Shown here: positions 1 to 64,000 of the stretch, in pieces
Position numbering within the stretch: position 1 is the first letter of the stretch
Layout: each line of letters begins with the position of its first letter
Assembly (NCBI RefSeq): GCF_007279655.1
Contig: NZ_QKWN01000004.1
Coordinates: 248,001 to 312,000 of the forward strand
DNA from: Robertkochia solimangrovi
GTDB lineage: Bacteria; Bacteroidota; Bacteroidia; Flavobacteriales; Flavobacteriaceae
DNA length: 64,000 nucleotides
Direction: 5' to 3'
Position numbers and translations under genes: made by a program
Notes under the pieces: generated by a model
Databases searched by the model: none
The model's input: only the letters and a program-made list of their open reading frames with translations
Told to the model about the DNA's origin: nothing

Positions 1-233
1 ACAACCGGAACTACTACTGCCTCACCTCCGGAATTGATCATCCATAGTGTTCCTGCACCCAGCAATACGATGACCGCTGCGGCGATACGGATCCATGGAA
101 AGGTTTTTTTCTTAGGCGATTCTTCTGCAGTATCCAGCATTTCACTGAGTTTCCCCCACGATTCTGATGAAGGACTAACTTTTCTGCTCTCCAATACTTC
201 CCTAATCTTCTTATCTGAATTATGCTGTTCCAT
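1..233 (-). CDS. Anti-sigma-factor-like single-pass membrane protein (partial, 3' end outside window)
   Basis: The first 77 codons are visible and the rest lies beyond the window edge. About 45 hydrophilic residues, including an SxSWxKLSEMLD stretch common in Bacteroidota anti-sigma-like proteins, are followed by a Lys-rich stretch and one membrane segment (about residues 48-66, IAAAVIVLLGAG core). The ATG lies inside the end of the upstream sigma-factor gene, with 14 nt shared, so translation is probably coupled. Position and topology suggest that it holds the ECF sigma factor at the inner membrane through its cytoplasmic N-terminus. No enzyme motif is visible, so the anti-sigma role is inferred from context and topology only. 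Confidence 0.7.
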   Translation of the reverse strand, partial: MEQHNSDKKIREVLESRKVSPSSESWGKLSEMLDTAEESPKKKTFPWIRIAAAVIVLLGAGTLWMINSGGEAVVVPV

Positions 234-795
234 TTTCCTTAACCTTTAACGCATTGACACCTTCTTTTAAAATCTTCCTCGCTTTAAAAAGCTGTGATTT
301 GGAAGTACTTTCACTGATCGACAAAAGATCACTGATCTCCTTATGAGAATATCCCTCGATAGCATACATCAAAAAAACCGTACGATACCCATCAGGCAGA
401 TTGTCGATCATTCGCTGAATATATTCTGCATCCACATACAGATCTTCATACATTTCAAATTCTACGGATTCTTCATCGACCTCCTCCACTTTAAAAACAT
501 TCTTTTGTACCCTTAGATAATCGATACATTCACGAACCATGATCCGTCTTACCCAACCTTCAAAGCTCCCTTTCGACTGAAACTCTCCAAGGGAGGAGAA
601 AACCTTAAAAAAACCTTTGATCATTACATCCTCCGCAAACTGCAAATCATGGATATAATATCTGCAAACGCTAAGCATTTTTGAAGCATGCCGTTCATAG
701 ATCAACCGCTGTGCTTCACGATCGCCCAAAACAGCCTTTCTGATCAATGCAGATTCATTTCTATGTAACGGTATAACTTTCAACAAAGATTTCAT
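220..795 (-). CDS. ECF-type RNA polymerase sigma-70 factor
   Basis: This 191-residue protein has the two-domain ECF layout. Region 2 lies at about residues 25-92 (helices around FAEDVMIKGFFKVF), and a region 4 helix-turn-helix lies at about 125-180 (LPDGYRTVFLMYAIEGYSHK and SISESTSKSQLFKARK). An acidic linker separates them (EEVDEESVEFEMYED). It directs core RNA polymerase to a small regulon, probably controlled by the overlapping downstream membrane gene. The ATG is clear, and no TAnnTTTG box is seen upstream, as expected if the gene drives itself from a different promoter type. The family is certain; its signal and regulon cannot be read from the sequence. Confidence 0.93.
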   Translation of the reverse strand: MKSLLKVIPLHRNESALIRKAVLGDREAQRLIYERHASKMLSVCRYYIHDLQFAEDVMIKGFFKVFSSLGEFQSKGSFEGWVRRIMVRECIDYLRVQKNVFKVEEVDEESVEFEMYEDLYVDAEYIQRMIDNLPDGYRTVFLMYAIEGYSHKEISDLLSISESTSKSQLFKARKILKEGVNALKVKENGTA

Positions 796-950
796 TTGGT
801 TCTCTGTTTATATAGACGGGTTATCCGAATCAAAGGTTGCCTGAGTTTACATTTTTTTTTAAAATATTGAAAGGCGTCCTGAAACACACACGGATATAAA
901 ATGATAACAACCATTATACTGCCACAAATTTCCGGCAGCAGATAAAGTGG

Positions 951-1928
951 TTATTTCTTTCTTTCGATAACGTAATCCACCATTAACTTTAAAGCATTTC
1001 TGTACGGGGATTCGGGGTAAGTCATAAGAATATCAAGAGCTTGCTTCTGAAACTCAACCATCCTCTCTTCGGCATAATCAAGTCCGCCCCGCTCTTTCAC
1101 AAAAGCAATCACTTCCTTGACACGTTTTTTATCCTTGTTATGGTTTTTAACTGAATTTATGAGCCAGTTGCGCTCTTTTTTAGAAGCATTGTTCAAAGTA
1201 TAAATCAGCGGCAGTGTCATTTTCTGCTCCTTTAGATCAATTCCTGTAGGTTTCCCAATCGGACCATCTGTATAATCGAAAAGGTCATCTTTGATCTGGA
1301 AAGCCATTCCGATCAATTCTCCGAACTTTCTCATTTTTTCAACTTCCGGAGATCCCGGCAATACCGAGCACGCACCAAGACTACAACAGGCAGCGATCAG
1401 CGTTGCAGTTTTCTGACGGATGATCTCGTAATAGACTTCCTCCGTAATATCGAGTTGTCTTGCTTTTTCGATTTGCAGCAATTCCCCTTCACTCATCTCT
1501 CGAACGGCTACGGAAATAATCTTCAAAAGGTCGAAATCACCATTATCTATCGAAAGTAACAGTCCTTTTGAAAGCAGGTAATCTCCCACGAGTACGGCGA
1601 TCTTATTTTTCCATAAGGCATTGATAGAAAAGAATCCTCTTCGCCTGTTACTATCATCAACAACATCATCATGGACCAGTGTAGCGGTATGAATAAGTTC
1701 GATCACGGAGGCTCCTCGATAAGTACGGTCGTTAACTTTACCTTCAGAAACCATTTTGGCAACCAGAAAGACAAACATCGGCCTCATCTGCTTCCCCTTT
1801 CGATTTACGATATAATGAGTAATCCTGTTGAGAAGAGCTACTTTGGAAGACATGGACTCATAGAACTTTTTTTCAAAAAGTTCCATTTCCTTATAGATGG
1901 GCTGCTTAATTTGCTCTACGACCTTCAT
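951..1928 (-). CDS. Polyprenyl diphosphate synthase (long-chain E-prenyl transferase)
   Basis: The protein (325 residues) belongs to the class I trans-prenyltransferases, which add isopentenyl diphosphate to an allylic diphosphate. The first Asp-rich motif is DDVVD at 87-91 and the second is DDLFD at 214-218, both with intact Mg-binding aspartates. A small residue (Ala82) sits five places before the first motif, as in octaprenyl-type long-chain enzymes. Its likely job is therefore the menaquinone side chain (inference). A TATATTTG box ends only nine bases before the ATG, so the mRNA may be nearly leaderless. The gene is monocistronic by spacing: 155 bp follow it and 65 bp precede it. Confidence 0.92.
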   Translation of the reverse strand: MKVVEQIKQPIYKEMELFEKKFYESMSSKVALLNRITHYIVNRKGKQMRPMFVFLVAKMVSEGKVNDRTYRGASVIELIHTATLVHDDVVDDSNRRRGFFSINALWKNKIAVLVGDYLLSKGLLLSIDNGDFDLLKIISVAVREMSEGELLQIEKARQLDITEEVYYEIIRQKTATLIAACCSLGACSVLPGSPEVEKMRKFGELIGMAFQIKDDLFDYTDGPIGKPTGIDLKEQKMTLPLIYTLNNASKKERNWLINSVKNHNKDKKRVKEVIAFVKERGGLDYAEERMVEFQKQALDILMTYPESPYRNALKLMVDYVIERKK

Positions 1929-1936
1929 TGAGGATT

Positions 1937-1944
1937 CAAATATA
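1937..1944 (-). promoter_or_regulatory. Promoter -7 box TATATTTG for polyprenyl synthase
   Basis: This is a perfect match to the Bacteroidota -7 consensus TAnnTTTG on the minus strand. No clear TTG -33 element is seen at the usual distance. Its proximity to the ATG at 1928 implies a 5' leader of zero to a few bases. Confidence 0.45.
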
Positions 1945-1993
1945 CTATTTCGGAATTAAAGAATTACTATGCCACATTTCAGTTTCGTCAAGA

Positions 1994-3034
1994 TCAGGAT
2001 TTATTAGCCAACTGCCCGCAAGCAGCATCGATATCCTTCCCACGGGAACGTCTTACCGTAACAGTGATCCCATTATATTCAAGGGCTTCCTGATACATAC
2101 TTATGGCCGTATCGTCTGCCTGCCTGAACTCGTCATCCCCAATGGGGTTATATTCGATAAGATTCACTTTGGACGGTGCGAATTTACAGAATCTGATCAG
2201 GGCATCCACGTCTTTTTTACGATCATTGATCCCTTTCCATACCACATATTCATAGGTGATACGGCTTTTGGTACAGGAATACCAATATTCCAGCGCCTGC
2301 CTGAGTTCGCTCAACGGAAAATGCTCATTGAAGGGCATAATAGAAGTTCTTACCTCATCGATAGCAGAGTGCAGGGAAACTGCCAGCTTAAACTTCACCC
2401 CATCATCAGCAAGCTTGCGAATCATTTTAGGAACACCACTGGTAGAAACAGTGATACGCTTAGGCGACATCCCTAAACCATCGGAAGAAGTGATCATATC
2501 AATAGCCTTGATCACATTATTATAATTCATCAAAGGCTCTCCCATCCCCATAAAAACAATATTCGAAAGAGGCCGGTCATAATACAATCTGCTTTCATTA
2601 TCGATAGCTACCACCTGATCATATATTTCGTCCGGATTAAGGTTACGCATGCGTTTAAGCTTTGCAGTGGCGCAGAATTTACAATCAAGACTGCAACCCA
2701 CCTGGCTTGAAACACAAGCGGTAGTTCGGGTTGGGGTGGGAATTAGTACCGATTCTACGATAAGATCATCATGCAGACGCACTGCATTTTTGATCGTCCC
2801 ATCGGAACTACGCTGCATGGTATCTACCCTGATATTATTGATCACAAAATTAGCTTCTAGCATACTTCGTGTATCCAGTGAAAGATTGGTCATAGCCTCA
2901 AAGGAATAAACCGCTTTTCCCCACAACCATTCATATACCTGATTCCCTCTGAATGCTTTATCTCCCTGAGCGACAAAGAATTCCCTTAATTGCTCACGGG
3001 TTAAAGCCCTGATGTCCTTTTTCTTGATCTCCAT
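1994..3034 (-). CDS. rlmN: Dual-specificity 23S rRNA/tRNA adenine C2-methyltransferase RlmN
   Basis: This radical-SAM enzyme methylates C2 of A2503 in 23S rRNA and A37 in tRNAs. From the chosen start it has 346 residues. The 4Fe-4S cysteines are C114, C118 and C121 (CSLDCKFC), and the methyl-carrier cysteine near the C-terminus is C339 (AACGQLA). The open frame extends to a TTG at 3043, but that TTG is part of a TATCTTTG promoter box. The ATG at 3034 is therefore the believable start, and it fits the family N-terminus. It follows queA after a strongly structured intergenic RNA. Start and function are both well supported. Confidence 0.95.
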   Translation of the reverse strand: MEIKKKDIRALTREQLREFFVAQGDKAFRGNQVYEWLWGKAVYSFEAMTNLSLDTRSMLEANFVINNIRVDTMQRSSDGTIKNAVRLHDDLIVESVLIPTPTRTTACVSSQVGCSLDCKFCATAKLKRMRNLNPDEIYDQVVAIDNESRLYYDRPLSNIVFMGMGEPLMNYNNVIKAIDMITSSDGLGMSPKRITVSTSGVPKMIRKLADDGVKFKLAVSLHSAIDEVRTSIMPFNEHFPLSELRQALEYWYSCTKSRITYEYVVWKGINDRKKDVDALIRFCKFAPSKVNLIEYNPIGDDEFRQADDTAISMYQEALEYNGITVTVRRSRGKDIDAACGQLANKS

Positions 3035-3040
3035 TGTGTA

Positions 3041-3048
3041 CAAAGATA
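3041..3048 (-). promoter_or_regulatory. Promoter -7 box TATCTTTG for rlmN
   Basis: This perfect TAnnTTTG match on the minus strand ends seven bases before the rlmN ATG (3034). Transcription would then start at or next to the ATG, giving a leaderless or near-leaderless mRNA. No convincing -33 element is visible. Confidence 0.5.
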
Positions 3049-3087
3049 TATTTATTCCCAGTTTAAAGAAAACATTAGGTGTAGCAT

Positions 3088-3182
3088 AAAAAAAACCGTC
3101 TTAAAAGTCGGCTTGGTATTCTTTGAAATACCGCTGCAGAATATCTACAGGAGATATTCGATGCTACTAACTTTTAAGACAG
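3088..3182 (-). terminator. Branched hairpin with U-tract downstream of queA (terminator or small RNA)
   Basis: On the minus strand GTCTTAAAAGT (3171-3180 region) pairs perfectly with ACTTTTAAGAC (3098-3108), extendable by wobbles, and is followed by eight U (3088-3095). The about 60-nt interior holds two further perfect hairpins: GAATATCT/AGATATTC (3139-3146 with 3152-3159) and GGTATT/AATACC (3115-3120 with 3127-3132). The whole is a three-way junction closed by an 11-12 bp stem. It starts about 20 nt after the queA stop. It can serve as the queA terminator, but it is far more elaborate than the other terminators in the window. Confidence 0.75.
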
Positions 3183-3205
3183 TCTGAATTATATCGATCG
3201 AATCC

Positions 3206-4255
3206 TTAAAGGATCAGCATCGCATCACCGTAAGAATAGAACTTATATCCTTCTTTTACCGCTTCCTTATAAGCCTTCATGATCAGGTCATGACCTGCAA
3301 ATGCAGAGACCATCATAAGTAAGGTTGATTTTGGTGTATGGAAATTCGTTACCATACAGTCTGCAATACTAAAATCGTATGGAGGGAAAATGAATTTATT
3401 AGTCCACCCTTCATAAGAATTCAAGGTCTTCTCGGAAGAAACTGAACTTTCCAGTCCACGCATTACCGTAGTACCGATAGCACAAACTTTTTTCTTATTC
3501 TTTTTGGCATTGTTTACAGTATCTGCAGCTCTCTCTTCGATGAATAATTCTTCACTATCCATTTTATGTTTTGACAGGTCTTCCACCTCTACCGGGTTGA
3601 ATGTACCTAATCCGACATGCAGGGTCATTTCAGCAAAGTTCACACCTTTGATCTCAAGTCGTTTCAAAAGATGTTTTGAAAAGTGAAGACCTGCAGTAGG
3701 TGCTGCAACAGCTCCTTCGCTCTTAGCATAGATGGTTTGATAACGATCCTCATCTTCCGGCTCAACGGCTCTTTTGATATATTTTGGCAGTGGCGTTTCA
3801 CCGAGTTCATTCAGTTTATCTCTGAATTCATCATAAGAACCATCGTAAAGGAAACGCAGGGTTCTTCCACGTGAAGTCGTATTATCGATCACTTCAGCAA
3901 CCAGGCTTTCATCATCACCGAAATACAATTTATTACCAATTCTTATTTTACGAGCCGGATCTACCAAAACATCCCAAAGACGTTGCTCAACATTGAGCTC
4001 TCTTAATAAGAATACTTCGATTCTCGCACCGGTCTTTTCTTTGTTTCCGAAGAGACGAGCAGGGAACACCTTGGTATTGTTCAGTACCATTACATCTCCT
4101 TCATCAAAATATTCGATCAGGTCTTTAAATTGACGATGCTCGATCTTTCCATCTTTACGATGGATCACCATTAAACGGGCTTCATCACGGTTTTCAGAGG
4201 GATACTCTGCAAGCAATTCCTTTGGAAGGTCAAAATTAAAGTGCGATAATTTCAT
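3206..4255 (-). CDS. queA: S-adenosylmethionine:tRNA ribosyltransferase-isomerase QueA
   Basis: QueA transfers and isomerises the ribosyl part of SAM onto preQ1 at the wobble base of GUN tRNAs, forming epoxyqueuosine. The 349-residue length is normal. Family blocks are intact: the N-terminal [20 protein letters not shown], the [16 protein letters not shown] region, the [10 protein letters not shown] block at about 185-195 and the ATG at 4255. The gene has its own promoter (TATATTTG at 4384-4391) and a roughly 120-nt leader with two predicted hairpins. No other queuosine gene lies nearby. Confidence 0.96.
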
Positions 4256-4316
4256 TTGAATATAGATTTACCAAAGCCGGGTATGACGGAGATCTGCCCC
4301 AAAAATATCCGACTTC

Positions 4317-4383
4317 AAGTGTTTTATGGTCCAGTGAATACGTATCAGTAACACTTTTCCCACAATAATAATTTTAGCGTGGG
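4317..4383 (-). other. Structured 5' leader of queA (two hairpins)
   Basis: Just downstream of the promoter the minus-strand transcript can form CCCAC/GTGGG (4379-4383 with 4359-4363, 15-nt loop). It can then form AAGTGTT/AACACTT (4350-4356 with 4317-4323, 26-nt loop). There is no U-tract, so these are not intrinsic terminators. The sequence does not match the preQ1-I core that I know. Function is unknown. Confidence 0.35.
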
Positions 4384-4415
4384 CAAATATACAATATCGG
4401 AATAGGGGTTGTCAA
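4384..4415 (-). promoter_or_regulatory. Promoter of queA (TTG-N21-TATATTTG)
   Basis: The -7 box TATATTTG (4384-4391) has a TTG at 4413-4415, with 21 nt between, on the minus strand. This is within the spacing used by Bacteroidota sigma factor. The predicted transcript begins near 4378. Confidence 0.6.
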
Positions 4416-4456
4416 GGAAATCGCCAATTATTTACAGGACAGTAAATCAGGCTACT

Positions 4457-5683
4457 TTAATCTAAAGTCTCTACCTCAAATCCAATACTCTTCATATCGT
4501 TCCAGAAATCGGGATAAGATTTTGAAACAACCTCGGCATCGTTGATGATGATCGGCACCTTCATCGCCAATGGAGCGAAGGCCATAGCCATTCTATGGTC
4601 GTTATAAGTATCGATGGCAATATCGCGGTTAATTCGTCCTCCGGCTTCAAGATGTAGCGACTTATCGGTTACCTCAATTTGCGCTCCCAGCTTCCCAAGC
4701 TCAGTTTTTAATGCCTCAAGACGGTCTGTTTCTTTGATTTTCAGCGTGTGTAATCCGGTAAGCTCACATCCAATACCTAACCCAAAACAGGTCACGGCAA
4801 TGGTCTGCGCTATATCCGGAGCATCAGAAAGGTCATATACCACCTTCTGTACATCGGAAATATTTCCTGATGTCAAAACAACGGTATGATCGTTGAATTC
4901 TGAATTGACTCCCATAGGCACATAAAGATCCTGCAGAACACTATCACCCTGCAAACTGTTTTGCTTATAACTACTAAGATCGATATGAGCACTTTCTGCC
5001 AATGCAGCGATGCTATAGAAATAAGATGCAGAACTCCAGTCTGATTCCACCGTTAATACTTTAGCATCCACCGCTGATTTAGGTTGTATGTTGATCACGG
5101 AACCTTCAAACGACGTGGTGATTCCGATCTCATTTAAAAGTGCCAGTGTCATTTTGATATAAGGCACAGAAGTGATCTTGCCTTCCAAATGCAGTTCCAA
5201 ACCATTTTCAAGGCCAGGAGCGATCAGCAGTAATGCAGAAATATACTGACTACTAACATTTGCTGCCATCACTACCTTATTCTTCTCCAGCGACCTCCCC
5301 TTAATCTTCAAAGGAGGAAATCCTTCTTCAGCCACATAGGAAATGTCGGCACCAAGCTGACGAAGTGCATCGACAAGAATACTAATCGGACGTTCGGTCA
5401 TTCGCTGAGAGCCTGTAAGCACAACTTCCTTCCCCGGACTACATGCAAAAAACGCGGTAAGAAATCGCATCGCAGTACCAGCATGGTGAATATCTACGGT
5501 ACCCTTATCGGTCATTACCCCCTTACTCATCACTCGACTGTCGTCTGAATTGGAAAGATTAGCGATCTCCAGATCCGGGTATAATGCACGAAGCAATAAT
5601 AAACGGTTGCTTTCACTCTTAGAACCGGTGATATTGATCGCTGATTTCAGCTGACGATTATTGGCGGTGAGACGTAGTTTCAA
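4457..5683 (-). CDS. aroA: 3-phosphoshikimate 1-carboxyvinyltransferase (EPSP synthase)
   Basis: AroA joins phosphoenolpyruvate to shikimate 3-phosphate in the sixth step of the shikimate pathway. The 408-residue protein has GSKSESNR at 20-27, HAGTAMRFLTAFFA near 65-78, LSDAPDIAQT and the C-terminal YNDHRMAMAFAPLA block. The start is a TTG at 5683: no in-frame ATG lies upstream, and starting later would remove the conserved N-terminus. Only 35 nt separate it from the strong terminator after the upstream MazG-like gene, and no promoter box is seen there. How aroA is transcribed is therefore unclear (readthrough or an atypical promoter). It lies away from the aromatic operon at 11.5-15.5 kb. 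Confidence 0.95.
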   Translation of the reverse strand: MKLRLTANNRQLKSAINITGSKSESNRLLLLRALYPDLEIANLSNSDDSRVMSKGVMTDKGTVDIHHAGTAMRFLTAFFACSPGKEVVLTGSQRMTERPISILVDALRQLGADISYVAEEGFPPLKIKGRSLEKNKVVMAANVSSQYISALLLIAPGLENGLELHLEGKITSVPYIKMTLALLNEIGITTSFEGSVINIQPKSAVDAKVLTVESDWSSASYFYSIAALAESAHIDLSSYKQNSLQGDSVLQDLYVPMGVNSEFNDHTVVLTSGNISDVQKVVYDLSDAPDIAQTIAVTCFGLGIGCELTGLHTLKIKETDRLEALKTELGKLGAQIEVTDKSLHLEAGGRINRDIAIDTYNDHRMAMAFAPLAMKVPIIINDAEVVSKSYPDFWNDMKSIGFEVETLD

Positions 5684-5720
5684 AATATGTGGAGTTTTAG
5701 ACTTAAAGCAGGTAAAAATA

Positions 5721-5750
5721 AAAAGATTCCCGCGGTTGCGGGAATCTTTT
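5721..5750. terminator. Bidirectional intrinsic terminator after the MazG-like gene
   Basis: A perfect 13-bp stem (5721-5733 with 5738-5750; core GATTCCCGC/GCGGGAATC) has a 4-nt loop and T-rich flanks on both strands. The stem overlaps the last two bases of the MazG-like stop codon. Confidence 0.9.
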
Positions 5751-6075
5751 ATTTTAATTTTTCATTGTTATGATGTCGGTCATGATCCCTTTTGGTCTTC
5801 TTCTCCATTTTCTGATCGAAACTTTTCTGAAGATCTATTCCAGTTTGGTTTGCCAGGCATAACACGACAAAAACGACATCGGCAAGTTCTTCACCGAGAT
5901 CCTTATCCTTATCACTTTCCTTTTCACTTTGCTCCCCATACCTTCGGGCAATGATCCTGGCCACTTCCCCTACCTCTTCGGTAAGCTGGGCCATATTGGT
6001 CAATTCATTAAAATAGCGAACACCGTGCTCCTTTATCCATTTATCAACTACTAGTTGGGCATTCTTTATTTCCAT
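5749..6075 (-). CDS. MazG-like nucleotide pyrophosphohydrolase
   Basis: This small 108-residue all-alpha NTP pyrophosphohydrolase of the MazG/iMazG type hydrolyses non-canonical or excess (d)NTPs to monophosphates. The metal-binding pattern is intact: EEVGE (E33, E34, E37) and EELAD (E63, D66). The C-terminus is a short basic and His-rich tail (RDHDRHHNNEKLK). It begins two bases before the stop of the DUF3857 gene upstream, so it is the last gene of the operon running from rsgA or dtd and ends in a strong terminator. Its in vivo substrate cannot be told from sequence. Confidence 0.88.
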   Translation of the reverse strand: MEIKNAQLVVDKWIKEHGVRYFNELTNMAQLTEEVGEVARIIARRYGEQSEKESDKDKDLGEELADVVFVVLCLANQTGIDLQKSFDQKMEKKTKRDHDRHHNNEKLK

Positions 6076-6077
6076 TA

Positions 6078-8021
6078 TCAGGCTTTAATTAGTACCAATT
6101 TTTCCGATTGCTTTTTGATGACCTGATTAAAATATTCTTTCAGTGCATCATAATACAAAGCGGGTACAATATCGGTATTTATTTCTGAAGTCACCATAAC
6201 CTGAACATTGTTTCCGGCAGATTTCAACACATATGTGAACTTACCAAGATTATCCGGCAACGAAAGTGCGGCGCTTTCAGGAAGTGTTTCTATCTTATAT
6301 CCTTCCGGAAGTCCGATATTGATCATAAAACGATCCTGCTTTGGATACACGAAATCAAGTGGGAATTCCCGCTTATCCAGTTTTAGTGGATTTTCAGAAT
6401 CGGTAAGGAAGAATAATGGAGAGACATAGATCTTCCCATCGATAAATTCCACACCGGTATCTTTATGAAAACTATAGGTCTCTGTAATAGGCTTACCAAG
6501 ATTTTCCATATCATCAAGCTGATATTCATCTACCTCAATACCGAGATATCTGTTTTCAAGTTTTTCCAGATATTCTTCATTATCCACATTGAAATAATTT
6601 GAGCGGAATTCATAAGCGAGATGATCGGTAACCTGCCTTCTCAACTTACCATCAATTGCTCCTTGCGGATCGATCTTCACCTGCATGTTCATAACTTCCT
6701 TAGACGACATGGCCGGAGTCATATCCACTTCCACCGATGACCCATTTTCACGTATCATTCTACCATTCCAGTTCAGAACACGATGTGGCAGAATGTTCGG
6801 TAATGCAAACTTTTCAGTAGCATCGAGCAATACGATACCTTCGTTAAGCTCTATACCACAAATCACATAGTTAAATCCGTCACTTGTAGGATAGAGGGGT
6901 ATTCCGTTTGATTTTGTACTCACCAATACCGGATTTGCGGTAATTCCGGCAAAACGCATCATTGAAGTCATCATAAGATTGATCTCAGCAACGTTTCCTA
7001 CACCCTCCTTGAAGGCCTTACGAACACCATCGCTACAACCGTATCCCACATATTCATTCCAATTCATTTTCTGTTTCACAAAATTGAAAATAATAGCGAT
7101 CCTTTCCTGAGGATTCGAGGTAGCCGCGATTAGCGGGTTCAACTCATCTTCAAAATATCCGGTCTTTTTCAATTCATCTCCGAAGCTGCTATACCCATAG
7201 ATGGATTTGGTCACATCATTCCAGTTGTGTGAATAACTTTTATAATAGGAGCCTGGAATTTCTATCTGATTTAATTCATAATACACACTACTTCTATAGT
7301 TGTCGATATTATCAACAAATGCTTCACCTTTCATCGAAGGCACATTATCCAGTTCATATTTTTCAACCAGGTTATAACCATCAACAATCTGACTGCTAAC
7401 CTTATCAACTTCAGGCCTTACAGGCATATAACCTTTGAAGAGTGGTTTGAACTTAAAATATTCAGGAGCACTGAAACTCGACTCAAGTCTTTTGATAGGC
7501 ACTCCCAACTGAAACCTGTATTCAGGAATATAGAAATAATAAGGGGAGGTAATACGATATTTATATTCAACCACACACCCTTCTTTGATATTCGGCAGGG
7601 TAAAGGTCTCCTTGATCCTTCCTTTACTAATCTCTTCCTTAAAGATCCCATCTTTCTCTAGCTTAGTCTCTTCAATCTTTCCGTCAACCATAGTGTAAGT
7701 GACCGCTTTAAGCCCTGAAACCACATCTGCTCCTTCACTTCCATCGCGCAAATAGACCGTTTCAGTCGCGTAGTCGAATCCGTCTTTATTATAGATCTTT
7801 ACGCGCTCCTGAATCTCAGTAATCAGTTTTATTTCACCGTTATAGTAGGTAAAATAAGAGGACCGCTCCTTAAACAAATAGGCTGCAGCAGCATCAGGTT
7901 CAAGAGGATGTTGTTTTTCTTCGATCTCTTCTTCGGATACCTTGCCAAATTTATAGTTCTGCCCCATAGAAACAGAAGCGGCACCTACCAGAAGGAAACA
8001 GCTAACAATCAATTTTTTCAT
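6078..8021 (-). CDS. DUF3857 / transglutaminase-like exported protein, catalytic triad lost
   Basis: This exported protein has 647 residues. Residues 1-20 form a signal peptide (MKKLIVSCFLLVGAASVSMG). A DUF3857 beta-sandwich domain covers about 45-230 and a transglutaminase-core-like domain about 295-410, followed by a C-terminal beta-rich part. Compared with the adjacent paralogue, the catalytic Cys is Val344 (in GVGNVAEINLM) and the His is Tyr385. The Asp (D400, LLDAT) remains. It is therefore probably not an active transglutaminase or protease and may act as a binding partner. It sits 20 nt after its paralogue in one operon. The exact role of the family is not established. Confidence 0.85.
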   Translation of the reverse strand: MKKLIVSCFLLVGAASVSMGQNYKFGKVSEEEIEEKQHPLEPDAAAAYLFKERSSYFTYYNGEIKLITEIQERVKIYNKDGFDYATETVYLRDGSEGADVVSGLKAVTYTMVDGKIEETKLEKDGIFKEEISKGRIKETFTLPNIKEGCVVEYKYRITSPYYFYIPEYRFQLGVPIKRLESSFSAPEYFKFKPLFKGYMPVRPEVDKVSSQIVDGYNLVEKYELDNVPSMKGEAFVDNIDNYRSSVYYELNQIEIPGSYYKSYSHNWNDVTKSIYGYSSFGDELKKTGYFEDELNPLIAATSNPQERIAIIFNFVKQKMNWNEYVGYGCSDGVRKAFKEGVGNVAEINLMMTSMMRFAGITANPVLVSTKSNGIPLYPTSDGFNYVICGIELNEGIVLLDATEKFALPNILPHRVLNWNGRMIRENGSSVEVDMTPAMSSKEVMNMQVKIDPQGAIDGKLRRQVTDHLAYEFRSNYFNVDNEEYLEKLENRYLGIEVDEYQLDDMENLGKPITETYSFHKDTGVEFIDGKIYVSPLFFLTDSENPLKLDKREFPLDFVYPKQDRFMINIGLPEGYKIETLPESAALSLPDNLGKFTYVLKSAGNNVQVMVTSEINTDIVPALYYDALKEYFNQVIKKQSEKLVLIKA

Positions 8022-8041
8022 AGTATGATATTTAAAAAGTA

Positions 8042-9973
8042 TTAGGTTTTATCGGTTTGTTTCAATACGATCTTTGAAACATCATATTGAGCCACTTTTT
8101 TACAGAAATCACGGAAATCATCATAATCGTCCTTCTCATATTCACCATGTCTGATCAACAGGCTTCTTTTCATTATTAGTTTACCATCCTCATTCATCTC
8201 CATCGTAAGATGGTACTCACCAAATTTATTGGCGATAGATACTGCCCCCGGTAAGGTTGGCATGGTATATTTTTCAGGAAGCGTAATTATAAATTCATCT
8301 TCCTCCTTAAAACCACGCTCCACCTGAAATGGGAGTTTCCGGCTACGGTACCTGTCTGGAATACTGCGATAGCGATCAAAAGCATTAGGCATGATAAGCA
8401 ACTGCTCTCCTGACTTATTCGCATAATTACGCACCTCTACTTTCAAGTGCTCTTTGAACTCGATCTTATCCTTATCATTTTTGAAGGAATAGGAATCGAT
8501 CTGTAAACCGTTCATATATTTCCAATAATATTCTTTGTAATATCGGTTCACATATTCATCATCGCTATCTTCAACATAGTATGCATTATCATATGCGATA
8601 CCATTCGAAGTCATATCGATCTCTCCACTGATACTCCCGTCATCCTGGATAACATAGTTCGCTTTGGTCAGTTTATAATTGTTCTCATCGAGATAAGAAG
8701 GAGTAGTCATGATCTCACCTCCATCCGGTTTTATCACACAAACTCTCCTGTTATCGGTAAAATCACCCACGAAATTAAATGGAAGACTCTGAGATGTACA
8801 ATCAACCCATAACATCTCATCCTTATATGGGATTGCCAGAATGATATGGTTCCCCTGCGCGAGCGATGGAAATTCCGCGTGGAAACTATCGATCGACTGC
8901 CCTGCTTCCACATGGGTATAGTATGATTCCACCCCTACCGCACGAAGCAATGCCATGGTATAATTACTGAGTCCCTTACAGTCTCCATACTTCACTTTAT
9001 CCACATCGATAGCAGCTATTGGCTGCATCCCGCCGATCCCGACCTGAACACTGATATATCGGGTATTTTCCTGAACATATTTGTAAATGATCTTGGCTTT
9101 TTCATAATCGTCATCAACTCCTTTAACAAGGGCAGTTACGGTAGCAATGGTTGCAGGAGGGAGCTCCTGGCGTCCCGAAAGGATCCTTGTATACATCCAT
9201 TTACCAAACTCGTTCCAGTCACTGACATCTCCTTCGTATCCTTCATAAAAGAAACGTTTAGGCACCACTTCAACTCTGGGCACGATCTTCGAAAATGCAG
9301 GCGCCAAATCTTCTTTCTTAATAGCCTCCAGATTCTTACCACTATAGGCGAGATATCCCTCAGATTCTTCCTTATGTATATCATATCCTTCTAGTCGACT
9401 CTCCTTTATTCGCAATGAGGTCTCGTTCGGATCATAATGCACAATGTAATGGCTTTCTTCCGTACTCAGGTTGTATCCGCTTAGAAAGCTCCATGAAGGC
9501 AGGATTGCAGAGTTATCGGTTGCTATCTCATAAGAGAATTCTACCGTAAACGGATAGGAAACCGGCGTATAATCGAGATACAACACCCGGGAGTCAGAAT
9601 ACAACGTTCCTCCGGATACGGCACTCACATCTTTAAAATCCTTCTTTTTAAATTTATTCACCTCTTCACCAGTCCGATCGAAAATCAACATCTGGATATC
9701 CTTAACTTTGATCCCATTGTTATAATGGACATAGGGTTTGAGATCATCCAGACCTTCCTCATTCAACACGGTAATCACTCTTACCTGTTTCATCTCCATA
9801 TCTCTGATCGATTTCATATCGACCTCCATTTTCTCGTACCTGACTAAAGCATTGGAGTTTTTTATCAATTCCGCATTCATCGATAGCGACTGATAGACTG
9901 ATTTCTCCTGTCCATATAAAACAGAAGACATGGCAATGAAGAGAATCATTACCGATGAAGTAAAGTTTTTCAT
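8042..9973 (-). CDS. DUF3857 / transglutaminase-like exported protein, triad intact
   Basis: This exported protein of 643 residues has a signal peptide at about 1-21 (ending VLYGQ). A DUF3857 domain lies at about 40-230 and a transglutaminase-core domain at about 285-395. The putative catalytic triad is complete: C332 (KYGDCKGLSNYTM), H376 (GNHIIL) and D391 (WVDCT). It is a tandem paralogue of the next gene, which has lost Cys and His. It is probably periplasmic or surface-attached, acting on peptide or isopeptide bonds (inference from fold). A dyad able to form a long hairpin lies directly before its ATG. It follows dtd after 78 nt. Confidence 0.88.
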   Translation of the reverse strand: MKNFTSSVMILFIAMSSVLYGQEKSVYQSLSMNAELIKNSNALVRYEKMEVDMKSIRDMEMKQVRVITVLNEEGLDDLKPYVHYNNGIKVKDIQMLIFDRTGEEVNKFKKKDFKDVSAVSGGTLYSDSRVLYLDYTPVSYPFTVEFSYEIATDNSAILPSWSFLSGYNLSTEESHYIVHYDPNETSLRIKESRLEGYDIHKEESEGYLAYSGKNLEAIKKEDLAPAFSKIVPRVEVVPKRFFYEGYEGDVSDWNEFGKWMYTRILSGRQELPPATIATVTALVKGVDDDYEKAKIIYKYVQENTRYISVQVGIGGMQPIAAIDVDKVKYGDCKGLSNYTMALLRAVGVESYYTHVEAGQSIDSFHAEFPSLAQGNHIILAIPYKDEMLWVDCTSQSLPFNFVGDFTDNRRVCVIKPDGGEIMTTPSYLDENNYKLTKANYVIQDDGSISGEIDMTSNGIAYDNAYYVEDSDDEYVNRYYKEYYWKYMNGLQIDSYSFKNDKDKIEFKEHLKVEVRNYANKSGEQLLIMPNAFDRYRSIPDRYRSRKLPFQVERGFKEEDEFIITLPEKYTMPTLPGAVSIANKFGEYHLTMEMNEDGKLIMKRSLLIRHGEYEKDDYDDFRDFCKKVAQYDVSKIVLKQTDKT

Positions 9974-10021
9974 CTGACGGGTATATATTTAGGCGCGATA
10001 AATATGTATAAATTCCGTCAG
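9974..10021 (-). repeat. Inverted repeat abutting the start codon of the DUF3857 gene
   Basis: CTGACGG (9974-9980) and CCGTCAG (10015-10021) are perfect arms. The 34-nt interior contains nearly complementary AT-rich stretches, so a long hairpin could form immediately before the ATG at 9973. It has no U-tract. It could be an operator or a translation-control hairpin. Confidence 0.45.
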
Positions 10022-10051
10022 AATTGAAAGAAAAAGCCTTATTATTTAATG

Positions 10052-10504
10052 TTAAAATTTATTTTTACTGTCTATGATGATGGTTACGGGTCCATCATTG
10101 ATGAGTGCCACCTTCATATCGGCTCCGAATTCACCAGTCCCTACAGTTTTCCCGGAAAAGTCCTGAAGAACAGCCACAAAACGTTCGTATAATGGGATAG
10201 CAACCTCTGGTTTAGCAGCTTTTATGTAAGACGGCCGATTACCTTTTTTCGTTGATGCATGCAGGGTAAACTGGCTTACAACGATCATTTCACCATCGAC
10301 ATCCAGTACCGATAGATTCATTACCCCATTCTCATCATTAAAAATACGCAACCCACATACTTTTTTGCAAAGCCATACTATATCCTCCTCACTATCAGAT
10401 TCTTCAATTCCCAACAAAATCAACAATCCTTTTCCGATCGAAGACCTAACGGTACTATTTATGGTGACACTCGCTTCACTCACCCGTTGAATTACAATTC
10501 GCAT
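10052..10504 (-). CDS. dtd: D-aminoacyl-tRNA deacylase
   Basis: Dtd releases D-amino acids, and glycine mischarged on tRNA-Ala, from tRNA as a cytosolic homodimer. The 150-residue length is typical. The two signature segments are present: SQFTLHAS at about 96-103, which contains the SQFTL active-site block, and the C-terminal DGPVTI Gly-cisPro motif. It starts 19 nt after rsgA stops, so the two are probably cotranscribed. Confidence 0.95.
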   Translation of the reverse strand: MRIVIQRVSEASVTINSTVRSSIGKGLLILLGIEESDSEEDIVWLCKKVCGLRIFNDENGVMNLSVLDVDGEMIVVSQFTLHASTKKGNRPSYIKAAKPEVAIPLYERFVAVLQDFSGKTVGTGEFGADMKVALINDGPVTIIIDSKNKF

Positions 10505-10523
10505 ATAAAATGATTGAATTTGA

Positions 10524-11471
10524 TTATTCCCCGTAAAGATCTATTCGATAATTCTCTTCTTCACCTTCGAGGATCTGTATGTAGCTTTTATATCTTGACC
10601 AGGCAACTTCACCCTTCTCCAGCGCATCCTTCACCGCACAATGCGGTTCATCCAGATGCAAACAATTATTAAATTTACAGGAAGATTTCAAAGCAAAGAA
10701 TTCGGGGAAATAATCGCCTATCTCATCCTTTTCCATATCAACGATCCCAAATCCTTTGATTCCGGGTGTATCGATGATTCGTGCACCAAAATCCAGATCG
10801 AACATTTCTGCAAAAGTTGTGGTATGTTGACCTTGCTTATGTTGTTCAGAGATCTCAGAGGTTTTCAGTTCGAGACCAGGCTGCAACACATTGATAAGGG
10901 TTGATTTCCCGACGCCTGAATGTCCGGAAAACATACAGGTCTTGCCTTTCATGAGCTCCCTAAGTTCCTCGGTATGCTCCATATTGATGGCGGATATCTT
11001 TAAATGTCCGTATCCGATAGCATCGTAAATCGATATCAAATATTCGATCTCGGCAAGTTCATCTAAATTATAGGTATCCATTTTATTGAATAACAGGAAC
11101 GGAGTCACATCGTATGCTTCTGCAGTTACGAGAAACCGGTCTATAAAATCGGTATAGGTCTTTGGATTGTTCAAAGTAACCATCAGAAATGCCAGATCGA
11201 CATTCGCTGCTATAATGTGGGTACGCTTTGACAATTTTACCGACTTCCTTATTACATAATTCTTACGATCATGAATATAACTGATAACACCGATGGTTTC
11301 ATCTCCGATTTCCTCCAACTCAAAATCAACAACATCGCCTACAGAAACCGGATTTGTACTTTTAATACCCTTGATCCGAAATTTTCCTTTGATCCGGCAA
11401 TTATAATAAACACCGTCAACTGCCTTTACGACATACCAGCTACCTGTTGATTTATATACTGTTCCAGTCAT
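10524..11471 (-). CDS. rsgA: Small ribosomal subunit biogenesis GTPase RsgA
   Basis: RsgA is a circularly permuted GTPase that checks late 30S assembly. The 315-residue protein has an N-terminal OB fold at about 1-75. The permuted GTPase motifs follow in the order expected: NKMD, then GHSGVGKSTLIN, then DTPG. A C-terminal zinc cluster follows (C...CLHLDEPHC). The ATG is at 11471. A TATTTTTG box stands upstream, just after the terminator of the aromatic operon, so this gene begins a new transcription unit with dtd and the DUF3857 pair. Confidence 0.96.
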   Translation of the reverse strand: MTGTVYKSTGSWYVVKAVDGVYYNCRIKGKFRIKGIKSTNPVSVGDVVDFELEEIGDETIGVISYIHDRKNYVIRKSVKLSKRTHIIAANVDLAFLMVTLNNPKTYTDFIDRFLVTAEAYDVTPFLLFNKMDTYNLDELAEIEYLISIYDAIGYGHLKISAINMEHTEELRELMKGKTCMFSGHSGVGKSTLINVLQPGLELKTSEISEQHKQGQHTTTFAEMFDLDFGARIIDTPGIKGFGIVDMEKDEIGDYFPEFFALKSSCKFNNCLHLDEPHCAVKDALEKGEVAWSRYKSYIQILEGEEENYRIDLYGE

Positions 11472-11487
11472 ACTCTTTTAATTCCTG

Positions 11488-11495
11488 CAAAAATA
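11488..11495 (-). promoter_or_regulatory. Promoter -7 box TATTTTTG for rsgA
   Basis: This perfect TAnnTTTG match lies 16 nt before the rsgA ATG and 32 nt after the aromatic operon terminator. A TTG is present only 13 nt upstream, which is shorter than usual, so the -33 element is uncertain. Confidence 0.45.
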
Positions 11496-11527
11496 GACAT
11501 TCTTTCTGCAACATACAGAAAAACAAA

Positions 11528-11543
11528 GGCCCCGTTCGGGGCC
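11528..11543 (-). terminator. Terminator of the aromatic amino acid operon
   Basis: GGCCCC/GGGGCC forms a 6-bp GC stem around a GAAC loop and is followed on the minus strand by TTTGTTTTT. It lies just after the DAHP synthase stop codon. Confidence 0.88.
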
Positions 11544-11551
11544 AGTTATTT

Positions 11552-12634
11552 TTATCTTTTAAGAATCTTTTCCTGATGGTTAATGGATTCCTGGTGGATC
11601 GCCTTGAAAATTCTAAGAACAAACTCTTCACTAAGTCCGCGCTGTTCACCTTCAAGAATCATTTTCCCTAAGATCTCATTCCATCGTTTCGACTGAAGAA
11701 CCGCAACGTTTTTCGATTTCTTAAGTCCACCGATCTCATCAGCTATTCGCATACGCTTTCCTAAGGTATCGATAAGACTATTATCGATAACATCGATCTG
11801 AGCTCTAAGAAGATTTAGCTTAGAATTGTATTCTGCTTCCTCATCAGTCTCTTTACGGATCTTAAGATCTTTCATGATCTGAACAAGACGCTCCGGAGTC
11901 ACTTGTTGCGCGGCATCACTCCAGGCATTATCCGGATCACAGTGCGTTTCGATCATCAATCCGTCGAAATTAAGATCCAAAGCAGTTTGAGAAACATCAA
12001 AAATCATATCTCGCTTCCCAGTGATATGCGACGGATCACAGATCAAAGGAAGGTCAGGGAATTTATTTTGAAGTTCGATTGCCAGCTGCCACTCCGGAAT
12101 ATTACGATACTTACTTTTTTCATAGGTAGAGAATCCTCTATGGATCACACCCAGATTCTTGATATCGCTCTTGTAAAGTCTTTCAACACCACCTAACCAT
12201 AACGACAGGTCCGGATTAACAGGGTTCTTCAGTAAGATGATCTTGTCGGTACCTTTAAGAGCGTCAGCGATATCCTGAACGATAAACGGACTAACGGTAG
12301 AGCGAGCCCCGATCCAAAGGATATCGATATCATGCTCAAGCGCAAGTTCCACATGAGCTCTGTTCGCAACCTCAGTAGCGGTTTTTAAACCTGTTTCCTC
12401 TTTTACTTTCTGCAACCACTTTAGTCCTATAGCACCAACACCTTCGAAGTTACCTGGTCTTGTTCTTGGTTTCCAAATCCCGGCTCTGAAGTAATTTACG
12501 TCAGTATCTTTTAAAGAGTGAGCAATTTTTAATACCTGATCTTCTGTTTCTGCACTACATGGCCCTGCTATAACCAGGGGATGATCCAGGTTAAGTTCAT
12601 CTAACCATGTTCTCAATACGGGTGAATTTTCCAT
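11552..12634 (-). CDS. Bifunctional DAHP synthase / chorismate mutase
   Basis: This 360-residue fusion makes the first committed shikimate-pathway compound from PEP and erythrose 4-phosphate, and also converts chorismate to prephenate. Residues 1-260 are a type I-beta DAHP synthase without a regulatory N-terminal domain (AGPCSAET near 19-26, KPRTRPGNFEG, LICDPSHITGKR, METHCDPDNAWSDA). Residues about 270-360 are an AroQ-type chorismate mutase (RAQIDVIDNSLIDTLGKRM). This order resembles the Prevotella enzyme in which prephenate regulates through the mutase domain (known for that homologue). It is the last gene of the attenuator-controlled operon, 9 nt after tyrA. Confidence 0.95.
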   Translation of the reverse strand: MENSPVLRTWLDELNLDHPLVIAGPCSAETEDQVLKIAHSLKDTDVNYFRAGIWKPRTRPGNFEGVGAIGLKWLQKVKEETGLKTATEVANRAHVELALEHDIDILWIGARSTVSPFIVQDIADALKGTDKIILLKNPVNPDLSLWLGGVERLYKSDIKNLGVIHRGFSTYEKSKYRNIPEWQLAIELQNKFPDLPLICDPSHITGKRDMIFDVSQTALDLNFDGLMIETHCDPDNAWSDAAQQVTPERLVQIMKDLKIRKETDEEAEYNSKLNLLRAQIDVIDNSLIDTLGKRMRIADEIGGLKKSKNVAVLQSKRWNEILGKMILEGEQRGLSEEFVLRIFKAIHQESINHQEKILKR

Positions 12635-12643
12635 CGTTTTTAG

Positions 12644-13504
12644 TTACGTTGTTTTAATTGAAATTCCTTTTAATATATCTTTTATTCTATTTGTATCTGC
12701 CATTTCACGGTAAATAGCATCGAAATCTTCTTTTTCCATGAGATCCTTGAACTGCTGAAGATTCTGGATATATTCATCCAGTGTCTCGATCACATTCTCT
12801 TTGTTGAGTTCAAAGATAGGTTGCCACATCGCCGGAGAACTTTTCGCAAGTCTTACCGTACTTTCGAAACCACTTCCCGCCATATCGAAGATATCACGTT
12901 CGTTCTTTTCTTTCTCTATAACGGTCTTCCCCAACATGAAGGAACTGATATGTGATAGATGAGAAACATAAGCTATATGTTTATCATGAGCGTTCGGCTC
13001 CATATAACGGATTCTCATACCCAGATCATAAAAGATCTTCATCGCTTTTTCCTGTAATTTGAAAGCGGTCTTTTCCACCTCACAAATGATATTGGTCTTT
13101 CCTTTGTACAGATTCGGTATCGCAGCGGAAGGACCGGAGTATTCTGTACCTGCTATCGGATGAGTAGCAAGAAAATTTCTCCGACGGGGATGCTCACTCA
13201 ACAAAGAGCAGATATTTGATTTTGTCGAACCCACATCGATCACCAGTGCTTCATCATTCACCTTCTCCAATACTTCCGGCACTACTTTCAATGCAGCATT
13301 TACCGGAACTGAGACGATGACCATATCTGCTTTATGGAGCTCATCAAATTCAGCTTTCTCATCGATCAGTCCGAGCGTCAAGGCTTCATCCAGGTGATCC
13401 GGATTATTATCGATTCCGAAAATTCTGAAATCCTCATTCAGATTCCGGATATCGATCGCCATCGAACCTCCAATAAGCCCTAATCCTATTACAAACAAAT
13501 TCAT
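12644..13504 (-). CDS. tyrA: Prephenate dehydrogenase
   Basis: TyrA oxidises and decarboxylates prephenate to 4-hydroxyphenylpyruvate for tyrosine. This 286-residue form has the N-terminal NAD-binding Rossmann motif GLGLIGGSMA (7-16) and the THPIAGTEYSGP substrate block at about 114-125. It also has the helical dimerisation domain with HIAYVSHLSHISSFML. There is no C-terminal ACT domain and no fused chorismate mutase, because the mutase is on the next gene. It lies 3 nt after the aminotransferase gene, in tight operon spacing. Confidence 0.95.
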   Translation of the reverse strand: MNLFVIGLGLIGGSMAIDIRNLNEDFRIFGIDNNPDHLDEALTLGLIDEKAEFDELHKADMVIVSVPVNAALKVVPEVLEKVNDEALVIDVGSTKSNICSLLSEHPRRRNFLATHPIAGTEYSGPSAAIPNLYKGKTNIICEVEKTAFKLQEKAMKIFYDLGMRIRYMEPNAHDKHIAYVSHLSHISSFMLGKTVIEKEKNERDIFDMAGSGFESTVRLAKSSPAMWQPIFELNKENVIETLDEYIQNLQQFKDLMEKEDFDAIYREMADTNRIKDILKGISIKTT

Positions 13505-13507
13505 ATG

Positions 13508-14680
13508 CTATTCTTGTATACTTACTTTTGCATGTTTAATTCTTTCTATCGCCTCTTCGATCTTATCTTCTTTCACACAAAGGGAGAAGCGAATATATCC
13601 TTCACCGTTTTTTCCGAAGATTGTACCTGGGGTAATAAATACATTTTGTTCCTGCAGAATCTTATCGATGTAAGCTTCTGCCGAGGTAACACCCTTCGGT
13701 AATTTGGCCCATACGAACATTCCTGTAGCATCTTTGCTATACTCACAGCCTAGCTCTTCACATAGTTTATAGATCAGCTTTCTCCTTTTATGGTAAATTC
13801 TGTTGAGATCAGCATACCATTGTGAAGAAAGCTCAAGTGCCTTCACAGCTCCTTTCTGAATTCCATAGAACATCCCGCTATCCATATTGCTTTTCACTTT
13901 GAGTACAGCATCGATCAGTGAACTTGCTCCCAGAACGAAACCAACACGCCAACCCGCCATATTAAAGGTCTTACTTAGGGAATTCAACTCAAGCACGACC
14001 CCTGCAGCTCCGGGCACCTCCAGTATACTTACCGGCTCATTATTCAGCACAAAACTGTAAGGGTTATCATTAACAAGCAAAATATCATGCTTTCTTGCAA
14101 AGGCGATTATTTTAGCAAAATCTTCTGTGGTTGCCACTGCCCCCGTAGGCATATGCGGATAACTTAGCCACATAATTTTGACCTTACTCAGGTCTTGTTT
14201 TTCAAGCGCCTCCAGATCAGGCAACCATCCATTTTCAGCAACCAGATCATAATATCTCGGTTCTGCTTCCACCAATCGGGTTACCGAGGTATACGTTGGA
14301 TATCCTGGATCCGGGATAAGTACCTCATCACCCTTATTCAGGAAAGCCATGGAGATATGCATAATCCCCTCTTTAGAACCCATAAGTGGAAGAATCTCTT
14401 TATCCGGATCAAGTTCCACCTGAAAGAATCGCTTGTAAAACTTCGCAACACCCTGACGTAATTCAGGAAGGCCCTGATAATTTTGATACTGATGGGCATT
14501 ACTGTCTTCCAGCGCATGTACAAGCGCATCCATCACTACAGGTGCAGGAGCGAGGTCCGGACTTCCGATCCCCATATTGATCACCGGTTTACCTTCGGCA
14601 ACCATAGCTCTCACCTCTCTCAGTTTTCTTGAGAAATAATACTCCTCAATATGACCCAGTCGATCTGCTGTTGCTATCAT
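13508..14680 (-). CDS. Class I/II PLP-dependent aminotransferase (probably aromatic)
   Basis: This 390-residue fold-type I aminotransferase has the PLP lysine at K237 (NSLSKTFNMAGWR). It also has the conserved NDNPYS asparagine-proline block near 205, and GIGSPD at 37-42. Family members are often annotated as aspartate or LL-diaminopimelate aminotransferases. Its place between pheA and tyrA argues for the final transamination to Phe and Tyr (inference). The start ATG overlaps the pheA stop as TAATG, indicating translational coupling. Confidence 0.9.
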   Translation of the reverse strand: MIATADRLGHIEEYYFSRKLREVRAMVAEGKPVINMGIGSPDLAPAPVVMDALVHALEDSNAHQYQNYQGLPELRQGVAKFYKRFFQVELDPDKEILPLMGSKEGIMHISMAFLNKGDEVLIPDPGYPTYTSVTRLVEAEPRYYDLVAENGWLPDLEALEKQDLSKVKIMWLSYPHMPTGAVATTEDFAKIIAFARKHDILLVNDNPYSFVLNNEPVSILEVPGAAGVVLELNSLSKTFNMAGWRVGFVLGASSLIDAVLKVKSNMDSGMFYGIQKGAVKALELSSQWYADLNRIYHKRRKLIYKLCEELGCEYSKDATGMFVWAKLPKGVTSAEAYIDKILQEQNVFITPGTIFGKNGEGYIRFSLCVKEDKIEEAIERIKHAKVSIQE

Positions 14681-15504
14681 TATTTTGCATTTTTATATTC
14701 ACCATGTACTTTAAACTGTTCTGCCATAATCTTCAGAATAGCCTTTGCTTTTTCAAAATCCGCATAACGATCGAAGGTCACATCCACGAAAAAGGCATAT
14801 TTCCATGGAGTCTCGATCTTCGGAAGGGATTGAATCTTCGTCAAACTCAGTTTGCAATCACTCATTACATTGAGTACTGCCGCAAGGCTGCCTCTTTTAT
14901 GATCCAATTCAAATTGTAAAGACGCCTTATTGATCGCTTCCTGCGGTATCACAGAATTCTGCCGTTGCACGATCACGAAACGCGTTGCATTATTCTTGAT
15001 CGTCTGGATCTCAGAAGCCAGAATATTCAAGTCAAAGATCTCGGCAGCGGTCCGGCTGGCAATAGCACCTACCCCACTCAATTTATTAGTATGAATCCTT
15101 CTGGCCGTTTCAGCGGTATCAGCATCCTCCACAAGTTTGATATGGGGATAATCTTTAAAGAACTTTTTACATTGCAATAAAGCCATGGGGTGCGAAAAGA
15201 CCTCTCGAATATCTCCGATCGACTGACCGTTCAATGCCATCAGATTATGATGTACATTAATATAATGCTCTCCGATGATATGTAACTTATTAGCATCGAT
15301 CAAAGCATAGTTCGGGATTATGGACCCGGCAATGGAGTTCTCGATAGCCATAACCGCACTTTCGGCACGACCATCAAACAAGCTTTCCACCAGATCATCG
15401 AAAGATAAACACTCGACTACAGACACATCAGTACCGAAATATTCCTTGGCTACCTGATGGTGGAATGACCCTAAAACTCCCTGAATTGCAATATTTTTAC
15501 TCAT
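14680..15504 (-). CDS. pheA: Prephenate dehydratase
   Basis: PheA converts prephenate to phenylpyruvate for phenylalanine. With the ATG at 15504 it has 274 residues: a bilobed dehydratase domain (1-180) with the catalytic TRF motif (T174-F176), then an ACT domain (about 195-274). The open frame reaches further upstream, but that part would run through the attenuator hairpin, so the later ATG is chosen. In the ACT domain the usual ESRP Phe-binding motif reads QSLP (about 225-228), which may weaken or change feedback inhibition. It is the first structural gene behind the leader peptide and terminator. Confidence 0.95.
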   Translation of the reverse strand: MSKNIAIQGVLGSFHHQVAKEYFGTDVSVVECLSFDDLVESLFDGRAESAVMAIENSIAGSIIPNYALIDANKLHIIGEHYINVHHNLMALNGQSIGDIREVFSHPMALLQCKKFFKDYPHIKLVEDADTAETARRIHTNKLSGVGAIASRTAAEIFDLNILASEIQTIKNNATRFVIVQRQNSVIPQEAINKASLQFELDHKRGSLAAVLNVMSDCKLSLTKIQSLPKIETPWKYAFFVDVTFDRYADFEKAKAILKIMAEQFKVHGEYKNAK

Positions 15505-15512
15505 TTTATGAT

Positions 15513-15543
15513 AAAAAAAAAGTCCCGATCTAAACCGGGACTT
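15513..15543 (-). terminator. Attenuator terminator hairpin before pheA
   Basis: On the minus strand AAGTCCCG (15536-15543) and CGGGACTT (15520-15527) form an 8-bp stem with an 8-nt loop, followed by a run of U at 15513-15519. It lies between the leader-peptide stop and the pheA ATG at 15504, so it would stop transcription before the operon unless the antiterminator forms. Confidence 0.88.
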
Positions 15544-15581
15544 CATATATATTGTTAATCACAAATAACTATACAGGTCCC
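15537..15581 (-). promoter_or_regulatory. Predicted antiterminator pairing
   Basis: GGGAC (15577-15581), within the last codons of the leader ORF, is complementary to GTCCC (15537-15541) in the 5' arm of the terminator. With a bulge the pairing extends into CUGUAUA/UAUAUxGAA. This hairpin and the terminator are mutually exclusive. A ribosome at the leader stop codon would cover the first arm. One stalled at the Phe codons would leave it free. Confidence 0.65.
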
Positions 15582-15646
15582 TGTTCCTCCTTAAAAAAAT
15601 AAAAGAAGAAATAAAAAGACGACCAGATATAAAAATTTGTATTCAT
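15569..15646 (-). CDS. Phe/Tyr-rich leader peptide of the aromatic operon
   Basis: This 25-codon ORF starts at ATG 15646 and stops with TAG at 15571-15569. It encodes Phe at positions 5, 11, 13, 14, 15, 17 and 18, Tyr at 6, 12 and 16, and Trp at 8. Eight consecutive codons (11-18) encode only Phe or Tyr. It lies 65 nt upstream of pheA, with an antiterminator arm at its end and a terminator after it. This is the classical architecture of ribosome-mediated transcription attenuation: scarcity of charged tRNA-Phe (or tRNA-Tyr) stalls the ribosome and lets RNA polymerase read on. The arrangement is seen directly; the mechanism is inferred. Confidence 0.85.
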   Translation of the reverse strand: MNTNFYIWSSFYFFFYFFKEEQGPV

Positions 15647-15664
15647 GTGTTACTTAATTCGTTG

Positions 15665-15694
15665 CTAATGTAATTATTAATTTTTAATCTCAAA
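15665..15694 (-). promoter_or_regulatory. Probable promoter of the aromatic operon
   Basis: On the minus strand TTTG (15691-15694) is followed after 18 nt by TACATTAG (15665-15672), matching seven of eight positions of TAnnTTTG. The transcript would begin about 10 nt before the leader-peptide ATG. Confidence 0.5.
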
Positions 15695-15835
15695 GTCTTA
15701 ATTCAAATTTTTATACATTTCATGAAAAAAGTTAACAATAATGTCACAAATTGAAATATTACTGATTTTTAAAGGTTAATTTTTAAGTATAATACGTCGG
15801 AATAAATCCTATTTTTACCCAAAATAATTTCAGGT

Positions 15836-16738
15836 ATGTCCATCACAGTTCAGAACATCACAAAAACCTACGGACTTCAAAAGGCACTTAACGAGGTGTC
15901 CTTCGAATTGAAGAAAGGCGAAGTGGTTGGATTCCTTGGGCCTAACGGCGCCGGAAAGTCCACGTTGATGAAAATACTTACCACCTACCTTCAACCTGAT
16001 TCCGGATCAGCTAAGGTGGCAGGACATGACATTGCTGAAGACACAATTTCCGTACGAAAAAATATCGGCTATCTCGCTGAGCATAATCCGTTGTATCTGG
16101 ATATGTATGTAAAGGAATATCTGAATTTTCAGGCTGATGCCTATAAGGTATCTAAGTCCCGGGTTGCAGCTGTAATAGAGCAAACCGGACTCACGCCGGA
16201 AGCAGGTAAAAAGATCAAGGCACTTTCGAAAGGATACCGTCAACGTGTTGGTCTCGCAGCAGCACTCTTACACGACCCTGAAGTACTGATCCTGGACGAA
16301 CCTACCACTGGCCTTGACCCCAATCAACTTATCGAAATCCGTGAACTGATCAGAGGTATTGGAAGATCGAAGACCATTTTACTCTCCACACATATCATGC
16401 AGGAAGTTGAAGCGGTTTGTGATCGCGTTATCTTCATCAAAAAAGGAACCATCGTTGCCGATAAAAATCTAGACACCCTTAAAAAGGATCAGGAACAGAT
16501 TCTGGAAGTTGCCTTTGATTACCGAATTGAAGAAGTACTTTTACAAAACTTACCGCATGTGAACCGAGTTCATAACATTACAGGATTTGTTTATGAAATC
16601 CATTTCAGCACAAGGGAAGATATGCGTCCTAAAGTATTTGATTTCGCCTATGACAACGGACTAAAGATCTTGCAGCTGAATCAGAAGAATAAGAACCTCG
16701 AAAAGCTATTCTTCGAGCTGACTTCCGATCATTCGTAG
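15836..16738 (+). CDS. gldA: Gliding-motility-associated ABC transporter ATP-binding protein GldA
   Basis: This 300-residue ABC ATPase closely follows the GldA type. It has a Walker A GPNGAGKST at about 35-43, the LMKILTTYLQPDSG run after it, the NIGYLAEHNPLYLDMYV block, signature LSKGYRQRVGLAAALLHDP near 137-155, and Walker B LILDEPTTGLDP. In Flavobacterium GldA acts with membrane proteins GldF and GldG in gliding and is encoded apart from them. Neither gldF nor gldG is in this window. It is divergent from the aromatic operon and convergent with the lipoprotein gene, overlapping its end by 10 nt. The name is based on recognised sequence similarity. Confidence 0.88.
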   Translation: MSITVQNITKTYGLQKALNEVSFELKKGEVVGFLGPNGAGKSTLMKILTTYLQPDSGSAKVAGHDIAEDTISVRKNIGYLAEHNPLYLDMYVKEYLNFQADAYKVSKSRVAAVIEQTGLTPEAGKKIKALSKGYRQRVGLAAALLHDPEVLILDEPTTGLDPNQLIEIRELIRGIGRSKTILLSTHIMQEVEAVCDRVIFIKKGTIVADKNLDTLKKDQEQILEVAFDYRIEEVLLQNLPHVNRVHNITGFVYEIHFSTREDMRPKVFDFAYDNGLKILQLNQKNKNLEKLFFELTSDHS

Positions 16739-17478
16739 ATCAAACGCCCCCGATAGTGTTCCTGCACCTCAACGACTTCCGGTCTGCTGACAACGATAAC
16801 ATTACCGGTTCCAAAAAGATCCCCTATTAAGGAATTGATCGGATTCACGATGATATCATTGGATCCTCTATGATAGATATTCACAGATGCCGCCTCCAGA
16901 TCACGACCTTCAAAACGAGAATTCCCTGAAGCAAAATTCAGATTCAACTGTTCACATTGACCGGAGATATATGCATTGGCGAGACTGTTAAAGGTTACAC
17001 TCAAACGATCGACATCCACATCGAGATAGAACTCTCCATCGGTGCGATAATCCGGCATCTGAAAATTCTCTGACAAAAGGGTCAAAGATTCAAAACGCAG
17101 GATTCCTTCTGAACGAACATCGAACTGTGTAGAACTTCGAATTTCCGTAAGCTCGGGAGCATCCACATAAATAATCGTTTCACCATAATCGCGAACCCAG
17201 TTACAGGTATTATTCATACTCAGAATCAATTGCCCCGCTACTACCTTCGCATCCACATCAGCGATCAGATTTTCCCCGGTTTCCACGGTAACCTTATAAC
17301 GCTCCTGCTGCCGCACCACCAACCGTAATCCCTCGTTGACAAGTATGGAAGAAAAAGATTCCGTAAGTCGTTCCTCAGTAATGGTCTTTCCGGCAGTTTT
17401 CAGGCAGTCCGGTGCCTTTTCACTATCACAGGATAGCAAAACCAGAACAAACAAACCCAACAGAATTACCTTTTTCAT
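16729..17478 (-). CDS. DUF2807 (GIN-domain) lipoprotein
   Basis: From the chosen start the protein has 249 residues with a lipoprotein signal: MKKVILLGLFVLVLLSC, so Cys17 would be lipidated. The rest is a right-handed repetitive beta structure typical of DUF2807, the putative autotransporter-adhesin head domain (repeats such as VRSEGILRFESLTLLSE). The open frame extends 20 codons upstream, but these overlap the preceding gene and would hide the lipobox. The ATG at 17478, 10 nt after the PagL-like stop, is better. Function is unknown; envelope location is likely. It lies downstream of metF and the deacylase in a possible operon. Confidence 0.82.
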   Translation of the reverse strand: MKKVILLGLFVLVLLSCDSEKAPDCLKTAGKTITEERLTESFSSILVNEGLRLVVRQQERYKVTVETGENLIADVDAKVVAGQLILSMNNTCNWVRDYGETIIYVDAPELTEIRSSTQFDVRSEGILRFESLTLLSENFQMPDYRTDGEFYLDVDVDRLSVTFNSLANAYISGQCEQLNLNFASGNSRFEGRDLEAASVNIYHRGSNDIIVNPINSLIGDLFGTGNVIVVSRPEVVEVQEHYRGRLIYE

Positions 17479-17488
17479 CTTCTCCAAA

Positions 17489-18589
17489 CTATATTCGTAT
17501 TCCGATTCCAAGTTCCACCGCTTCCGCTTTGGCTCCATGTGCTTTCAGCGTAATCGCCCCGAAAATTCGATCTCCGAAATATCTTTTCAGGCCTGCCCTA
17601 AGGTAAGTGCGACCTTCGAAATCATACGGGTAATACACATAGTATCCAAACTGAGTCACTACAGATAATTTATTAATAAACAATTCGTGACCGGCAAAGA
17701 GTCCTACACGCTTATAATCCTCACTCCCCGTGAGGCCGTCTTCAGGAAAAGCGATCGACCTGTACCTGATCAATTCTTTCAGAAAATTGGAATAGAAAAC
17801 ATCCGTACCTAATTGAAACGCACTTTTCTTATTGATCCTTTTATCAGCATATGCCGAAAAAACATAAAATGCATACTGACCTGAATCGATGATATCACTT
17901 TCATTGATCCCACTGCGAAAAACAAAATTAAATCGTACCCGCTCTGCCAACCGGTTACTCATCCGTTCAAGATTCCTCTCCAAGGGTTCTGCATCCAATT
18001 GATAATTAAGTCCGACACTTACCGTGATAGAATTCACGCTGGTATTGGGGGCTTTGACATTAGCGTTGGAATAATGGATCAGTGAGAGTCCTGCCTGTCC
18101 ACCCCATCTGCCTGCAATTCTTTCCTTCTTGTATTGCAGCATCATCATCGTACTACTAAGAATTTGAGTTCCAAATGCAATATTTCTGTAATTTTCCTCC
18201 TTATCGTAAGGATGCGTGGTATAAGCAAGCCCCTGACCAATACGCCACATAAGATTTCTGTTCAGGAAATAAAAGTTATAATGAGCATACAACCCAAAAT
18301 TCTCCCCCAAATATTCATTCTTAAGATTCTGGTAAGTAAAAGTTACTCCGTAATCCGGATAATTATAAAGCGAATGCCAATCTTCACTACCATCTGTTTT
18401 CCGATTCCAGGAAATGATCAGGCCTTCAGGGTGACCAGTGATGAGATGCAGGATATCGTAATTATGTTTCGCTATATTTCCTTTGAAATAACTAACATCG
18501 ATATCCCCATAATACTTTTGTTCCTGGCCATTTACAAAAACGGTCAGGAACAAAAAGAAGATTATTGGAAAAAATCCGAATCGAGCCAT
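17489..18589 (-). CDS. PagL-like acyloxyacyl hydrolase family outer-membrane protein
   Basis: From the ATG at 18589 the protein has 366 residues. A signal peptide covers about 1-21 (ending VFVNGQ), followed by alternating beta-strand sequence typical of a small outer-membrane barrel. The HYSNAN segment (H172, S174) matches the His-x-Ser-Asn active-site motif of the PagL lipid A 3-O-deacylase family. Removal of a 3-O-acyl chain from lipid A is therefore a reasonable guess, not a proven one. The frame extends to a TTG three codons earlier, which adds nothing to the signal peptide. It lies 23 nt after metF. Confidence 0.78.
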   Translation of the reverse strand: MARFGFFPIIFFLFLTVFVNGQEQKYYGDIDVSYFKGNIAKHNYDILHLITGHPEGLIISWNRKTDGSEDWHSLYNYPDYGVTFTYQNLKNEYLGENFGLYAHYNFYFLNRNLMWRIGQGLAYTTHPYDKEENYRNIAFGTQILSSTMMMLQYKKERIAGRWGGQAGLSLIHYSNANVKAPNTSVNSITVSVGLNYQLDAEPLERNLERMSNRLAERVRFNFVFRSGINESDIIDSGQYAFYVFSAYADKRINKKSAFQLGTDVFYSNFLKELIRYRSIAFPEDGLTGSEDYKRVGLFAGHELFINKLSVVTQFGYYVYYPYDFEGRTYLRAGLKRYFGDRIFGAITLKAHGAKAEAVELGIGIRI

Positions 18590-18612
18590 CGGATTCAAAA
18601 GTAAGGCTAATT

Positions 18613-19569
18613 TTAGAAAATCGCCGAAGCGATCGCATGTATATTGTCAGATTTACCCATTGAGTAATAATGCAATACAGGTACTCCGGCAGCTTTCAAT
18701 TCTTTCGATTGCTGAATACACCATTCTACCCCTACCTGACGGACCTCACTATTCGTTTTACACTGCTCAACTGCCCTTATCAATTCCTCAGGAAGGTCGA
18801 TCTTAAATACATGGGGTAACAACTGAAGATGCCTCTTTACTGCAAGGGGTTTAATCCCCGGAATAATGGGTACATTGATTCCCATTTCACGAGCCTTAGC
18901 TACGAAATCAAAATACGCCTGATTATTGAAGAACATTTGTGTAACCACATAATCGGCTCCCTGCTCAACCTTTATTTTTAATTTTTTAAGATCAGATTCG
19001 AGTGAAGGAGCTTCCATATGCTTTTCAGGATAACCCGCTACTCCAATACAAAACTCCGATAATATTCCCGAATCGATGGTTTCATGAAGATACTGCCCCT
19101 TACTAAGGTCTTTGATCTGCTTAACAAGGTCAGAAGCATACGCATGTCCTCCATCTGTTTTCTCAAAATAGCGCTGATGTTTCATGGCATCACCCCGTAA
19201 TGCCATTACATTTTCAATACCGAGGTACTGGCAATCCACCAAAAGATATTCAGTTTCTTCTCGCGTAAAACCACCACATAACACATGAGGTACGGTATCC
19301 ACATCATATTTATGTTTGATAGAAGCACAGATTCCAACGGTTCCCGGACGCATTCTGGTGATCTTTCTTTCGAGTAACCCATCGTTGCGTTCGATATAAA
19401 CAAACTCTTCTCTGGAAGTGGTAACATCGATAAATGGCGGATTGAATTCCATCAACGGATCTATATTCTTATATAGTTCTTCGATATTACTTCCCTTCTG
19501 CGGTGGTACTATCTCAAAGGAGAATAGGGTTTTCCCCTTTGCCTGTTCGATATGTTCGGTAACTTTCAT
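18613..19569 (-). CDS. metF: Methylenetetrahydrofolate reductase
   Basis: MetF reduces 5,10-methylene-THF to 5-methyl-THF, the methyl donor for MetH, using FAD. The 318-residue TIM-barrel protein has the N-terminal FSFEIVPPQKG block (about 16-26) carrying the catalytic Glu. It also has the DVTTSRE segment, CGGFTREETEYLLVD and QMFFNNQAYFDFV. It follows the split metH genes with a 76-nt gap, so it most likely belongs to the same SAM-riboswitch-controlled unit, which fits its role. An ATG start is clear. Confidence 0.95.
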   Translation of the reverse strand: MKVTEHIEQAKGKTLFSFEIVPPQKGSNIEELYKNIDPLMEFNPPFIDVTTSREEFVYIERNDGLLERKITRMRPGTVGICASIKHKYDVDTVPHVLCGGFTREETEYLLVDCQYLGIENVMALRGDAMKHQRYFEKTDGGHAYASDLVKQIKDLSKGQYLHETIDSGILSEFCIGVAGYPEKHMEAPSLESDLKKLKIKVEQGADYVVTQMFFNNQAYFDFVAKAREMGINVPIIPGIKPLAVKRHLQLLPHVFKIDLPEELIRAVEQCKTNSEVRQVGVEWCIQQSKELKAAGVPVLHYYSMGKSDNIHAIASAIF

Positions 19570-19645
19570 CGGTATTCATTAGGCTTTCAAAATACGATCA
19601 ATGAAGCCTGATTTTTTTATTATTAATTTATCTCTTGAACGCTGT

Positions 19646-22336
19646 TTATTGAGCATCGATATTCGGATTCAACCATTTAACAGCCTCTTCCAGACTGATA
19701 TTTCTTCGTTTGGCATAATCCTTCACCTGATCCATCTTTATTTTCCCAAGCCCGAAATACCTGCTTTCAGGATTTGCAAAATAATATCCTGAAACCGAGG
19801 ATGCAGGCCACATAGCCAAACTTTCAGTAAGCTTAACCCCGATCCTTTCTTCCACGTCCAGCAAATTCCAGATCACATTTTTTTCAAGGTGATCCGGGCA
19901 GGCAGGATATCCGGGTGCAGGTCTGATCCCTTCGTAGGCTTCTTTGATCAATTCTTCGTTGCTCAGGGTTTCATTTTTCATATAACCCCAGATCTCCTTA
20001 CGAACTCTTTCATGCAAATACTCCGCAAAAGCTTCAGCAAACCTGTCTGCCAGTGCCTTGATCATTATCGAGTTATAATCATCATGATCCGCCTCGAATT
20101 CAGCAGCCTTCTCATCAACACCGAATCCGGTAGTAACACAGAACGCTCCCATATAATCTGTTTTTCCGGATTCTTTGGGCGCAATAAAATCAGCCAGAGC
20201 AATATTAGGGGCTCCTTTAGTCTTTTGAGACTGTTGTCGGAGCGTCAGGAAACGCTGTATCTCCTTGCCTTGCTCATCAAACAATGCTATATCGTCATCA
20301 TTCACCTGATTTGCAGGAAAGATCCCAAGTACTGCCTCCGCTTTAAGCCATTTCTCCGTCAAGATCTCATCCAGCATATTTTTTGCATCGGAAAATAATT
20401 CTTTTGCCTGTTGCCCTACGACTTCATCTTCAAATATCGCCGGATATTTACCATGCAGTTCCCAGGAACGGAAAAATGGGGTCCAGTCTATATAAGGTAC
20501 TAATGCATCCAGTTCCACCTGAACGGTTCTTACACCAGTAAACCCAGGTTGAGCCGGCGAATACGAATCCCAATCTATGGTAAATTTATTAGCGCGCGCC
20601 TCTTCAATGGTCAGATAGTTCTTTACCTTAGATCGATTCAGATAGGCATCGCGAAGTTTATCATATTCTAACCTGATCCCGTTGCGATAATCGATCCCAG
20701 ATTTTTTGTTCAGCAGATTTCCTGCAACGGTTACCGCTCTTGAGGCATCGTTAACATGCACCACAGTATTGGAATATTCCGGAGCTATCTTAACTGCAGT
20801 ATGCGCCCTTGAGGTCGTAGCTCCACCGATCATTACCGGAATGGAAACATTGATCTTTTCGAGTTCTTTAGCAAGATATACCATCTCATCAAGAGAAGGT
20901 GTGATGAGTCCGCTCAAACCGATGATATCCACTTGTTCTTTCAAAGCAGTCTCTATGATACGTTCCGGTGGCACCATCACTCCGAGATCGATGATCTCAA
21001 AATTATTACATCCCAAAACAACACTCACGATATTCTTACCGATATCATGTACATCTCCTTTAACTGTAGCCATCAACACCTTACCGGCAGACCTTGAATC
21101 CTCATCCTTATCTTCTTCGATATATGGCAATAAATATGCAACGGCCTTTTTCATCACCCGTGCAGATTTCACCACCTGAGGAAGGAACATCTTTCCACTT
21201 CCAAAGAGGTCACCAACCACATTCATACCATTCATCAGAAAACCTTCGATCACCTCAATAGGTTTATCGGAACTCAATCGGGCTTCTTCTGCATCCTGTT
21301 CAATAAACTCATCAAGCCCTTTTACCAACGCGTGGGTGATCCTATCCTGTAACGGCAACCCTCTCCATTCCTGTGCTTGCTTTTCATTGACCTTTACATT
21401 ACCTTTTACCTTTTCAGCATAATCCAGCAATCTTTCAGTCGCATCATCCCGGCGGTCAAGTAATACATCCTCCACATAGTCCAGTAATTCCTTTGGAATC
21501 TCGTCATAAACTTCCAGCATCTCCGGATTTACGATACCCATGGTCATCCCATGTTTAATGGCGTGATAAAGAAAGGCGGCATTGATCGCCTCTCTCACCA
21601 CATTATTCCCGCGGAAGGAAAACGAAACATTACTCACACCTCCACTCACGTGTGCATACGGAAGATTCTCCCGGATCCATTGGGTGGCGCGGAAGAAATC
21701 AAGGGCATTTAATCTATGCTCTTCCATTCCGGTTGCCACAGGAAATATATTGGGGTCAAAAATGATATCCTGCGGAGGAAAATTCACTTTCTCCACCAGA
21801 ATATCATACGATCTTTTACATATTTCTATTCTTCGTTCATAATTATCCGCTTGACCTTTTTCATCAAAAGCCATTACGATGACCGCAGCGCCATAACGCA
21901 GTATCTTTTTTGCATGCTCGATGAACTTCTCCTCACCTTCTTTAAGACTGATGGAGTTCACCACGCTTTTTCCCTGAACAACTTTAAGTCCGGCCTCGAT
22001 TATCTCCCATTTGGAACTATCGATCATGATCGGTACTCTTGCAATATCAGGTTCAGAGGCGATTAGATTAAGGAAAGTTACCATAGCCTTTTCTCCATCG
22101 AGCATTCCTTCATCCATATTCACATCGATGATCTGCGCTCCTCCTTCCACCTGTCCGCGAGCCACATCAAGAGCTTCATCGAACTTCTCTTCTTTGATCA
22201 ATCGAAGAAAGCGGCGGGAACCGGTAACATTGGTTCTTTCTCCCACGTTGATAAAATTGCTTTCGGCGGTTACCACAAGTGGCTCCAGACCGGAAAGCAT
22301 CAAATGGGGGGGTTTATGTGATCGACTGGGTTTCAT
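19646..22336 (-). CDS. metH: Cobalamin-dependent methionine synthase, C-terminal subunit (folate, B12 and activation domains)
   Basis: This 896-residue protein carries three of the four MetH modules. A pterin-binding barrel lies at about 15-280 ([14 protein letters not shown] at 31-43). The B12 cap and Rossmann module lie at about 315-560, with cobalt-ligating H430 in GDVHDIGKN. The SAM-binding reactivation domain lies at about 575-896 ([12 protein letters not shown]). The homocysteine-binding module is a separate gene 93 nt upstream. Together they transfer the methyl group of methyl-THF via cobalamin to homocysteine. The split is real: both genes have complete ends and no frameshift trace. 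Confidence 0.95.
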
Positions 22337-22429
22337 CAGGTTATTTTATGGTGTTTCTTTAACGGTTCAGGTCTGTCAGGACCCTGTATTTCTTACTTTA
22401 TTCTGTTGTTCTATTTCGGGGGATCTATC

Positions 22430-23446
22430 TCAGACTGCCATGCTATTTCTGGACTCATATTCCGCAACCGCATCGGCGATCGATCTTATATGTTCCGGGG
22501 TGGTTCCACAGCAACCTCCTATGATATTTACCACATTTGCCTCGAGATACTGTCTGATCAAAGCCTGCATCTCTGCAGCGGTTTGGTCGTATTCACCAAA
22601 ATGATTTGGCAATCCCGCATTTGGATGTGCAGATATAAAGAAATCAGATTTTTGTGCCAAGGTTTTAACATAGGGTAGCAATTGATCCGCTCCTAAAGCA
22701 CAATTGAATCCGACACTTAATAAAGGTAAATGTGAAATCGAGATCAGAAAGGCTTCTGCAGTCTGCCCTGATAAGGTTCTGCCGGAAGCATCCGTGATAG
22801 TACCACTAACCATGATCGGTATGTGTATACCCTTTTGTTCTTTGACCTCTTCAATGGCAAAAAGTGCTGCTTTTGCATTCAGGGTATCGAAAACCGTCTC
22901 TACAAGAAGTACATCAGCACCTCCATCGACTAACGCTTCCGCCTGTTGCTTATAGGCCTTTCTCAATTCATCGAAAGATACGGCTCGATATCCCGGATCA
23001 TTAACGTCCGGCGACATACTTGCAGTTTTATTCGTCGGCCCCATTGCCCCTGCCACAAAACGAGGTTTATTTGGATTTTTAGCAGTGTACTCATCCGCAA
23101 CGCGACGGGCTATTCGTGCACTCTCATAATTGAGTTCGTAAACATATTCTTCAAGCTCATAATCAGCCATGGCAATCGTAGTACCGGAGAACGTATTGGT
23201 TTCAATAATATCTGCTCCTGCTTCCAGGTATTTCGCATGAATCTCGGCTATTGCCTCAGGCTGTGTCAATGACAAAAGATCATTATTCCCTTTTTGTGGT
23301 TGTGACACCTCTGTAAAACGGTTGCCACGAAAGTCGGTTTCGGAGAAATTATAACGCTGCAGCATAGTTCCCATAGCACCGTCCAGCACCAGGATTCTAT
23401 CTTTCAACACTTCTTCAATCGCTCTCTTTTTCTCAATCTGACTCAT
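22430..23446 (-). CDS. Homocysteine S-methyltransferase module of methionine synthase (split MetH N-terminal subunit)
   Basis: This 338-residue Zn-dependent homocysteine S-methyltransferase barrel corresponds to MetH residues 1-340 of other bacteria. It has LDGAMGTMLQ near the N-terminus, the first Zn cysteine in VGFNCALG and the paired cysteines in IIGGCCGTTPEHI. The frame extends two codons to a TTG, but the ATG at 23446 (MSQIEKKRA) is preferred. It is the first gene after the SAM-I riboswitch and precedes the remaining MetH modules, so the two products should work as one complex. Confidence 0.94.
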   Translation of the reverse strand: MSQIEKKRAIEEVLKDRILVLDGAMGTMLQRYNFSETDFRGNRFTEVSQPQKGNNDLLSLTQPEAIAEIHAKYLEAGADIIETNTFSGTTIAMADYELEEYVYELNYESARIARRVADEYTAKNPNKPRFVAGAMGPTNKTASMSPDVNDPGYRAVSFDELRKAYKQQAEALVDGGADVLLVETVFDTLNAKAALFAIEEVKEQKGIHIPIMVSGTITDASGRTLSGQTAEAFLISISHLPLLSVGFNCALGADQLLPYVKTLAQKSDFFISAHPNAGLPNHFGEYDQTAAEMQALIRQYLEANVVNIIGGCCGTTPEHIRSIADAVAEYESRNSMAV

Positions 23447-23571
23447 GATCAATTAATTATTAGTAATCGGAATTACGCCGATTTCGCAACCATTTTATCT
23501 TCGACGCTGCCAAAGACAAGGTAATTATCAATTATATCGTATCAAGAAAAATAGGGAAAACTGCCGGAGTT

Positions 23572-23667
23572 GTTATCTTTCCTAGTTTGGTAGAATGTAG
23601 CACCTTCTCTGGAGCAGAGGGTTGCTAAGGCTTCAACGGGTCTAATCCCTTCACCTTTCTTGATAAC
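23572..23667 (-). promoter_or_regulatory. SAM-I (S-box) riboswitch upstream of split metH
   Basis: The minus-strand RNA has a P1 stem GTTATC/GATAAC (23662-23667 with 23572-23577). It also carries the conserved core: AAGAAAGGTGAAGGG, then GAAGCCTTAGCAACC, then AAGGTGCTAC. These match the SAM-I family, which represses methionine genes when SAM is abundant. About 125 nt separate P1 from the metH ATG, and I see no strong terminator or anti-SD there, so the expression platform is not obvious. Confidence 0.92.
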
Positions 23668-23692
23668 TTCATAATAAAAATGAACTTTGGTG

Positions 23693-23723
23693 CAAATATA
23701 ATGACAATTGTCAGGTAGACAAA
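23693..23723 (-). promoter_or_regulatory. Promoter of the metH-metF unit
   Basis: This is an ideal Bacteroidota promoter on the minus strand: TTTG (23720-23723), 19-nt spacer, TATATTTG (23693-23700). The start would lie near 23687, about 20 nt before the riboswitch. Confidence 0.75.
23702..23722. promoter_or_regulatory. Operator-like overlapping palindromes in the metH promoter spacer
   Basis: TGACAATTGTCA (23702-23713) is a perfect 12-bp palindrome between the -7 and -33 boxes. It overlaps a second dyad TTGTC-N5-GACAA (23708-23722) that reaches the -33 box. Three half-sites of the form TTGTC thus occupy the RNA polymerase binding site, as expected for a repressor operator. No regulator is identified. 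Confidence 0.45.
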
Positions 23724-23795
23724 CCTAACTGCCAATATTCCTGCACCAAAGCTGAAAACAATTACGGTTTCTATATTCAACCGTTTACATTAAAA

Positions 23796-24851
23796 CTAAA
23801 CAATGCTTTTTACAACTTCTTTCTTTGCTTCTTTTTTTGTACCATCAAATCCCTGAACACCACCAACTGTGGTATATTTCATCACATAACGTTTATCGGG
23901 ATGAATCACCTGATAGGCACTTTGACACATAATTGCGGCCTCATGGAAACCGGAAAGAATAAGTTTTAATTTACCCGGATAGGTATTGACATCTCCAATG
24001 GCATAGATACCCGGTATATTGGTAGCATAATCATAGGCATTATTCACCTTGATCGCATTTTTTTCAATTTCAAGTCCCCAGTCACCGATCGGACCTAATT
24101 TCGGAGAAAGTCCAAACAACGGTATAAAATGATCTGCCTGGATATGAGATTCTCCATCTTTAAGATGCTTAACGGTTACGGCTTCCAGCTGATGCTCTCC
24201 GAAAAGACCGGTAACCTCAGCTTCAGTGATCAGTTCGATCTTTCCTCTCTTGGAAAGCTCTGCAACCTTCTCTACAGAATCAAGTGCTCCACGGAATTCA
24301 TTTCTTCTGTGAACCAGGTAAACCTCACTGGCAATGTCGGCCAGATAGATCGACCAATCCAGTGCTGAATCCCCTCCACCGGCGATAACCACTTTCTTGT
24401 TTCTGTAAACTTCAGGATCTTTAATGATATAAGAGACCCCGTTATCTTCATATTTAGCGATATTATCGATCAGGGGCTTACGCGGTTCAAAAGAACCGAG
24501 TCCGCCTGCAATTGCCACCACCGGAGCCTGATGCTGCGTTCCTTTATTCGTCGTAACGATAAAGGAACCATCTTCCTGCTTTTCGATGGTCTCAGCACGT
24601 TCACCCAGCGTATATCCGGGTTCAAACGGCCTGATCTGTTCCAATAGGTTCTTCACCAGATCACCTGCAAGTACCTCCGGAAATCCGGGGATATCATAGA
24701 TCGGTTTCTTTGGATAGATCTCAGCACACTGCCCACCTGGCTGGGGTAATGCATCTATTAAATGACATTTCAATTTCAATAATCCGGCTTCAAAAACCGT
24801 AAATAGTCCGGTTGGACCTGCTCCTATAATCAGTATATCCGTCTTTATCAT
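23796..24851 (-). CDS. Ferredoxin-NADP+ reductase (thioredoxin-reductase-like, YumC type)
   Basis: This 351-residue flavoprotein with two dinucleotide-binding folds has an FAD site IIGAGPTGLF (8-17) and an NADP site VVIAGGGDSALDW at about 150-162. The C-terminal AIGDVNTYPGK contacts FAD. It lacks the CxxC of thioredoxin reductases, which places it with type-2 ferredoxin-NADP reductases. As last gene of the sulfite reductase/sirohaem operon (3 nt after the precorrin-2 dehydrogenase gene) it probably supplies reduced ferredoxin to the sulfite reductase (inference from context). Confidence 0.88.
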   Translation of the reverse strand: MIKTDILIIGAGPTGLFTVFEAGLLKLKCHLIDALPQPGGQCAEIYPKKPIYDIPGFPEVLAGDLVKNLLEQIRPFEPGYTLGERAETIEKQEDGSFIVTTNKGTQHQAPVVAIAGGLGSFEPRKPLIDNIAKYEDNGVSYIIKDPEVYRNKKVVIAGGGDSALDWSIYLADIASEVYLVHRRNEFRGALDSVEKVAELSKRGKIELITEAEVTGLFGEHQLEAVTVKHLKDGESHIQADHFIPLFGLSPKLGPIGDWGLEIEKNAIKVNNAYDYATNIPGIYAIGDVNTYPGKLKLILSGFHEAAIMCQSAYQVIHPDKRYVMKYTTVGGVQGFDGTKKEAKKEVVKSIV

Positions 24852-24854
24852 TCT

Positions 24855-25442
24855 TTAACTTTTTGAGATCAGACTTTTTGTAAATTCATTCAACTTTTCA
24901 ACTTTCTCCTCGAAGTCACCTTTGATAGTGTTTCGGTAGGAATTCAGATTCTGTACAAAATCATCGATGTTCTCGGGAATAACCTCTTCAAAGAACTGAC
25001 GAAGCCTTTTGGCTACAGTCGGGGATTTCCCATTGGTGGAAATGGCTATTTTGACATTTCCTTTGGTAACGATGCCTCCCATATAAAAATCACAATACGG
25101 AGGATTATCAGCTACATTCACCAAAACATTGCGGTCACGACAATCCTGGTACACCTGTATATTCACATCCACATTATCGGTGGTCGCAATTGCGATATGC
25201 TTTCCTTCGAGGTATTTCGGGTCATAGACATCCTTTATGAATTTAATCGAAACCGTTCCTTCCAGAGCGAGCAACTCCTGTTTGATCTCAGGCGCCACCA
25301 CTGTAACATTAGCTCCCGGACTGGATTTCAAAAGGAAATGCAGTTTCTCCTCCGCGACATTCCCGCCGCCAACAATAAGGATGTTCAGTACATTTACTTT
25401 CAGAAATACAGGATAGAGCTCGTTAGTTTCCATGACCATCAT
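24855..25442 (-). CDS. Precorrin-2 dehydrogenase / sirohydrochlorin ferrochelatase (Met8/CysG-N type)
   Basis: This 195-residue protein oxidises precorrin-2 to sirohydrochlorin and can insert iron to give sirohaem. The NAD-binding Rossmann motif IVGGGNVAEEKL lies at about 22-33, and the dimerisation helix region contains STNGKSPTVAKRLRQF. Two starts are possible: ATG at 25442 or the third downstream ATG at 25433 (METNELYPVFL), which better matches relatives. It starts 3 nt after the uroporphyrinogen methyltransferase stop. Together they do what CysG does in one chain in enterobacteria. Confidence 0.9.
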   Translation of the reverse strand: MMVMETNELYPVFLKVNVLNILIVGGGNVAEEKLHFLLKSSPGANVTVVAPEIKQELLALEGTVSIKFIKDVYDPKYLEGKHIAIATTDNVDVNIQVYQDCRDRNVLVNVADNPPYCDFYMGGIVTKGNVKIAISTNGKSPTVAKRLRQFFEEVIPENIDDFVQNLNSYRNTIKGDFEEKVEKLNEFTKSLISKS

Positions 25443-25445
25443 TGA

Positions 25446-26225
25446 TTATATAATCGAGTATTGATTCACTGCGGATTTGATCGAGATCAATCTTTCGCGC
25501 TGTTTAACAACGTCTCCTATAATGATCACTGCGGGATTACTGATATTGTTTTCCTTTACCAGATACTCGATATTTTCCACATTTCCAATTGCGAATCGTT
25601 CTTCCTTCTTAGTTCCATTTTGGATCACAGCAACTGCAACATCGTTTTTCCCTTCTGCTTTGAAGATCGAGGTGATCTCCGCCAGTTTACTCATTCCCAT
25701 CAGGATCACCACCGTTGCATTTGACCCTGCCGCCAGACGAACATCATCGGATAATTTGTGATTCTTAGTCGTACCTGTGATCACCCAGAAACTTTCCGAA
25801 GCTCCACGATGTGTTAACGGTATTCCCTGCATACCGGGAACTGCCAACGCAGAAGAAATACCCGGAATAAACTCAGATATCACGCCATGTGCAGCGGCAT
25901 AATTCAACTCTTCCATGCCGCGTCCGAAAACAAACGGATCACCACCTTTTAATCGCACTACATGTCCCGAGTGCTTAGCCCGTTCAACGATCAGTTCATT
26001 GATCTGTTGTTGCTCATAGGCTGCACACCCCTTGCGTTTACCCACATAGATGAGCTCTGCATAAAGCGGCGCATATTCCAACAATGCTGTATCGATAAGT
26101 GCATCGTAAAGAACCACATCTGCTCTTGAAAGTACTTTCAGACCTTTCACGGTAAGCAGGTCGGGATCTCCCGGACCAGCACCTACCAATGTCAATCTTG
26201 GCTGTATGTTCTTTTTATTCTGCAT
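25446..26225 (-). CDS. cobA: Uroporphyrinogen-III C-methyltransferase
   Basis: SUMT methylates uroporphyrinogen III twice with SAM to give precorrin-2, the entry to sirohaem. From the ATG at 26225 it has 259 residues. The family blocks are LVGAGPGDPDLLTVKG near the N-terminus, YVGKRKG, RLKGGDPFVFGRG and VIPGISSALAVPG. The open frame runs 41 codons further up, inside the sulfite reductase gene, and that stretch has no family similarity. With this start the gene overlaps the reductase stop by 11 nt, suggesting coupling. Sirohaem made here is the cofactor of the sulfite reductase encoded just upstream. Confidence 0.93.
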   Translation of the reverse strand: MQNKKNIQPRLTLVGAGPGDPDLLTVKGLKVLSRADVVLYDALIDTALLEYAPLYAELIYVGKRKGCAAYEQQQINELIVERAKHSGHVVRLKGGDPFVFGRGMEELNYAAAHGVISEFIPGISSALAVPGMQGIPLTHRGASESFWVITGTTKNHKLSDDVRLAAGSNATVVILMGMSKLAEITSIFKAEGKNDVAVAVIQNGTKKEERFAIGNVENIEYLVKENNISNPAVIIIGDVVKQRERLISIKSAVNQYSII

Positions 26226-28314
26226 GCGATAGATCTTTTGCTCTGAAGGCATCTGCCTTTTTATAGAATGATGCAGCCTGATCGATATAGGCCTTGGCAA
26301 ATGCTTCAGACGGCTCATTCTTATTGATCTGATATACCAGCTCATCAAAACTGCTATCCAGTGTTATTTTTCCATTGGCAACGAATTCTTCATCAAATCC
26401 GCTGATAATTCCGGCCTGGGTATTCGTTTTTACATCTTCAGCCGTCAATAGTGCTTTCGCCGTATTGACCATAGAGGCATAAGCATGATAGATACCATCA
26501 GCCCATTTCTTATTTTCAAAAGCTTCCCTCGCAAGGTCGAGCTTTTCTTCACTTTCAAAAAGAAGGGTTGCCACGAGATCGATGACCACACCGGCACATT
26601 CTCCGACTCCAACCTCCTGGACATATTTTGAATTATGTCCCCAATCAACAAAGTCTTCTTCCGCCAAATTATCAGTATCTGAAAGAGATTTCAGATATTC
26701 ATAGAAATACAGCTGTTCCTTTCTGTCATAATAATTGAGGAAACTTTCTCCCAATGTTGCATTATCACGGAAATCATCAAGAATCAGACGCAAGGCCTGC
26801 GGACCTCTTTTCGAAGGGATCTTGATTACCTTATCGGCAAATCTTCCATTTCCTTCACCCAGAACTCCTCCACCTAACAGGATCTGTAACGCCGGCGCCA
26901 CTTTTTTATCTTTGGTTCTTACCGACATTCCCTGAAAACCTATATGAGCCATATTATGTTGCCCACATGCATTCATACATCCACTGATCTTAATAGCGAT
27001 ATCGCGGTTATCAACATATTCGGGATATTCATTTTTTAGCACCTCTTCCAATACCACCGCTATCCCTGTACTACTGGCTATACCTAAATTACAGGTATCG
27101 GTTCCGGGGCATGCTGTAATATCTGCCGTAGAATTATACCCTAATTCGGTAAAGCCAAGCTCCTTAAGCTCAAGATAGAACAAAGGCAAAAACTCTTCCC
27201 GCACATGACGTATTAAAATATCCTGTCTAAGAGTTAGCCTCAATTCATTAGCTGCATAGTCTCTGATCAATTTCGCCAGTTTTCTCGCCTTATCGGTATA
27301 GAAATCGCCGAGATGCACCTTGATTCCGATAGCAAAAAGACCTTCTTGCTTTTGAGGAGATACATTGGCTTTTTTCCATCGTTCAAAGCCTTCCGTATCG
27401 ACGAGTTTCACATCAGGCACCTTTTCGGAAAGAAATTCCGGATGTCCGTCAAAATCGTCGGTTTGAATAGGATATGTCTGATAAGCCAGTGCTTTGGTCT
27501 CCTCATCCACTAATTTAAGAAAAGCATCGATACCAATATCCTTAACGAGAAATTTCATTCTGGCTTTCAATCTTCTGGCTCTCTCGCCATGACGATCGAA
27601 TATACGCAACACACTTTCTATAAAAGGTATCAACTTCTCAGACGGCAGGAATTCATAAACCACATCGGCATGACGAGGTTGAGACCCCAGTCCTCCTCCA
27701 AGCATCACTTTGAAGCCATGGATCCCATTTTCAATTCTGGGTATAAAACCAAGATCATGGATATAAGATAAGGCGGTATCTTTATCTGACGCTGAAAAGG
27801 AAATCTTAAACTTCCTTCCCATTTCCTGACAGATCGGATTCCTTAAAAAGAATTCAAAAACAGCATGTGCGTAAGGAGAAACATCAAAAGGTTCCTCGGG
27901 ATCAATCCCGGCCTCCGCACTTGCAGTAACATTTCTTACCGTATTTCCGCAAGCCTCCCGTAACGTAACATCATCCTTTTCGAGTTGCGACCATAATTCG
28001 GGAGTCCGATCCAGGTCGACATAATGGATCTGAATATCCTGACGGGTTGTGATATGTAACCTACCTGTAGAATATTCATCAGACACGTCAGAAATTCGCA
28101 ACAGCTGATCTCCGGTCACCTTTCCGTAAGGCAATTTTATCCGGATCATCTGAACTCCCTGTTGTCGCTGACCGTAGACTCCTCTGGCCAGTCTCAGACT
28201 CCTGAAACGTTCTTCATCAATCTTACCCTCATGAAACAGACGAATCTTTTTCTCTAACTCGAGAATATCTCTTTCAACAACGGGATTTTCAATCTCACTT
28301 CTAAAACTCTGCAT
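26215..28314 (-). CDS. Sirohaem-dependent sulfite (nitrite) reductase with C-terminal HEPN-like domain
   Basis: This assimilatory reductase has 699 residues. It has two ferredoxin-like half domains and two sirohaem/4Fe-4S domains. The cluster cysteines are C402, C408, C446 and C450 (CPGTDTC and CMNAC). Sulfite rather than nitrite is the likely substrate, because the gene sits behind MetX-ThrA and a homoserine sulfhydrylase that needs sulfide. Residues about 570-690 form an extra helical domain resembling HEPN (WADGIYHAYASMVNTAK), absent from E. coli CysI. Electrons would come from ferredoxin, since no CysJ is encoded here. A TATATTTG box lies 67 nt upstream. Confidence 0.88.
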   Translation of the reverse strand: MQSFRSEIENPVVERDILELEKKIRLFHEGKIDEERFRSLRLARGVYGQRQQGVQMIRIKLPYGKVTGDQLLRISDVSDEYSTGRLHITTRQDIQIHYVDLDRTPELWSQLEKDDVTLREACGNTVRNVTASAEAGIDPEEPFDVSPYAHAVFEFFLRNPICQEMGRKFKISFSASDKDTALSYIHDLGFIPRIENGIHGFKVMLGGGLGSQPRHADVVYEFLPSEKLIPFIESVLRIFDRHGERARRLKARMKFLVKDIGIDAFLKLVDEETKALAYQTYPIQTDDFDGHPEFLSEKVPDVKLVDTEGFERWKKANVSPQKQEGLFAIGIKVHLGDFYTDKARKLAKLIRDYAANELRLTLRQDILIRHVREEFLPLFYLELKELGFTELGYNSTADITACPGTDTCNLGIASSTGIAVVLEEVLKNEYPEYVDNRDIAIKISGCMNACGQHNMAHIGFQGMSVRTKDKKVAPALQILLGGGVLGEGNGRFADKVIKIPSKRGPQALRLILDDFRDNATLGESFLNYYDRKEQLYFYEYLKSLSDTDNLAEEDFVDWGHNSKYVQEVGVGECAGVVIDLVATLLFESEEKLDLAREAFENKKWADGIYHAYASMVNTAKALLTAEDVKTNTQAGIISGFDEEFVANGKITLDSSFDELVYQINKNEPSEAFAKAYIDQAASFYKKADAFRAKDLSHAE

Positions 28315-28380
28315 AATACTCTACTTAATCGATAGGTTTTTAGTTTTATACGGCGAAGGTAAGATTATATTTTTAATAAC

Positions 28381-28388
28381 CAAATATA
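28381..28388 (-). promoter_or_regulatory. Possible internal promoter -7 box before the sulfite reductase gene
   Basis: TATATTTG on the minus strand lies 67 nt before the sulfite reductase ATG, in the 86-nt gap after the sulfhydrylase gene. No TTG is seen at the -33 position, so it may be weak or fortuitous. Confidence 0.3.
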
Positions 28389-28400
28389 AAATGAAGATTT

Positions 28401-29570
28401 TTAGCTGTTTAGAGCCTGATCTAAATCGTTTAAAACGTCAGCCACAGTCTCGAGTCCGACGGACACACGAACCAGTCCTGCAGAAATTCCCACTTCGTTA
28501 CGATCTTCTTCAGACAATTTGCTGTGCGTGGTCGATGCAGGATGTGTAACGATGGTTCTTGTATCGCCCAGATTGGCAGACAGGGAACACATTTTGATCG
28601 CATCCAGAAACTTCCTTCCTGCCGCTATTCCTCCCTTGATTTCAAAAGCCACGATACTACCACCGGCCTTCATCTGTTTTTTAGCGATCTCATGTTTCGG
28701 ATGAGATTTTAAGAACGGATATTTAACCCATTCCACCTTGTCATGCTTCTCAAGGAATTCAGCCACCTTTAATGCATTTTCACAATGGCGGTCAACACGT
28801 ACGGCCAAGGTCTCTAAACTCTTAGACAGTACCCAGGCATTAAACGGTGAAAGTGCAGGCCCCGTATTTCTGGCAAATAGATAGATCTCACGAATAAGAT
28901 CAGCCCGACCCACGGTTACTCCTCCCAGCACCCGACCTTGTCCGTCGATAAGTTTGGTTGCAGAATGGATCACCAGGTCCGCACCGAAACCGATCGGCTG
29001 TTGCAGATAGGGCGTCGCAAAACAGTTGTCGATTATCAGGATAAGATTATGCTTTTTAGCGATTTTACCCAACAGTTCAAGATCCAGGATATCCACGCCA
29101 GGATTGGTAGGTGTTTCCGCATACAACACCTTGGTATTCGGTTGGATCAGGGATTCGAGCTTATCAGTCTCATCTACCTTGAAATAGGAGGTTTCAATAT
29201 TCCATTTTGGAAGAAACTTCGTAAACAAAGCATGCGTAGACCCGAAAACAGATCTGCAGGACACAATATGATCACCACTGTTCAAAAGAGCTGCGAAAGT
29301 TGAAAATACCGCAGCCATCCCGGTAGCAAAACTATAGCCTGCTTCCGCTCCTTCCATTTTACAGATTTTGTCCACAAATTCCGAAGTATTCGGATTCGTA
29401 AATCTGCTATATATATTCTTTTCTTTTTCTTCAGCAAAAGAAGCTCTCATATCTTCAGCATCCTCAAAAAGGAAGCTGGAAGTAAGGTATAACGGCGCTG
29501 AATGCTCCAAAAAATCGGTGCGTTCAACCTGGGTTCTGATCGCTTCTGTTTCAAAATTCTTATTACTCAT
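28401..29570 (-). CDS. O-acetyl/O-succinylhomoserine sulfhydrylase (Cys/Met-metabolism PLP family)
   Basis: This 389-residue enzyme belongs to the cystathionine gamma-synthase fold. The PLP lysine lies in HSATKLIDGQGRVLGG (about K206), the family block YAETPTNPGVD at about 150-160, and the C-terminal SVGLE substrate loop. With an acetyltransferase upstream and a sulfite reductase downstream, direct sulfhydrylation of O-acetylhomoserine to homocysteine is the most economical reading. Cystathionine synthesis cannot be excluded from sequence. It follows the MetX-ThrA gene by 16 nt and should share its SAM-riboswitch control. Confidence 0.9.
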   Translation of the reverse strand: MSNKNFETEAIRTQVERTDFLEHSAPLYLTSSFLFEDAEDMRASFAEEKEKNIYSRFTNPNTSEFVDKICKMEGAEAGYSFATGMAAVFSTFAALLNSGDHIVSCRSVFGSTHALFTKFLPKWNIETSYFKVDETDKLESLIQPNTKVLYAETPTNPGVDILDLELLGKIAKKHNLILIIDNCFATPYLQQPIGFGADLVIHSATKLIDGQGRVLGGVTVGRADLIREIYLFARNTGPALSPFNAWVLSKSLETLAVRVDRHCENALKVAEFLEKHDKVEWVKYPFLKSHPKHEIAKKQMKAGGSIVAFEIKGGIAAGRKFLDAIKMCSLSANLGDTRTIVTHPASTTHSKLSEEDRNEVGISAGLVRVSVGLETVADVLNDLDQALNS

Positions 29571-29586
29571 GGTTCGTTCTTTTAAC

Positions 29587-32500
29587 TTAATCGTTTCTTT
29601 CGGTTAATTTCAATATATCTCCAAATACACCTCGTGCAGTAACTGCTGCACCGGCACCGGCTCCTTGTATCACTATAGGCCGGTCTCCGTAGGAATCGGT
29701 ATAAATCTCAAAGATGGAATCAGCTCCCTTTACCTGTCCAAGTGCACTGCCTGCTGGTACCGAGATCAATTTAACATCCAACAATCCTTTATCCTGCTGC
29801 AGGTCTCCATGAAGGTCTCCGACATACCGCAATACATGATCAGGCTCCTGCTGGTCTTTAATCCTCTGGTATTGATCATCAAAGGCTTCAAGGTTTTCAA
29901 GAAATCCCTGAACATCGTGTTCAGCAAGACTTTCAGGTACCAGATTCTGAACATTTACATCTGAGAATTCATTCTGCAGGTCCAGTTCTCTGGCCAGGAT
30001 CAATAATTTACGCCCGACATCATTCCCATTCAGATCCTCTCTTGGATCCGGTTCGGTAAATCCTTTAGCTATGGTATCCTTTAAAATACTGCTGAACTTA
30101 AGGTCCTCCTCAGAGAATCGATTGAACAGATAACTGAGCGTACCGGAGAACACCCCGCGTATACGCGTGATATTCTCACCGGAAAGATGCAGGATACGAA
30201 TGGTATCGATCAACGGAAGTCCTGCCCCAACATTGGTTTCATAAAGATATTGCTTTTGATGTTTATCTAAAAGAGATCTGATCTCGCTGTAGAATCCGTA
30301 ATCGAGAGTATTCGCAATCTTATTAGACGATACCAGATCAAAACCGGCTTCGATAAGTGCAGGATAGTTCTTTACAAATTCTGCACTTGCCGTATTATCG
30401 ATAGCGATAAGATTCTCCAGGTGAAATGCCTCCGCATAACTGATCACATTATCGATACCCGCTTCAACTTCAGAATTCTCCAACTCAGTCTTCCATCCGC
30501 TATCTATCCCATTTCGATTCAACAGCAATTTTCTAGAATTGGAAACCGCAAAGATGTTTAGCTTGATCTTCTTGCGTTCCTCGATAGACCTTGCCGATGA
30601 CAAGACCTGATCGATTAGTGTTGCACCGACAGTACCATGGCCAAAAATTGCAAGATTCACATTCTTAGAGATACCGAACATCTCGCCATGAATCACATTC
30701 AATGCCTTATGAAGATCCGAATGATTCACCACCAGACTGACATTCTTTCCGGTAACGGTATTGTTAAATAGTACGGGTACAACTTTATTTTTGATGAGTG
30801 CATTATATGGCTTGTGGAAATTGCTCAGGTCCTGCCCGATGATCGAGATCACCGACACATCATCGGTCACCGATATCTTATTGACATCTTTTGAATAGAA
30901 ATCTCTTTCGAATTCCTTCTCCAGTTCAATCATGGCCTCACTGGCTTTATTCGAATTCACAACAAGTCCGATACCTCTTTCCGAAGACCCTTGCGATATG
31001 ATACTCACACTGATATTCTTTCTACCAAGTGCATTGAAGATACGGGCATCAACACCGGCTTTTCCTAATAATCCGCGGCCCTCCAGATTAACCAATGCCA
31101 CATTTTCAAGTACTGACAATGATTTGATACCTTCCGTTTTGGGGTTTGCGGTGATCAGGGTTCCCGGATCACCTGGATTAAAGGTATTCAGAATCCTAAG
31201 AGGTATGTTTTTTTCGAGTAACGGGATGATGGTTTTAGCATGCAGGATATTCGCTCCGAAATTAGCCATCTCATTAGCTTCATTAAACGATAATTCATCG
31301 ATTCTGCGAGCGTTCGGAACCAGATTCGGATCCGCAGTAAATATACCATCAACATGCGTGAAATTCTGCAATTCACCAGCATCCAGATAATTCGCAAGTA
31401 AAGAGGCTGTATAATTACTCCCGTTTCTACCCAGCGTAGTCGTTTCATTCTTTTCGTTGGAACCGATAAATCCAGTCACCACATTAACGGTTTGCCCGTT
31501 ATGAATACGGAAATGATCATTGACATTATCTCTTGAGATCTTTTCCAGCGGCTGAGCATTACCGAAATGCTCAGTAGTCTTAATAAGATTTCTGGCATCT
31601 GTAAAATTAGCCGGGATCCCCTTTTGGGTGAGTAAATAAGATATCAGTTTGGCGGAAATAACTTCTCCCTGAGCCAGCACCTCATCCTTGATCTTTGAAC
31701 TGTAATCGCCTAACAATCTTACTCCTGAAAAAATCTCATCCAGTTTTTCAAACTCTTCAGTTACGTCAACCTCAGGGTAATCGCCTAGTTGATATTCCTT
31801 AAAAGCCTTAAGCAAATGGTCATAATCCTGTTTGGAGGCAGCAGTTTCAAGAATGATCTCCAATTCATTGGTAGCATTATTTCTGGCCGATACCACCAAT
31901 GCGATCCTTTCACCCTCCGATACCTTTGACGCTACTATATCTATAACATTGCGGAGTCCTTCCCCGTTTGCCAATGATTTCCCTCCGAACTTTATTACTT
32001 TCATTTTTTTACTTTTTAGAGACGTTTCAAAGATCCCGTCTATTAATTTTTCCAATTGCTCAAACTCTATAAGAAAGGCATCATGCCCGTGTACCGATTC
32101 GATCTCTCCATAGCTGACTTTTCCACTTGATTGTGCCAGCTGCTTATAAGTACTTCGGTTCTCCTCTGCAGTAAAAAACATATCAGAGTTAACTCCGATA
32201 ATATGGATGCTTGCACGTATTGATTCCAATACATTATAATGTTCCGATCTACCTCTGGTAATATCGATGGTGCGTAACAACTGGTTCATCAGTTTGTAAG
32301 CAGATAGTTGAAAACGTTCCTGTAATTTATTCCCATGGTGGAGTAACCAGCTTTCCACATTGAACACATTGAGTTCTTCATTGGTGGAACGATGAAACCT
32401 CTCCTTAAAAGACTCAGGAGTTCGGTAACAAAGCATTGCATGCATCCTGGCATCGTGTACCGGATTACGAGAATTCACCAGAAACTGTTCCTGAATATGG

Positions 32501-32985
32501 CAATTAGCGATCAACCAGTCAGTAGATTTCCAATCGGTAGCCACTGGGATCAGATGCGTAGTGATCTCAGGAGACAAAGCGACCATCTCCCATGCGATTC
32601 CTCCACCGAGTGATCCTCCGATCAACGCATATAATTTCGGGATCTCCAATTTTCGAAGCCCTGTTAAGAAGATCTGAGCCATATCTCTGGCCACAAAATC
32701 CTTATAGTTCGAAATCACCTTTCCATCGTATCCATTTCCAGGAATATTAAAGGCAAGGATTGTATAAAACTCTGTATCGATAGCTTTACCGGGACCGATC
32801 AGGTCTTTCCACCATCCCTGTGCTCCGGTAACATTTGAATTCCCTGTTAAGGCATGATTCACCATCACAACCGGAGCTGTATGTAAGGGTTTACCAAACA
32901 ACTGCCCAGACAATGAAATATCCTGTGTCACTCCTGAAAAGGTAGTGTAATTATCGATCTCAATATGAAAAAGTTCGTCTTTCAA
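29587..32985 (-). CDS. Trifunctional MetX - aspartate kinase - homoserine dehydrogenase fusion
   Basis: The 1132-residue chain combines three enzymes. Residues 1-320 are a MetX-type homoserine O-acetyltransferase alpha/beta hydrolase with a visible triad S125 (GGSLGGG), D268 and H301 (VHGHDAF). Residues from 328 are a ThrA: aspartate kinase (KFGGKS at 332-337), paired ACT domains (about 650-790) and homoserine dehydrogenase (GHGTVGATL and NVGAGLPLIDT). The frame is continuous. It starts with TTG at 32985: an in-frame stop lies two codons upstream, and later starts would cut the MetX fold. Met328 at 32004 could serve as an internal ThrA start. The chain makes homoserine and activates it for methionine, under a SAM-I riboswitch. 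Confidence 0.92.
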   Translation of the reverse strand: MKDELFHIEIDNYTTFSGVTQDISLSGQLFGKPLHTAPVVMVNHALTGNSNVTGAQGWWKDLIGPGKAIDTEFYTILAFNIPGNGYDGKVISNYKDFVARDMAQIFLTGLRKLEIPKLYALIGGSLGGGIAWEMVALSPEITTHLIPVATDWKSTDWLIANCHIQEQFLVNSRNPVHDARMHAMLCYRTPESFKERFHRSTNEELNVFNVESWLLHHGNKLQERFQLSAYKLMNQLLRTIDITRGRSEHYNVLESIRASIHIIGVNSDMFFTAEENRSTYKQLAQSSGKVSYGEIESVHGHDAFLIEFEQLEKLIDGIFETSLKSKKMKVIKFGGKSLANGEGLRNVIDIVASKVSEGERIALVVSARNNATNELEIILETAASKQDYDHLLKAFKEYQLGDYPEVDVTEEFEKLDEIFSGVRLLGDYSSKIKDEVLAQGEVISAKLISYLLTQKGIPANFTDARNLIKTTEHFGNAQPLEKISRDNVNDHFRIHNGQTVNVVTGFIGSNEKNETTTLGRNGSNYTASLLANYLDAGELQNFTHVDGIFTADPNLVPNARRIDELSFNEANEMANFGANILHAKTIIPLLEKNIPLRILNTFNPGDPGTLITANPKTEGIKSLSVLENVALVNLEGRGLLGKAGVDARIFNALGRKNISVSIISQGSSERGIGLVVNSNKASEAMIELEKEFERDFYSKDVNKISVTDDVSVISIIGQDLSNFHKPYNALIKNKVVPVLFNNTVTGKNVSLVVNHSDLHKALNVIHGEMFGISKNVNLAIFGHGTVGATLIDQVLSSARSIEERKKIKLNIFAVSNSRKLLLNRNGIDSGWKTELENSEVEAGIDNVISYAEAFHLENLIAIDNTASAEFVKNYPALIEAGFDLVSSNKIANTLDYGFYSEIRSLLDKHQKQYLYETNVGAGLPLIDTIRILHLSGENITRIRGVFSGTLSYLFNRFSEEDLKFSSILKDTIAKGFTEPDPREDLNGNDVGRKLLILARELDLQNEFSDVNVQNLVPESLAEHDVQGFLENLEAFDDQYQRIKDQQEPDHVLRYVGDLHGDLQQDKGLLDVKLISVPAGSALGQVKGADSIFEIYTDSYGDRPIVIQGAGAGAAVTARGVFGDILKLTERND

Positions 32986-33088
32986 CTTTCAAAAATTTAC
33001 GATTATCAATAGTCTGAACGAATACCGTTTAGATCGTGAGTAATTGTTATGCAGGCAAGAAAGGTTGAAATTCAGGAGAAGAATCAAT

Positions 33089-33188
33089 TGTTATCTATCC
33101 TCAATGAGGTAGAACGTAGCACCTTCTTTAATGGTAAAGGGTTGCTAAGGCATCATCAGGTCTATTCCTTCCGCCTTTCTTGATAACA
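33089..33188 (-). promoter_or_regulatory. SAM-I (S-box) riboswitch upstream of metX-thrA
   Basis: P1 is TGTTATC/GATAACA (33182-33188 with 33089-33095). The conserved core follows in order: AAGAAAGGCGGAAGG, GATGCCTTAGCAACC, and AAGGTGCTAC. The TTG start is about 100 nt downstream and no clear intrinsic terminator lies between. High SAM should reduce expression of the homoserine/methionine/sulfur operon. Confidence 0.92.
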
Positions 33189-33191
33189 TGA

Positions 33192-33199
33192 CAAAATTA
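33192..33199 (-). promoter_or_regulatory. Promoter -7 box TAATTTTG for the metX-thrA operon
   Basis: This perfect TAnnTTTG match lies directly before the riboswitch P1. Transcription would begin at about the first base of P1. No good -33 TTG is seen. Confidence 0.42.
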
Positions 33200-33271
33200 A
33201 TCAGAACTTAAACGGGATGCGGTTCAGAATTTAATTTTTATTCTAAATTCTCATCCCAAGAAAGACTTCGA

Positions 33272-34528
33272 TCAGATACCGAAGGCTTCTTTTACTTTAT
33301 CTACGTAATCGAGCTTTTCCCAGGTAAACAATTCCACCTCGCGCTCGACTTTACCATTATAGGGTGATTCGAAGACCTTTGTAAGCATCTTCGGCTCTTT
33401 ACCCATATGTCCATAGGCTGCTGTTTCCAGATAAATAGGATTTCTGAGCTTCAACCTTTGCTCGATCGCGAATGGACGCATATCGAAGATCTCAGCAACT
33501 CTGGCAGCGATCTCACCGTCATTGAGGCCTAACTTTCCGGAACCATAGGTATTCACCAGAATTGAAGTTGGCTCAACAACACCGATCGCATAACTTACCT
33601 GTACTTCCACTTCATAAGCCACTCCGGCAGCAACCAGATTTTTCGCGATATGACGTGCAGCATAGGCCGCACTTCGGTCAACCTTACTCGGATCCTTACC
33701 ACTGAAGGCACCACCTCCGTGAGCCCCTTTTCCGCCATACGTATCCACGATGATCTTTCTTCCGGTAAGTCCGGTATCACCATGAGGTCCACCGATAACA
33801 AATTTACCGGTAGGGTTGATATGATATTTTATCTTGTCATTGAACAATTTCTGAATATGTTCAGGTAATTGAGCAACCACTTTCGGAATCAAAATATTGA
33901 TAAGATCTTCCTTTATCTTTTTAAGCATCCTGGTATCATCACTATCGAAGGGATCATGTTGCGTTGAGATCACGATGGTATCGATTCGCTGCGGCACATT
34001 ATCATCAGAATATTCGATGGTCACCTGCGCCTTTGCATCAGGTCTCAGATAAGCGATAGACGAACCATCTCTTCTTAGAACCGCAAGTTCACGAAGAATA
34101 CGGTGAGAAATATCTAGAGCCAGCGGCATATAGTTTGCGGTCTCTTTTGTTGCGTATCCGAACATCATACCCTGATCTCCGGCACCTTGTTCTTCTTTAG
34201 TGGCACGATCAACCCCCTGGTTGATATCCTGAGATTGCTCATGAATCAGAGAGATCACGCCACAGCTGTCTCCACTAAACTGGTATTCACCTTTGGTATA
34301 CCCGATGTTGTTGATCACTTCACGTGCGATCGATTGAACATCAAGGTAGGTATCACTCTTCACTTCACCAGCAAGAACAACCTGACCGGTAGTCACCAGT
34401 GTTTCACAAGCCACTTTACTTTCAGGATCGAATGCCAGGAAATTATCCAGCAGGGCATCACTGATCTGGTCTGCAATCTTATCCGGATGTCCTTCGCTTA
34501 CCGATTCGGACGTAAATAAATATGACAT
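33272..34528 (-). CDS. metK: S-adenosylmethionine synthetase
   Basis: MetK makes SAM from methionine and ATP. At 418 residues it is slightly longer than the E. coli enzyme. The signatures are present: [16 protein letters not shown] near the N-terminus, [12 protein letters not shown] (ATP and methionine loop, about 115-126), [14 protein letters not shown] and [16 protein letters not shown]. It is its own unit, with a strong promoter 137 nt upstream and a leader with several hairpins. It lies next to, and just upstream of, the metX-thrA riboswitch and codes for the enzyme that makes the ligand of both riboswitches. Confidence 0.97.
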
Positions 34529-34548
34529 AACATTGTTTTTTTTATGCA

Positions 34549-34656
34549 GGGAGCGATCTGACGTAGCCGTCTAAAGAAGATTATCACCGGGAACGGCGAT
34601 AACTGCTTTAGCATTTTTTAATGAGGTTGCAATCAGTCAAATCTATCCTCTGAAAT
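34549..34656 (-). promoter_or_regulatory. Structured 5' leader of metK
   Basis: About 130 nt separate the promoter from the ATG. On the minus strand CTAAAG/CTTTAG (34606-34611 with 34571-34576) encloses TTATCGCC/GGTGATAA (34595-34602 with 34581-34588; loop GTTCCC). A GACG/CGTC hairpin and the CTCCCTGC segment follow. It does not carry the SAM-I core found twice nearby. A regulatory RNA is plausible for metK but unproven; I cannot assign it to a known class. Confidence 0.45.
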
Positions 34657-34664
34657 AATGGCGA

Positions 34665-34693
34665 CAAAAGTATAAAAATTGTTTTTAACCAAA
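34665..34693 (-). promoter_or_regulatory. Promoter of metK (TTTG-N17-TACTTTTG)
   Basis: On the minus strand TTTG (34690-34693) and TACTTTTG (34665-34672) are separated by 17 nt, matching both Bacteroidota promoter elements. The predicted start lies near 34658. Confidence 0.65.
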
Positions 34694-34984
34694 AACCCTT
34701 TTTTGATTTTTATAACTATTTTAATCTGTGCATCGTACTTCAATTTCCATTCTAAGTCACCATATCATTCCCCTGTGTATTTCCATAGCACAAACCGAGA
34801 TGATCTTCCAGCTCAAAATGTCCGGATACATCTTACCGTATTTTTTTAAAAAAACCCTATCACTTTAGCATCCTGCACATTTCACAACAACTCCCTAAAG
34901 GATCACATAAAAAAGTTTTTCGATAGCCGCATATCTCGTATATTTACCTTTACAAAGTACATCAACCCAAACATACTGACATTT
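34694..34984. other. Intergenic region between metK promoter and deoxynucleoside kinase
   Basis: The gene-free stretch from 34529 to 34984 is 456 nt. Its left part holds the metK leader and promoter. The right part is AT-rich with no convincing ORF or hairpin. A near-match -7 box TATATTTA (34939-34946), about 38 nt before the kinase ATG, is the likely kinase promoter. Confidence 0.5.
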
Positions 34985-35599
34985 ATGCATGTTGCAATCG
35001 CCGGAAATATAGGGGCTGGTAAAACGACCCTTACTCAATTACTTTCCAAACATTTCAATTGGGAGGCTCATTTTGAAGATGTTGTAGACAATCCTTATCT
35101 CGATGATTTCTACACCCAGATGGAACGCTGGAGCTTCAACCTGCAGATCTATTTCCTCAACAGCAGATTTCGTCAGATTCTTCAGATCCGCCAAAGCGGA
35201 AAAAACATCATTCAGGACCGTACGATCTACGAAGACGCTCATATTTTCGCCCCTAACCTACATGCGATGGGACTCATGACCAACCGGGATTTTCAAAATT
35301 ATACCACCTTGTTCGAATTGATGGAAAGCCTGGTTCAGGCGCCTGATCTTCTCATCTATCTGAGAAGCTCGATTCCGAATCTCGTAAACCAGATCCATAA
35401 AAGAGGACGGGATTATGAAAACAGTATTTCCATCGACTACCTAAGCAGGCTGAACGAACGCTATGAAGCATTTATCCACACCTATGATAAGGGGAAACTC
35501 CTCATTGTAGATGTCGATCGCTATAATTTTGTGGATAGTCAGGAAGATCTCGGAGAGATCATCAATAAAATCGACGCAGAGCTGCACGGTCTCTTTTAA
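34985..35599 (+). CDS. Deoxynucleoside kinase (dNK/dGK family)
   Basis: This 204-residue P-loop kinase phosphorylates deoxynucleosides in salvage. The P-loop is AGNIGAGKTT at 6-15. The catalytic Glu and substrate loop are FEDVVDNPYLDDFY (about 34-47), and the DRTIYEDAHIF block (about 79-89) carries the substrate-binding residues. A LID-like RGRDYE motif follows. The base specificity (dA, dG or dC) cannot be read directly. It is alone on the plus strand between two minus-strand units. Confidence 0.9.
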   Translation: MHVAIAGNIGAGKTTLTQLLSKHFNWEAHFEDVVDNPYLDDFYTQMERWSFNLQIYFLNSRFRQILQIRQSGKNIIQDRTIYEDAHIFAPNLHAMGLMTNRDFQNYTTLFELMESLVQAPDLLIYLRSSIPNLVNQIHKRGRDYENSISIDYLSRLNERYEAFIHTYDKGKLLIVDVDRYNFVDSQEDLGEIINKIDAELHGLF

Positions 35600-35803
35600 T
35601 AGTAAGACAAAAAATACAAATCATCACTTAATTACGGTGACTATTATTCCATCTGCCGGTGCAACGGAAAGCGTTGTCCCTATTCAGGACCTTTAGCTCT
35701 AAATGCCAGCGTAACCTGTGGTGGAAATGTCAGGAAAAATCGGGAGCAGCCTCAGTTTTTTTGGACTTATCGAGTTATTTATCAAATAATCGTCATCAGT
35801 TTT

Positions 35804-35911
35804 CAAAAAAAGCTAAAAATACCAGTATCAATCCGGTATTTTTAGCTTAATAAAACTACCCCAAGTTGTTTATCCAACTACTCTTACAATCTCAAGGGAC
35901 AAACAACAGTT
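35804..35911 (-). ncRNA. Candidate small RNA with intrinsic terminator
   Basis: A near-consensus -7 box TAAATTTA (35918-35925) on the minus strand is followed after about 107 nt by a perfect 14-bp hairpin (35810-35823 with 35835-35848; GCTAAAAATACC/GGTATTTTTAGC) and a T-tract. The hppA operon already has its own terminator upstream of this point. A short independent transcript is therefore the simplest explanation. There is no ORF or -33 element to support it further. Confidence 0.3.
35810..35848 (-). terminator. Orphan minus-strand intrinsic terminator
   Basis: A perfect 14-bp stem with an 11-nt loop is followed on the minus strand by TTTTTTTG. On the plus strand the stem is preceded by A residues and followed by TAATAAAA, so it is oriented for minus transcription. 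Confidence 0.75.
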
Positions 35912-35963
35912 TCGCAGTAAATTTATAACTATTTTTTTGATTATCAGTATCTTACACAAAACA

Positions 35964-35990
35964 AAAAGCACAGAACCCGTCTGTGCTTTT
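35964..35990. terminator. Terminator of hppA
   Basis: AAAAGCACAGA (35964-35974) and TCTGTGCTTTT (35980-35990) form a perfect 11-bp stem with a 5-nt loop. The minus strand continues TGTTTTGTG. It lies 23 nt after the hppA stop. Confidence 0.88.
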
Positions 35991-36012
35991 GAATTATTTA
36001 CGATAGGAAATA

Positions 36013-38364
36013 CTATTCTTTCATACTTTCAACTTCTGCCTCAATTTCTTCAGCACTACCTGTAATTTCCTTTTCCGTTATTGTGGTTTCACCATTGACA
36101 GTAATAACCTTTTCTACCTTAACTACTTGATCATCTTTGAATTTCATATTCTGCGTGACGATAATCTCCTTTTTCACTTCTGACTTACCGGAGATATCAA
36201 CCATAGCTTCTTCAGAATGTCCTCCGAGTATCGGTGCAATGACCAGTCCGACAAGACAGGTGAGTTTAATAAGAATATTCATTGAAGGCCCTGAAGTATC
36301 CTTGAATGGATCCCCTACAGTATCACCGGTCACTGCAGCTTTATGCGCCTCGGAACCTTTGAACGTCATTTCTCCATTGATCTCAACTCCAGCTTCAAAT
36401 GACTTCTTCGCATTATCCCAGGCACCACCGGCATTATTTTGAAAAATAGCCCACATTACACCCGAAACACATACTCCGGCCATATACCCTCCCAGAGGCT
36501 CAGGCCCGAAGATGCTTCCGATAATAATCGGAGTAATGATCGTTATGAGTCCGGGCAACAACATTTCCTTGAGTGCAGCTTTCGTTGAGATCGCAACACA
36601 CTTGCCGTATTCCGGTTTTCCTTTACCCTCCATGATTCCGGGAATCTCCCGGAACTGCCTTCTGACTTCCTGCACCATCTCCATGGCTGCCTTTCCTACC
36701 GATTTCATCGCTAAAGCTGAGAACACAACAGGAATCATACCACCTACGAACAATGCAGCAAGCACATCTGCTTTAAAAATATTGATCCCTTCAATACCGG
36801 TAAAAGTCACATAGGCTGCAAACAGTGCCAGAGCAGTCAGGGCGGCAGAAGCAATGGCAAACCCTTTCCCAACTGCAGCAGTGGTGTTACCTACAGAATC
36901 GAGAATATCGGTACGGCTTCTCACTTCCGAAGGGAGCTCACTCATTTCTGCCACCCCTCCGGCATTATCGGCAATTGGCCCGAATGCATCGATCGCCAAT
37001 TGCATCCCGGTCGTTGCCATCATTGCAGAAGCAGCAAGAGCCACACCATAGAATCCGGCCAGCTCATACGAACCGTAGATTGCTGCAGCGAATAAAAGTA
37101 CTGACCAGAAAGTCGAACGCATTCCAACTGCAAGACCGGCGATAATATTGGTTGCGGCTCCGGTGGAACTATTCTGTACGATATCTAAAACAGGCTTCTT
37201 TCCGAGGCTTGTATAAAATGCCGTAACAAAAGATATAAGTGCTCCCACTGCGAGTCCGATAAGACAGGAATAGAATACGTGTCGTGACGGAATTGTAATA
37301 ATCCCTTCTCCGAACAATCGCATACTTAGCGTTTCTGGCAGCATCCATTTAATGAGGAACCAACTCGCGATAACTGTAAGCAGGATCGCTGTCCAGTTTC
37401 CCGTATCCAATGCTTTTTGCACCTGAGGCTCCCGGGCATCGTTACTTCCGATACGCACCAGAAAAGTACCCAAAATAGAAGCAAGAATACCTACTCCTGC
37501 GATCACCAATGGCAGCGCGATAGGCCCCATATTTTGAAAGTTATCAGTAAATGGTCCATCCAGGCTCATATCCCGGATCACATAATTCCCCAACACCATT
37601 GAAGCCAACACGGTAGCCACATACGACCCAAAAAGATCGGCCCCCATCCCAGCAACATCTCCTACATTATCACCCACATTATCTGCAATAGTCGCAGGAT
37701 TCCGCGGATCATCTTCCGGAATTCCGGCTTCAACCTTTCCAACGAGGTCGGCTCCAACATCTGCAGCCTTTGTATATATACCTCCCCCGACACGAGCGAA
37801 CAAAGCGATCGACTCGGCACCAAGTGAGAATCCTGCCAATGTTTCCAGCACCATGGTCATGTTCATATAATAAGATCCTTCGTTACCCATGAACTGTCCG
37901 ATAAAAACAAGAAATAACATACTAAGACCGAATACCGCAAGTCCGGCAACACCTAACCCCATCACGGTACCTCCGTTAAAGGAAACCTTCAGGGCTTGAG
38001 GTAAACTGGTTTTTGCCGCTTCGGCAGTTCGTGCATTCGCATCGGTTGCAATACGCATTCCAATATTTCCGGCTAAGGCAGAAAAAAACGCTCCTAAGAT
38101 AAATGCAGGAACGATCAAAACACTGGTGGTATCGACGGCTCTGGAGATTCCAAATAACCCCAGAGAGGCGATGACAACGAAGATAAGCAGTAAACGATAC
38201 TCTGCATTCAGAAAGGCCAGTGCTCCTTCTTTAATGCTTTTTGAAATAGATTGCATATGTTCACTACCAGCAGACTGTTTCTTTACCCAGGCCGCTTTAA
38301 TACCCATAAAAATAAGCCCTATAACAGCCATTGCTATAGGCAAATAGATAATATTTAATTCCAT
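36013..38364 (-). CDS. hppA: Membrane-bound ion-translocating pyrophosphatase
   Basis: This 783-residue multi-spanning inner-membrane enzyme couples pyrophosphate hydrolysis to H+ (or Na+) export. Catalytic loops are intact: GADLVGKVEAGIPEDDPRNP at about 204-223, DNVGDNVGDVAGMGADLFGS (228-247) and the C-terminal GDTVGDPFKDTSGPS. The determinant GNTTAAVGK (492-500) has Ala where K+-independent enzymes carry Lys, so a K+-dependent type is predicted. The ion pumped is not certain. About 60 residues after the last membrane segment form a charged, Val/Glu/Lys-rich soluble tail that I do not recognise from typical family members. It is encoded next to the soluble pyrophosphatase. Confidence 0.95.
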   Translation of the reverse strand: MELNIIYLPIAMAVIGLIFMGIKAAWVKKQSAGSEHMQSISKSIKEGALAFLNAEYRLLLIFVVIASLGLFGISRAVDTTSVLIVPAFILGAFFSALAGNIGMRIATDANARTAEAAKTSLPQALKVSFNGGTVMGLGVAGLAVFGLSMLFLVFIGQFMGNEGSYYMNMTMVLETLAGFSLGAESIALFARVGGGIYTKAADVGADLVGKVEAGIPEDDPRNPATIADNVGDNVGDVAGMGADLFGSYVATVLASMVLGNYVIRDMSLDGPFTDNFQNMGPIALPLVIAGVGILASILGTFLVRIGSNDAREPQVQKALDTGNWTAILLTVIASWFLIKWMLPETLSMRLFGEGIITIPSRHVFYSCLIGLAVGALISFVTAFYTSLGKKPVLDIVQNSSTGAATNIIAGLAVGMRSTFWSVLLFAAAIYGSYELAGFYGVALAASAMMATTGMQLAIDAFGPIADNAGGVAEMSELPSEVRSRTDILDSVGNTTAAVGKGFAIASAALTALALFAAYVTFTGIEGINIFKADVLAALFVGGMIPVVFSALAMKSVGKAAMEMVQEVRRQFREIPGIMEGKGKPEYGKCVAISTKAALKEMLLPGLITIITPIIIGSIFGPEPLGGYMAGVCVSGVMWAIFQNNAGGAWDNAKKSFEAGVEINGEMTFKGSEAHKAAVTGDTVGDPFKDTSGPSMNILIKLTCLVGLVIAPILGGHSEEAMVDISGKSEVKKEIIVTQNMKFKDDQVVKVEKVITVNGETTITEKEITGSAEEIEAEVESMKE

Positions 38365-38423
38365 GTTTTAAGTTTGATTAGTAGTATGAATGTCATAAAT
38401 GTACTAAAACACAGACAATAAAA

Positions 38424-38451
38424 AAAGCAATAACCAGAGGGTTATTGCTTT
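38424..38451. terminator. Terminator after the soluble pyrophosphatase gene
   Basis: AAAGCAATAACC and GGTTATTGCTTT form a 12-bp stem with a 4-nt loop. On the minus strand it is followed by TTTTATTG. Confidence 0.87.
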
Positions 38452-38473
38452 ATATACAGGTATTTGAAATATC

Positions 38474-39001
38474 TTATTTAATACTTACTTCGTGTGGAGG
38501 AACATCACTTTCCGCAAAACGATTGATTCCGTTTACGATGATTTCCTGCGCTTCCTTAAGGTTACCCCATCCACCGATCGCAACTTTCTTCTTTTCAAGA
38601 TCCTTGTAAACCTGGAAAAAGTGCTCGATCTCTTTGATAAGGTGTGGATTCAATTCATCAAGATCCTTAACACGATTCCATATCGGATCTGACACAGGCA
38701 CACAGATGATCTTTTCATCCGGACCTTTCTCATCGGTCATATGAAATACTCCGATAGGCTTAACCTCCATTACACATCCGGGGAAAGTTGGCTCAGTAAC
38801 CAAAACCAGTACATCAAGCGGATCTCCATCTAGAGCAAGTGTCTCCGGAATGAATCCGTAATCTGCAGGATACATCATGGATGAAAATATCATGCGATCG
38901 TAACGGATCTTCTTCAATTCAAAATCGTATTCGTATTTGTTACGGCTTCCTTTCGGGATCTCAATTAAGACATCAAAAGTATTGATCTTATCTGCGGTCA
39001 T
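38474..39001 (-). CDS. ppa: Inorganic pyrophosphatase (family I, soluble)
   Basis: This cytosolic 175-residue enzyme hydrolyses PPi and drives biosynthetic reactions. The family I active site is intact: EIPKGSRNKYEYD near 14-26, YPADYGFIPET, the Asp triad in DGDPLDVLVL (about 59-68) and the KDLEKKKVAIGGW segment. It has a clean TTG-N20-TATTTTTG promoter and its own terminator before hppA. The soluble and membrane enzymes are therefore neighbours but separate units. Confidence 0.96.
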   Translation of the reverse strand: MTADKINTFDVLIEIPKGSRNKYEYDFELKKIRYDRMIFSSMMYPADYGFIPETLALDGDPLDVLVLVTEPTFPGCVMEVKPIGVFHMTDEKGPDEKIICVPVSDPIWNRVKDLDELNPHLIKEIEHFFQVYKDLEKKKVAIGGWGNLKEAQEIIVNGINRFAESDVPPHEVSIK

Positions 39002-39037
39002 AATTTATCTTTTATTCTTCACAATTTTTAACGGAAA

Positions 39038-39068
39038 CAAAAATAACGAACAACCCTCTAATTAACAA
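39038..39068 (-). promoter_or_regulatory. Promoter of ppa (TTG-N20-TATTTTTG)
   Basis: On the minus strand TTG (39066-39068) and TATTTTTG (39038-39045) are 20 nt apart. The start codon lies at 39001, giving a leader of about 30 nt. Confidence 0.65.
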
Positions 39069-39117
39069 CGTTTATTGAAGGGATTTACATTTTAGTAAAC
39101 AAGGGTTAACCAATCAC

Positions 39118-41610
39118 TTAGAAGGCAAACTCAAAAGCACCGGTTACAGAGAAGGGTCTGACATCAGGCAAATCGAGATAATTACCTCTGAAATTGAAGT
39201 CTATTCTGAAGAGTTTCAGGATATTCCCCACACCTACCGAATACTCGTAATAGATATGATCTTCCGGAGCCCTTAACACCACCCCGGCAGGTGCACTCAA
39301 AGCGATGTTCTCATCGGATATCTGTCCCCAAACCCCGCGAATACCTACGATCTCACGAAGATTCAACTTCCTCAACAATGGTATTCTTCCGAAAAATCTT
39401 CCGTTAAAATTATGTTCCAGCTGTGCCGAAACATAAGTATCGGTCACGAACTCATAGAAGTTGAGGTTCGGATAGGTATTGAAAATAGTAAAATAGGTCT
39501 GATTCCCGGGAATCGGACTCAAAAGACTCAAAGGCACTGCTCCAAAAATCTTACCGGTTTCAAGCGTTACGGTAGACCTTCCCAGTCCTCCTAAAAGCAA
39601 TGGCTGCCTATAATAGAACTGAAGCTTTCTATAATTGAAATCACTTTCCAGAAATCCGCGATATCCCGTTGAGTATCTCATGATAAAGCGCGGGTATTGA
39701 TCATTCACATCATAGCGTTCTACCCCGTAGCCATAGGTTTCCCTCCCCGGCGTATAGAAAAGATTCAGTTCAAATTCAAATTGCTTCGTTTCACTGGAAA
39801 CCCCGGTAGGAGATTCCGGATCCACATAGTCCAGGTTGAACTCTTCCGGCAAGGCGGAACGCATGGTCCTGAAACTCGCACCCCATTTCAGCCTGAGATT
39901 CTTCACGAATTCATATTCGAACGAAGCAGTGGTCAGGTTGATATTTGTCAACGTATTGTTCGATCCTGCGGTAAAGATCGAGGAAGATGCAAAACTCCTC
40001 CCCAGAACATCGGTTGTGGCCGTCAGGCTCACTCCCAGCTGCTCGATATCACGCCGATTCCCTGCAGCAAAGATGAATCGATTCTTTCGGTCGAGCAGGA
40101 TCTTCCCGGAGATCCCATATTTAAATCGGTTATCTCTAAAACCATAGGCCATATACCCTTCCAGTCGCCATGGATCATTTTGAGTGAAATAGGTTCTCCC
40201 ACCTCCACGAAGCCGCACCCCTTCCACATCATTGAATCCAAACCCTGAATAGATAGGTCCGTAATCCATATTAAGCCGATCGAATTCGATATAACCCGAA
40301 CTCAATATCGAACCAAGGTCATAAAGTCTTTTAAACTTAGGCACAGTCTTGAGCGTATCAAGCATGGCATAGATCCCTTTTTCATCTTTATTCAACTGCT
40401 CCAGCCGGTTGGTATCCCAGAAAGAACTATCGCGATTATACACCACCTGATTATAAGGATCGACTTTAATATTGTAGAAGGATTTAGGTTTTTCCTTATC
40501 GAATTCATAGTTATCGTAAACCGTGGTACGTTTTCCATAGATCCCTTTAGATTCGTCTTTTTTTGTCAAACTGAAATCACTCATGATATAATCCCGTTTC
40601 AACAAAAAGACAGAATCATTCTTCACTTCAAATTCCTGCTCTATATAGATATCCTTAACCCAGTTCACATTGGCACTCTTGGTAAGCTGCATATTGATAT
40701 CCTTGATAGCAAATGTGGTATCATTCACCCAAAAGTCACCTTTAAAGGTGAGCTCACTGGATCGACGCGGGTAATAGATGATATTATAACACCACTTATC
40801 ATCTATAAAGGTACTGTCAGCCAAGACGTAATTGTAGACATCCACTCCTGTTCTGGATAGCGGACTCACAAAGCTCTTATCAAACAGCTTGATATAGTTA
40901 TTATAGACATTATAGTCGTTGTAGAGATCCTTTATGAAGTTGATGATCGTCTGATTCGTACTGAAGCCTGAATTCTTGTTTCCCTCCAAAATCTCCTTAT
41001 GGAGGTCCATTTTATTATCCCCATAAACCCGGTGAAACGATTCATTGATGAAGACCGGAAGGTAGGTTTTCCCGGTGACACTGGAAGTATCGATTTGATC
41101 GAAGATAAACTCCATTCCCCGAAACAGCTTACTATTGATCATAGCACTGTCGATTGTATTCAGATCGAATTCTACTTTCTCATATTTATCAAAGGCATAC
41201 TGATCGTACAAACGAATCCCGTTGTGCCTTTTCTTTTCCCAGATCTTTTTAAGGATATCGATGGCTGGATTGCCCTTCTTGGGTTGCTTCCCCGCAAAGA
41301 TAACAACCTCATCAAGCTCCTCACCTTCGGTGAGTTCGATCTTCATCCCATAGGTGACCTTTTTCTCTAACGGGATCTCCTTGGTGGTATACCCCAGCAG
41401 ACTCACCTGCAAAACCGTATAGGTTTCTTCCGATTCGAGATAGAATCGACCATCTTCGTTGGTAATGACCCCCTCGAAGGAATTCTTAAACATAACATTA
41501 GCAAAGGAAATCGGATTACCATCCTGATCTACCACCATACCTCCAACTTTGGTCTGTGACCAAAGGGTGAACGAGGCAAAGAATGTGGCAAGTAAAAAGA
41601 TCTGTTTCAT
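39118..41610 (-). CDS. DUF5686 outer-membrane protein with N-terminal carboxypeptidase-regulatory-like domain
   Basis: The chosen ATG (41610) gives 830 residues beginning with a signal peptide (MKQIFLLATFFASFTLWSQ). The TTG seven codons earlier is not needed. A CarboxypepD_reg-like beta domain (about 20-110: VGGMVVDQDGNPISFANVMF) is followed by a long DUF5686 region and C-terminal amphipathic strands ending in Phe (GAFEFAF), as in outer-membrane barrels. It resembles TonB-dependent-receptor relatives without a plug. The substrate is unknown. No SusD partner or peptidase is adjacent. Confidence 0.85.
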   Translation of the reverse strand: MKQIFLLATFFASFTLWSQTKVGGMVVDQDGNPISFANVMFKNSFEGVITNEDGRFYLESEETYTVLQVSLLGYTTKEIPLEKKVTYGMKIELTEGEELDEVVIFAGKQPKKGNPAIDILKKIWEKKRHNGIRLYDQYAFDKYEKVEFDLNTIDSAMINSKLFRGMEFIFDQIDTSSVTGKTYLPVFINESFHRVYGDNKMDLHKEILEGNKNSGFSTNQTIINFIKDLYNDYNVYNNYIKLFDKSFVSPLSRTGVDVYNYVLADSTFIDDKWCYNIIYYPRRSSELTFKGDFWVNDTTFAIKDINMQLTKSANVNWVKDIYIEQEFEVKNDSVFLLKRDYIMSDFSLTKKDESKGIYGKRTTVYDNYEFDKEKPKSFYNIKVDPYNQVVYNRDSSFWDTNRLEQLNKDEKGIYAMLDTLKTVPKFKRLYDLGSILSSGYIEFDRLNMDYGPIYSGFGFNDVEGVRLRGGGRTYFTQNDPWRLEGYMAYGFRDNRFKYGISGKILLDRKNRFIFAAGNRRDIEQLGVSLTATTDVLGRSFASSSIFTAGSNNTLTNINLTTASFEYEFVKNLRLKWGASFRTMRSALPEEFNLDYVDPESPTGVSSETKQFEFELNLFYTPGRETYGYGVERYDVNDQYPRFIMRYSTGYRGFLESDFNYRKLQFYYRQPLLLGGLGRSTVTLETGKIFGAVPLSLLSPIPGNQTYFTIFNTYPNLNFYEFVTDTYVSAQLEHNFNGRFFGRIPLLRKLNLREIVGIRGVWGQISDENIALSAPAGVVLRAPEDHIYYEYSVGVGNILKLFRIDFNFRGNYLDLPDVRPFSVTGAFEFAF

Positions 41611-41708
41611 ATGTATATTTTCATATACCAATTATAGGTCATGAAGAACCCTCACAAACTTAGTCATTGGTAAACTATATATATTATGGAGGGTTTCATA
41701 GCAATAAA

Positions 41709-41742
41709 AAAGCTCCACCGCTAATTTAGGCAGTGGAGCTTT
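41709..41742. terminator. Terminator of pdhB
   Basis: AAAGCTCCAC (41709-41718) and GTGGAGCTTT (41733-41742) form a 10-bp stem, continuing as TTTTATTG on the minus strand. Confidence 0.88.
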
Positions 41743-41763
41743 AATAACGTAAAAAATACCTTT

Positions 41764-42741
41764 TTATTTATAGAGCACCTTTTTTACTGCTTTAACGACA
41801 TCTCCTGCATTAGGAAGCCATTCTTCAAGAAGTACTGGTGAATATGGTGCCGGTGTATCGGCTGTATTGATCTTGATGATCGGTGCATCCAGATAATCGA
41901 ATGCCTGGCTCTGCACCTGATAAGTGATCTCAGTTGCCACGTTTCCAAAAGGCCATGCTTCCTCAAGGATCACCAATCGGTTTGTTTTCTTTACTGAATT
42001 CAGGATTGCATCGTGATCCATAGGACGAACTGTTCTAAGATCGATGATCTCACAGCTGACACCTTCTTTTTCCAGTTCATCTGCTGCCTTGTATGCTTCT
42101 TTAATAATCTTACCAAAAGAAACTATGGTTACATCAGAACCCTCACGCTTGATATCGGCAACTCCTAATGGAATGATATATTCATCCTCAGGCACCTCTC
42201 CCTTATCTCCATACATCTGTTCAGACTCCATGAAAATCACAGGGTCATTATCACGAATAGCAGCCTTTAACAATCCTTTTGCATCATACGGATTTGAAGG
42301 AACCACTACTTTTAATCCAGGGCAATTGGCATACCAGCTTTCAAAGGCCTGTGAGTGTGTTGCTGCAAGCTGACCTGCCGAAGCGGTAGGGCCACGGAAA
42401 ACTATAGGAATATTGAACTGTCCACCGGACATCTGACGCATCTTCGCTGCATTGTTGATAATCTGATCGATTCCCACCAGGGAGAAATTGAAGGTCATGA
42501 ATTCAATGATCGGCCTGTTTCCACCCATTGCAGAACCCACACCGATACCTGCAAATCCAAGTTCGGATATAGGAGTATCCAATACACGATCCGGACCGAA
42601 TTCGTCCAGCATACCTTTAGAAGCCTTATAAGCACCATTATATTCTGCAACTTCCTCACCCATGAGGTAGATAGATTCGTCTTTGCGCATCTCTTCGCTC
42701 ATAGCCTCACAAATGGCTTCTCTAAACTGAATTGTTCTCAT
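41764..42741 (-). CDS. pdhB: Pyruvate dehydrogenase E1 component, beta subunit
   Basis: This 325-residue transketolase-like beta subunit of the alpha2beta2 E1 decarboxylates pyruvate with thiamine diphosphate. Characteristic segments are MGEEVAEYNGAYKASKGM (with the Glu that activates ThDP), DTPISELGFAGIGVGSAM, FRGPTASAG and the C-terminal DLRTVRPMD block. The alpha subunit and E2 are not in the window, so the complex is encoded in at least two places, which is common in this family of bacteria. Confidence 0.93.
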   Translation of the reverse strand: MRTIQFREAICEAMSEEMRKDESIYLMGEEVAEYNGAYKASKGMLDEFGPDRVLDTPISELGFAGIGVGSAMGGNRPIIEFMTFNFSLVGIDQIINNAAKMRQMSGGQFNIPIVFRGPTASAGQLAATHSQAFESWYANCPGLKVVVPSNPYDAKGLLKAAIRDNDPVIFMESEQMYGDKGEVPEDEYIIPLGVADIKREGSDVTIVSFGKIIKEAYKAADELEKEGVSCEIIDLRTVRPMDHDAILNSVKKTNRLVILEEAWPFGNVATEITYQVQSQAFDYLDAPIIKINTADTPAPYSPVLLEEWLPNAGDVVKAVKKVLYK

Positions 42742-42789
42742 CTATAGTCTTTATATTATTTAATAAATACCCCTTTTAAAAAAGTGTAA

Positions 42790-42797
42790 CAAAAATA
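42790..42797 (-). promoter_or_regulatory. Possible promoter -7 box TATTTTTG for pdhB
   Basis: This perfect TAnnTTTG match lies 48 nt before the pdhB ATG in the 183-nt divergent region shared with etfB. The nearest TTG is 24 nt upstream, longer than usual. Confidence 0.38.
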
Positions 42798-42924
42798 ATA
42801 ATTCTCTCACAACTATCTGAACAAGTTTAAAAGAAAAAAATTTATTATGCATGCATAGTATATTTTAATATTTATCAGTATATTCGTAGCACAATTATTG
42901 AAATCATAATAAAACGACCAAAAT

Positions 42925-43671
42925 ATGAAGATATTAGTGTGCATCAGCCATGTACCGGACACTACTTCGAAAATAAACTTTACAGAAGGAGACTCCAGGT
43001 TTGACACAAACGGAGTACAGTTTGTGATAAATCCCAATGATGAATTCGGTTTGACGAGAGCGATGTGGTTCAAGGAACAACAGGGAGCAACGGTAACCGT
43101 GGTTAATGTAGGACCCGCAGATACAGAACCAACACTGCGAAAAGCACTGGCGATCGGAGCGGATGAAGCGATACGAGTAAATGCCGAACCCACCGATGGT
43201 TATTATGTTGCCAAACAATTAGCAAGAGTTGTTTCCGAAGGGAATTATGACCTAATCATAGCAGGACGTGAATCTATCGATTATAACGGAGGTATGGTTC
43301 CGGGAATGCTGGCCTCTCTTTGCGGAGCCAATTTCGTAAACACCTGCATAGGTATTGAAGTGGATGGCAATTCCGCTAATGTAACCCGTGAAATAGACGG
43401 AGGAAAGGAAATACTTAAAACCACACTACCATTGGTTATCGGTGGACAAAAAGGATTGGTAGAAGAAAAAGACCTCAAAATTCCGAATATGAGAGGAATT
43501 ATGATGGCTCGTAAAAAAGCCCTGAACGTACTTGAACCTGTTGAAGCCGAGACAATGACCAAAGCGGTTAGTTTTGAGAAACCCGCTCCAAAAGGCGCAG
43601 TAAAATTGGTGTCCCCTGACAATCTGGACGAACTGATCTCCTTGCTTCACAACGAAGCCAAAGTGATTTAA
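42925..43671 (+). CDS. etfB: Electron transfer flavoprotein, beta subunit
   Basis: EtfB (248 residues) binds AMP and forms the ETF heterodimer that carries electrons from acyl-CoA and other dehydrogenases to the quinone pool. The N-terminal MKILVCISHVPDT block and the AGRESIDYNGGMVPGMLA segment (about 112-129, family signature region) are present. It is followed 38 nt later by etfA and preceded by a divergent promoter region. No dehydrogenase or ETF:quinone oxidoreductase gene is adjacent. Confidence 0.95.
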   Translation: MKILVCISHVPDTTSKINFTEGDSRFDTNGVQFVINPNDEFGLTRAMWFKEQQGATVTVVNVGPADTEPTLRKALAIGADEAIRVNAEPTDGYYVAKQLARVVSEGNYDLIIAGRESIDYNGGMVPGMLASLCGANFVNTCIGIEVDGNSANVTREIDGGKEILKTTLPLVIGGQKGLVEEKDLKIPNMRGIMMARKKALNVLEPVEAETMTKAVSFEKPAPKGAVKLVSPDNLDELISLLHNEAKVI

Positions 43672-43709
43672 GCATGTCCTTATAGTATTAACCACGCAAA
43701 AAAGATTAT

Positions 43710-44678
43710 ATGTCTGTTCTAGTATATACCGAATCTGAAAACGGAAAATTTAAAAAAACAGCTTTTGAAGCAGCTTCCTACGCCAGCGAAGTTGCCAAGT
43801 TGCTGGGCACAGAAGTTGTTGCCGTAGCCGTCAACGCCGACAATCCCGGAGAACTCGCCGGTTATGGTGTTGACAAAACACTGGTAGTTAAAAATGACAA
43901 ACTCAGCAATTTCAATGAAAAGGCCTATGCCGACATACTCGCACAAGCCGCCGGGAAATCAGCTTCCAGTGTAGTGATCTTAAGCTCAAGTGCAAATGCC
44001 AAATATCTGGCTCCGGTTCTAGCTGTAGCACTGAATGCTGGCTATGCATCCAATGTGATCGCATTACCTGAAAGTACCGCACCATTTACGGTTAAACGTA
44101 CAGCGTTCACCAATAAAGCCTTCAGCCTTACCGAGATCAACACCCCTGTAAAAGTGCTCGGAATCGCCAAGAATTCTTATGGTGTTATAGCTGCGGAAGG
44201 CAAAGGAGAAACTGAGGAATTTTCACCCGAATTAGGCGCTGATGATTTCTCTACCGAAGTTGTTTCTGTAGATAAGGTTACCGGCAAAGTAAGCATCGCA
44301 GATGCGGAAATCGTAGTTTCCGGTGGACGCGGATTAAAAGGTCCGGAAAACTGGGGAATGATCGAAGAATTAGCCGATGTTCTCGGAGCTGCAACCGCTT
44401 GCTCCAAGCCTGTTTCTGACCTTGGATGGAGACCCCATGGTGAACACGTTGGTCAAACCGGTAAACCCGTAGCATCCAACCTGTATATAGCCGTGGGAAT
44501 TTCAGGTGCCATCCAACACCTGGCTGGTATTAACGCCTCTAAAGTAAAGGTTGTGATCAACAACGATCCGGAGGCTCCATTTTTCAAAGCTGCCGATTAT
44601 GGAGTAGTTGGTGACGCCTTTGATGTAGTTCCCCGACTAACTGAAAAATTGAAGGAATTTAAAGCGAATAACGCATAA
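43710..44678 (+). CDS. etfA: Electron transfer flavoprotein, alpha subunit
   Basis: EtfA (322 residues) has the N-terminal nucleotide-like domain and the C-terminal FAD domain: [19 protein letters not shown] at about 208-226, then [20 protein letters not shown], and [21 protein letters not shown]. These are the standard FAD-binding blocks of the family. It pairs with the preceding etfB, and a long hairpin terminator ends the unit. Confidence 0.96.
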
Positions 44679-44697
44679 TTTTTGTTAAATTGTGCCC

Positions 44698-44749
44698 TTC
44701 AAGGGCTGTCTGATATTTGGATACGTCCGCCTGTCAGACAGCCCTTGAA
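44698..44749 (+). terminator. Terminator of etfBA
   Basis: A perfect 16-bp stem (44698-44713 with 44734-44749; core AAGGGCTGTCTG/CAGACAGCCCTT) with a 20-nt loop is followed by TTTTT. Confidence 0.9.
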
Positions 44750-44763
44750 TTTTTAAATACTTT

Positions 44764-45387
44764 ATGAGTCTAGTCAAACTGAATATAAAAGGAATATCTT
44801 ACAGCCAGACCCAAAATGGGGCCTATGCACTTATATTGAATGAAGTTGAAGGCGAACGTAAGTTGCCTATTGTCATTGGTGCTTTTGAAGCTCAATCCAT
44901 CGCAATAGCCCTGGAAAAAGAGATCAAACCGCCAAGACCACTCACCCACGACCTGTTCAAAAACTTTGCAGATCGTTTCGATATCGTGGTAAAACAAGTA
45001 ATCATACACAAATTGGTAGACGGAGTCTTTTACTCCAGTATCATTTGTGAACGCGATAAAATCGAAGAAATAATTGACGCCAGAACCAGCGATGCTATCG
45101 CCCTTGCATTGAGATTCAACGCGCCTATTTTCACCTACAAGAACATACTGGATAAAGCTGGTATCTATCTTAAGTTCTCTCCAAAGGAAGAACAAGAAGA
45201 AAAAGAAGAAAGCATCATCGTGGATGAAATTCTCAGAGGTGATGACCAACCTGCTAAAAAACAGGAAGATTACAGAGCATTTTCGCTACAGGAACTCTAC
45301 ACAATGCTCGATGGGGCAGTCAATAGTGAGGACTATGAAAAAGCTGCCAAGATCAGAGATGAAATCTCAAAAAGAGAACAGAAGTAA
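44764..45387 (+). CDS. Bifunctional nuclease family protein (BFN + UVR domains)
   Basis: Residues about 1-135 form a BFN/DUF151 domain (VEGERKLPIVIGAFEAQSIA, RTSDAIALALRFNAPIF). A variable acidic linker (EEQEEKEESI) leads to a UvrB/UvrC-type UVR motif at about 170-205 (LYTMLDGAVNSEDYEKAAKI). Some BFN proteins show DNase and RNase activity (known for plant and other homologues). Activity here is only inferred. It is monocistronic between two strong terminators. Confidence 0.88.
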   Translation: MSLVKLNIKGISYSQTQNGAYALILNEVEGERKLPIVIGAFEAQSIAIALEKEIKPPRPLTHDLFKNFADRFDIVVKQVIIHKLVDGVFYSSIICERDKIEEIIDARTSDAIALALRFNAPIFTYKNILDKAGIYLKFSPKEEQEEKEESIIVDEILRGDDQPAKKQEDYRAFSLQELYTMLDGAVNSEDYEKAAKIRDEISKREQK

Positions 45388-45399
45388 AAAATATATTCC

Positions 45400-45428
45400 G
45401 GGGAACATGCCAATAACGCCTGTTCCCC
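45400..45428 (+). terminator. Terminator after the BFN gene
   Basis: GGGGAACA (45400-45407) and TGTTCCCC (45421-45428) form an 8-bp stem with a 13-nt loop, followed by TTTTTT. Confidence 0.9.
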
Positions 45429-45466
45429 TTTTTTATTGATCGATCTATAAAATAATCCGTTAGCCT

Positions 45467-47131
45467 TTGAAAAAATTATTATTCCTATTTGCCGCTATCA
45501 TCTTCGGTTTACAATCGAATGCTCAGGATATCGAAAAACGTTGGAAATACTCCGGAGAAAATTCGGAAATACAAGGTTACCTCGAACTTTCGAAGGGTGA
45601 CTTTCATCTTTTCAATCCCGACAGCAGCAAGGTTCAGAAAGGAAGCTATATGCACCAGAACAATAACCTGCTGCTATACTTTGAAACCCCCACAGACAGC
45701 CTCGTCAAGTTAAAGATCACCGCACTTACAGACTCCACCCTCACCTATACGAATAACGGCAAAGCCTTTGACCTAAATCTGGTCAGCAAAGAAAGCAATG
45801 TGGTTACAGACGCCAGTATTATCGAAAGCAAGGGTTTTACCATCATGAGTTTATCGAGAGGAGTGCTGGGTATGTTTGTCCTCCTACTGATATCATTTCT
45901 GCTTAGCAGCAATAGAAAAGCGATCAACTGGAAGACGGTTGGTCTCGGCCTGGCCCTTCAACTGGTTATGGCCGTAGGGATACTTTTGGTCCCTTTTGTA
46001 CAAAAAGCATTTGAATATGTGGGTAAGATCTTCATTCTTATTCTTGATTTCACCAATGCAGGAAGTGTCTTTCTTCTTGGGGATCTACTGAACGAAGATA
46101 GCTTCGGATTTATTTTTATATTTCAGATCCTGCCTACCATCATATTTTTCTCAGCCCTTACCTCCGTTCTCTTTTACCTTGGCATTATACAGGTCGTAGT
46201 AAAAGGAATGGCCTGGGTATTGACTAAAATATTGGGTATTTCAGGCCCCGAAAGCCTTTCCGTTGCCGGAAACATCTTCCTGGGACAAACCGAATCACCC
46301 CTGATGATCAAAGCCTATCTCGAACGGATGACCCGGTCAGAGATACTCCTGGTTATGGTAGGCGGTATGGCGACCGTTGCCGGAGGAGTACTAGCAGCCT
46401 ATATCGGCTTCCTTGGAGGGGATGACCCTCAATTACGAATACAGTTCGCAAAACACCTTCTTGCCGCATCGGTGATGGCTGCTCCCGGAGCGATCGTTAT
46501 CTCCAAAATATTATACCCACAACAGGAAAAGATTGATCCCAATGTAGAGGTATCATCGAATAAGATCGGAAGTAACATTCTCGATGCCATTGCCAACGGT
46601 ACCACCGAAGGGTTAAAACTCGCAGCCAACGTTGGTGCGATGTTACTGGTATTTATCGCGTTCATCGCCATGATCAACTATATTCTCGGTCGTGTTGGTG
46701 ACGTAACCAGCCTAAACACGGTACTTGCAACCTATACTCCTTATACTACATTCTCCATAGAATCAATACTGGGAACGATTTTTGCACCGCTGATGTGGAT
46801 CATCGGTGTTGCCAAAGAAGACATGATGCTCATGGGACAATTACTGGGCATTAAGCTTGCCGCAAGTGAGTTTGTAGGCTATGTACAACTTGCAGAATTA
46901 AAGAACCTGGCCAATCCTCTACATTTCACCTATAATAAATCTGTGATTATGGCAACCTATATGTTATGCGGATTTGCCAATTTCGCTTCGATCGGAATTC
47001 AGATCGGAGGAATCGGATCACTGGCTCCAGGGCAACGAAAAACACTGTCTGAGTTCGGATTGAAAGCTGTGATCGGCGGCTCTATCGCCTCCCTGATGTC
47101 GGCGACGATAGCAGGTATGATCATCGGATAA
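45467..47131 (+). CDS. NupC-family concentrative nucleoside transporter with N-terminal exported beta domain
   Basis: The 554-residue chain starts with TTG at 45467 and a signal-peptide-like segment (KKLLFLFAAIIFGLQSNAQ). About 90 polar, strand-rich residues (20-110) then resemble a small lipocalin-like barrel. From about 128 it is a typical CNT transporter with the conserved LGQTESPLMIKAYL and ASEFVGYVQL substrate/Na+ motifs and about ten membrane segments. It should import nucleosides with Na+ or H+. Standard bacterial NupC proteins are about 400 residues, so the extra domain is unusual. A terminator precedes it, so it is independently transcribed. thyA follows after another terminator. Confidence 0.88.
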   Translation: MKKLLFLFAAIIFGLQSNAQDIEKRWKYSGENSEIQGYLELSKGDFHLFNPDSSKVQKGSYMHQNNNLLLYFETPTDSLVKLKITALTDSTLTYTNNGKAFDLNLVSKESNVVTDASIIESKGFTIMSLSRGVLGMFVLLLISFLLSSNRKAINWKTVGLGLALQLVMAVGILLVPFVQKAFEYVGKIFILILDFTNAGSVFLLGDLLNEDSFGFIFIFQILPTIIFFSALTSVLFYLGIIQVVVKGMAWVLTKILGISGPESLSVAGNIFLGQTESPLMIKAYLERMTRSEILLVMVGGMATVAGGVLAAYIGFLGGDDPQLRIQFAKHLLAASVMAAPGAIVISKILYPQQEKIDPNVEVSSNKIGSNILDAIANGTTEGLKLAANVGAMLLVFIAFIAMINYILGRVGDVTSLNTVLATYTPYTTFSIESILGTIFAPLMWIIGVAKEDMMLMGQLLGIKLAASEFVGYVQLAELKNLANPLHFTYNKSVIMATYMLCGFANFASIGIQIGGIGSLAPGQRKTLSEFGLKAVIGGSIASLMSATIAGMIIG

Positions 47132-47155
47132 TCAGTTGATAACATCTTGATAAAA

Positions 47156-47187
47156 AAAGTCGGTTTTTCACTTCGGAAACCGACTTT
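47156..47187 (+). terminator. Terminator after the nucleoside transporter gene
   Basis: AAAGTCGGTTT (47156-47166) and AAACCGACTTT (47177-47187) form an 11-bp stem with a 10-nt loop, then CTTTTTT. Confidence 0.9.
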
Positions 47188-47245
47188 CTTTTTTACATTC
47201 GTCTCCTGAAGATTCCCCGGAATTAACACAAAAGAGCAGTAGAAA

Positions 47246-48070
47246 ATGAAGCAGTACCACGACTTATTGAAGCACGTCCTGGAAAATGGAAATGAAAAAG
47301 GTGACCGTACGGGAACAGGAACAAAAAGCGTATTTGGCTACCAGATGCGATTCGATCTTTCTGAAGGATTTCCAATGGTTACCACTAAAAAACTTCATTT
47401 AAAATCTATCATCTATGAACTGCTCTGGTTCCTGAATGGCGATACCAATATCAAATACCTTCAGGACAATGGTGTTCGCATCTGGAATGAATGGGCAGAT
47501 GAGCATGGTGATCTCGGCCCGGTATACGGACGTCAATGGCGTAACTGGAATGATGATGAAATCGATCAGATCAGTGAAGTGATCGAAACCCTTAAAAAGA
47601 ATCCGAATAGCAGAAGAATGCTGGTCAGCGCATGGAATCCAGGCGTATTACCGGACACTTCGGTATCTTTTGCTGAAAACGTAGCCAACAACAAAGCCGC
47701 CCTCCCACCGTGTCACGCCTTCTTTCAATTCTATGTGGCAGATGGAAAACTTTCATGTCAGCTATATCAGCGAAGTGCAGATATTTTCCTGGGTGTTCCG
47801 TTTAATATTGCTTCTTACGCTTTACTCACCCTGATGGTCGCTCAGGTTTGCGGATATGCTCCTGGTGAATTTATACACACATTCGGAGATGCCCATATCT
47901 ATAACAACCATATGGAACAGGTAAAACTACAACTCAGCAGAGAACTCAGACCGCTTCCTCAGATGAAAATAAATCCTGAAGTAAAGGACATATTCAGCTT
48001 TAAATTTGAAGATTTCGAGTTATTGAACTACGATCCACATCCTCACATCAAAGGCGCCGTAGCTATCTAA
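47246..48070 (+). CDS. thyA: Thymidylate synthase
   Basis: ThyA methylates dUMP to dTMP using methylene-THF. The 274-residue protein has [18 protein letters not shown] at about 19-36, the nucleophilic Cys in [12 protein letters not shown] (about residue 155), [19 protein letters not shown] and HIYNNHMEQ. It is of the short bacterial form. The dihydrofolate it produces is recycled by folA, encoded about 5.7 kb downstream on the same strand. A hairpin ATGCCTT/AAGGCAT follows the stop but has no U-tract. Confidence 0.97.
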
Positions 48071-48160
48071 AGATGCCTTACAGGAGTTCTTGCAAGGCAT
48101 TGGGAAGTGAACTTGCTCAGAACCTGTACTTTTAACTTCATTTTCTGATCGTCTTCAGAT

Positions 48161-48195
48161 AATACCATGGTTAATTTCCGTAACTTTATGGTATT
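48161..48195. repeat. Inverted repeat over the GNAT gene promoter region
   Basis: AATACCAT (48161-48168) and ATGGTATT (48188-48195) are perfect 8-nt arms 19 nt apart. The right arm touches a near-match -7 box TAACTTTA (48181-48188). It could be an operator for the acetyltransferase gene. Confidence 0.35.
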
Positions 48196-48213
48196 AATTC
48201 AACGTTTTTCACC

Positions 48214-48744
48214 ATGGGAAAAATAGTCTCCCTTGAAACCGAAAGACTGATCATGCGTCCTACTTCGCATGACGATGAAGCCTTTCTTCTCGAACTGATG
48301 AACAGTCCGAAATTTCTCCAGTATATCGGAGACAGAAACCTCAAAACCATTGAAGAAGTAAGCGCATATATAGATTCTAAATTTCGTGCGCAATACGATC
48401 GCCTCGGATTCTCCAACTTTACCCTGATCAGAAAAGCAGACGGCATAAAGATCGGGAGCTGTGGATTGTATGACCGGGAGGGACTGGATGGCCTTGATCT
48501 GGGATATGCACTGCTACCGAATTTTGAAGGTTCCGGGTTTGCTTATGAAGCTGCAAGAGCACTCAGCAAGGTAGCCTACCAACAATTAGGCATTGAACTA
48601 CTCCTGGCAATTACCACAAAAGACAATAAGGCCTCCCAAAAATTACTGGAAAAACTCGGATTCGAATACGCAAAAGACATCAACCTACCTGAGGATCCGA
48701 CTACCTTAATGCTATTTGAACACCGAAAAGTACGAAAGCTTTAA
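48214..48744 (+). CDS. GNAT-family N-acetyltransferase (RimJ/RimL-like)
   Basis: This 176-residue GNAT fold protein has the ETERLIMRPTSHDDEAF N-terminal block typical of RimJ/RimL-like acetyltransferases. The acetyl-CoA loop region lies around YALLPNFEGSGFAYEAARAL (about 98-117), followed by NKASQKLLEKLGF. The substrate may be a protein N-terminus, an amino sugar or an antibiotic; the sequence does not decide. It stands alone between thyA and egtB. Confidence 0.9.
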   Translation: MGKIVSLETERLIMRPTSHDDEAFLLELMNSPKFLQYIGDRNLKTIEEVSAYIDSKFRAQYDRLGFSNFTLIRKADGIKIGSCGLYDREGLDGLDLGYALLPNFEGSGFAYEAARALSKVAYQQLGIELLLAITTKDNKASQKLLEKLGFEYAKDINLPEDPTTLMLFEHRKVRKL

Positions 48745-48821
48745 CAAGATTTAACTTCTTAAGTATCAAGACCAATCCGCTTATTTAGTATTTTTAGAAC
48801 ATATTTATTCCGGATTGAGAA

Positions 48822-49982
48822 ATGATCATTACCAACCAAATTATCACTGATTTCCTCCAGACCAGGCAGGCCACCGATGAAATATGTGCCCCGCTGATCA
48901 TGGAAGATTATGTCGTACAGCCTGATGTTAATGTTTCTCCCCCAAAATGGCATATCGGTCATACCACCTGGTTCTTTGAAGCCTTTATACTCCTCCCTCA
49001 TAAAGCAAATTACACCGAATACAACCCTGATTTCACGTACATCTTTAATAGTTACTATGAAACTTTCGGAAAAAGGGTTTCGCGTGCAGACCGTGGTAAT
49101 CTGACACGACCTTCAGTGGAGGATGTTTATCGCTACCGGGATCACGTCACCAATCAGATGACCGACTTACTTGAGGAAAATCAGAGTGAGGAACTTATGA
49201 AGTTGGTTGAAACTGGTATTCATCACGAAAAACAACATCAGGAATTATTACTTACCGACATAAAATTCATTCTGGGCAGTAATCCTTTGTTACCAAGTTA
49301 TTCTGCGACCTTCGAAGAGCACCGATTGGAAAAGCAAAAGAATAAATGGATAAAAATTCCGGAAGGTGTTTATGAGATCGGTCACATCGGTAGAGATTTC
49401 TGCTATGATAATGAACTCGGCAAACACAAAGTATTTCTCCATCCCTATAAGATCTCAAATAAACTGGTCACCAATGGTGAATATCTTCAATTCATGCAGG
49501 ATGGTGGCTATAAGAATTTCAAGTACTGGCATGCTGAAGCATGGGATTGGATCAACCAAAACAAGATTCTTGCGCCTCTATATTGGCATTTGGTAGACGG
49601 TATCTGGCAGCAATACACACTCAAAGGACTTAAAGAAATCGACCTTGAGACCCCGCTAACTCATATCTCTTATTTTGAAGCCTATGCGTATGCACAATGG
49701 AAGGAACTTCGCCTACCTACGGAATTTGAATGGGAAGTCGCACAGGAATATTTCGACTGGGGAAGACGCTGGGAGTGGACAGAAAGCGCCTATCTACCGT
49801 ATCCAGGATTCGCTAAAGAGGAAGGAGCCCTGGGAGAATATAACGGCAAATTCATGGTCAATCAAAAAGTGTTAAGAGGTGGCTCGGTTGCTACCGCTAA
49901 AAATCACACCCGATATACGTACAGGAACTTTTTCCATCCGCATCTAAGATGGCAGTTTACCGGGATACGCCTCGCTAAATAA
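48822..49982 (+). CDS. egtB: Ergothioneine biosynthesis sulfoxide synthase EgtB
   Basis: EgtB is a non-haem iron enzyme that joins a thiol (gamma-glutamyl-cysteine or cysteine) to hercynine using O2. Residues 1-150 form a DinB-like domain with the three iron-ligand histidines: H47 (GHTTW), and H135 and H139 in HHEKQHQE. Residues about 165-386 are a FGE-sulfatase fold (RLPTEFEWEVA, VLRGGSVATAKNHTRYTYRN, GIRLAK). No egtC or egtA is nearby, so use of free cysteine is possible. It is followed 7 nt later by egtD. Confidence 0.95.
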   Translation: MIITNQIITDFLQTRQATDEICAPLIMEDYVVQPDVNVSPPKWHIGHTTWFFEAFILLPHKANYTEYNPDFTYIFNSYYETFGKRVSRADRGNLTRPSVEDVYRYRDHVTNQMTDLLEENQSEELMKLVETGIHHEKQHQELLLTDIKFILGSNPLLPSYSATFEEHRLEKQKNKWIKIPEGVYEIGHIGRDFCYDNELGKHKVFLHPYKISNKLVTNGEYLQFMQDGGYKNFKYWHAEAWDWINQNKILAPLYWHLVDGIWQQYTLKGLKEIDLETPLTHISYFEAYAYAQWKELRLPTEFEWEVAQEYFDWGRRWEWTESAYLPYPGFAKEEGALGEYNGKFMVNQKVLRGGSVATAKNHTRYTYRNFFHPHLRWQFTGIRLAK

Positions 49983-49989
49983 AGCAGGC

Positions 49990-50958
49990 ATGGGAACGAA
50001 CACCAATATTCGCTTTGAAAGTTCGTTTGCTACGGATGTCCACAAAGGACTTACTTCCTACCCCAAATATCTGTATTCGAAATATTTCTATGATGAAAAT
50101 GGCGACCGCCTTTTCCAAAAGATCATGGAAATGCCTGAATATTACCTATTCAGAGCAGAATATGAATTGATCAGTTTACACAGAACCGAATTATCCATAC
50201 TCTTTAAACACCCGCAAGGGTTCGACCTTATCGAGTTGGGTGCGGGTGACGGAACTAAGACTAAGCTTCTGTTAGAGGAATTTCTAACAGCGCAGTTAGA
50301 TTTCACCTATATGCCCGTCGATATCAGCCAACATGCCCTTGATGAGCTATTGGCCGATCTTCATAATTGTATGCCCGGTGTAACGGTCAAACCTCAACAA
50401 GGCATGTATTTTGAAGTTCTGAACGAACTCAGCACTTTCAACAAAAGAAAAAAAGTACTATTGGTACTTGGCTCAAATATCGGGAACTTGTTACATCCTC
50501 AGGCGATCGAGTTTCTAAAAGGAATTTCGAACGCCATGAGCAAAAACGATTTGCTTTTTATGGGATTTGATCAAAAGAAGAACCCCTCCATGATCCTGAA
50601 TGCTTATAATGATCCAAAAGGACTCACTGCAGAATTCAATAAAAATATTCTGCACAGGATCAACAGAGAGCTTGAAGGAAATTTTGAACCGGAGCATTTT
50701 GATCATTGGGAAACCTACGACCCCGAAACCGGCACCGCAAAGAGCTTTCTGATTGCTAACAAAGCCCAAAAGGTTGAGTTGAAAAAGATTGGACTCCATT
50801 TAAATTTCGAAATTTGGGAAACCATTCATACCGAAATCTCTCAAAAGTACGATGACCGTACCATACAATGGCTGGCCGGTAAAGCAGGTTTGAACATCCT
50901 TCAAAGCTATGATGATCCCGAACAACTTTTCAGAAACTATGTATTTACAAAAGAATGA
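49990..50958 (+). CDS. egtD: L-histidine N-alpha-methyltransferase EgtD
   Basis: EgtD trimethylates histidine to hercynine with SAM, the first step of ergothioneine synthesis. The 322-residue protein has the N-terminal DVHKGLTSYPKYLYSKYFYD block and the EMPEYYLFRAEYEL segment. The SAM motif is LIELGAGDGTKTKLLL at about 78-93, and LGSNIGNL follows near 160. It lies between egtB and an unknown gene with only 3-7 nt gaps, so the three are one transcript. Confidence 0.96.
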   Translation: MGTNTNIRFESSFATDVHKGLTSYPKYLYSKYFYDENGDRLFQKIMEMPEYYLFRAEYELISLHRTELSILFKHPQGFDLIELGAGDGTKTKLLLEEFLTAQLDFTYMPVDISQHALDELLADLHNCMPGVTVKPQQGMYFEVLNELSTFNKRKKVLLVLGSNIGNLLHPQAIEFLKGISNAMSKNDLLFMGFDQKKNPSMILNAYNDPKGLTAEFNKNILHRINRELEGNFEPEHFDHWETYDPETGTAKSFLIANKAQKVELKKIGLHLNFEIWETIHTEISQKYDDRTIQWLAGKAGLNILQSYDDPEQLFRNYVFTKE

Positions 50959-50961
50959 CCT

Positions 50962-51717
50962 ATGAAAAACGTAAATATCATACAGAATAAATTTCATCAT
51001 CTGGCTCAGTTCCTCGCCGCCTTCAGCAACAGTTTCCTTCCAACTGAAAAAGACGACAGTCAATCTAATATGTCATGGTCTATCGCAGAAAGCGCATTGA
51101 TCTCCCGAATCGTTAACGGAATATTCTTGAAATTGAGCTATGCAGATCTCAGTCTGACGGTTCATTACCGACAAATTGCAGAAACACTGGATCTTACCGG
51201 ACTGGGAATTTCAGATATAGATTCCTGGATACGGGAAGCATTGACAGAATTCGGATTACACGCCTCCGATTTTAACTATAAACTGGGATTCGATCTACCT
51301 ACTGGGTTCGATACCTTTCTGAGTGTGAATGCTGAAGATGAAAAAATTATTTACCAATTGATCGAGGAAAGAAATATAGCACAGAAAGCATTGGAATCGA
51401 TCAAAGAAAATTACTCCGATACTTCTGAAATTAGAATATGGCCACATCATTTCGACACAGGTATGCTCCTATTTGAAGAATCCTATGGCATGGGCTTAGG
51501 ATACGCTATCGCTGATAAGCACTGCGATGTACCTTATTATTATGTTTCAATTTGGGGCAAAAAGGGAATTAACATTCAAAATTCCAAAACAATGGAGCAC
51601 GTTGAATGGATACAGGGTGACTGGAATGGTTTGATCTATCCCATTTCGAAAAACTTCGACCTGCAACGAATCATTATGTTCTATGATGATGCGATCAAAA
51701 TTTTCAGAGAGATCTGA
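50962..51717 (+). CDS. Uncharacterised protein encoded after egtD
   Basis: I do not recognise this 251-residue soluble protein with certainty. It has no signal peptide or membrane segment. A helical N-terminal half (1-140) contains NMSWSIAESALISRIVNG and VHYRQIAETLDLTG. The C-terminal half has a notable WPHHFDTGMLLFEE stretch (about 156-169) and several Trp and Tyr residues (YYYVSIWGKKG). The WPHHFD motif resembles a family I know only as a domain of unknown function. It starts 3 nt after egtD, so it may serve ergothioneine synthesis, handling or sensing. That role is inference from position only. Confidence 0.75.
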   Translation: MKNVNIIQNKFHHLAQFLAAFSNSFLPTEKDDSQSNMSWSIAESALISRIVNGIFLKLSYADLSLTVHYRQIAETLDLTGLGISDIDSWIREALTEFGLHASDFNYKLGFDLPTGFDTFLSVNAEDEKIIYQLIEERNIAQKALESIKENYSDTSEIRIWPHHFDTGMLLFEESYGMGLGYAIADKHCDVPYYYVSIWGKKGINIQNSKTMEHVEWIQGDWNGLIYPISKNFDLQRIIMFYDDAIKIFREI

Positions 51718-51721
51718 GCAC

Positions 51722-52018
51722 CTAAACCACTAGAACGGCATTTTCCGCCCCGGCAAAATCATTCCACTGGTAAGCATCAGCAGATTCTTCATTGATGTAA
51801 CTACCATCTATAATATAGCGGAATTCATAGGAGTTATCCTTAGGAAGATCGAAGGTTCCTTTAAAATTACCATTCTTCATTTTTTTCAGATCTCCGGTTT
51901 CCGGATCCCATGAATTGAAATCCCCTACCACTACCACTGTCTCAGCCTCATCGGCAGGTACGGTAAAGGTTACTTTGCAAATTGGTTTTGTTTTGAGATA
52001 CTGTTTAGTAATTGCCAT
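51722..52018 (-). CDS. Stand-alone CBM48 (isoamylase early-set / AMPK glycogen-binding-like) protein
   Basis: This 98-residue protein consists of one immunoglobulin-like carbohydrate-binding domain. It has VTFTVPADEAETVVVVGDFN, SWDPETGDLKKMKNGNFKGT, and FRYIIDGSYINEESADAYQ, with the tryptophan/lysine pattern of CBM48. There is no catalytic domain. It may bind alpha-glucans or a partner protein. It converges on the egt genes (stop codons 4 nt apart) and has a good own promoter. Confidence 0.88.
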   Translation of the reverse strand: MAITKQYLKTKPICKVTFTVPADEAETVVVVGDFNSWDPETGDLKKMKNGNFKGTFDLPKDNSYEFRYIIDGSYINEESADAYQWNDFAGAENAVLVV

Positions 52019-52049
52019 AATCTTTGGATTTATTCGTTAGAACACTAAA

Positions 52050-52079
52050 CAAAAATAGCATTAAAACAATACTAAACAA
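52050..52079 (-). promoter_or_regulatory. Promoter of the CBM48 gene (TTG-N19-TATTTTTG)
   Basis: On the minus strand TTG (52077-52079) and TATTTTTG (52050-52057) are separated by 19 nt, an ideal match. The leader is about 25 nt. Confidence 0.65.
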
Positions 52080-52165
52080 CAGGCATCCAAACATTTACAG
52101 ATTTGATAAAATTTAATTAACCAAAAATTGAAATTTGTAAAAACCCAGTAAAAAATTTCAGAATT

Positions 52166-53260
52166 TTAAGCACCCTCACTATGCTTTATGATCTTAGCGA
52201 TCTTTTCCATCTCCTTGATGCTGTTATAAATATGAAAACTCAAACGTACCTTCCCTCCCCTAACGGAAAATATAACATCCCGACTCTTCAGGGCATCAAT
52301 AGTTTTCTTTCCTAGTTTGAGACTAAAGACAGGCGCATGAAATTCTCTGTTTTCAATAACAGGATCCGCCACTCCTAATTTTACAAATTCCTTTCTACCA
52401 AAAGCTGAGTACTCTTTTAATCTCGCCTCTACATTCGCCATCCCTAAAGAAGACAACCATTGAACAGACTGCCCGAGACTCCCCAGGTTGAGAGTATCAA
52501 GATGTCCGGGCTCCAAATGGATCTGCAGGTGATTCTTACCGGAAAGAAACTCCTCTTTTTGAGGTTCAAACAGAATTGCATGGTCATAACATTGGCGGGC
52601 AACCACATCACTGACGCACATAAAACCATTTCCAAATCCGGCCAACAACCATTTATAACCACTGGTTCCGATCACATCCAAACCTGAATTCTCAAAGGAA
52701 AATACCGCAGTACCCAAATATTGGGTTCCATCAGCGATCAGTAACGTATCGGGATAAGCTGCCTTTAGTTCTCTGATAAAGGCCGGATCAAAACAGAGGC
52801 CGTTAAGGTATTGCACCATACTGAAAGCGAATATATCAGGAGTGTCCTTTCGGAAGTACTCCAAAACAGCTGCTTCCGGGTCACTGCTAATATCCACATG
52901 GGCTACCGAAGTAAATCCCGCGGTTTCAAATGGCCAGTTCAGAGAAGGATAATCATCCTTTACTAACAACACCTTTCTATTTCTGGACAAGCCGTTAACC
53001 AATGTCTTTAAACCGAATGAAAAGTTTGGCAACAAAACGGTTTGTGAAGATTCTGCATCCACGAACTTCGCCACTTCCTCTCTCACATCTTCCAGAAATC
53101 TCCCATTATATTCACGAAAGAGACTCCCTTTTATAAGGTAATCAAGATCGTGTCCCTGACGCCATTCCATAAGTGTTTCACTTAACAGGCCGGTTGCAGC
53201 GGTATTGGCGTAGGTATATTGAGACAGGACTGGGAAATCGGAAGCTACATCTGTAATCAT
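52166..53260 (-). CDS. Class-V aminotransferase-fold PLP enzyme (possible EgtE-like C-S lyase)
   Basis: The ATG at 53260 gives 364 residues. The frame continues 11 codons to a TTG, but MITDVASDFPVLSQYTYANT is the natural start. It is a fold-type I PLP enzyme of the cysteine desulfurase/selenocysteine lyase group, with the PLP lysine in TSGYKWLLAGFGNG (about residue 215) and LIADGTQYLG providing the PLP Asp. EgtE, which cleaves the hercynyl-cysteine sulfoxide in ergothioneine synthesis, belongs to this superfamily. The egt genes are only 0.45 kb away on the other strand. The EgtE role is therefore a hypothesis; the family assignment is firm. Confidence 0.85.
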   Translation of the reverse strand: MITDVASDFPVLSQYTYANTAATGLLSETLMEWRQGHDLDYLIKGSLFREYNGRFLEDVREEVAKFVDAESSQTVLLPNFSFGLKTLVNGLSRNRKVLLVKDDYPSLNWPFETAGFTSVAHVDISSDPEAAVLEYFRKDTPDIFAFSMVQYLNGLCFDPAFIRELKAAYPDTLLIADGTQYLGTAVFSFENSGLDVIGTSGYKWLLAGFGNGFMCVSDVVARQCYDHAILFEPQKEEFLSGKNHLQIHLEPGHLDTLNLGSLGQSVQWLSSLGMANVEARLKEYSAFGRKEFVKLGVADPVIENREFHAPVFSLKLGKKTIDALKSRDVIFSVRGGKVRLSFHIYNSIKEMEKIAKIIKHSEGA

Positions 53261-53321
53261 TGGCTGGTTCTGGTTTTTTGCAGCATACCACAAATTCCTA
53301 AGAATTTTAATATGCTTTGAT

Positions 53322-53329
53322 TAACTTTG
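53322..53329 (+). promoter_or_regulatory. Promoter -7 box TAACTTTG for the 2TM-folA operon
   Basis: This perfect TAnnTTTG match lies 25 nt before the ATG at 53355. A -33 TTG is not evident. Confidence 0.45.
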
Positions 53330-53354
53330 TTAGAGATGCTAAAGTTAACCAATT

Positions 53355-53744
53355 ATGTTTTCAAAAAATAAAGGACTGAGCGAAATAGACCGGGAACAAC
53401 ATGAACTGGTTGAAAATGCGCAAAACCGTATTCGCCAAAAGAAAAGACTTTATGCACACTTTGTGATATTCCTCATCGGCAGTGTTTTCCTGATCATCAT
53501 CAATAAAGTTCTCAAGTATGGAGAAACCTACGATTGGTTCGTTTGGGCGATCACATTCTGGGCATTTTTGTTTATCATCCATCTCATCAATGTTTTTATC
53601 ACCTCCCCATTTATGGGTAAGGAGTGGGAACGTAACCAGCGTGAAAAACTGGTGATAAAACAAAAAGATAAAATCGCCCGAATGAAAGCGGAGATCGAAA
53701 AGGAATATCCAATCCCCAACCCTAAAAACCCTATGGCCGAATGA
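53355..53744 (+). CDS. 2TM domain-containing membrane protein
   Basis: This small 129-residue protein has a charged N-terminus (1-38) and two membrane helices (about 38-56 and 68-90; FVIFLIGSVFLIIINKVL and the following WFVWAITFWAFLFIIHLI). A charged C-terminal coil follows (KDKIARMKAEIEKEYP). This fits the Bacteroidota 2TM domain family, which occurs alone or fused to LytTR or kinase proteins. Function is unknown. Its stop overlaps the folA start by 4 nt (ATGA), so the two are translationally coupled. Confidence 0.85.
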   Translation: MFSKNKGLSEIDREQHELVENAQNRIRQKKRLYAHFVIFLIGSVFLIIINKVLKYGETYDWFVWAITFWAFLFIIHLINVFITSPFMGKEWERNQREKLVIKQKDKIARMKAEIEKEYPIPNPKNPMAE

Positions 53745-54223
53745 TTACAATGATTGCTGCTGCTGCAGAAAACAATGCCCTTGGAAAGGACAATGACCTG
53801 GTATGGCACCTTCCGGATGATTTTAAAAGATTTAAGTCACTTACCACCGGACATCATATACTCATGGGGCGAAAGACCCTTGAAAGCTTCCCGAAGCTGC
53901 TTCCAAACCGCACACATATCGTCATAACAAGACAACAGGATTATAATCCTGAAGGTTGTATCGTAGTACATTCCCCAGAGGAAGCACTAATAGCCGTAAA
54001 GAATGATGACTCCCCCTTTATCATTGGTGGTGGGGAGATCTACAAACTTTTTATGCCGTTATCGGATAAGATTGAACTCACCCGCGTTCACGGTTCTTTT
54101 GAAGCGGATGCGTTCTTCCCTGAGATTGATCCGGCACAATGGAAACTGATCGAAAGTGAGTTTCATTCCAAAGACGAACGTCACAATTATGACTTTACCT
54201 ATGAAACCTACATCCGGATCTGA
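53741..54223 (+). CDS. folA: Dihydrofolate reductase
   Basis: FolA reduces dihydrofolate to tetrahydrofolate with NADPH. The 160-residue protein has IAAAAENNALGKDNDLVWHLPDD split over the folate site, HHILMGRKTLESFPK, the NRTHIVITRQ block, IIGGGEIYKLF at about 94-104 and a conserved acidic residue after WHLP (Asp27-like). It overlaps the 2TM gene by 4 nt and the next gene by 1 nt (TGATG). The folate cycle links it to thyA, metF and metH in this window. Confidence 0.96.
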   Translation: MITMIAAAAENNALGKDNDLVWHLPDDFKRFKSLTTGHHILMGRKTLESFPKLLPNRTHIVITRQQDYNPEGCIVVHSPEEALIAVKNDDSPFIIGGGEIYKLFMPLSDKIELTRVHGSFEADAFFPEIDPAQWKLIESEFHSKDERHNYDFTYETYIRI

Positions 54224-55065
54224 TGGATCTTCCTGAATATATCCTCGATCGGCTTCAGGAAGTGCTTCACACTAACGTTTTATTCTATAAACCACTTCAA
54301 GGCGGTGATATAAACGAGGTCTATCTGCTTCATTGCCATGAAGATAAGTATGTGCTAAAACATAACAACCCCGATAAATTCCCGGGCATGTTCAAAGCTG
54401 AGGCTGAAGGACTCCAAACATTGTGGCACGCAGGAACCATACGGGTCCCTCAGGTTATTCATCAGGAAGAAGCATTTCTAATACTAGAATATATCCAACC
54501 CGGAGAGATCAGAGGCGATTGGGAATCGTTATTCGGCAGGCACCTGGCCGCCCTTCACGAGATCCATAGCAACGCTTTTGGGTTTACCCATGACAATTAC
54601 ATTGGATCACTACCTCAGTCGAATAAACTTCATGTAGATCTTTACACCTTTTACCTTGAAGAAAGACTGTTCCCTCAAATACGCCTGGCGATGGAGAATG
54701 GCATCGACCTTGGCCGGCTAGACCGGTTTTTCCTCAACATCAAAGATCTGATTCCAGAAGAACCTCCTTCCCTGATCCATGGAGATCTCTGGTCAGGTAA
54801 TTATCTTATCGACGAAAATGGCGCGCCCTGTTTGATCGATCCTGCCATCTGTTTTATGAACCGAGAAATGGATATTGCGATGATGCACCTATTCGGTGGA
54901 TTTAGCGAACGCATTTTCGATGCCTATAATGAAGCGCATCCTCTGATTGAAGAATGGCGGGGAAGAATGGATATTTGGCAATTGTACTACCTACTGATCC
55001 ATCTGAACATTTTTGGAAGCGGCTATTTATCCCAGGTAAACAGAATTATTGATCGTTACCGTTAA
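54223..55065 (+). CDS. Fructosamine kinase / aminoglycoside-phosphotransferase-like protein
   Basis: This 280-residue protein-kinase-like small-molecule kinase belongs to the fructosamine kinase family. It has a glycine-rich start QGGDINEVYLL (about 26-36), the catalytic loop LIHGDLWSGNYLID (about 184-197) and the metal Asp in CLIDPAICF. Homologues phosphorylate ribulosamines or fructosamines so that sugars can be removed from glycated proteins. That role is likely but unproved here. Its start overlaps the folA stop by one base, and its end overlaps the murI end by 4 nt from the opposite strand. Confidence 0.88.
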   Translation: MDLPEYILDRLQEVLHTNVLFYKPLQGGDINEVYLLHCHEDKYVLKHNNPDKFPGMFKAEAEGLQTLWHAGTIRVPQVIHQEEAFLILEYIQPGEIRGDWESLFGRHLAALHEIHSNAFGFTHDNYIGSLPQSNKLHVDLYTFYLEERLFPQIRLAMENGIDLGRLDRFFLNIKDLIPEEPPSLIHGDLWSGNYLIDENGAPCLIDPAICFMNREMDIAMMHLFGGFSERIFDAYNEAHPLIEEWRGRMDIWQLYYLLIHLNIFGSGYLSQVNRIIDRYR

Positions 55066-55850
55066 AAGTCTTTATATTCCACCACGTGTTCCTGTGAAAC
55101 ATCCTTCAAAAAAGAACGCAGTAAAACTTCATCTGCATTCGTATAAAATCGAAGTTCCGGAGTGTTTTTAACGGTATTGAGAAGTTCATGTTCTTCTAAC
55201 ACGAATTTGGTTCTCCGTGCCACCGCTGCGCCAGAATCAATGATCGCTACCGATTCCGGCAGGAACTCACGCATACGCTGTATCAGATATGGATAATGGG
55301 TACATCCCAGTACCAGATAATCGATATTGGCAGTTACCATTGGACTCAGATACCGATCTAGCAGAGCGGTCATTTCATCACTGTCGATCAGGCCTTTTTC
55401 AATTAAAGGCACCAACCCTTCCCCCATCTGTTCTACAACCTTGATTCCCCCGGCATAATTACCCGAAGTCTTTGCAAAGAGATCACTACTGAGCGTTCCT
55501 TTAGTAGCCAGAACCCCAACCGCTTTATTTGAAGATTTTAAAGCTGCGGGTTTGATAGCGGGTTCAATCCCTATGAAAGGGACATCATAGGTACGACGAA
55601 GATGATCGATCGCGTTTGTTGTGGCGGTGTTACAGGCTACAACAATCATCTTACTACCCATCTCCAGTAATAATTCGGTATTCTTGACACTGAGTTCGAC
55701 GATTGCTTCTTTCGAACGTTCACCATACGGAGCATTTCGACTATCAGCAAGATAGATAGTCGATTCATAGGGCATCGCCTTATGTATTTCTCTCCAGACA
55801 GTAGTTCCACCAACACCGGAATCAAATATGCCAATAGGTTGTTTGTTCAT
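55062..55850 (-). CDS. murI: Glutamate racemase
   Basis: MurI converts L- to D-glutamate for peptidoglycan. The 262-residue protein has IGIFDSGVGGTTVWREI at 6-22, the first catalytic cysteine in VVACNTATTNA (about C73) and the second in LVLGCTHYPYL (about C184). Both catalytic cysteines are therefore present. It lies downstream of the OmpH gene behind a hairpin terminator, at the end of the envelope cluster running bamA-ompH-ompH-murI. Confidence 0.96.
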   Translation of the reverse strand: MNKQPIGIFDSGVGGTTVWREIHKAMPYESTIYLADSRNAPYGERSKEAIVELSVKNTELLLEMGSKMIVVACNTATTNAIDHLRRTYDVPFIGIEPAIKPAALKSSNKAVGVLATKGTLSSDLFAKTSGNYAGGIKVVEQMGEGLVPLIEKGLIDSDEMTALLDRYLSPMVTANIDYLVLGCTHYPYLIQRMREFLPESVAIIDSGAAVARRTKFVLEEHELLNTVKNTPELRFYTNADEVLLRSFLKDVSQEHVVEYKDF

Positions 55851-55868
55851 GAGTAGTAAAAATAAAAA

Positions 55869-55893
55869 AAGCCCACATATAGAATGCGAGCTT
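55869..55893 (-). terminator. Terminator between ompH and murI
   Basis: On the minus strand AAGCTCGCAT (55884-55893) pairs with ATGTGGGCTT (55869-55878) in a 10-bp stem with two G-U pairs and a 5-nt loop. It is followed by TTTTTATTT. murI may depend on readthrough or on a promoter not recognised. Confidence 0.75.
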
Positions 55894-55919
55894 TTCGAAA
55901 ATATTGTGAATACAGATTC

Positions 55920-56429
55920 TTAGAATCCTAATTCCTTCTTAACATCAGGGGTAAGATCAGGACCATCGGCAAGGATGATTCCTGAGTTCATTGATGCATC
56001 AAGAACATATTGATATCCTTTTGCACGTCCAACTTTCTGGATCGCATCATTTACTTTCTTCAATAGTGGCTCGAGTAATTCGATCTTTTTCTTATCGATC
56101 TCCTGAGCAGCTACTTGTTGAGCCTGCTGAATGCTTGCCTGCATTTGTTGAATTTCCTGCATTCTCTTTGCGTTCTCCTCCTGAGTCTTTCCTGAAGCTT
56201 CGTTCTCATATAACTGAGCTTTAGATTGGAACTCCTGATAAGTAGTCTTGATATCTGATTCGTAGCTTTTACCCAACTTCTCAAGTTCAGCCTGTGCTGC
56301 TTTCATTTCCGGCATCTCCTGCATTAACTTATCTACGAAAATATGAGCTACCTTACTTTGTGCACTTGCAAAACTAACCGACCCTACTGCCAATACTACT
56401 GCAATTACTAACGTTTTTAAGTGTTTCAT
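55920..56429 (-). CDS. OmpH/Skp-family periplasmic chaperone (first)
   Basis: The protein is exported (signal peptide about 1-23, ending VSFASA). The following 145 residues are mainly a long coiled coil rich in Gln, Glu and Lys (AQAELEKLGKSYESDIK, QIQQMQASIQQAQQVAAQEI) with a C-terminal beta segment (YQYVLDASMNSGIILADG). Skp-like trimers hold unfolded outer-membrane proteins for the BAM complex. The gene follows another ompH gene by 41 nt, both just downstream of bamA, which supports that role. Confidence 0.92.
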   Translation of the reverse strand: MKHLKTLVIAVVLAVGSVSFASAQSKVAHIFVDKLMQEMPEMKAAQAELEKLGKSYESDIKTTYQEFQSKAQLYENEASGKTQEENAKRMQEIQQMQASIQQAQQVAAQEIDKKKIELLEPLLKKVNDAIQKVGRAKGYQYVLDASMNSGIILADGPDLTPDVKKELGF

Positions 56430-56470
56430 GGTTTACTAAATTTCTAATTTGTGTTAAGTGTTATCGTTAT

Positions 56471-57265
56471 TTAATTATTCTCGTTATCAGGTTCATTTTC
56501 CTTTTCTTCTTCTTTAGCTTTTCTTTTAGCTTCACGTTCTTCCAGCATCTTTTTACGTCGTTCTTCGTAAGCCTTTTTCCGTTCTTCGATCTCCTTCAAC
56601 TTGGCCTGTCGTTTTGCTTCCAGCGCGCTTTGCCTGTCGACTTTCTTCTGCTCGTATTCCTCCTCTTTTGCTTTCAGATCCGGATCGATTTCCTCAAAGA
56701 CCTCGAGGGCAGGATTCGGTTTCCCTTCTCTCTCATTTCGCTTTCTGGTGATATCGATATTACGCAAAATCTGATCACTGATATCATACCGCTTATCTGA
56801 ATACAACATCACCACATCCGCCGATTTATCAAAGATGAAATCATATTGCTTGGCAGCTGCTAGTTCCTGTACTGCATTGAATACCTGATCCTGGATCGGC
56901 TGAACCAGCCTGCTCCTTTGTAAGACCAAGTCTCCCTGCGGACCGAAACGGTCTTGCTGATATTCCAGCATATAGGCTTCAAGCGCATCGATCTCATCCT
57001 CGCGTTCACGGATCAGCTCCTTAGTCAACAATACCTTTTCTGCATTGAGTTCATCTCTCATTTGCTGAATGGTGGCTTGCTGCTGTTCGATTTCAGATTT
57101 CCATCGCTCCACCTTTTTAGCCAGCAGATCATTTGCCATCCTGTATTCTTCGACGTTCTCCAGGATGTACTCCATATCGACATAGCCTATTCTGACTCCC
57201 CGCTGACCAATTACTGTCTGCAGTGCTGTCAAAGCAATCACAATTAAAAGAACTTTTGTTTTCAT
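56471..57265 (-). CDS. OmpH/Skp-family periplasmic chaperone (second, with long charged tail)
   Basis: This 264-residue protein has a signal peptide (about 1-20, ending VIGQR) and a start motif RIGYVDMEYILENVEEY typical of OmpH. A coiled-coil hairpin and strands follow (YDFIFDKSADVVMLYSDKRY). From about 195 onward it continues as a very charged helix rich in Lys, Glu and Arg (KEIEERKKAYEERRKKMLEE) not seen in the shorter paralogue. It is probably a periplasmic chaperone working with BamA, encoded 181 nt upstream. The extended helix may be an enlarged tentacle. Confidence 0.9.
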   Translation of the reverse strand: MKTKVLLIVIALTALQTVIGQRGVRIGYVDMEYILENVEEYRMANDLLAKKVERWKSEIEQQQATIQQMRDELNAEKVLLTKELIREREDEIDALEAYMLEYQQDRFGPQGDLVLQRSRLVQPIQDQVFNAVQELAAAKQYDFIFDKSADVVMLYSDKRYDISDQILRNIDITRKRNEREGKPNPALEVFEEIDPDLKAKEEEYEQKKVDRQSALEAKRQAKLKEIEERKKAYEERRKKMLEEREAKRKAKEEEKENEPDNENN

Positions 57266-57446
57266 TGGTCCGGTTTTATCAGGTTTAAGGTTTCAATTCA
57301 AACCTTCAGTTAATTTCATGACAATCTTTCTATTGAACTGATTCCACGCTAAATTATTGCCGGCAAAATACGGATATATTCCTTATTTAAAAAAACTTGA
57401 AATATTTTATCCGTAAAATGAATATAGAAAATATCATGCCAAAAAA

Positions 57447-59987
57447 TTAAAACTGCTGACCGATGATAAAGTGAGTTTGCCACCCACTCGGATCTTGTTG
57501 CCCCGGAACGTTGTCGAATCCGTAACCGAAATCGATTCCCAGTAATCCAAATGCAGGCATGAAGATCCTAAGACCTACACCAGCAGAACGTTTTAACTGG
57601 AACGGATTATACTGTTTAAACCCATCATAACTGGCACCACCTTCCATAAAGGACAATGCATAGATTGATGCGGTTGGCTTCAATGTAATCGGGTAACGTA
57701 ATTCCAATGAGAATTTATTGTAAACGGTCTCTCCATCCCCGCCGGAAAGCGACTGGTTAGGATACCCCCTTAATTGTATATTTTCACGACCATCCAGTGT
57801 AAAGTTTCCGAGTCCGTCACCTCCAAGGAAGAAACGTTCGAATGGGATCACACCTCTGTCATTATTATAAGCGCCCAGAAAACCGAATTCGGCATTACTT
57901 TTTAGCACCAGTTTATCGATAAGGTTCGTATACCAGGTTCCGCTGAACTTGATCTTATAGAATTCAAGCCATTTGTAACGTTCCTGGTCGATCTTCGCCT
58001 GGTCAGGCTGCATCTCGCCGGTACTGTCGGGAGTCTGATATTCCGGATCATCCTCCAATGCCGCATAATCAACATCATTGAACAATGAATATGGCGGTGA
58101 TAATTTAGCACTGATACTGAACTGTGATCCACCTGTTGGGAATATTGGATTTATCCTGGTATTGTTTCTAGTTAACGCAATGGTATAAGATAAGTTCTGA
58201 GAATATCCATCACCGAAAGTAAATAGTCCGGTATAATAATTCTGTAGATCATAATGCTGGTAGCTCAATGCGTGTGACAACTGGAAGCTATCATCCGGCC
58301 ATTGCAGACGTTTAGCCAAACCAACCGTAATACCCGAGATGGTAAAACGCTGATCTTTATCTGCATCCCCGGTCAGGTAATTATATCGGAACTGAAGTGT
58401 TCGAGACAGGGAAACCGAGAATTGCACTGGTTTCTTACCTCCCATCCAAGGTTCGGAGAATGAAAAACTATACGTTTGGAAATAACGACTGGCCTGAAGT
58501 CGCAATGACAATCGCTGACCATCACCCATCGGTACCGGTTTATAGGCATCCTTATTAAAGATGTTTCGAATCGAAAAGTTACTGAACGACAGTCCGAGTG
58601 TTCCGATGAAACCACCTCCACCGTAACCACCCTGGAGTTCGATCTGAGATGATCCCTTTTCTTCTAAATGGTAAGCGATATCCACTGTACCGGTCTCTGC
58701 ATTCGGATTTTCAATCTTAGGTTCAATGGTTTCAGGATCGAAAAACCCTAACTGACCTAATTCACGAATAGATCGAACGATACGTTCTTTAGAATATAAT
58801 TGACCGGGTCTTGTTCTAAGTTCGCGATAAATAACATGGTCATTGGTCTTATCGTTACCCACTACAGAAACGTGATTCAGGTAGGCTTCCTTACCTTCAT
58901 TGATACGGATCTCAAAATCGATAGTATCGTTTTGTGCCGACACTTCAACTGTATTGATCTGAGAGAAAAGATAACCGTTGTTTTGATACAGGTTTTCAAT
59001 GGTATTAGCATCCGGATCTGCTTCCGAGATACGTTTCGCCATCAATACACCATTATAAGTCTCCCCTTTTTTGATTCCAAGATACTGATGCAGGAATTCA
59101 TCGGTATAGGCAGAATTTCCTACGAAATCAATATTACCGAAATAATAGCGATCCCCTTCCTCAACCTTGATATCTATATCGATGGTATTATCAGAATTAT
59201 TGCTGATCGTATCCTTAAGAATACGTGCATCGCGATAACCATTTTCTTTATACGCATCTATAATAGCGGTAAGATCGGCCTTATAATCTTCAGGGATAAA
59301 CTTTGACTTTTTCCAGAAACGTCCGAACTGTTTCTCCTTAGTATTTTTCATCGCCCTTTTAAGACGCTTATTGGAAAGCTTCTCATTCCCCTCAAAGGAA
59401 ATATCTTTCACCTTAACCTTTTCTCCGTTATCAATATTAATAACCATCTTCACCGAGTTAGAATTATCGGCGGTGGTATCAGGAATTGTATTGATATATA
59501 CTTTAGAGTTCAGGTAACCGTCTTTACGGTACTTATTTTCCAGATATGTCTTGGTATTCGCAAGGAAACCTTCGGTAACCTTTTTACCTTTTTTGACATC
59601 TGCTTCTTTTAATACATCCTCAACCTTCTTTTCCTTAATACCATTAACCTTTATATCGGATAAGGTTGGAAGTTCGGTAATCTCGAGCTCGAGCCATATT
59701 TTCCCGTCTTCAATTTTAGTTTGATATACATTGATATCACTGAATAATTGAAGCGTCCATAATTTATTGATAACATTACTGATCTCTTCACCTGGGATAG
59801 TGATCTCCTGTCCGGGACGCAGGTCGGTGTAGGTAATAACGGTTTGTTCGTTAAAACTTTTCAATCCGGTAACTTCAATACCTCCCAGTATGTATTTTTT
59901 TCCTTTGTCAAAAGTAGTTTCCTGAGCAATAGTAGGAGCAGTGAAGAATAATAATAGGATAATTACACCAAAATATCTTTGAAACAT
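57447..59987 (-). CDS. bamA: Outer-membrane protein assembly factor BamA
   Basis: With the ATG at 59987 the protein has 846 residues. It has a signal peptide (MFQRYFGVIILLLFFTAPTIAQ), five POTRA domains over about 25-425 (for example VTGLKSFNEQTVITYTDLRP), and a 16-strand barrel to the C-terminus ending GQQF. It contains VRGYPN-like RGYPNQSLSGG near the lid-lock loop. The frame extends 12 codons upstream through the uppS end, but the later ATG provides the signal peptide. BamA inserts beta-barrel proteins in the outer membrane. The uppS-bamA-ompH-ompH order is standard in this group of bacteria. Confidence 0.96.
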   Translation of the reverse strand: MFQRYFGVIILLLFFTAPTIAQETTFDKGKKYILGGIEVTGLKSFNEQTVITYTDLRPGQEITIPGEEISNVINKLWTLQLFSDINVYQTKIEDGKIWLELEITELPTLSDIKVNGIKEKKVEDVLKEADVKKGKKVTEGFLANTKTYLENKYRKDGYLNSKVYINTIPDTTADNSNSVKMVINIDNGEKVKVKDISFEGNEKLSNKRLKRAMKNTKEKQFGRFWKKSKFIPEDYKADLTAIIDAYKENGYRDARILKDTISNNSDNTIDIDIKVEEGDRYYFGNIDFVGNSAYTDEFLHQYLGIKKGETYNGVLMAKRISEADPDANTIENLYQNNGYLFSQINTVEVSAQNDTIDFEIRINEGKEAYLNHVSVVGNDKTNDHVIYRELRTRPGQLYSKERIVRSIRELGQLGFFDPETIEPKIENPNAETGTVDIAYHLEEKGSSQIELQGGYGGGGFIGTLGLSFSNFSIRNIFNKDAYKPVPMGDGQRLSLRLQASRYFQTYSFSFSEPWMGGKKPVQFSVSLSRTLQFRYNYLTGDADKDQRFTISGITVGLAKRLQWPDDSFQLSHALSYQHYDLQNYYTGLFTFGDGYSQNLSYTIALTRNNTRINPIFPTGGSQFSISAKLSPPYSLFNDVDYAALEDDPEYQTPDSTGEMQPDQAKIDQERYKWLEFYKIKFSGTWYTNLIDKLVLKSNAEFGFLGAYNNDRGVIPFERFFLGGDGLGNFTLDGRENIQLRGYPNQSLSGGDGETVYNKFSLELRYPITLKPTASIYALSFMEGGASYDGFKQYNPFQLKRSAGVGLRIFMPAFGLLGIDFGYGFDNVPGQQDPSGWQTHFIIGQQF

Positions 59988-59994
59988 GATATTC

Positions 59995-60735
59995 TTAGTT
60001 AAGTTGTTCGCTTGTTTTTCCAAATCTGCGTTCTCGGTTTTGATAGTTTAGTATGGCTTCGATCAAATGATCTTTCCTGAAATCAGGCCAGAGGACATCT
60101 GTAAAATATAGCTCCGCGTAGGCGATCTGCCACAGTAAAAAATTACTGATTCTACACTCCCCACTGGTACGTATTAACAGGTCTACATCCGGTAGATCAT
60201 GCGTGTAAAGATGATTATTTATAATCGTTTCGTCAATATCGTCTGGAGAAATTATATTATTTTTAACTTTAGTAGCAAGCTGTACCACAGCATTTTTTAT
60301 CTCCTCACGGGACCCGTAACTCAAAGCAAGGGTAACGGTCATATGATCATTATCCTTAGATTTTGCCATAACTTCCATCAGTTCCTGCTGCGCCTGTTCA
60401 GGCAAGGCATCCAGATTACCGATGGCATTAAGACGAATATTATTATCCAAAAGAGTTTTAACTTCCTTTTTAAGTGCAGACACCAATAATTTCATAAGGG
60501 TATCCACTTCTAATTTAGGTCGGTTCCAGTTCTCAGTAGAAAAAGCGTAGAGAGTCAGATTCTTGACACCAAGCCTGGCTGCGGTCTCAATTGTTTCACG
60601 CACGGCCTTAGCCCCGTTTTCGTGACCGAATATGCGAAGTTTTCCTTTTTGCTTGGCCCAGCGGCCATTGCCATCCATTATAACGGCAATATGTTTAGGC
60701 AGATTTTCTTTGTTAATCAGATTCTCATTCATCAT
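59995..60735 (-). CDS. uppS: Isoprenyl transferase (undecaprenyl diphosphate synthase)
   Basis: This cis-prenyltransferase of 246 residues makes the C55 lipid carrier for peptidoglycan and surface polysaccharides. The signatures are present: HIAVIMDGNGRWAKQKG near residue 15-31 with the catalytic Asp, FGHENGAKAVRETIE, LTLYAFSTENWNRP, and the C-terminal DLLIRTSGECRISNFLLWQ. The motif usually reads RTSGE.R.SNF, so all binding residues are retained. Its start is 3 nt after the DUF6089 stop, and its stop is 7 nt before the bamA ATG. Confidence 0.96.
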   Translation of the reverse strand: MMNENLINKENLPKHIAVIMDGNGRWAKQKGKLRIFGHENGAKAVRETIETAARLGVKNLTLYAFSTENWNRPKLEVDTLMKLLVSALKKEVKTLLDNNIRLNAIGNLDALPEQAQQELMEVMAKSKDNDHMTVTLALSYGSREEIKNAVVQLATKVKNNIISPDDIDETIINNHLYTHDLPDVDLLIRTSGECRISNFLLWQIAYAELYFTDVLWPDFRKDHLIEAILNYQNRERRFGKTSEQLN

Positions 60736-60738
60736 GCA

Positions 60739-61419
60739 TTAATCAAAACAGCTTTGACATGGCTTTTTCACAAAGGTATACGTTAGAATAATACCTGAGA
60801 AAACATACCAGTCATCGCTATAGACATTTCCAAACTCCAACGAGCGGTCATCTCCCGGAGGATTACTTCCATCCAGATTATCACTAAAGGTATATCGGGC
60901 GCCGATTTCTCCGGCCAGCACCAGACTAGTACCTATTCTCGTTTTTACCCCTACAGCCATAGGGATTGCAAATGTAGTCTTATTTCCGCTATGTATATCT
61001 TCACCATTCATAAAATAAAGGTCTTCCATAAACAATGCGGAAACTCCCCCGTATAAATATGGAGTAGTTGCCTTGTTCAACTCATGAAGATTGAAATCCA
61101 GAAAATTGAATTCCATCCCAAGAGAAGTCTCAAGCACTTTGTTGGTAAAACTAAATCCACGTTGCTGACGTGCAGAGCTCGATGCATCAGCATCATTGCC
61201 CTGTAGCTTGGAATAGATCACGCTAAACCTATAGGAATAACGTGTACTCACATTCCATTTTCCAACACCTCCAAATGCCAGACTGTTGGGTCTGATAAAA
61301 TTTTCAGATCCTACATCACCTATAACATTAGACCCTCCAACGAAAGGTCCGACTTCAAGGATTTGTGCATTTACCGAAAAAGCGGTCAGTAGCAGTATGG
61401 CAAAAATTACGGGTCTCAT
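60739..61419 (-). CDS. DUF6089 family outer-membrane beta-barrel protein
   Basis: The ATG at 61419 gives 226 residues beginning with a signal peptide (MRPVIFAILLLTAFSVNAQ). The TTG six codons upstream lies in the promoter box and is unlikely. The mature part has alternating strands of a small barrel (EVGPFVGGSNVIGDVG, KWNVSTRYSYRFSVIYSKLQ) and ends in two cysteines (CQSC). The family is always found in Bacteroidota, commonly before uppS-bamA as here. Its function is not known, but an envelope-assembly link is reasonable. Confidence 0.85.
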   Translation of the reverse strand: MRPVIFAILLLTAFSVNAQILEVGPFVGGSNVIGDVGSENFIRPNSLAFGGVGKWNVSTRYSYRFSVIYSKLQGNDADASSSARQQRGFSFTNKVLETSLGMEFNFLDFNLHELNKATTPYLYGGVSALFMEDLYFMNGEDIHSGNKTTFAIPMAVGVKTRIGTSLVLAGEIGARYTFSDNLDGSNPPGDDRSLEFGNVYSDDWYVFSGIILTYTFVKKPCQSCFD

Positions 61420-61434
61420 ACATTTCAAAGTTTG

Positions 61435-61442
61435 CAAATATA
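61435..61442 (-). promoter_or_regulatory. Promoter -7 box TATATTTG for DUF6089-uppS-bamA
   Basis: This perfect TAnnTTTG match lies 15 nt before the ATG at 61419. A -33 TTG is not seen at the expected place. Confidence 0.45.
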
Positions 61443-61535
61443 TACATTATGATATTTTTAAGAAATATCACACGAATGAATGTGCTCTTAAAACAACAAA
61501 TATTAAAAAATATTGTCTTACAATCACAATCAGAG

Positions 61536-62420
61536 TTAATTCCGTCTGTCTTCACCCCATAATAATTTCTTCCTGAGGGTCCTCAGAAAGCTCTCTTCCC
61601 GCAACTCCACCATCTGAATATAAAATGGTGCTTTCTCTATGGTGATACGTGTTTCATTGCTCAACGTAGCGATCCTGCTATCGAGAGAAACCAGGAAATT
61701 CTCTTCTCTTCCGGAAATACTCAATTCTATCCTGGTCTTATCAGGGATCACTAAAGGTCTCGCATTAAGATTGTGTGGCGCGATCGGCGTCAACACAAAG
61801 GCATCGGTACTCGGCGCAATCACAGGTCCGTTACAACTCAATGAATAACCCGTCGAGCCCGTCGGAGTTGCCACAATAAGTCCATCAGCCCAATAGGAAG
61901 TCAGATACTCTTCATCGAGCCAGGTCGCTATTGTGATCATACTGGTCGTATTTTTTCTGCTAACGGCAATTTCATTGAGCGCAAAATTAACCTCAGTCTG
62001 ATCGTCAACAGGTGGATCTGAAGTTATCTGTAACAACGCACGCTTCCGCAACTCGTATTCACCATTGACCACTTCCTGAACTGCTTTACACACGCCCTCC
62101 TTCTGAACGGTCGCAAGAAAACCCAGTCTGCCGGTATTGATACCAAGGATCGGAATATTGAGATCCCTTACAAAGAGTACTGAACGAAGGATGGTTCCGT
62201 CGCCACCGACACTAAACATCATGTCGTAGGATGCATCCAGATCGTTAAAGGAAGAGAACATCGCATATTCTTTGGTAATTCCGGCAAATTTCCGGATCTG
62301 CTCGTAATACCCTGCCTCTACAACTATGTTAACGTCATTTTCTTCAAGGGCATTCAGCAGGACCTGAATAAAATCTCCTGCATCTTCCTGATAATACTGA
62401 CCGTAAACACCTATTTTCAC
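61536..62420 (-). CDS. nadK: NAD kinase
   Basis: NadK phosphorylates NAD+ to NADP+. The 294-residue protein begins with GTG at 62420 (KIGVYGQYYQ). Key motifs are SVGGDGTILRSV at about 71-82 (phosphate-binding GGDGT), NALNEIAVSR (NE motif), TPTGSTGYSLSCNGP and the following NLNARPLVIPD. All are standard for the family. A TATTTTTG box lies about 80 nt upstream. It is the second gene of the leftward cluster after the CBS-domain gene. Confidence 0.95.
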   Translation of the reverse strand: MKIGVYGQYYQEDAGDFIQVLLNALEENDVNIVVEAGYYEQIRKFAGITKEYAMFSSFNDLDASYDMMFSVGGDGTILRSVLFVRDLNIPILGINTGRLGFLATVQKEGVCKAVQEVVNGEYELRKRALLQITSDPPVDDQTEVNFALNEIAVSRKNTTSMITIATWLDEEYLTSYWADGLIVATPTGSTGYSLSCNGPVIAPSTDAFVLTPIAPHNLNARPLVIPDKTRIELSISGREENFLVSLDSRIATLSNETRITIEKAPFYIQMVELREESFLRTLRKKLLWGEDRRN

Positions 62421-62498
62421 TGTAATGGGTTTTTCTTAAATACTAAAAATCCGGCTGTACAGCATAAATCATGCATCACACTGCAACCGGAACCTTGT

Positions 62499-62506
62499 CA
62501 AAAATA
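62499..62506 (-). promoter_or_regulatory. Possible promoter -7 box TATTTTTG for nadK
   Basis: This perfect TAnnTTTG match is in the 95-nt gap between the CBS gene and nadK. The -33 position would fall in the end of the CBS gene and lacks a clear TTG. Confidence 0.38.
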
Positions 62507-62515
62507 CAGTTATTT

Positions 62516-63172
62516 TTAAATATTAAGGTATCTACTCAGGTATTCTGACCTTCTTTTCAGACTTTCCACATAAGAATCATCCTCATTACCCGAAACGATG
62601 TTGTAACCATATCGCCGAAAGGTCTGTAGAATATTATTCAACCCGACATTACCGACTTTAAGAGTGATCTGCGTCAAATCTTCCTGCGCATCAGAAACGA
62701 ATGCACCCAGCAATTTCCCGTCGTTACTTTCAACGATCTGAGAGATCTCACTAAAAGTATAATCCTGAGTACCCTTTTCTACGATCAGAATACCACCGGG
62801 TTCATTCAGGAACGGTGTTTCTTTAAAAAGGCCGATCACATCGATAAGCTCATAATATCCAAGATAATTATCATCCTCATCCAGAACCGGCATTACATTA
62901 GCATTGTTTCGGGCAAATGCCTCCAAAACATCGAGCCAACTGGTATTCTTCTTAACGAAAAACACATCCAGCATATACATATAATCGGAAATCTTCTTGT
63001 CGGTTTCAAATCCTTCAAGATCTTCCTCCGAAATATTACCTAATAATTTATGGTCTTCAACAACAGGGAAGTGAGTGAATGTACAATCCGCGAACATCCC
63101 CTCTACCATTCTAACCGGATAATTGGTCAACAATGGCAATATATCATTATTTATGTACGATTGCAGGTTCAT
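62516..63172 (-). CDS. CBS-domain pair protein with ACT-like C-terminus
   Basis: This cytosolic protein has 218 residues. Two CBS motifs fill about 15-130 (VRMVEGMFADCTFTHFPVVE, SWLDVLEAFARNNANVMPVL), forming one Bateman module that could bind an adenine nucleotide. Residues about 135-205 resemble an ACT fold (YTFSEISQIVESNDGKLLGA, ITLKVGNVGLNNILQTFRRY). There is no enzyme domain. It is divergent from pdxJ and lies upstream of nadK in this group of bacteria. It may sense nucleotides or amino acids, but the regulated target is unknown. Confidence 0.88.
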   Translation of the reverse strand: MNLQSYINNDILPLLTNYPVRMVEGMFADCTFTHFPVVEDHKLLGNISEEDLEGFETDKKISDYMYMLDVFFVKKNTSWLDVLEAFARNNANVMPVLDEDDNYLGYYELIDVIGLFKETPFLNEPGGILIVEKGTQDYTFSEISQIVESNDGKLLGAFVSDAQEDLTQITLKVGNVGLNNILQTFRRYGYNIVSGNEDDSYVESLKRRSEYLSRYLNI

Positions 63173-63231
63173 AGCATTGAATTATAGCCCAAATTAATCA
63201 TTTTATGCCACAATAAATAGTCTGCGCTTCG

Positions 63232-63239
63232 TATTTTTG
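63232..63239 (+). promoter_or_regulatory. Promoter -7 box TATTTTTG for pdxJ
   Basis: This perfect TAnnTTTG match lies 27 nt before the pdxJ ATG. No TTG is present at the usual -33 distance. Confidence 0.48.
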
Positions 63240-63266
63240 CTTACAAATACTCAGAAAATAAATATA

Positions 63267-63980
63267 ATGACCAAGCTCAGTGTTAACATCAATAAAATAG
63301 CCACCCTGAGAAATGCCAGAGGAGGAAATATTCCCGACTTGCTAAAAGCTGCAAAAGACATTCAGGATTTTGGAGCAGAAGGCATTACTATCCATCCGAG
63401 ACCCGACGAAAGACATATCAGATACCAGGATGCACGCGATCTCAAATCGGTCGTATACACAGAATATAATATAGAGGGAAATCCGGTGAAAAAATTCATC
63501 GACCTGGTTCTGGAAGTACAGCCTACACAGGTTACACTGGTACCGGATGCAGAAGACGCCCTCACTTCAGATGCTGGCTGGAACACTATCAAACATATGG
63601 ATTTCCTGAAAGAAGTTATCGCTGAATTTCATTCAAACGGAATTCGCACGTCTATATTTATCGACCCGGTAACCGACATGATCGAAGCTGCAGTTAAAAC
63701 CGGCACCGACAGGATCGAACTCTATACAGAAAGCTATGCCCGGGACTACCTAAACGGAAATATGGAAGGCATTCGTGTTTATGCAGATGCTGCCCATTTG
63801 GCGGGCAAGCTCGGACTCGGTGTGAATGCAGGACATGATCTCAGCCTGGATAACCTGAAATATTTTAATGACAGCATCCCTGAACTTATGGAAGTTTCCA
63901 TCGGCCACGCGCTTATTTCTGAATCGCTTTACCTGGGCCTTGAAAATGTAATACAAATGTACCTGGCCCGACTACAGTAA
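63267..63980 (+). CDS. pdxJ: Pyridoxine 5'-phosphate synthase
   Basis: PdxJ condenses 1-deoxyxylulose 5-phosphate with 3-amino-2-oxopropyl phosphate to form pyridoxine 5'-phosphate. From the ATG at 63267 it has 237 residues. The TTG at 63237 lies inside the promoter region and is not used. Motifs are [17 protein letters not shown] near the N-terminus, [12 protein letters not shown] (active-site His), [26 protein letters not shown] and the C-terminal [10 protein letters not shown]. The product is the cofactor for the aminotransferase, sulfhydrylase and class-V enzymes in this window. Confidence 0.96.
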
Positions 63981-63982
63981 TC

Positions 63983-64000
63983 ATGAAACAACTCTATTCT
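63983..64000 (+). CDS. Start of a downstream gene (partial)
   Basis: Two bases after the pdxJ stop an ATG opens a frame of six codons (MKQLYS) that runs to the window end. In related bacteria an alpha/beta hydrolase gene often follows pdxJ with a similar start, but too little is visible to call it. Confidence 0.4.

Follow-up and report, generated by a model that had tools for sequence, protein, structure and literature searches.

A Phe/Tyr-rich leader ORF and covarying alternative hairpins upstream of pheA point to ribosome-mediated attenuation of an aromatic amino-acid operon in Flavobacteriaceae

The window, i.e., the whole 64-kb stretch of Robertkochia solimangrovi DNA that was analysed, carries on its minus strand four consecutive genes of aromatic amino-acid synthesis, and Pfam bears out the content pheA–aminotransferase–tyrA–DAHP synthase/chorismate mutase first proposed for this operon. 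The prephenate dehydratase gene pheA (14680–15504; PF00800, 191 bits, over the cut-off) starts with an ATG at 15504–15502; its best NCBIfam model is also prephenate dehydratase, with a score under the model cut-off, and the pheA queries started at 15507, one codon 5' of this ATG. An alternative pheA start from the automatic ORF call, ATG 15546, is unlikely, as it sits at the foot of the terminator described below. The class I/II aminotransferase gene (13508–14680; PF00155, 234 bits) has no NCBIfam model over cut-off among the matches listed (25 of 73), and, judged by context, its product may serve Phe and Tyr. The models that score highest for this aminotransferase are those of LL-diaminopimelate aminotransferase, all under cut-off. 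By comparison, the prephenate dehydrogenase gene tyrA (12644–13504; PF02153 and PF20463) matches NF006307 over cut-off and is alone among the four genes in passing an NCBIfam cut-off. The last gene (11552–12634) encodes a DAHP synthase/chorismate mutase fusion with PF00793 and PF01817 over cut-off, for which NCBIfam DAHP synthase models rank first with scores under cut-off. Pfam and NCBIfam searches found this operon copy as the single DAHP synthase of the genome; the second PF00793 match of the genome was rejected as a DAHP synthase, being KdsA by NCBIfam, and PF01474 has no match in the genome. Elsewhere on the minus strand of the window, Rfam places two SAM (S-box) riboswitches (23570–23669 and 33088–33189) and one SAM-II riboswitch (34598–34656), i.e., three SAM riboswitches in all, from two Rfam families, in one 64-kb window.

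A leader ORF that is conserved 5' of pheA lies at 15569–15646 of the minus strand and runs from ATG to a TAG stop, encoding MNTNFYIWSSFYFFFYFFKEEQGPV, with 7 Phe, 3 Tyr and 1 Trp in 25 codons plus stop. Our reading of the minus strand confirms the ORF length, the Phe and Tyr counts and the unbroken Phe/Tyr codons 11–18 of the original prediction, whose codon inventory had missed the Trp at codon 8. These eight consecutive codons (15593–15616) form the proposed sensor, region 1, and the Trp codon (UGG, 15623–15625) is a possible third sensor codon. The run is followed by a purine-rich spacer containing AAGGAGG (15586–15592) and by region 2, GGGAC (15577–15581, codons 22–24), the putative 5' arm of an antiterminator. 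On the promoter side, TACATTAG at 15665–15672 of the minus strand matches the flavobacterial -7 box, to which we assign it on the assumption of a TAnnTTTG-like consensus. Among the 115 dereplicated leaders described below, TAnnTTnG occurs within 60 nt 5' of the leader ATG in 106, as compared with 12% of shuffles, and the median distance from its T to the leader ATG is 26 nt, the same as in the window; transcription presumably starts 12–14 nt or so 5' of the leader ATG.

Between the leader TAG and pheA, an AU-rich spacer leads into an intrinsic terminator, a stem-loop plus U-run at 15513–15544 (minus strand) found by terminator scan and folding. Its stem (15544–15519) comprises 11 pairs including two G-U pairs, with the 8-bp core AAGUCCCG/CGGGACUU and a U-run extending to 15513, and folds at -15.0 kcal/mol (z -4.29). 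The region contains two terminator-like sites, of which this is one, as compared with a mean of 0.2 in shuffles. The terminator has no adjacent upstream gene to end, because the next gene, an ABC transporter gene at 15836–16738 on the plus strand, is divergent from the pheA operon, and the nearest upstream minus-strand gene ends at 16729, more than 1 kb from the leader. The terminator 5' arm is region 3 (GUCCC, 15537–15541), which could also serve as the antiterminator 3' arm, and its 3' arm is region 4 (CGGGAC, 15522–15527). The GGGAC complementary to the 5' arm of an 8-bp terminator, as originally described, is found at 15581–15577, with the 8-bp core lying within the longer 11-pair stem. 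The region 2:3 pairing of the window is 5 bp long, and its segment (-10.5 kcal/mol, z -1.57) is weaker than the terminator (-15.0 kcal/mol) and than that of the median relative (-13.4 kcal/mol).

The aromatic leader is a regular companion of pheA in the family. A locus was scored as having a leader when at least 5 of 8 neighbouring codons were F/Y/W within a short ATG ORF starting at most 300 nt upstream. The conserved Phe/Tyr codon run anticipated by the original prediction was found by this test at 145 of 150 pheA loci, as compared with 11 of 569 other ORF starts; at a stricter 6-of-8 threshold, none of the 569 control starts passes. The controls were ORFs of at least 150 codons on both strands of 80 named loci, some of which are perhaps not real genes, and one pass (L071) rests on the wrong ORF, the true leader being nevertheless present. 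By genome, 45 of 60 relatives have a pheA match, and 40 of these 45 carry an aromatic-rich leader ORF within 300 nt upstream; a further one of the 45, L020, has its leader farther out. The five failing loci are L024, L038, L044, L045 and L020, the last with a displaced leader. At L020, the leader and terminator lie about 500 nt 5' of pheA, with repeated sequence between. The five failing loci and L071 were left out before terminator scoring, and a fixed rule placed a terminator after 143 of the 144 leaders tested, missing that of L042; the terminator of L040 was wrongly picked by the rule and placed by eye. Since some loci represent one genome from two sources, the 143 leaders that remained without L042 were dereplicated to 115 leaders, or 122 distinct peptides, a step that leaves shared ancestry in the counts. 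The 80 named loci include 34 titled Flavobacterium and none titled F. psychrophilum, the remainder being other Flavobacteriaceae such as Flagellimonas and Arenibacter, assemblies with broader titles and one with a Rhizobium title. The gene order pheA, aminotransferase, tyrA is present in all 80 of them, and 79 of 80 have the DAHP synthase gene too. The Rhizobium-titled locus (L078) is a contig of a Rhizobium sp. MAG whose Flavobacterium-like pheA, 70% identical to the query, has a leader; the bin is perhaps mislabelled or contaminated. At another locus (L043), a single pheA is preceded by two aromatic leaders in tandem, MNNLVSTFRFFGFFFFRKEGAMS and MNQNTQQNFSFFGFFFFKWKSEAVD, both of which have a terminator-like hairpin after them.

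Beyond the family, pheA was matched in 42 of 149 genomes of the class; searching the class with PF00800 gave matches in 33 of 119 genomes and added none to these 42. Upstream DNA was scored for 36 loci, as G000, G040, G141 and G299 were already in the set and G348 and G443 were skipped as partial pheA matches. The leader is present at 25 and absent at 11 of the 36; outside the family it is found at 24 of 35 (the one within the family being L187). G040, which is the same as L044 and belongs to the same order, has no leader by the test. An ungapped rule finds terminators after 22 of the 25 class-level leaders and none after the other three, and the mean region 2:3 score is 16.8 as compared with 9.6 when shuffled, with low scores of 9–11 at L158, L169 and L182. 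The distances from codon run to region 2, at 8–24 nt, are more scattered than in the family. These comparisons make it likely, on sparse data, that the element reaches deep into the class. The scope of "a few Bacteroidota" first given to such attenuation proves too narrow, and the element is also partly in print already. In addition, a covariance model (R1) matches 111 of 120 genomes at E of at most 0.1, though it was built from the same family and its matches there arise partly by construction; in the window's genome, its one match is the pheA leader element (E 2e-6).

Regions 2, 3 and 4 change together. The arm sets include GGGAC/GUCCC/GGGAC, CGAGAC/GUCUCG/CGAGAC, AGGAUU/AAUCCU/AGGAUU, AGCGGGA/UCCCGCU/AGCGGGA, UCCGGG/CCCGGA/UCCGGG and AAGGCU/AGCCUU/AAGGCU, together with GAGCGGUC/GACCGCUC/GAGCGGUC of L042, read by eye, and in many other leaders G-U pairs preserve one of the two helices. 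This three-way covariation across several arm classes provides the compensatory changes in both alternative hairpins that would be expected of the proposed switch. Pairings were scored by searching for the best complement, which sets the register, with the same freedom given to the swapped and shuffled controls; pair counts were not drawn from the MAFFT alignment A2, because in it the GAGAC class stands one column out of register with GGGAC. Over the 115 leaders, the mean region 2:3 complementarity is 17.5 with the leader's own arm, 12.4 with swapped arms and 9.9 in shuffled leaders, and scores of at least 16 are reached by 79%, 26% (arms swapped between species) and 2.5%, respectively. That swapped arms exceed shuffles is expected, since the arms of different lineages are partly alike. 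In folds, the 2:3 pairing forms in 113 of 115 segments running from region 2 to region 3, and the terminator forms in 111 of 115 full leaders.

The codon run lies at a nearly constant distance from region 2. Between the first bases of the last aromatic codon and of region 2, the median is 13 nt (sd 1.5, range 8–17; 14 nt in the window), as compared with an sd of 12.2 in shuffled leaders, in which the search for region 2 likewise began 3 nt after the last aromatic codon. By comparison, the distance from region 2 to the stop codon has an sd of 7.5 and ranges from -25 to +9, with region 2 falling within the final codons of the leader or, in some cases, just past the stop. The definition of the last aromatic codon bars aromatic residues from the next two codons, which makes the zeros at +1 and +2 definitional; the count was therefore redone outward from region 2, and the sharp edge of the aromatic run stands. 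F/Y/W codons occupy the positions 24–22, 21–19, 18–16 and 15–13 nt before region 2 in 113, 115, 115 and 110 of 115 leaders, respectively, the position at 12–10 nt in 35 of 115, that at 9–7 nt in 2 of 108 and that at 6–4 nt in 0 of 108. The majority residues of the last five codons of the run are F, Y, F, F and F. The leading edge of a stalled ribosome lies about +12 nt from the A-site codon; region 2 therefore begins about where a stalled ribosome ends. With the footprint taken from this general background, a ribosome holding the last aromatic codon in its A site leaves 93% of region 2 free. With the stop codon in the A site, a footprint of -15 to +12 covers at least half of region 2 in 85% and all of it in 55% of the 122 peptides, and one of -20 to +12 covers at least half in 100%. 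There are 7 leaders among the 115 in which region 2 begins 7–9 nt past the first base of the stop codon. We take the fixed spacing as the strongest sign, among the features compared here, that the reader of this element would be a ribosome rather than a ligand or a protein.

The spacer from the codon run to region 2 averages 89% purine and, in folds of the leader alone, pairs with the pyrimidine-rich Phe/Tyr run with a mean probability of 0.77. In the window, AAGGAGGAA pairs with the UUCUUCUU part of the codon run. Folds of the full leader have at least 3 bases of region 2 paired upstream in 105 of 115 cases, and the leaders are modestly more stable than shuffles (z averaging -0.76, with 11% below -2). 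The AAGGAGG of the window, singled out in the original prediction, does not represent a conserved Shine-Dalgarno site, and that role was rejected, AGGAGG occurring in 1 of 115 dereplicated leaders. Its likeliest meaning, which these predicted folds suggest and no more, is that of a part of a region 1:2 protector.

What is seen in the sequence, namely a leader ORF, a sharp-edged aromatic run, a terminator, the mutually exclusive 2:3 and 3:4 pairings and a near-constant spacing, makes it very probable in our judgement that the element is a ribosome-mediated transcription attenuator of the trp/pheA type, through which the operon would answer charged tRNA-Phe and tRNA-Tyr, and perhaps tRNA-Trp. 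The attenuator interpretation first offered for this locus is supported by the conserved codon run and by the compensatory change in both hairpins. Transcription would begin about a dozen nucleotides ahead of the leader ATG. When Phe or Tyr is scarce, the ribosome would stop on the run with its leading edge just short of region 2, region 2 would then pair with region 3, and RNA polymerase would read on. A ribosome that passes the run would cover region 2, allowing 3:4 to pair and transcription to end about 9 nt before pheA. If no ribosome arrives, the run would fold on the purine spacer and region 2 as a 1:2 protector, again favouring the terminator. The window's genome also contains a His-run leader at hisG and a Trp-run leader at a trpE-like gene, which support the attenuator reading. 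At the former (L193, C14), the His leader ORF MNTNLSHHHHHIHLLRSGEVI occupies the upstream positions -201 to -135 relative to the hisG match, with a U-tailed hairpin, found by eye, after it and before hisG. At the latter (L190, C3), the Trp leader ORF MRNNINIIWWWSNLRSNS lies at -201 to -144 upstream of the trpE-like match (TIGR00564, under cut-off), with a U-tailed hairpin, also found by eye, between the two.

A further reading holds that the attenuator senses Trp as well as Phe and Tyr and that the UGG ahead of the run is functional as a sensor codon, given that no DAHP synthase was found in the genome outside this operon. Trp is present in 72 of the 122 distinct peptides and makes up 2.6% of leader residues, and 50 of the 122 lack it; among scored Flavobacterium-titled loci it is present in 3 and absent in 30 of 33. 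Asn occupies -8 in 31 of the 122 peptides, whose residue at -9 is always aromatic (21 W, 6 Y and 4 F), although a change from UGG to UAU or UUU takes two substitutions; similarly, of the 15 peptides with Asn at -9, 14 have W, Y or F at -10. By comparison, 52 peptides with N or S at -6 have W at residue -5 in 24 cases and S, T or N in another 24. Both the Trp and the column counts are inflated by shared ancestry. The trpE-like gene of the window's genome has a WWW leader of its own, and Trp-less operons carry the same DAHP synthase gene, which is present in 79 of the 80 named loci. Three-amino-acid sensing may thus be attractive and is unproved, and the evidence on the two sides leaves a working role for the UGG a tentative idea that we somewhat doubt. 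A broader proposal is that one leader reads Phe, Tyr and Trp and sets the branch enzymes together with the only entry enzyme, that this design is ancestral in Bacteroidia, and that the 13-nt ruler implies a first ribosome trailing RNA polymerase closely enough to control termination, in a group with ribosomes that ignore Shine-Dalgarno sites; taken as a whole, we consider it unlikely.

A riboswitch or T-box that selects the hairpin, with the short ORF incidental, would look alike in having a terminator plus a competing helix. However, no Rfam family reaches its gathering score at the pheA leader, T-box and known riboswitches included, and regions 2 and 3 are separated by a short (median 37 nt, 31–44 nt for the middle 90%), weakly structured spacer, with an extra AU-rich helix that is itself weak (mean z -0.89). 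Conservation falls on the aromatic codons and their constant spacing from region 2, and we regard such a ligand-read or tRNA-read switch as very improbable. Equally improbable to us is that the leader acts without attenuation and boosts pheA translation through re-initiation. One study has proposed re-initiation after short leader genes, with a Bacteroidetes peak at a distance of 11–14 bp (PMC4833913), whereas the leader stop lies 64 nt from the pheA ATG here and about 50–170 nt from the pheA match in other loci with a leader, with a terminator between. A chance origin, in which AT-rich DNA yields Phe/Tyr-rich ORFs and terminators find some complement upstream, would draw on the T-rich codon run and the AT-rich region but is refuted to near certainty, because the leader is conserved (145 of 150 pheA loci versus 11 of 569 control starts) and the arms covary beyond the arm-swap and shuffle controls for region 2:3.

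The ribosome-mediated attenuator, as the preferred reading, suggests that one switch sets aromatic supply at both the entry and the branch points. Because such attenuation works only if a ribosome follows RNA polymerase at short range, the conserved ruler would offer a ready test of transcription–translation coupling in Bacteroidota, whose ribosomes are reported, in the portion of that work consulted, not to recognise Shine-Dalgarno sites (PMC9976891). Amino-acid leader peptides were described in one account as known only from Proteobacteria and Actinobacteria, to which Firmicutes were added (PMC2965389, 2010). In B. thetaiotaomicron, Table 7 of one report gives a putative attenuator before pheA>hisHb>aroAIbeta-aroQ>tyrA (PMC1173090, 2005), an operon of the same gene set and phylum as that of the window but with a different gene order; the attenuator comes from a prediction database, and the passages concerned give no leader peptide. 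Long 5' UTRs of the same species are described, in an excerpt, as containing short ORFs reminiscent of leader peptides (PMC7366714, 2020). For F. psychrophilum, the relevant section of a transcriptome study presents a structured, conserved 5' element before pheA that lacks Rfam hits and recurs in further genera of the Flavobacteriaceae; the section also describes strong clues to leader-peptide attenuation at amino-acid operons (PMC9723704, 2021). The 5' element concerns the same gene and family as ours, and the section gives no leader sequence, covariation or spacing. No account of the pheA leader peptide described here, its three-way covariation, fixed spacing or Trp codons was found in the literature searched, a search with most subscription papers and supplements outside its reach. 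The element is thus partly reported already, and the mechanism now appears well supported by comparison. Since no Rfam model reaches threshold here, the sequences at hand are now enough for building an RNA family.

Among known systems, the leader of E. coli and Salmonella pheA (pheL) is close in design, as it likewise combines a Phe-rich leader ORF, a choice between 2:3 and 3:4 pairing and an intrinsic terminator before pheA. Membership of the window element in the Rfam family Phe_leader (RF01859) was rejected, at 18.2 bits as compared with a gathering score of 55. Unlike pheL, the leader of the window mixes Phe and Tyr codons, often with Trp in relatives, and precedes pheA, tyrA and the entry enzyme together. 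In reading several amino acids made by one operon, it would resemble the multivalent leader of E. coli ilvGMEDA, but the amino acids concerned there are branched-chain rather than aromatic.
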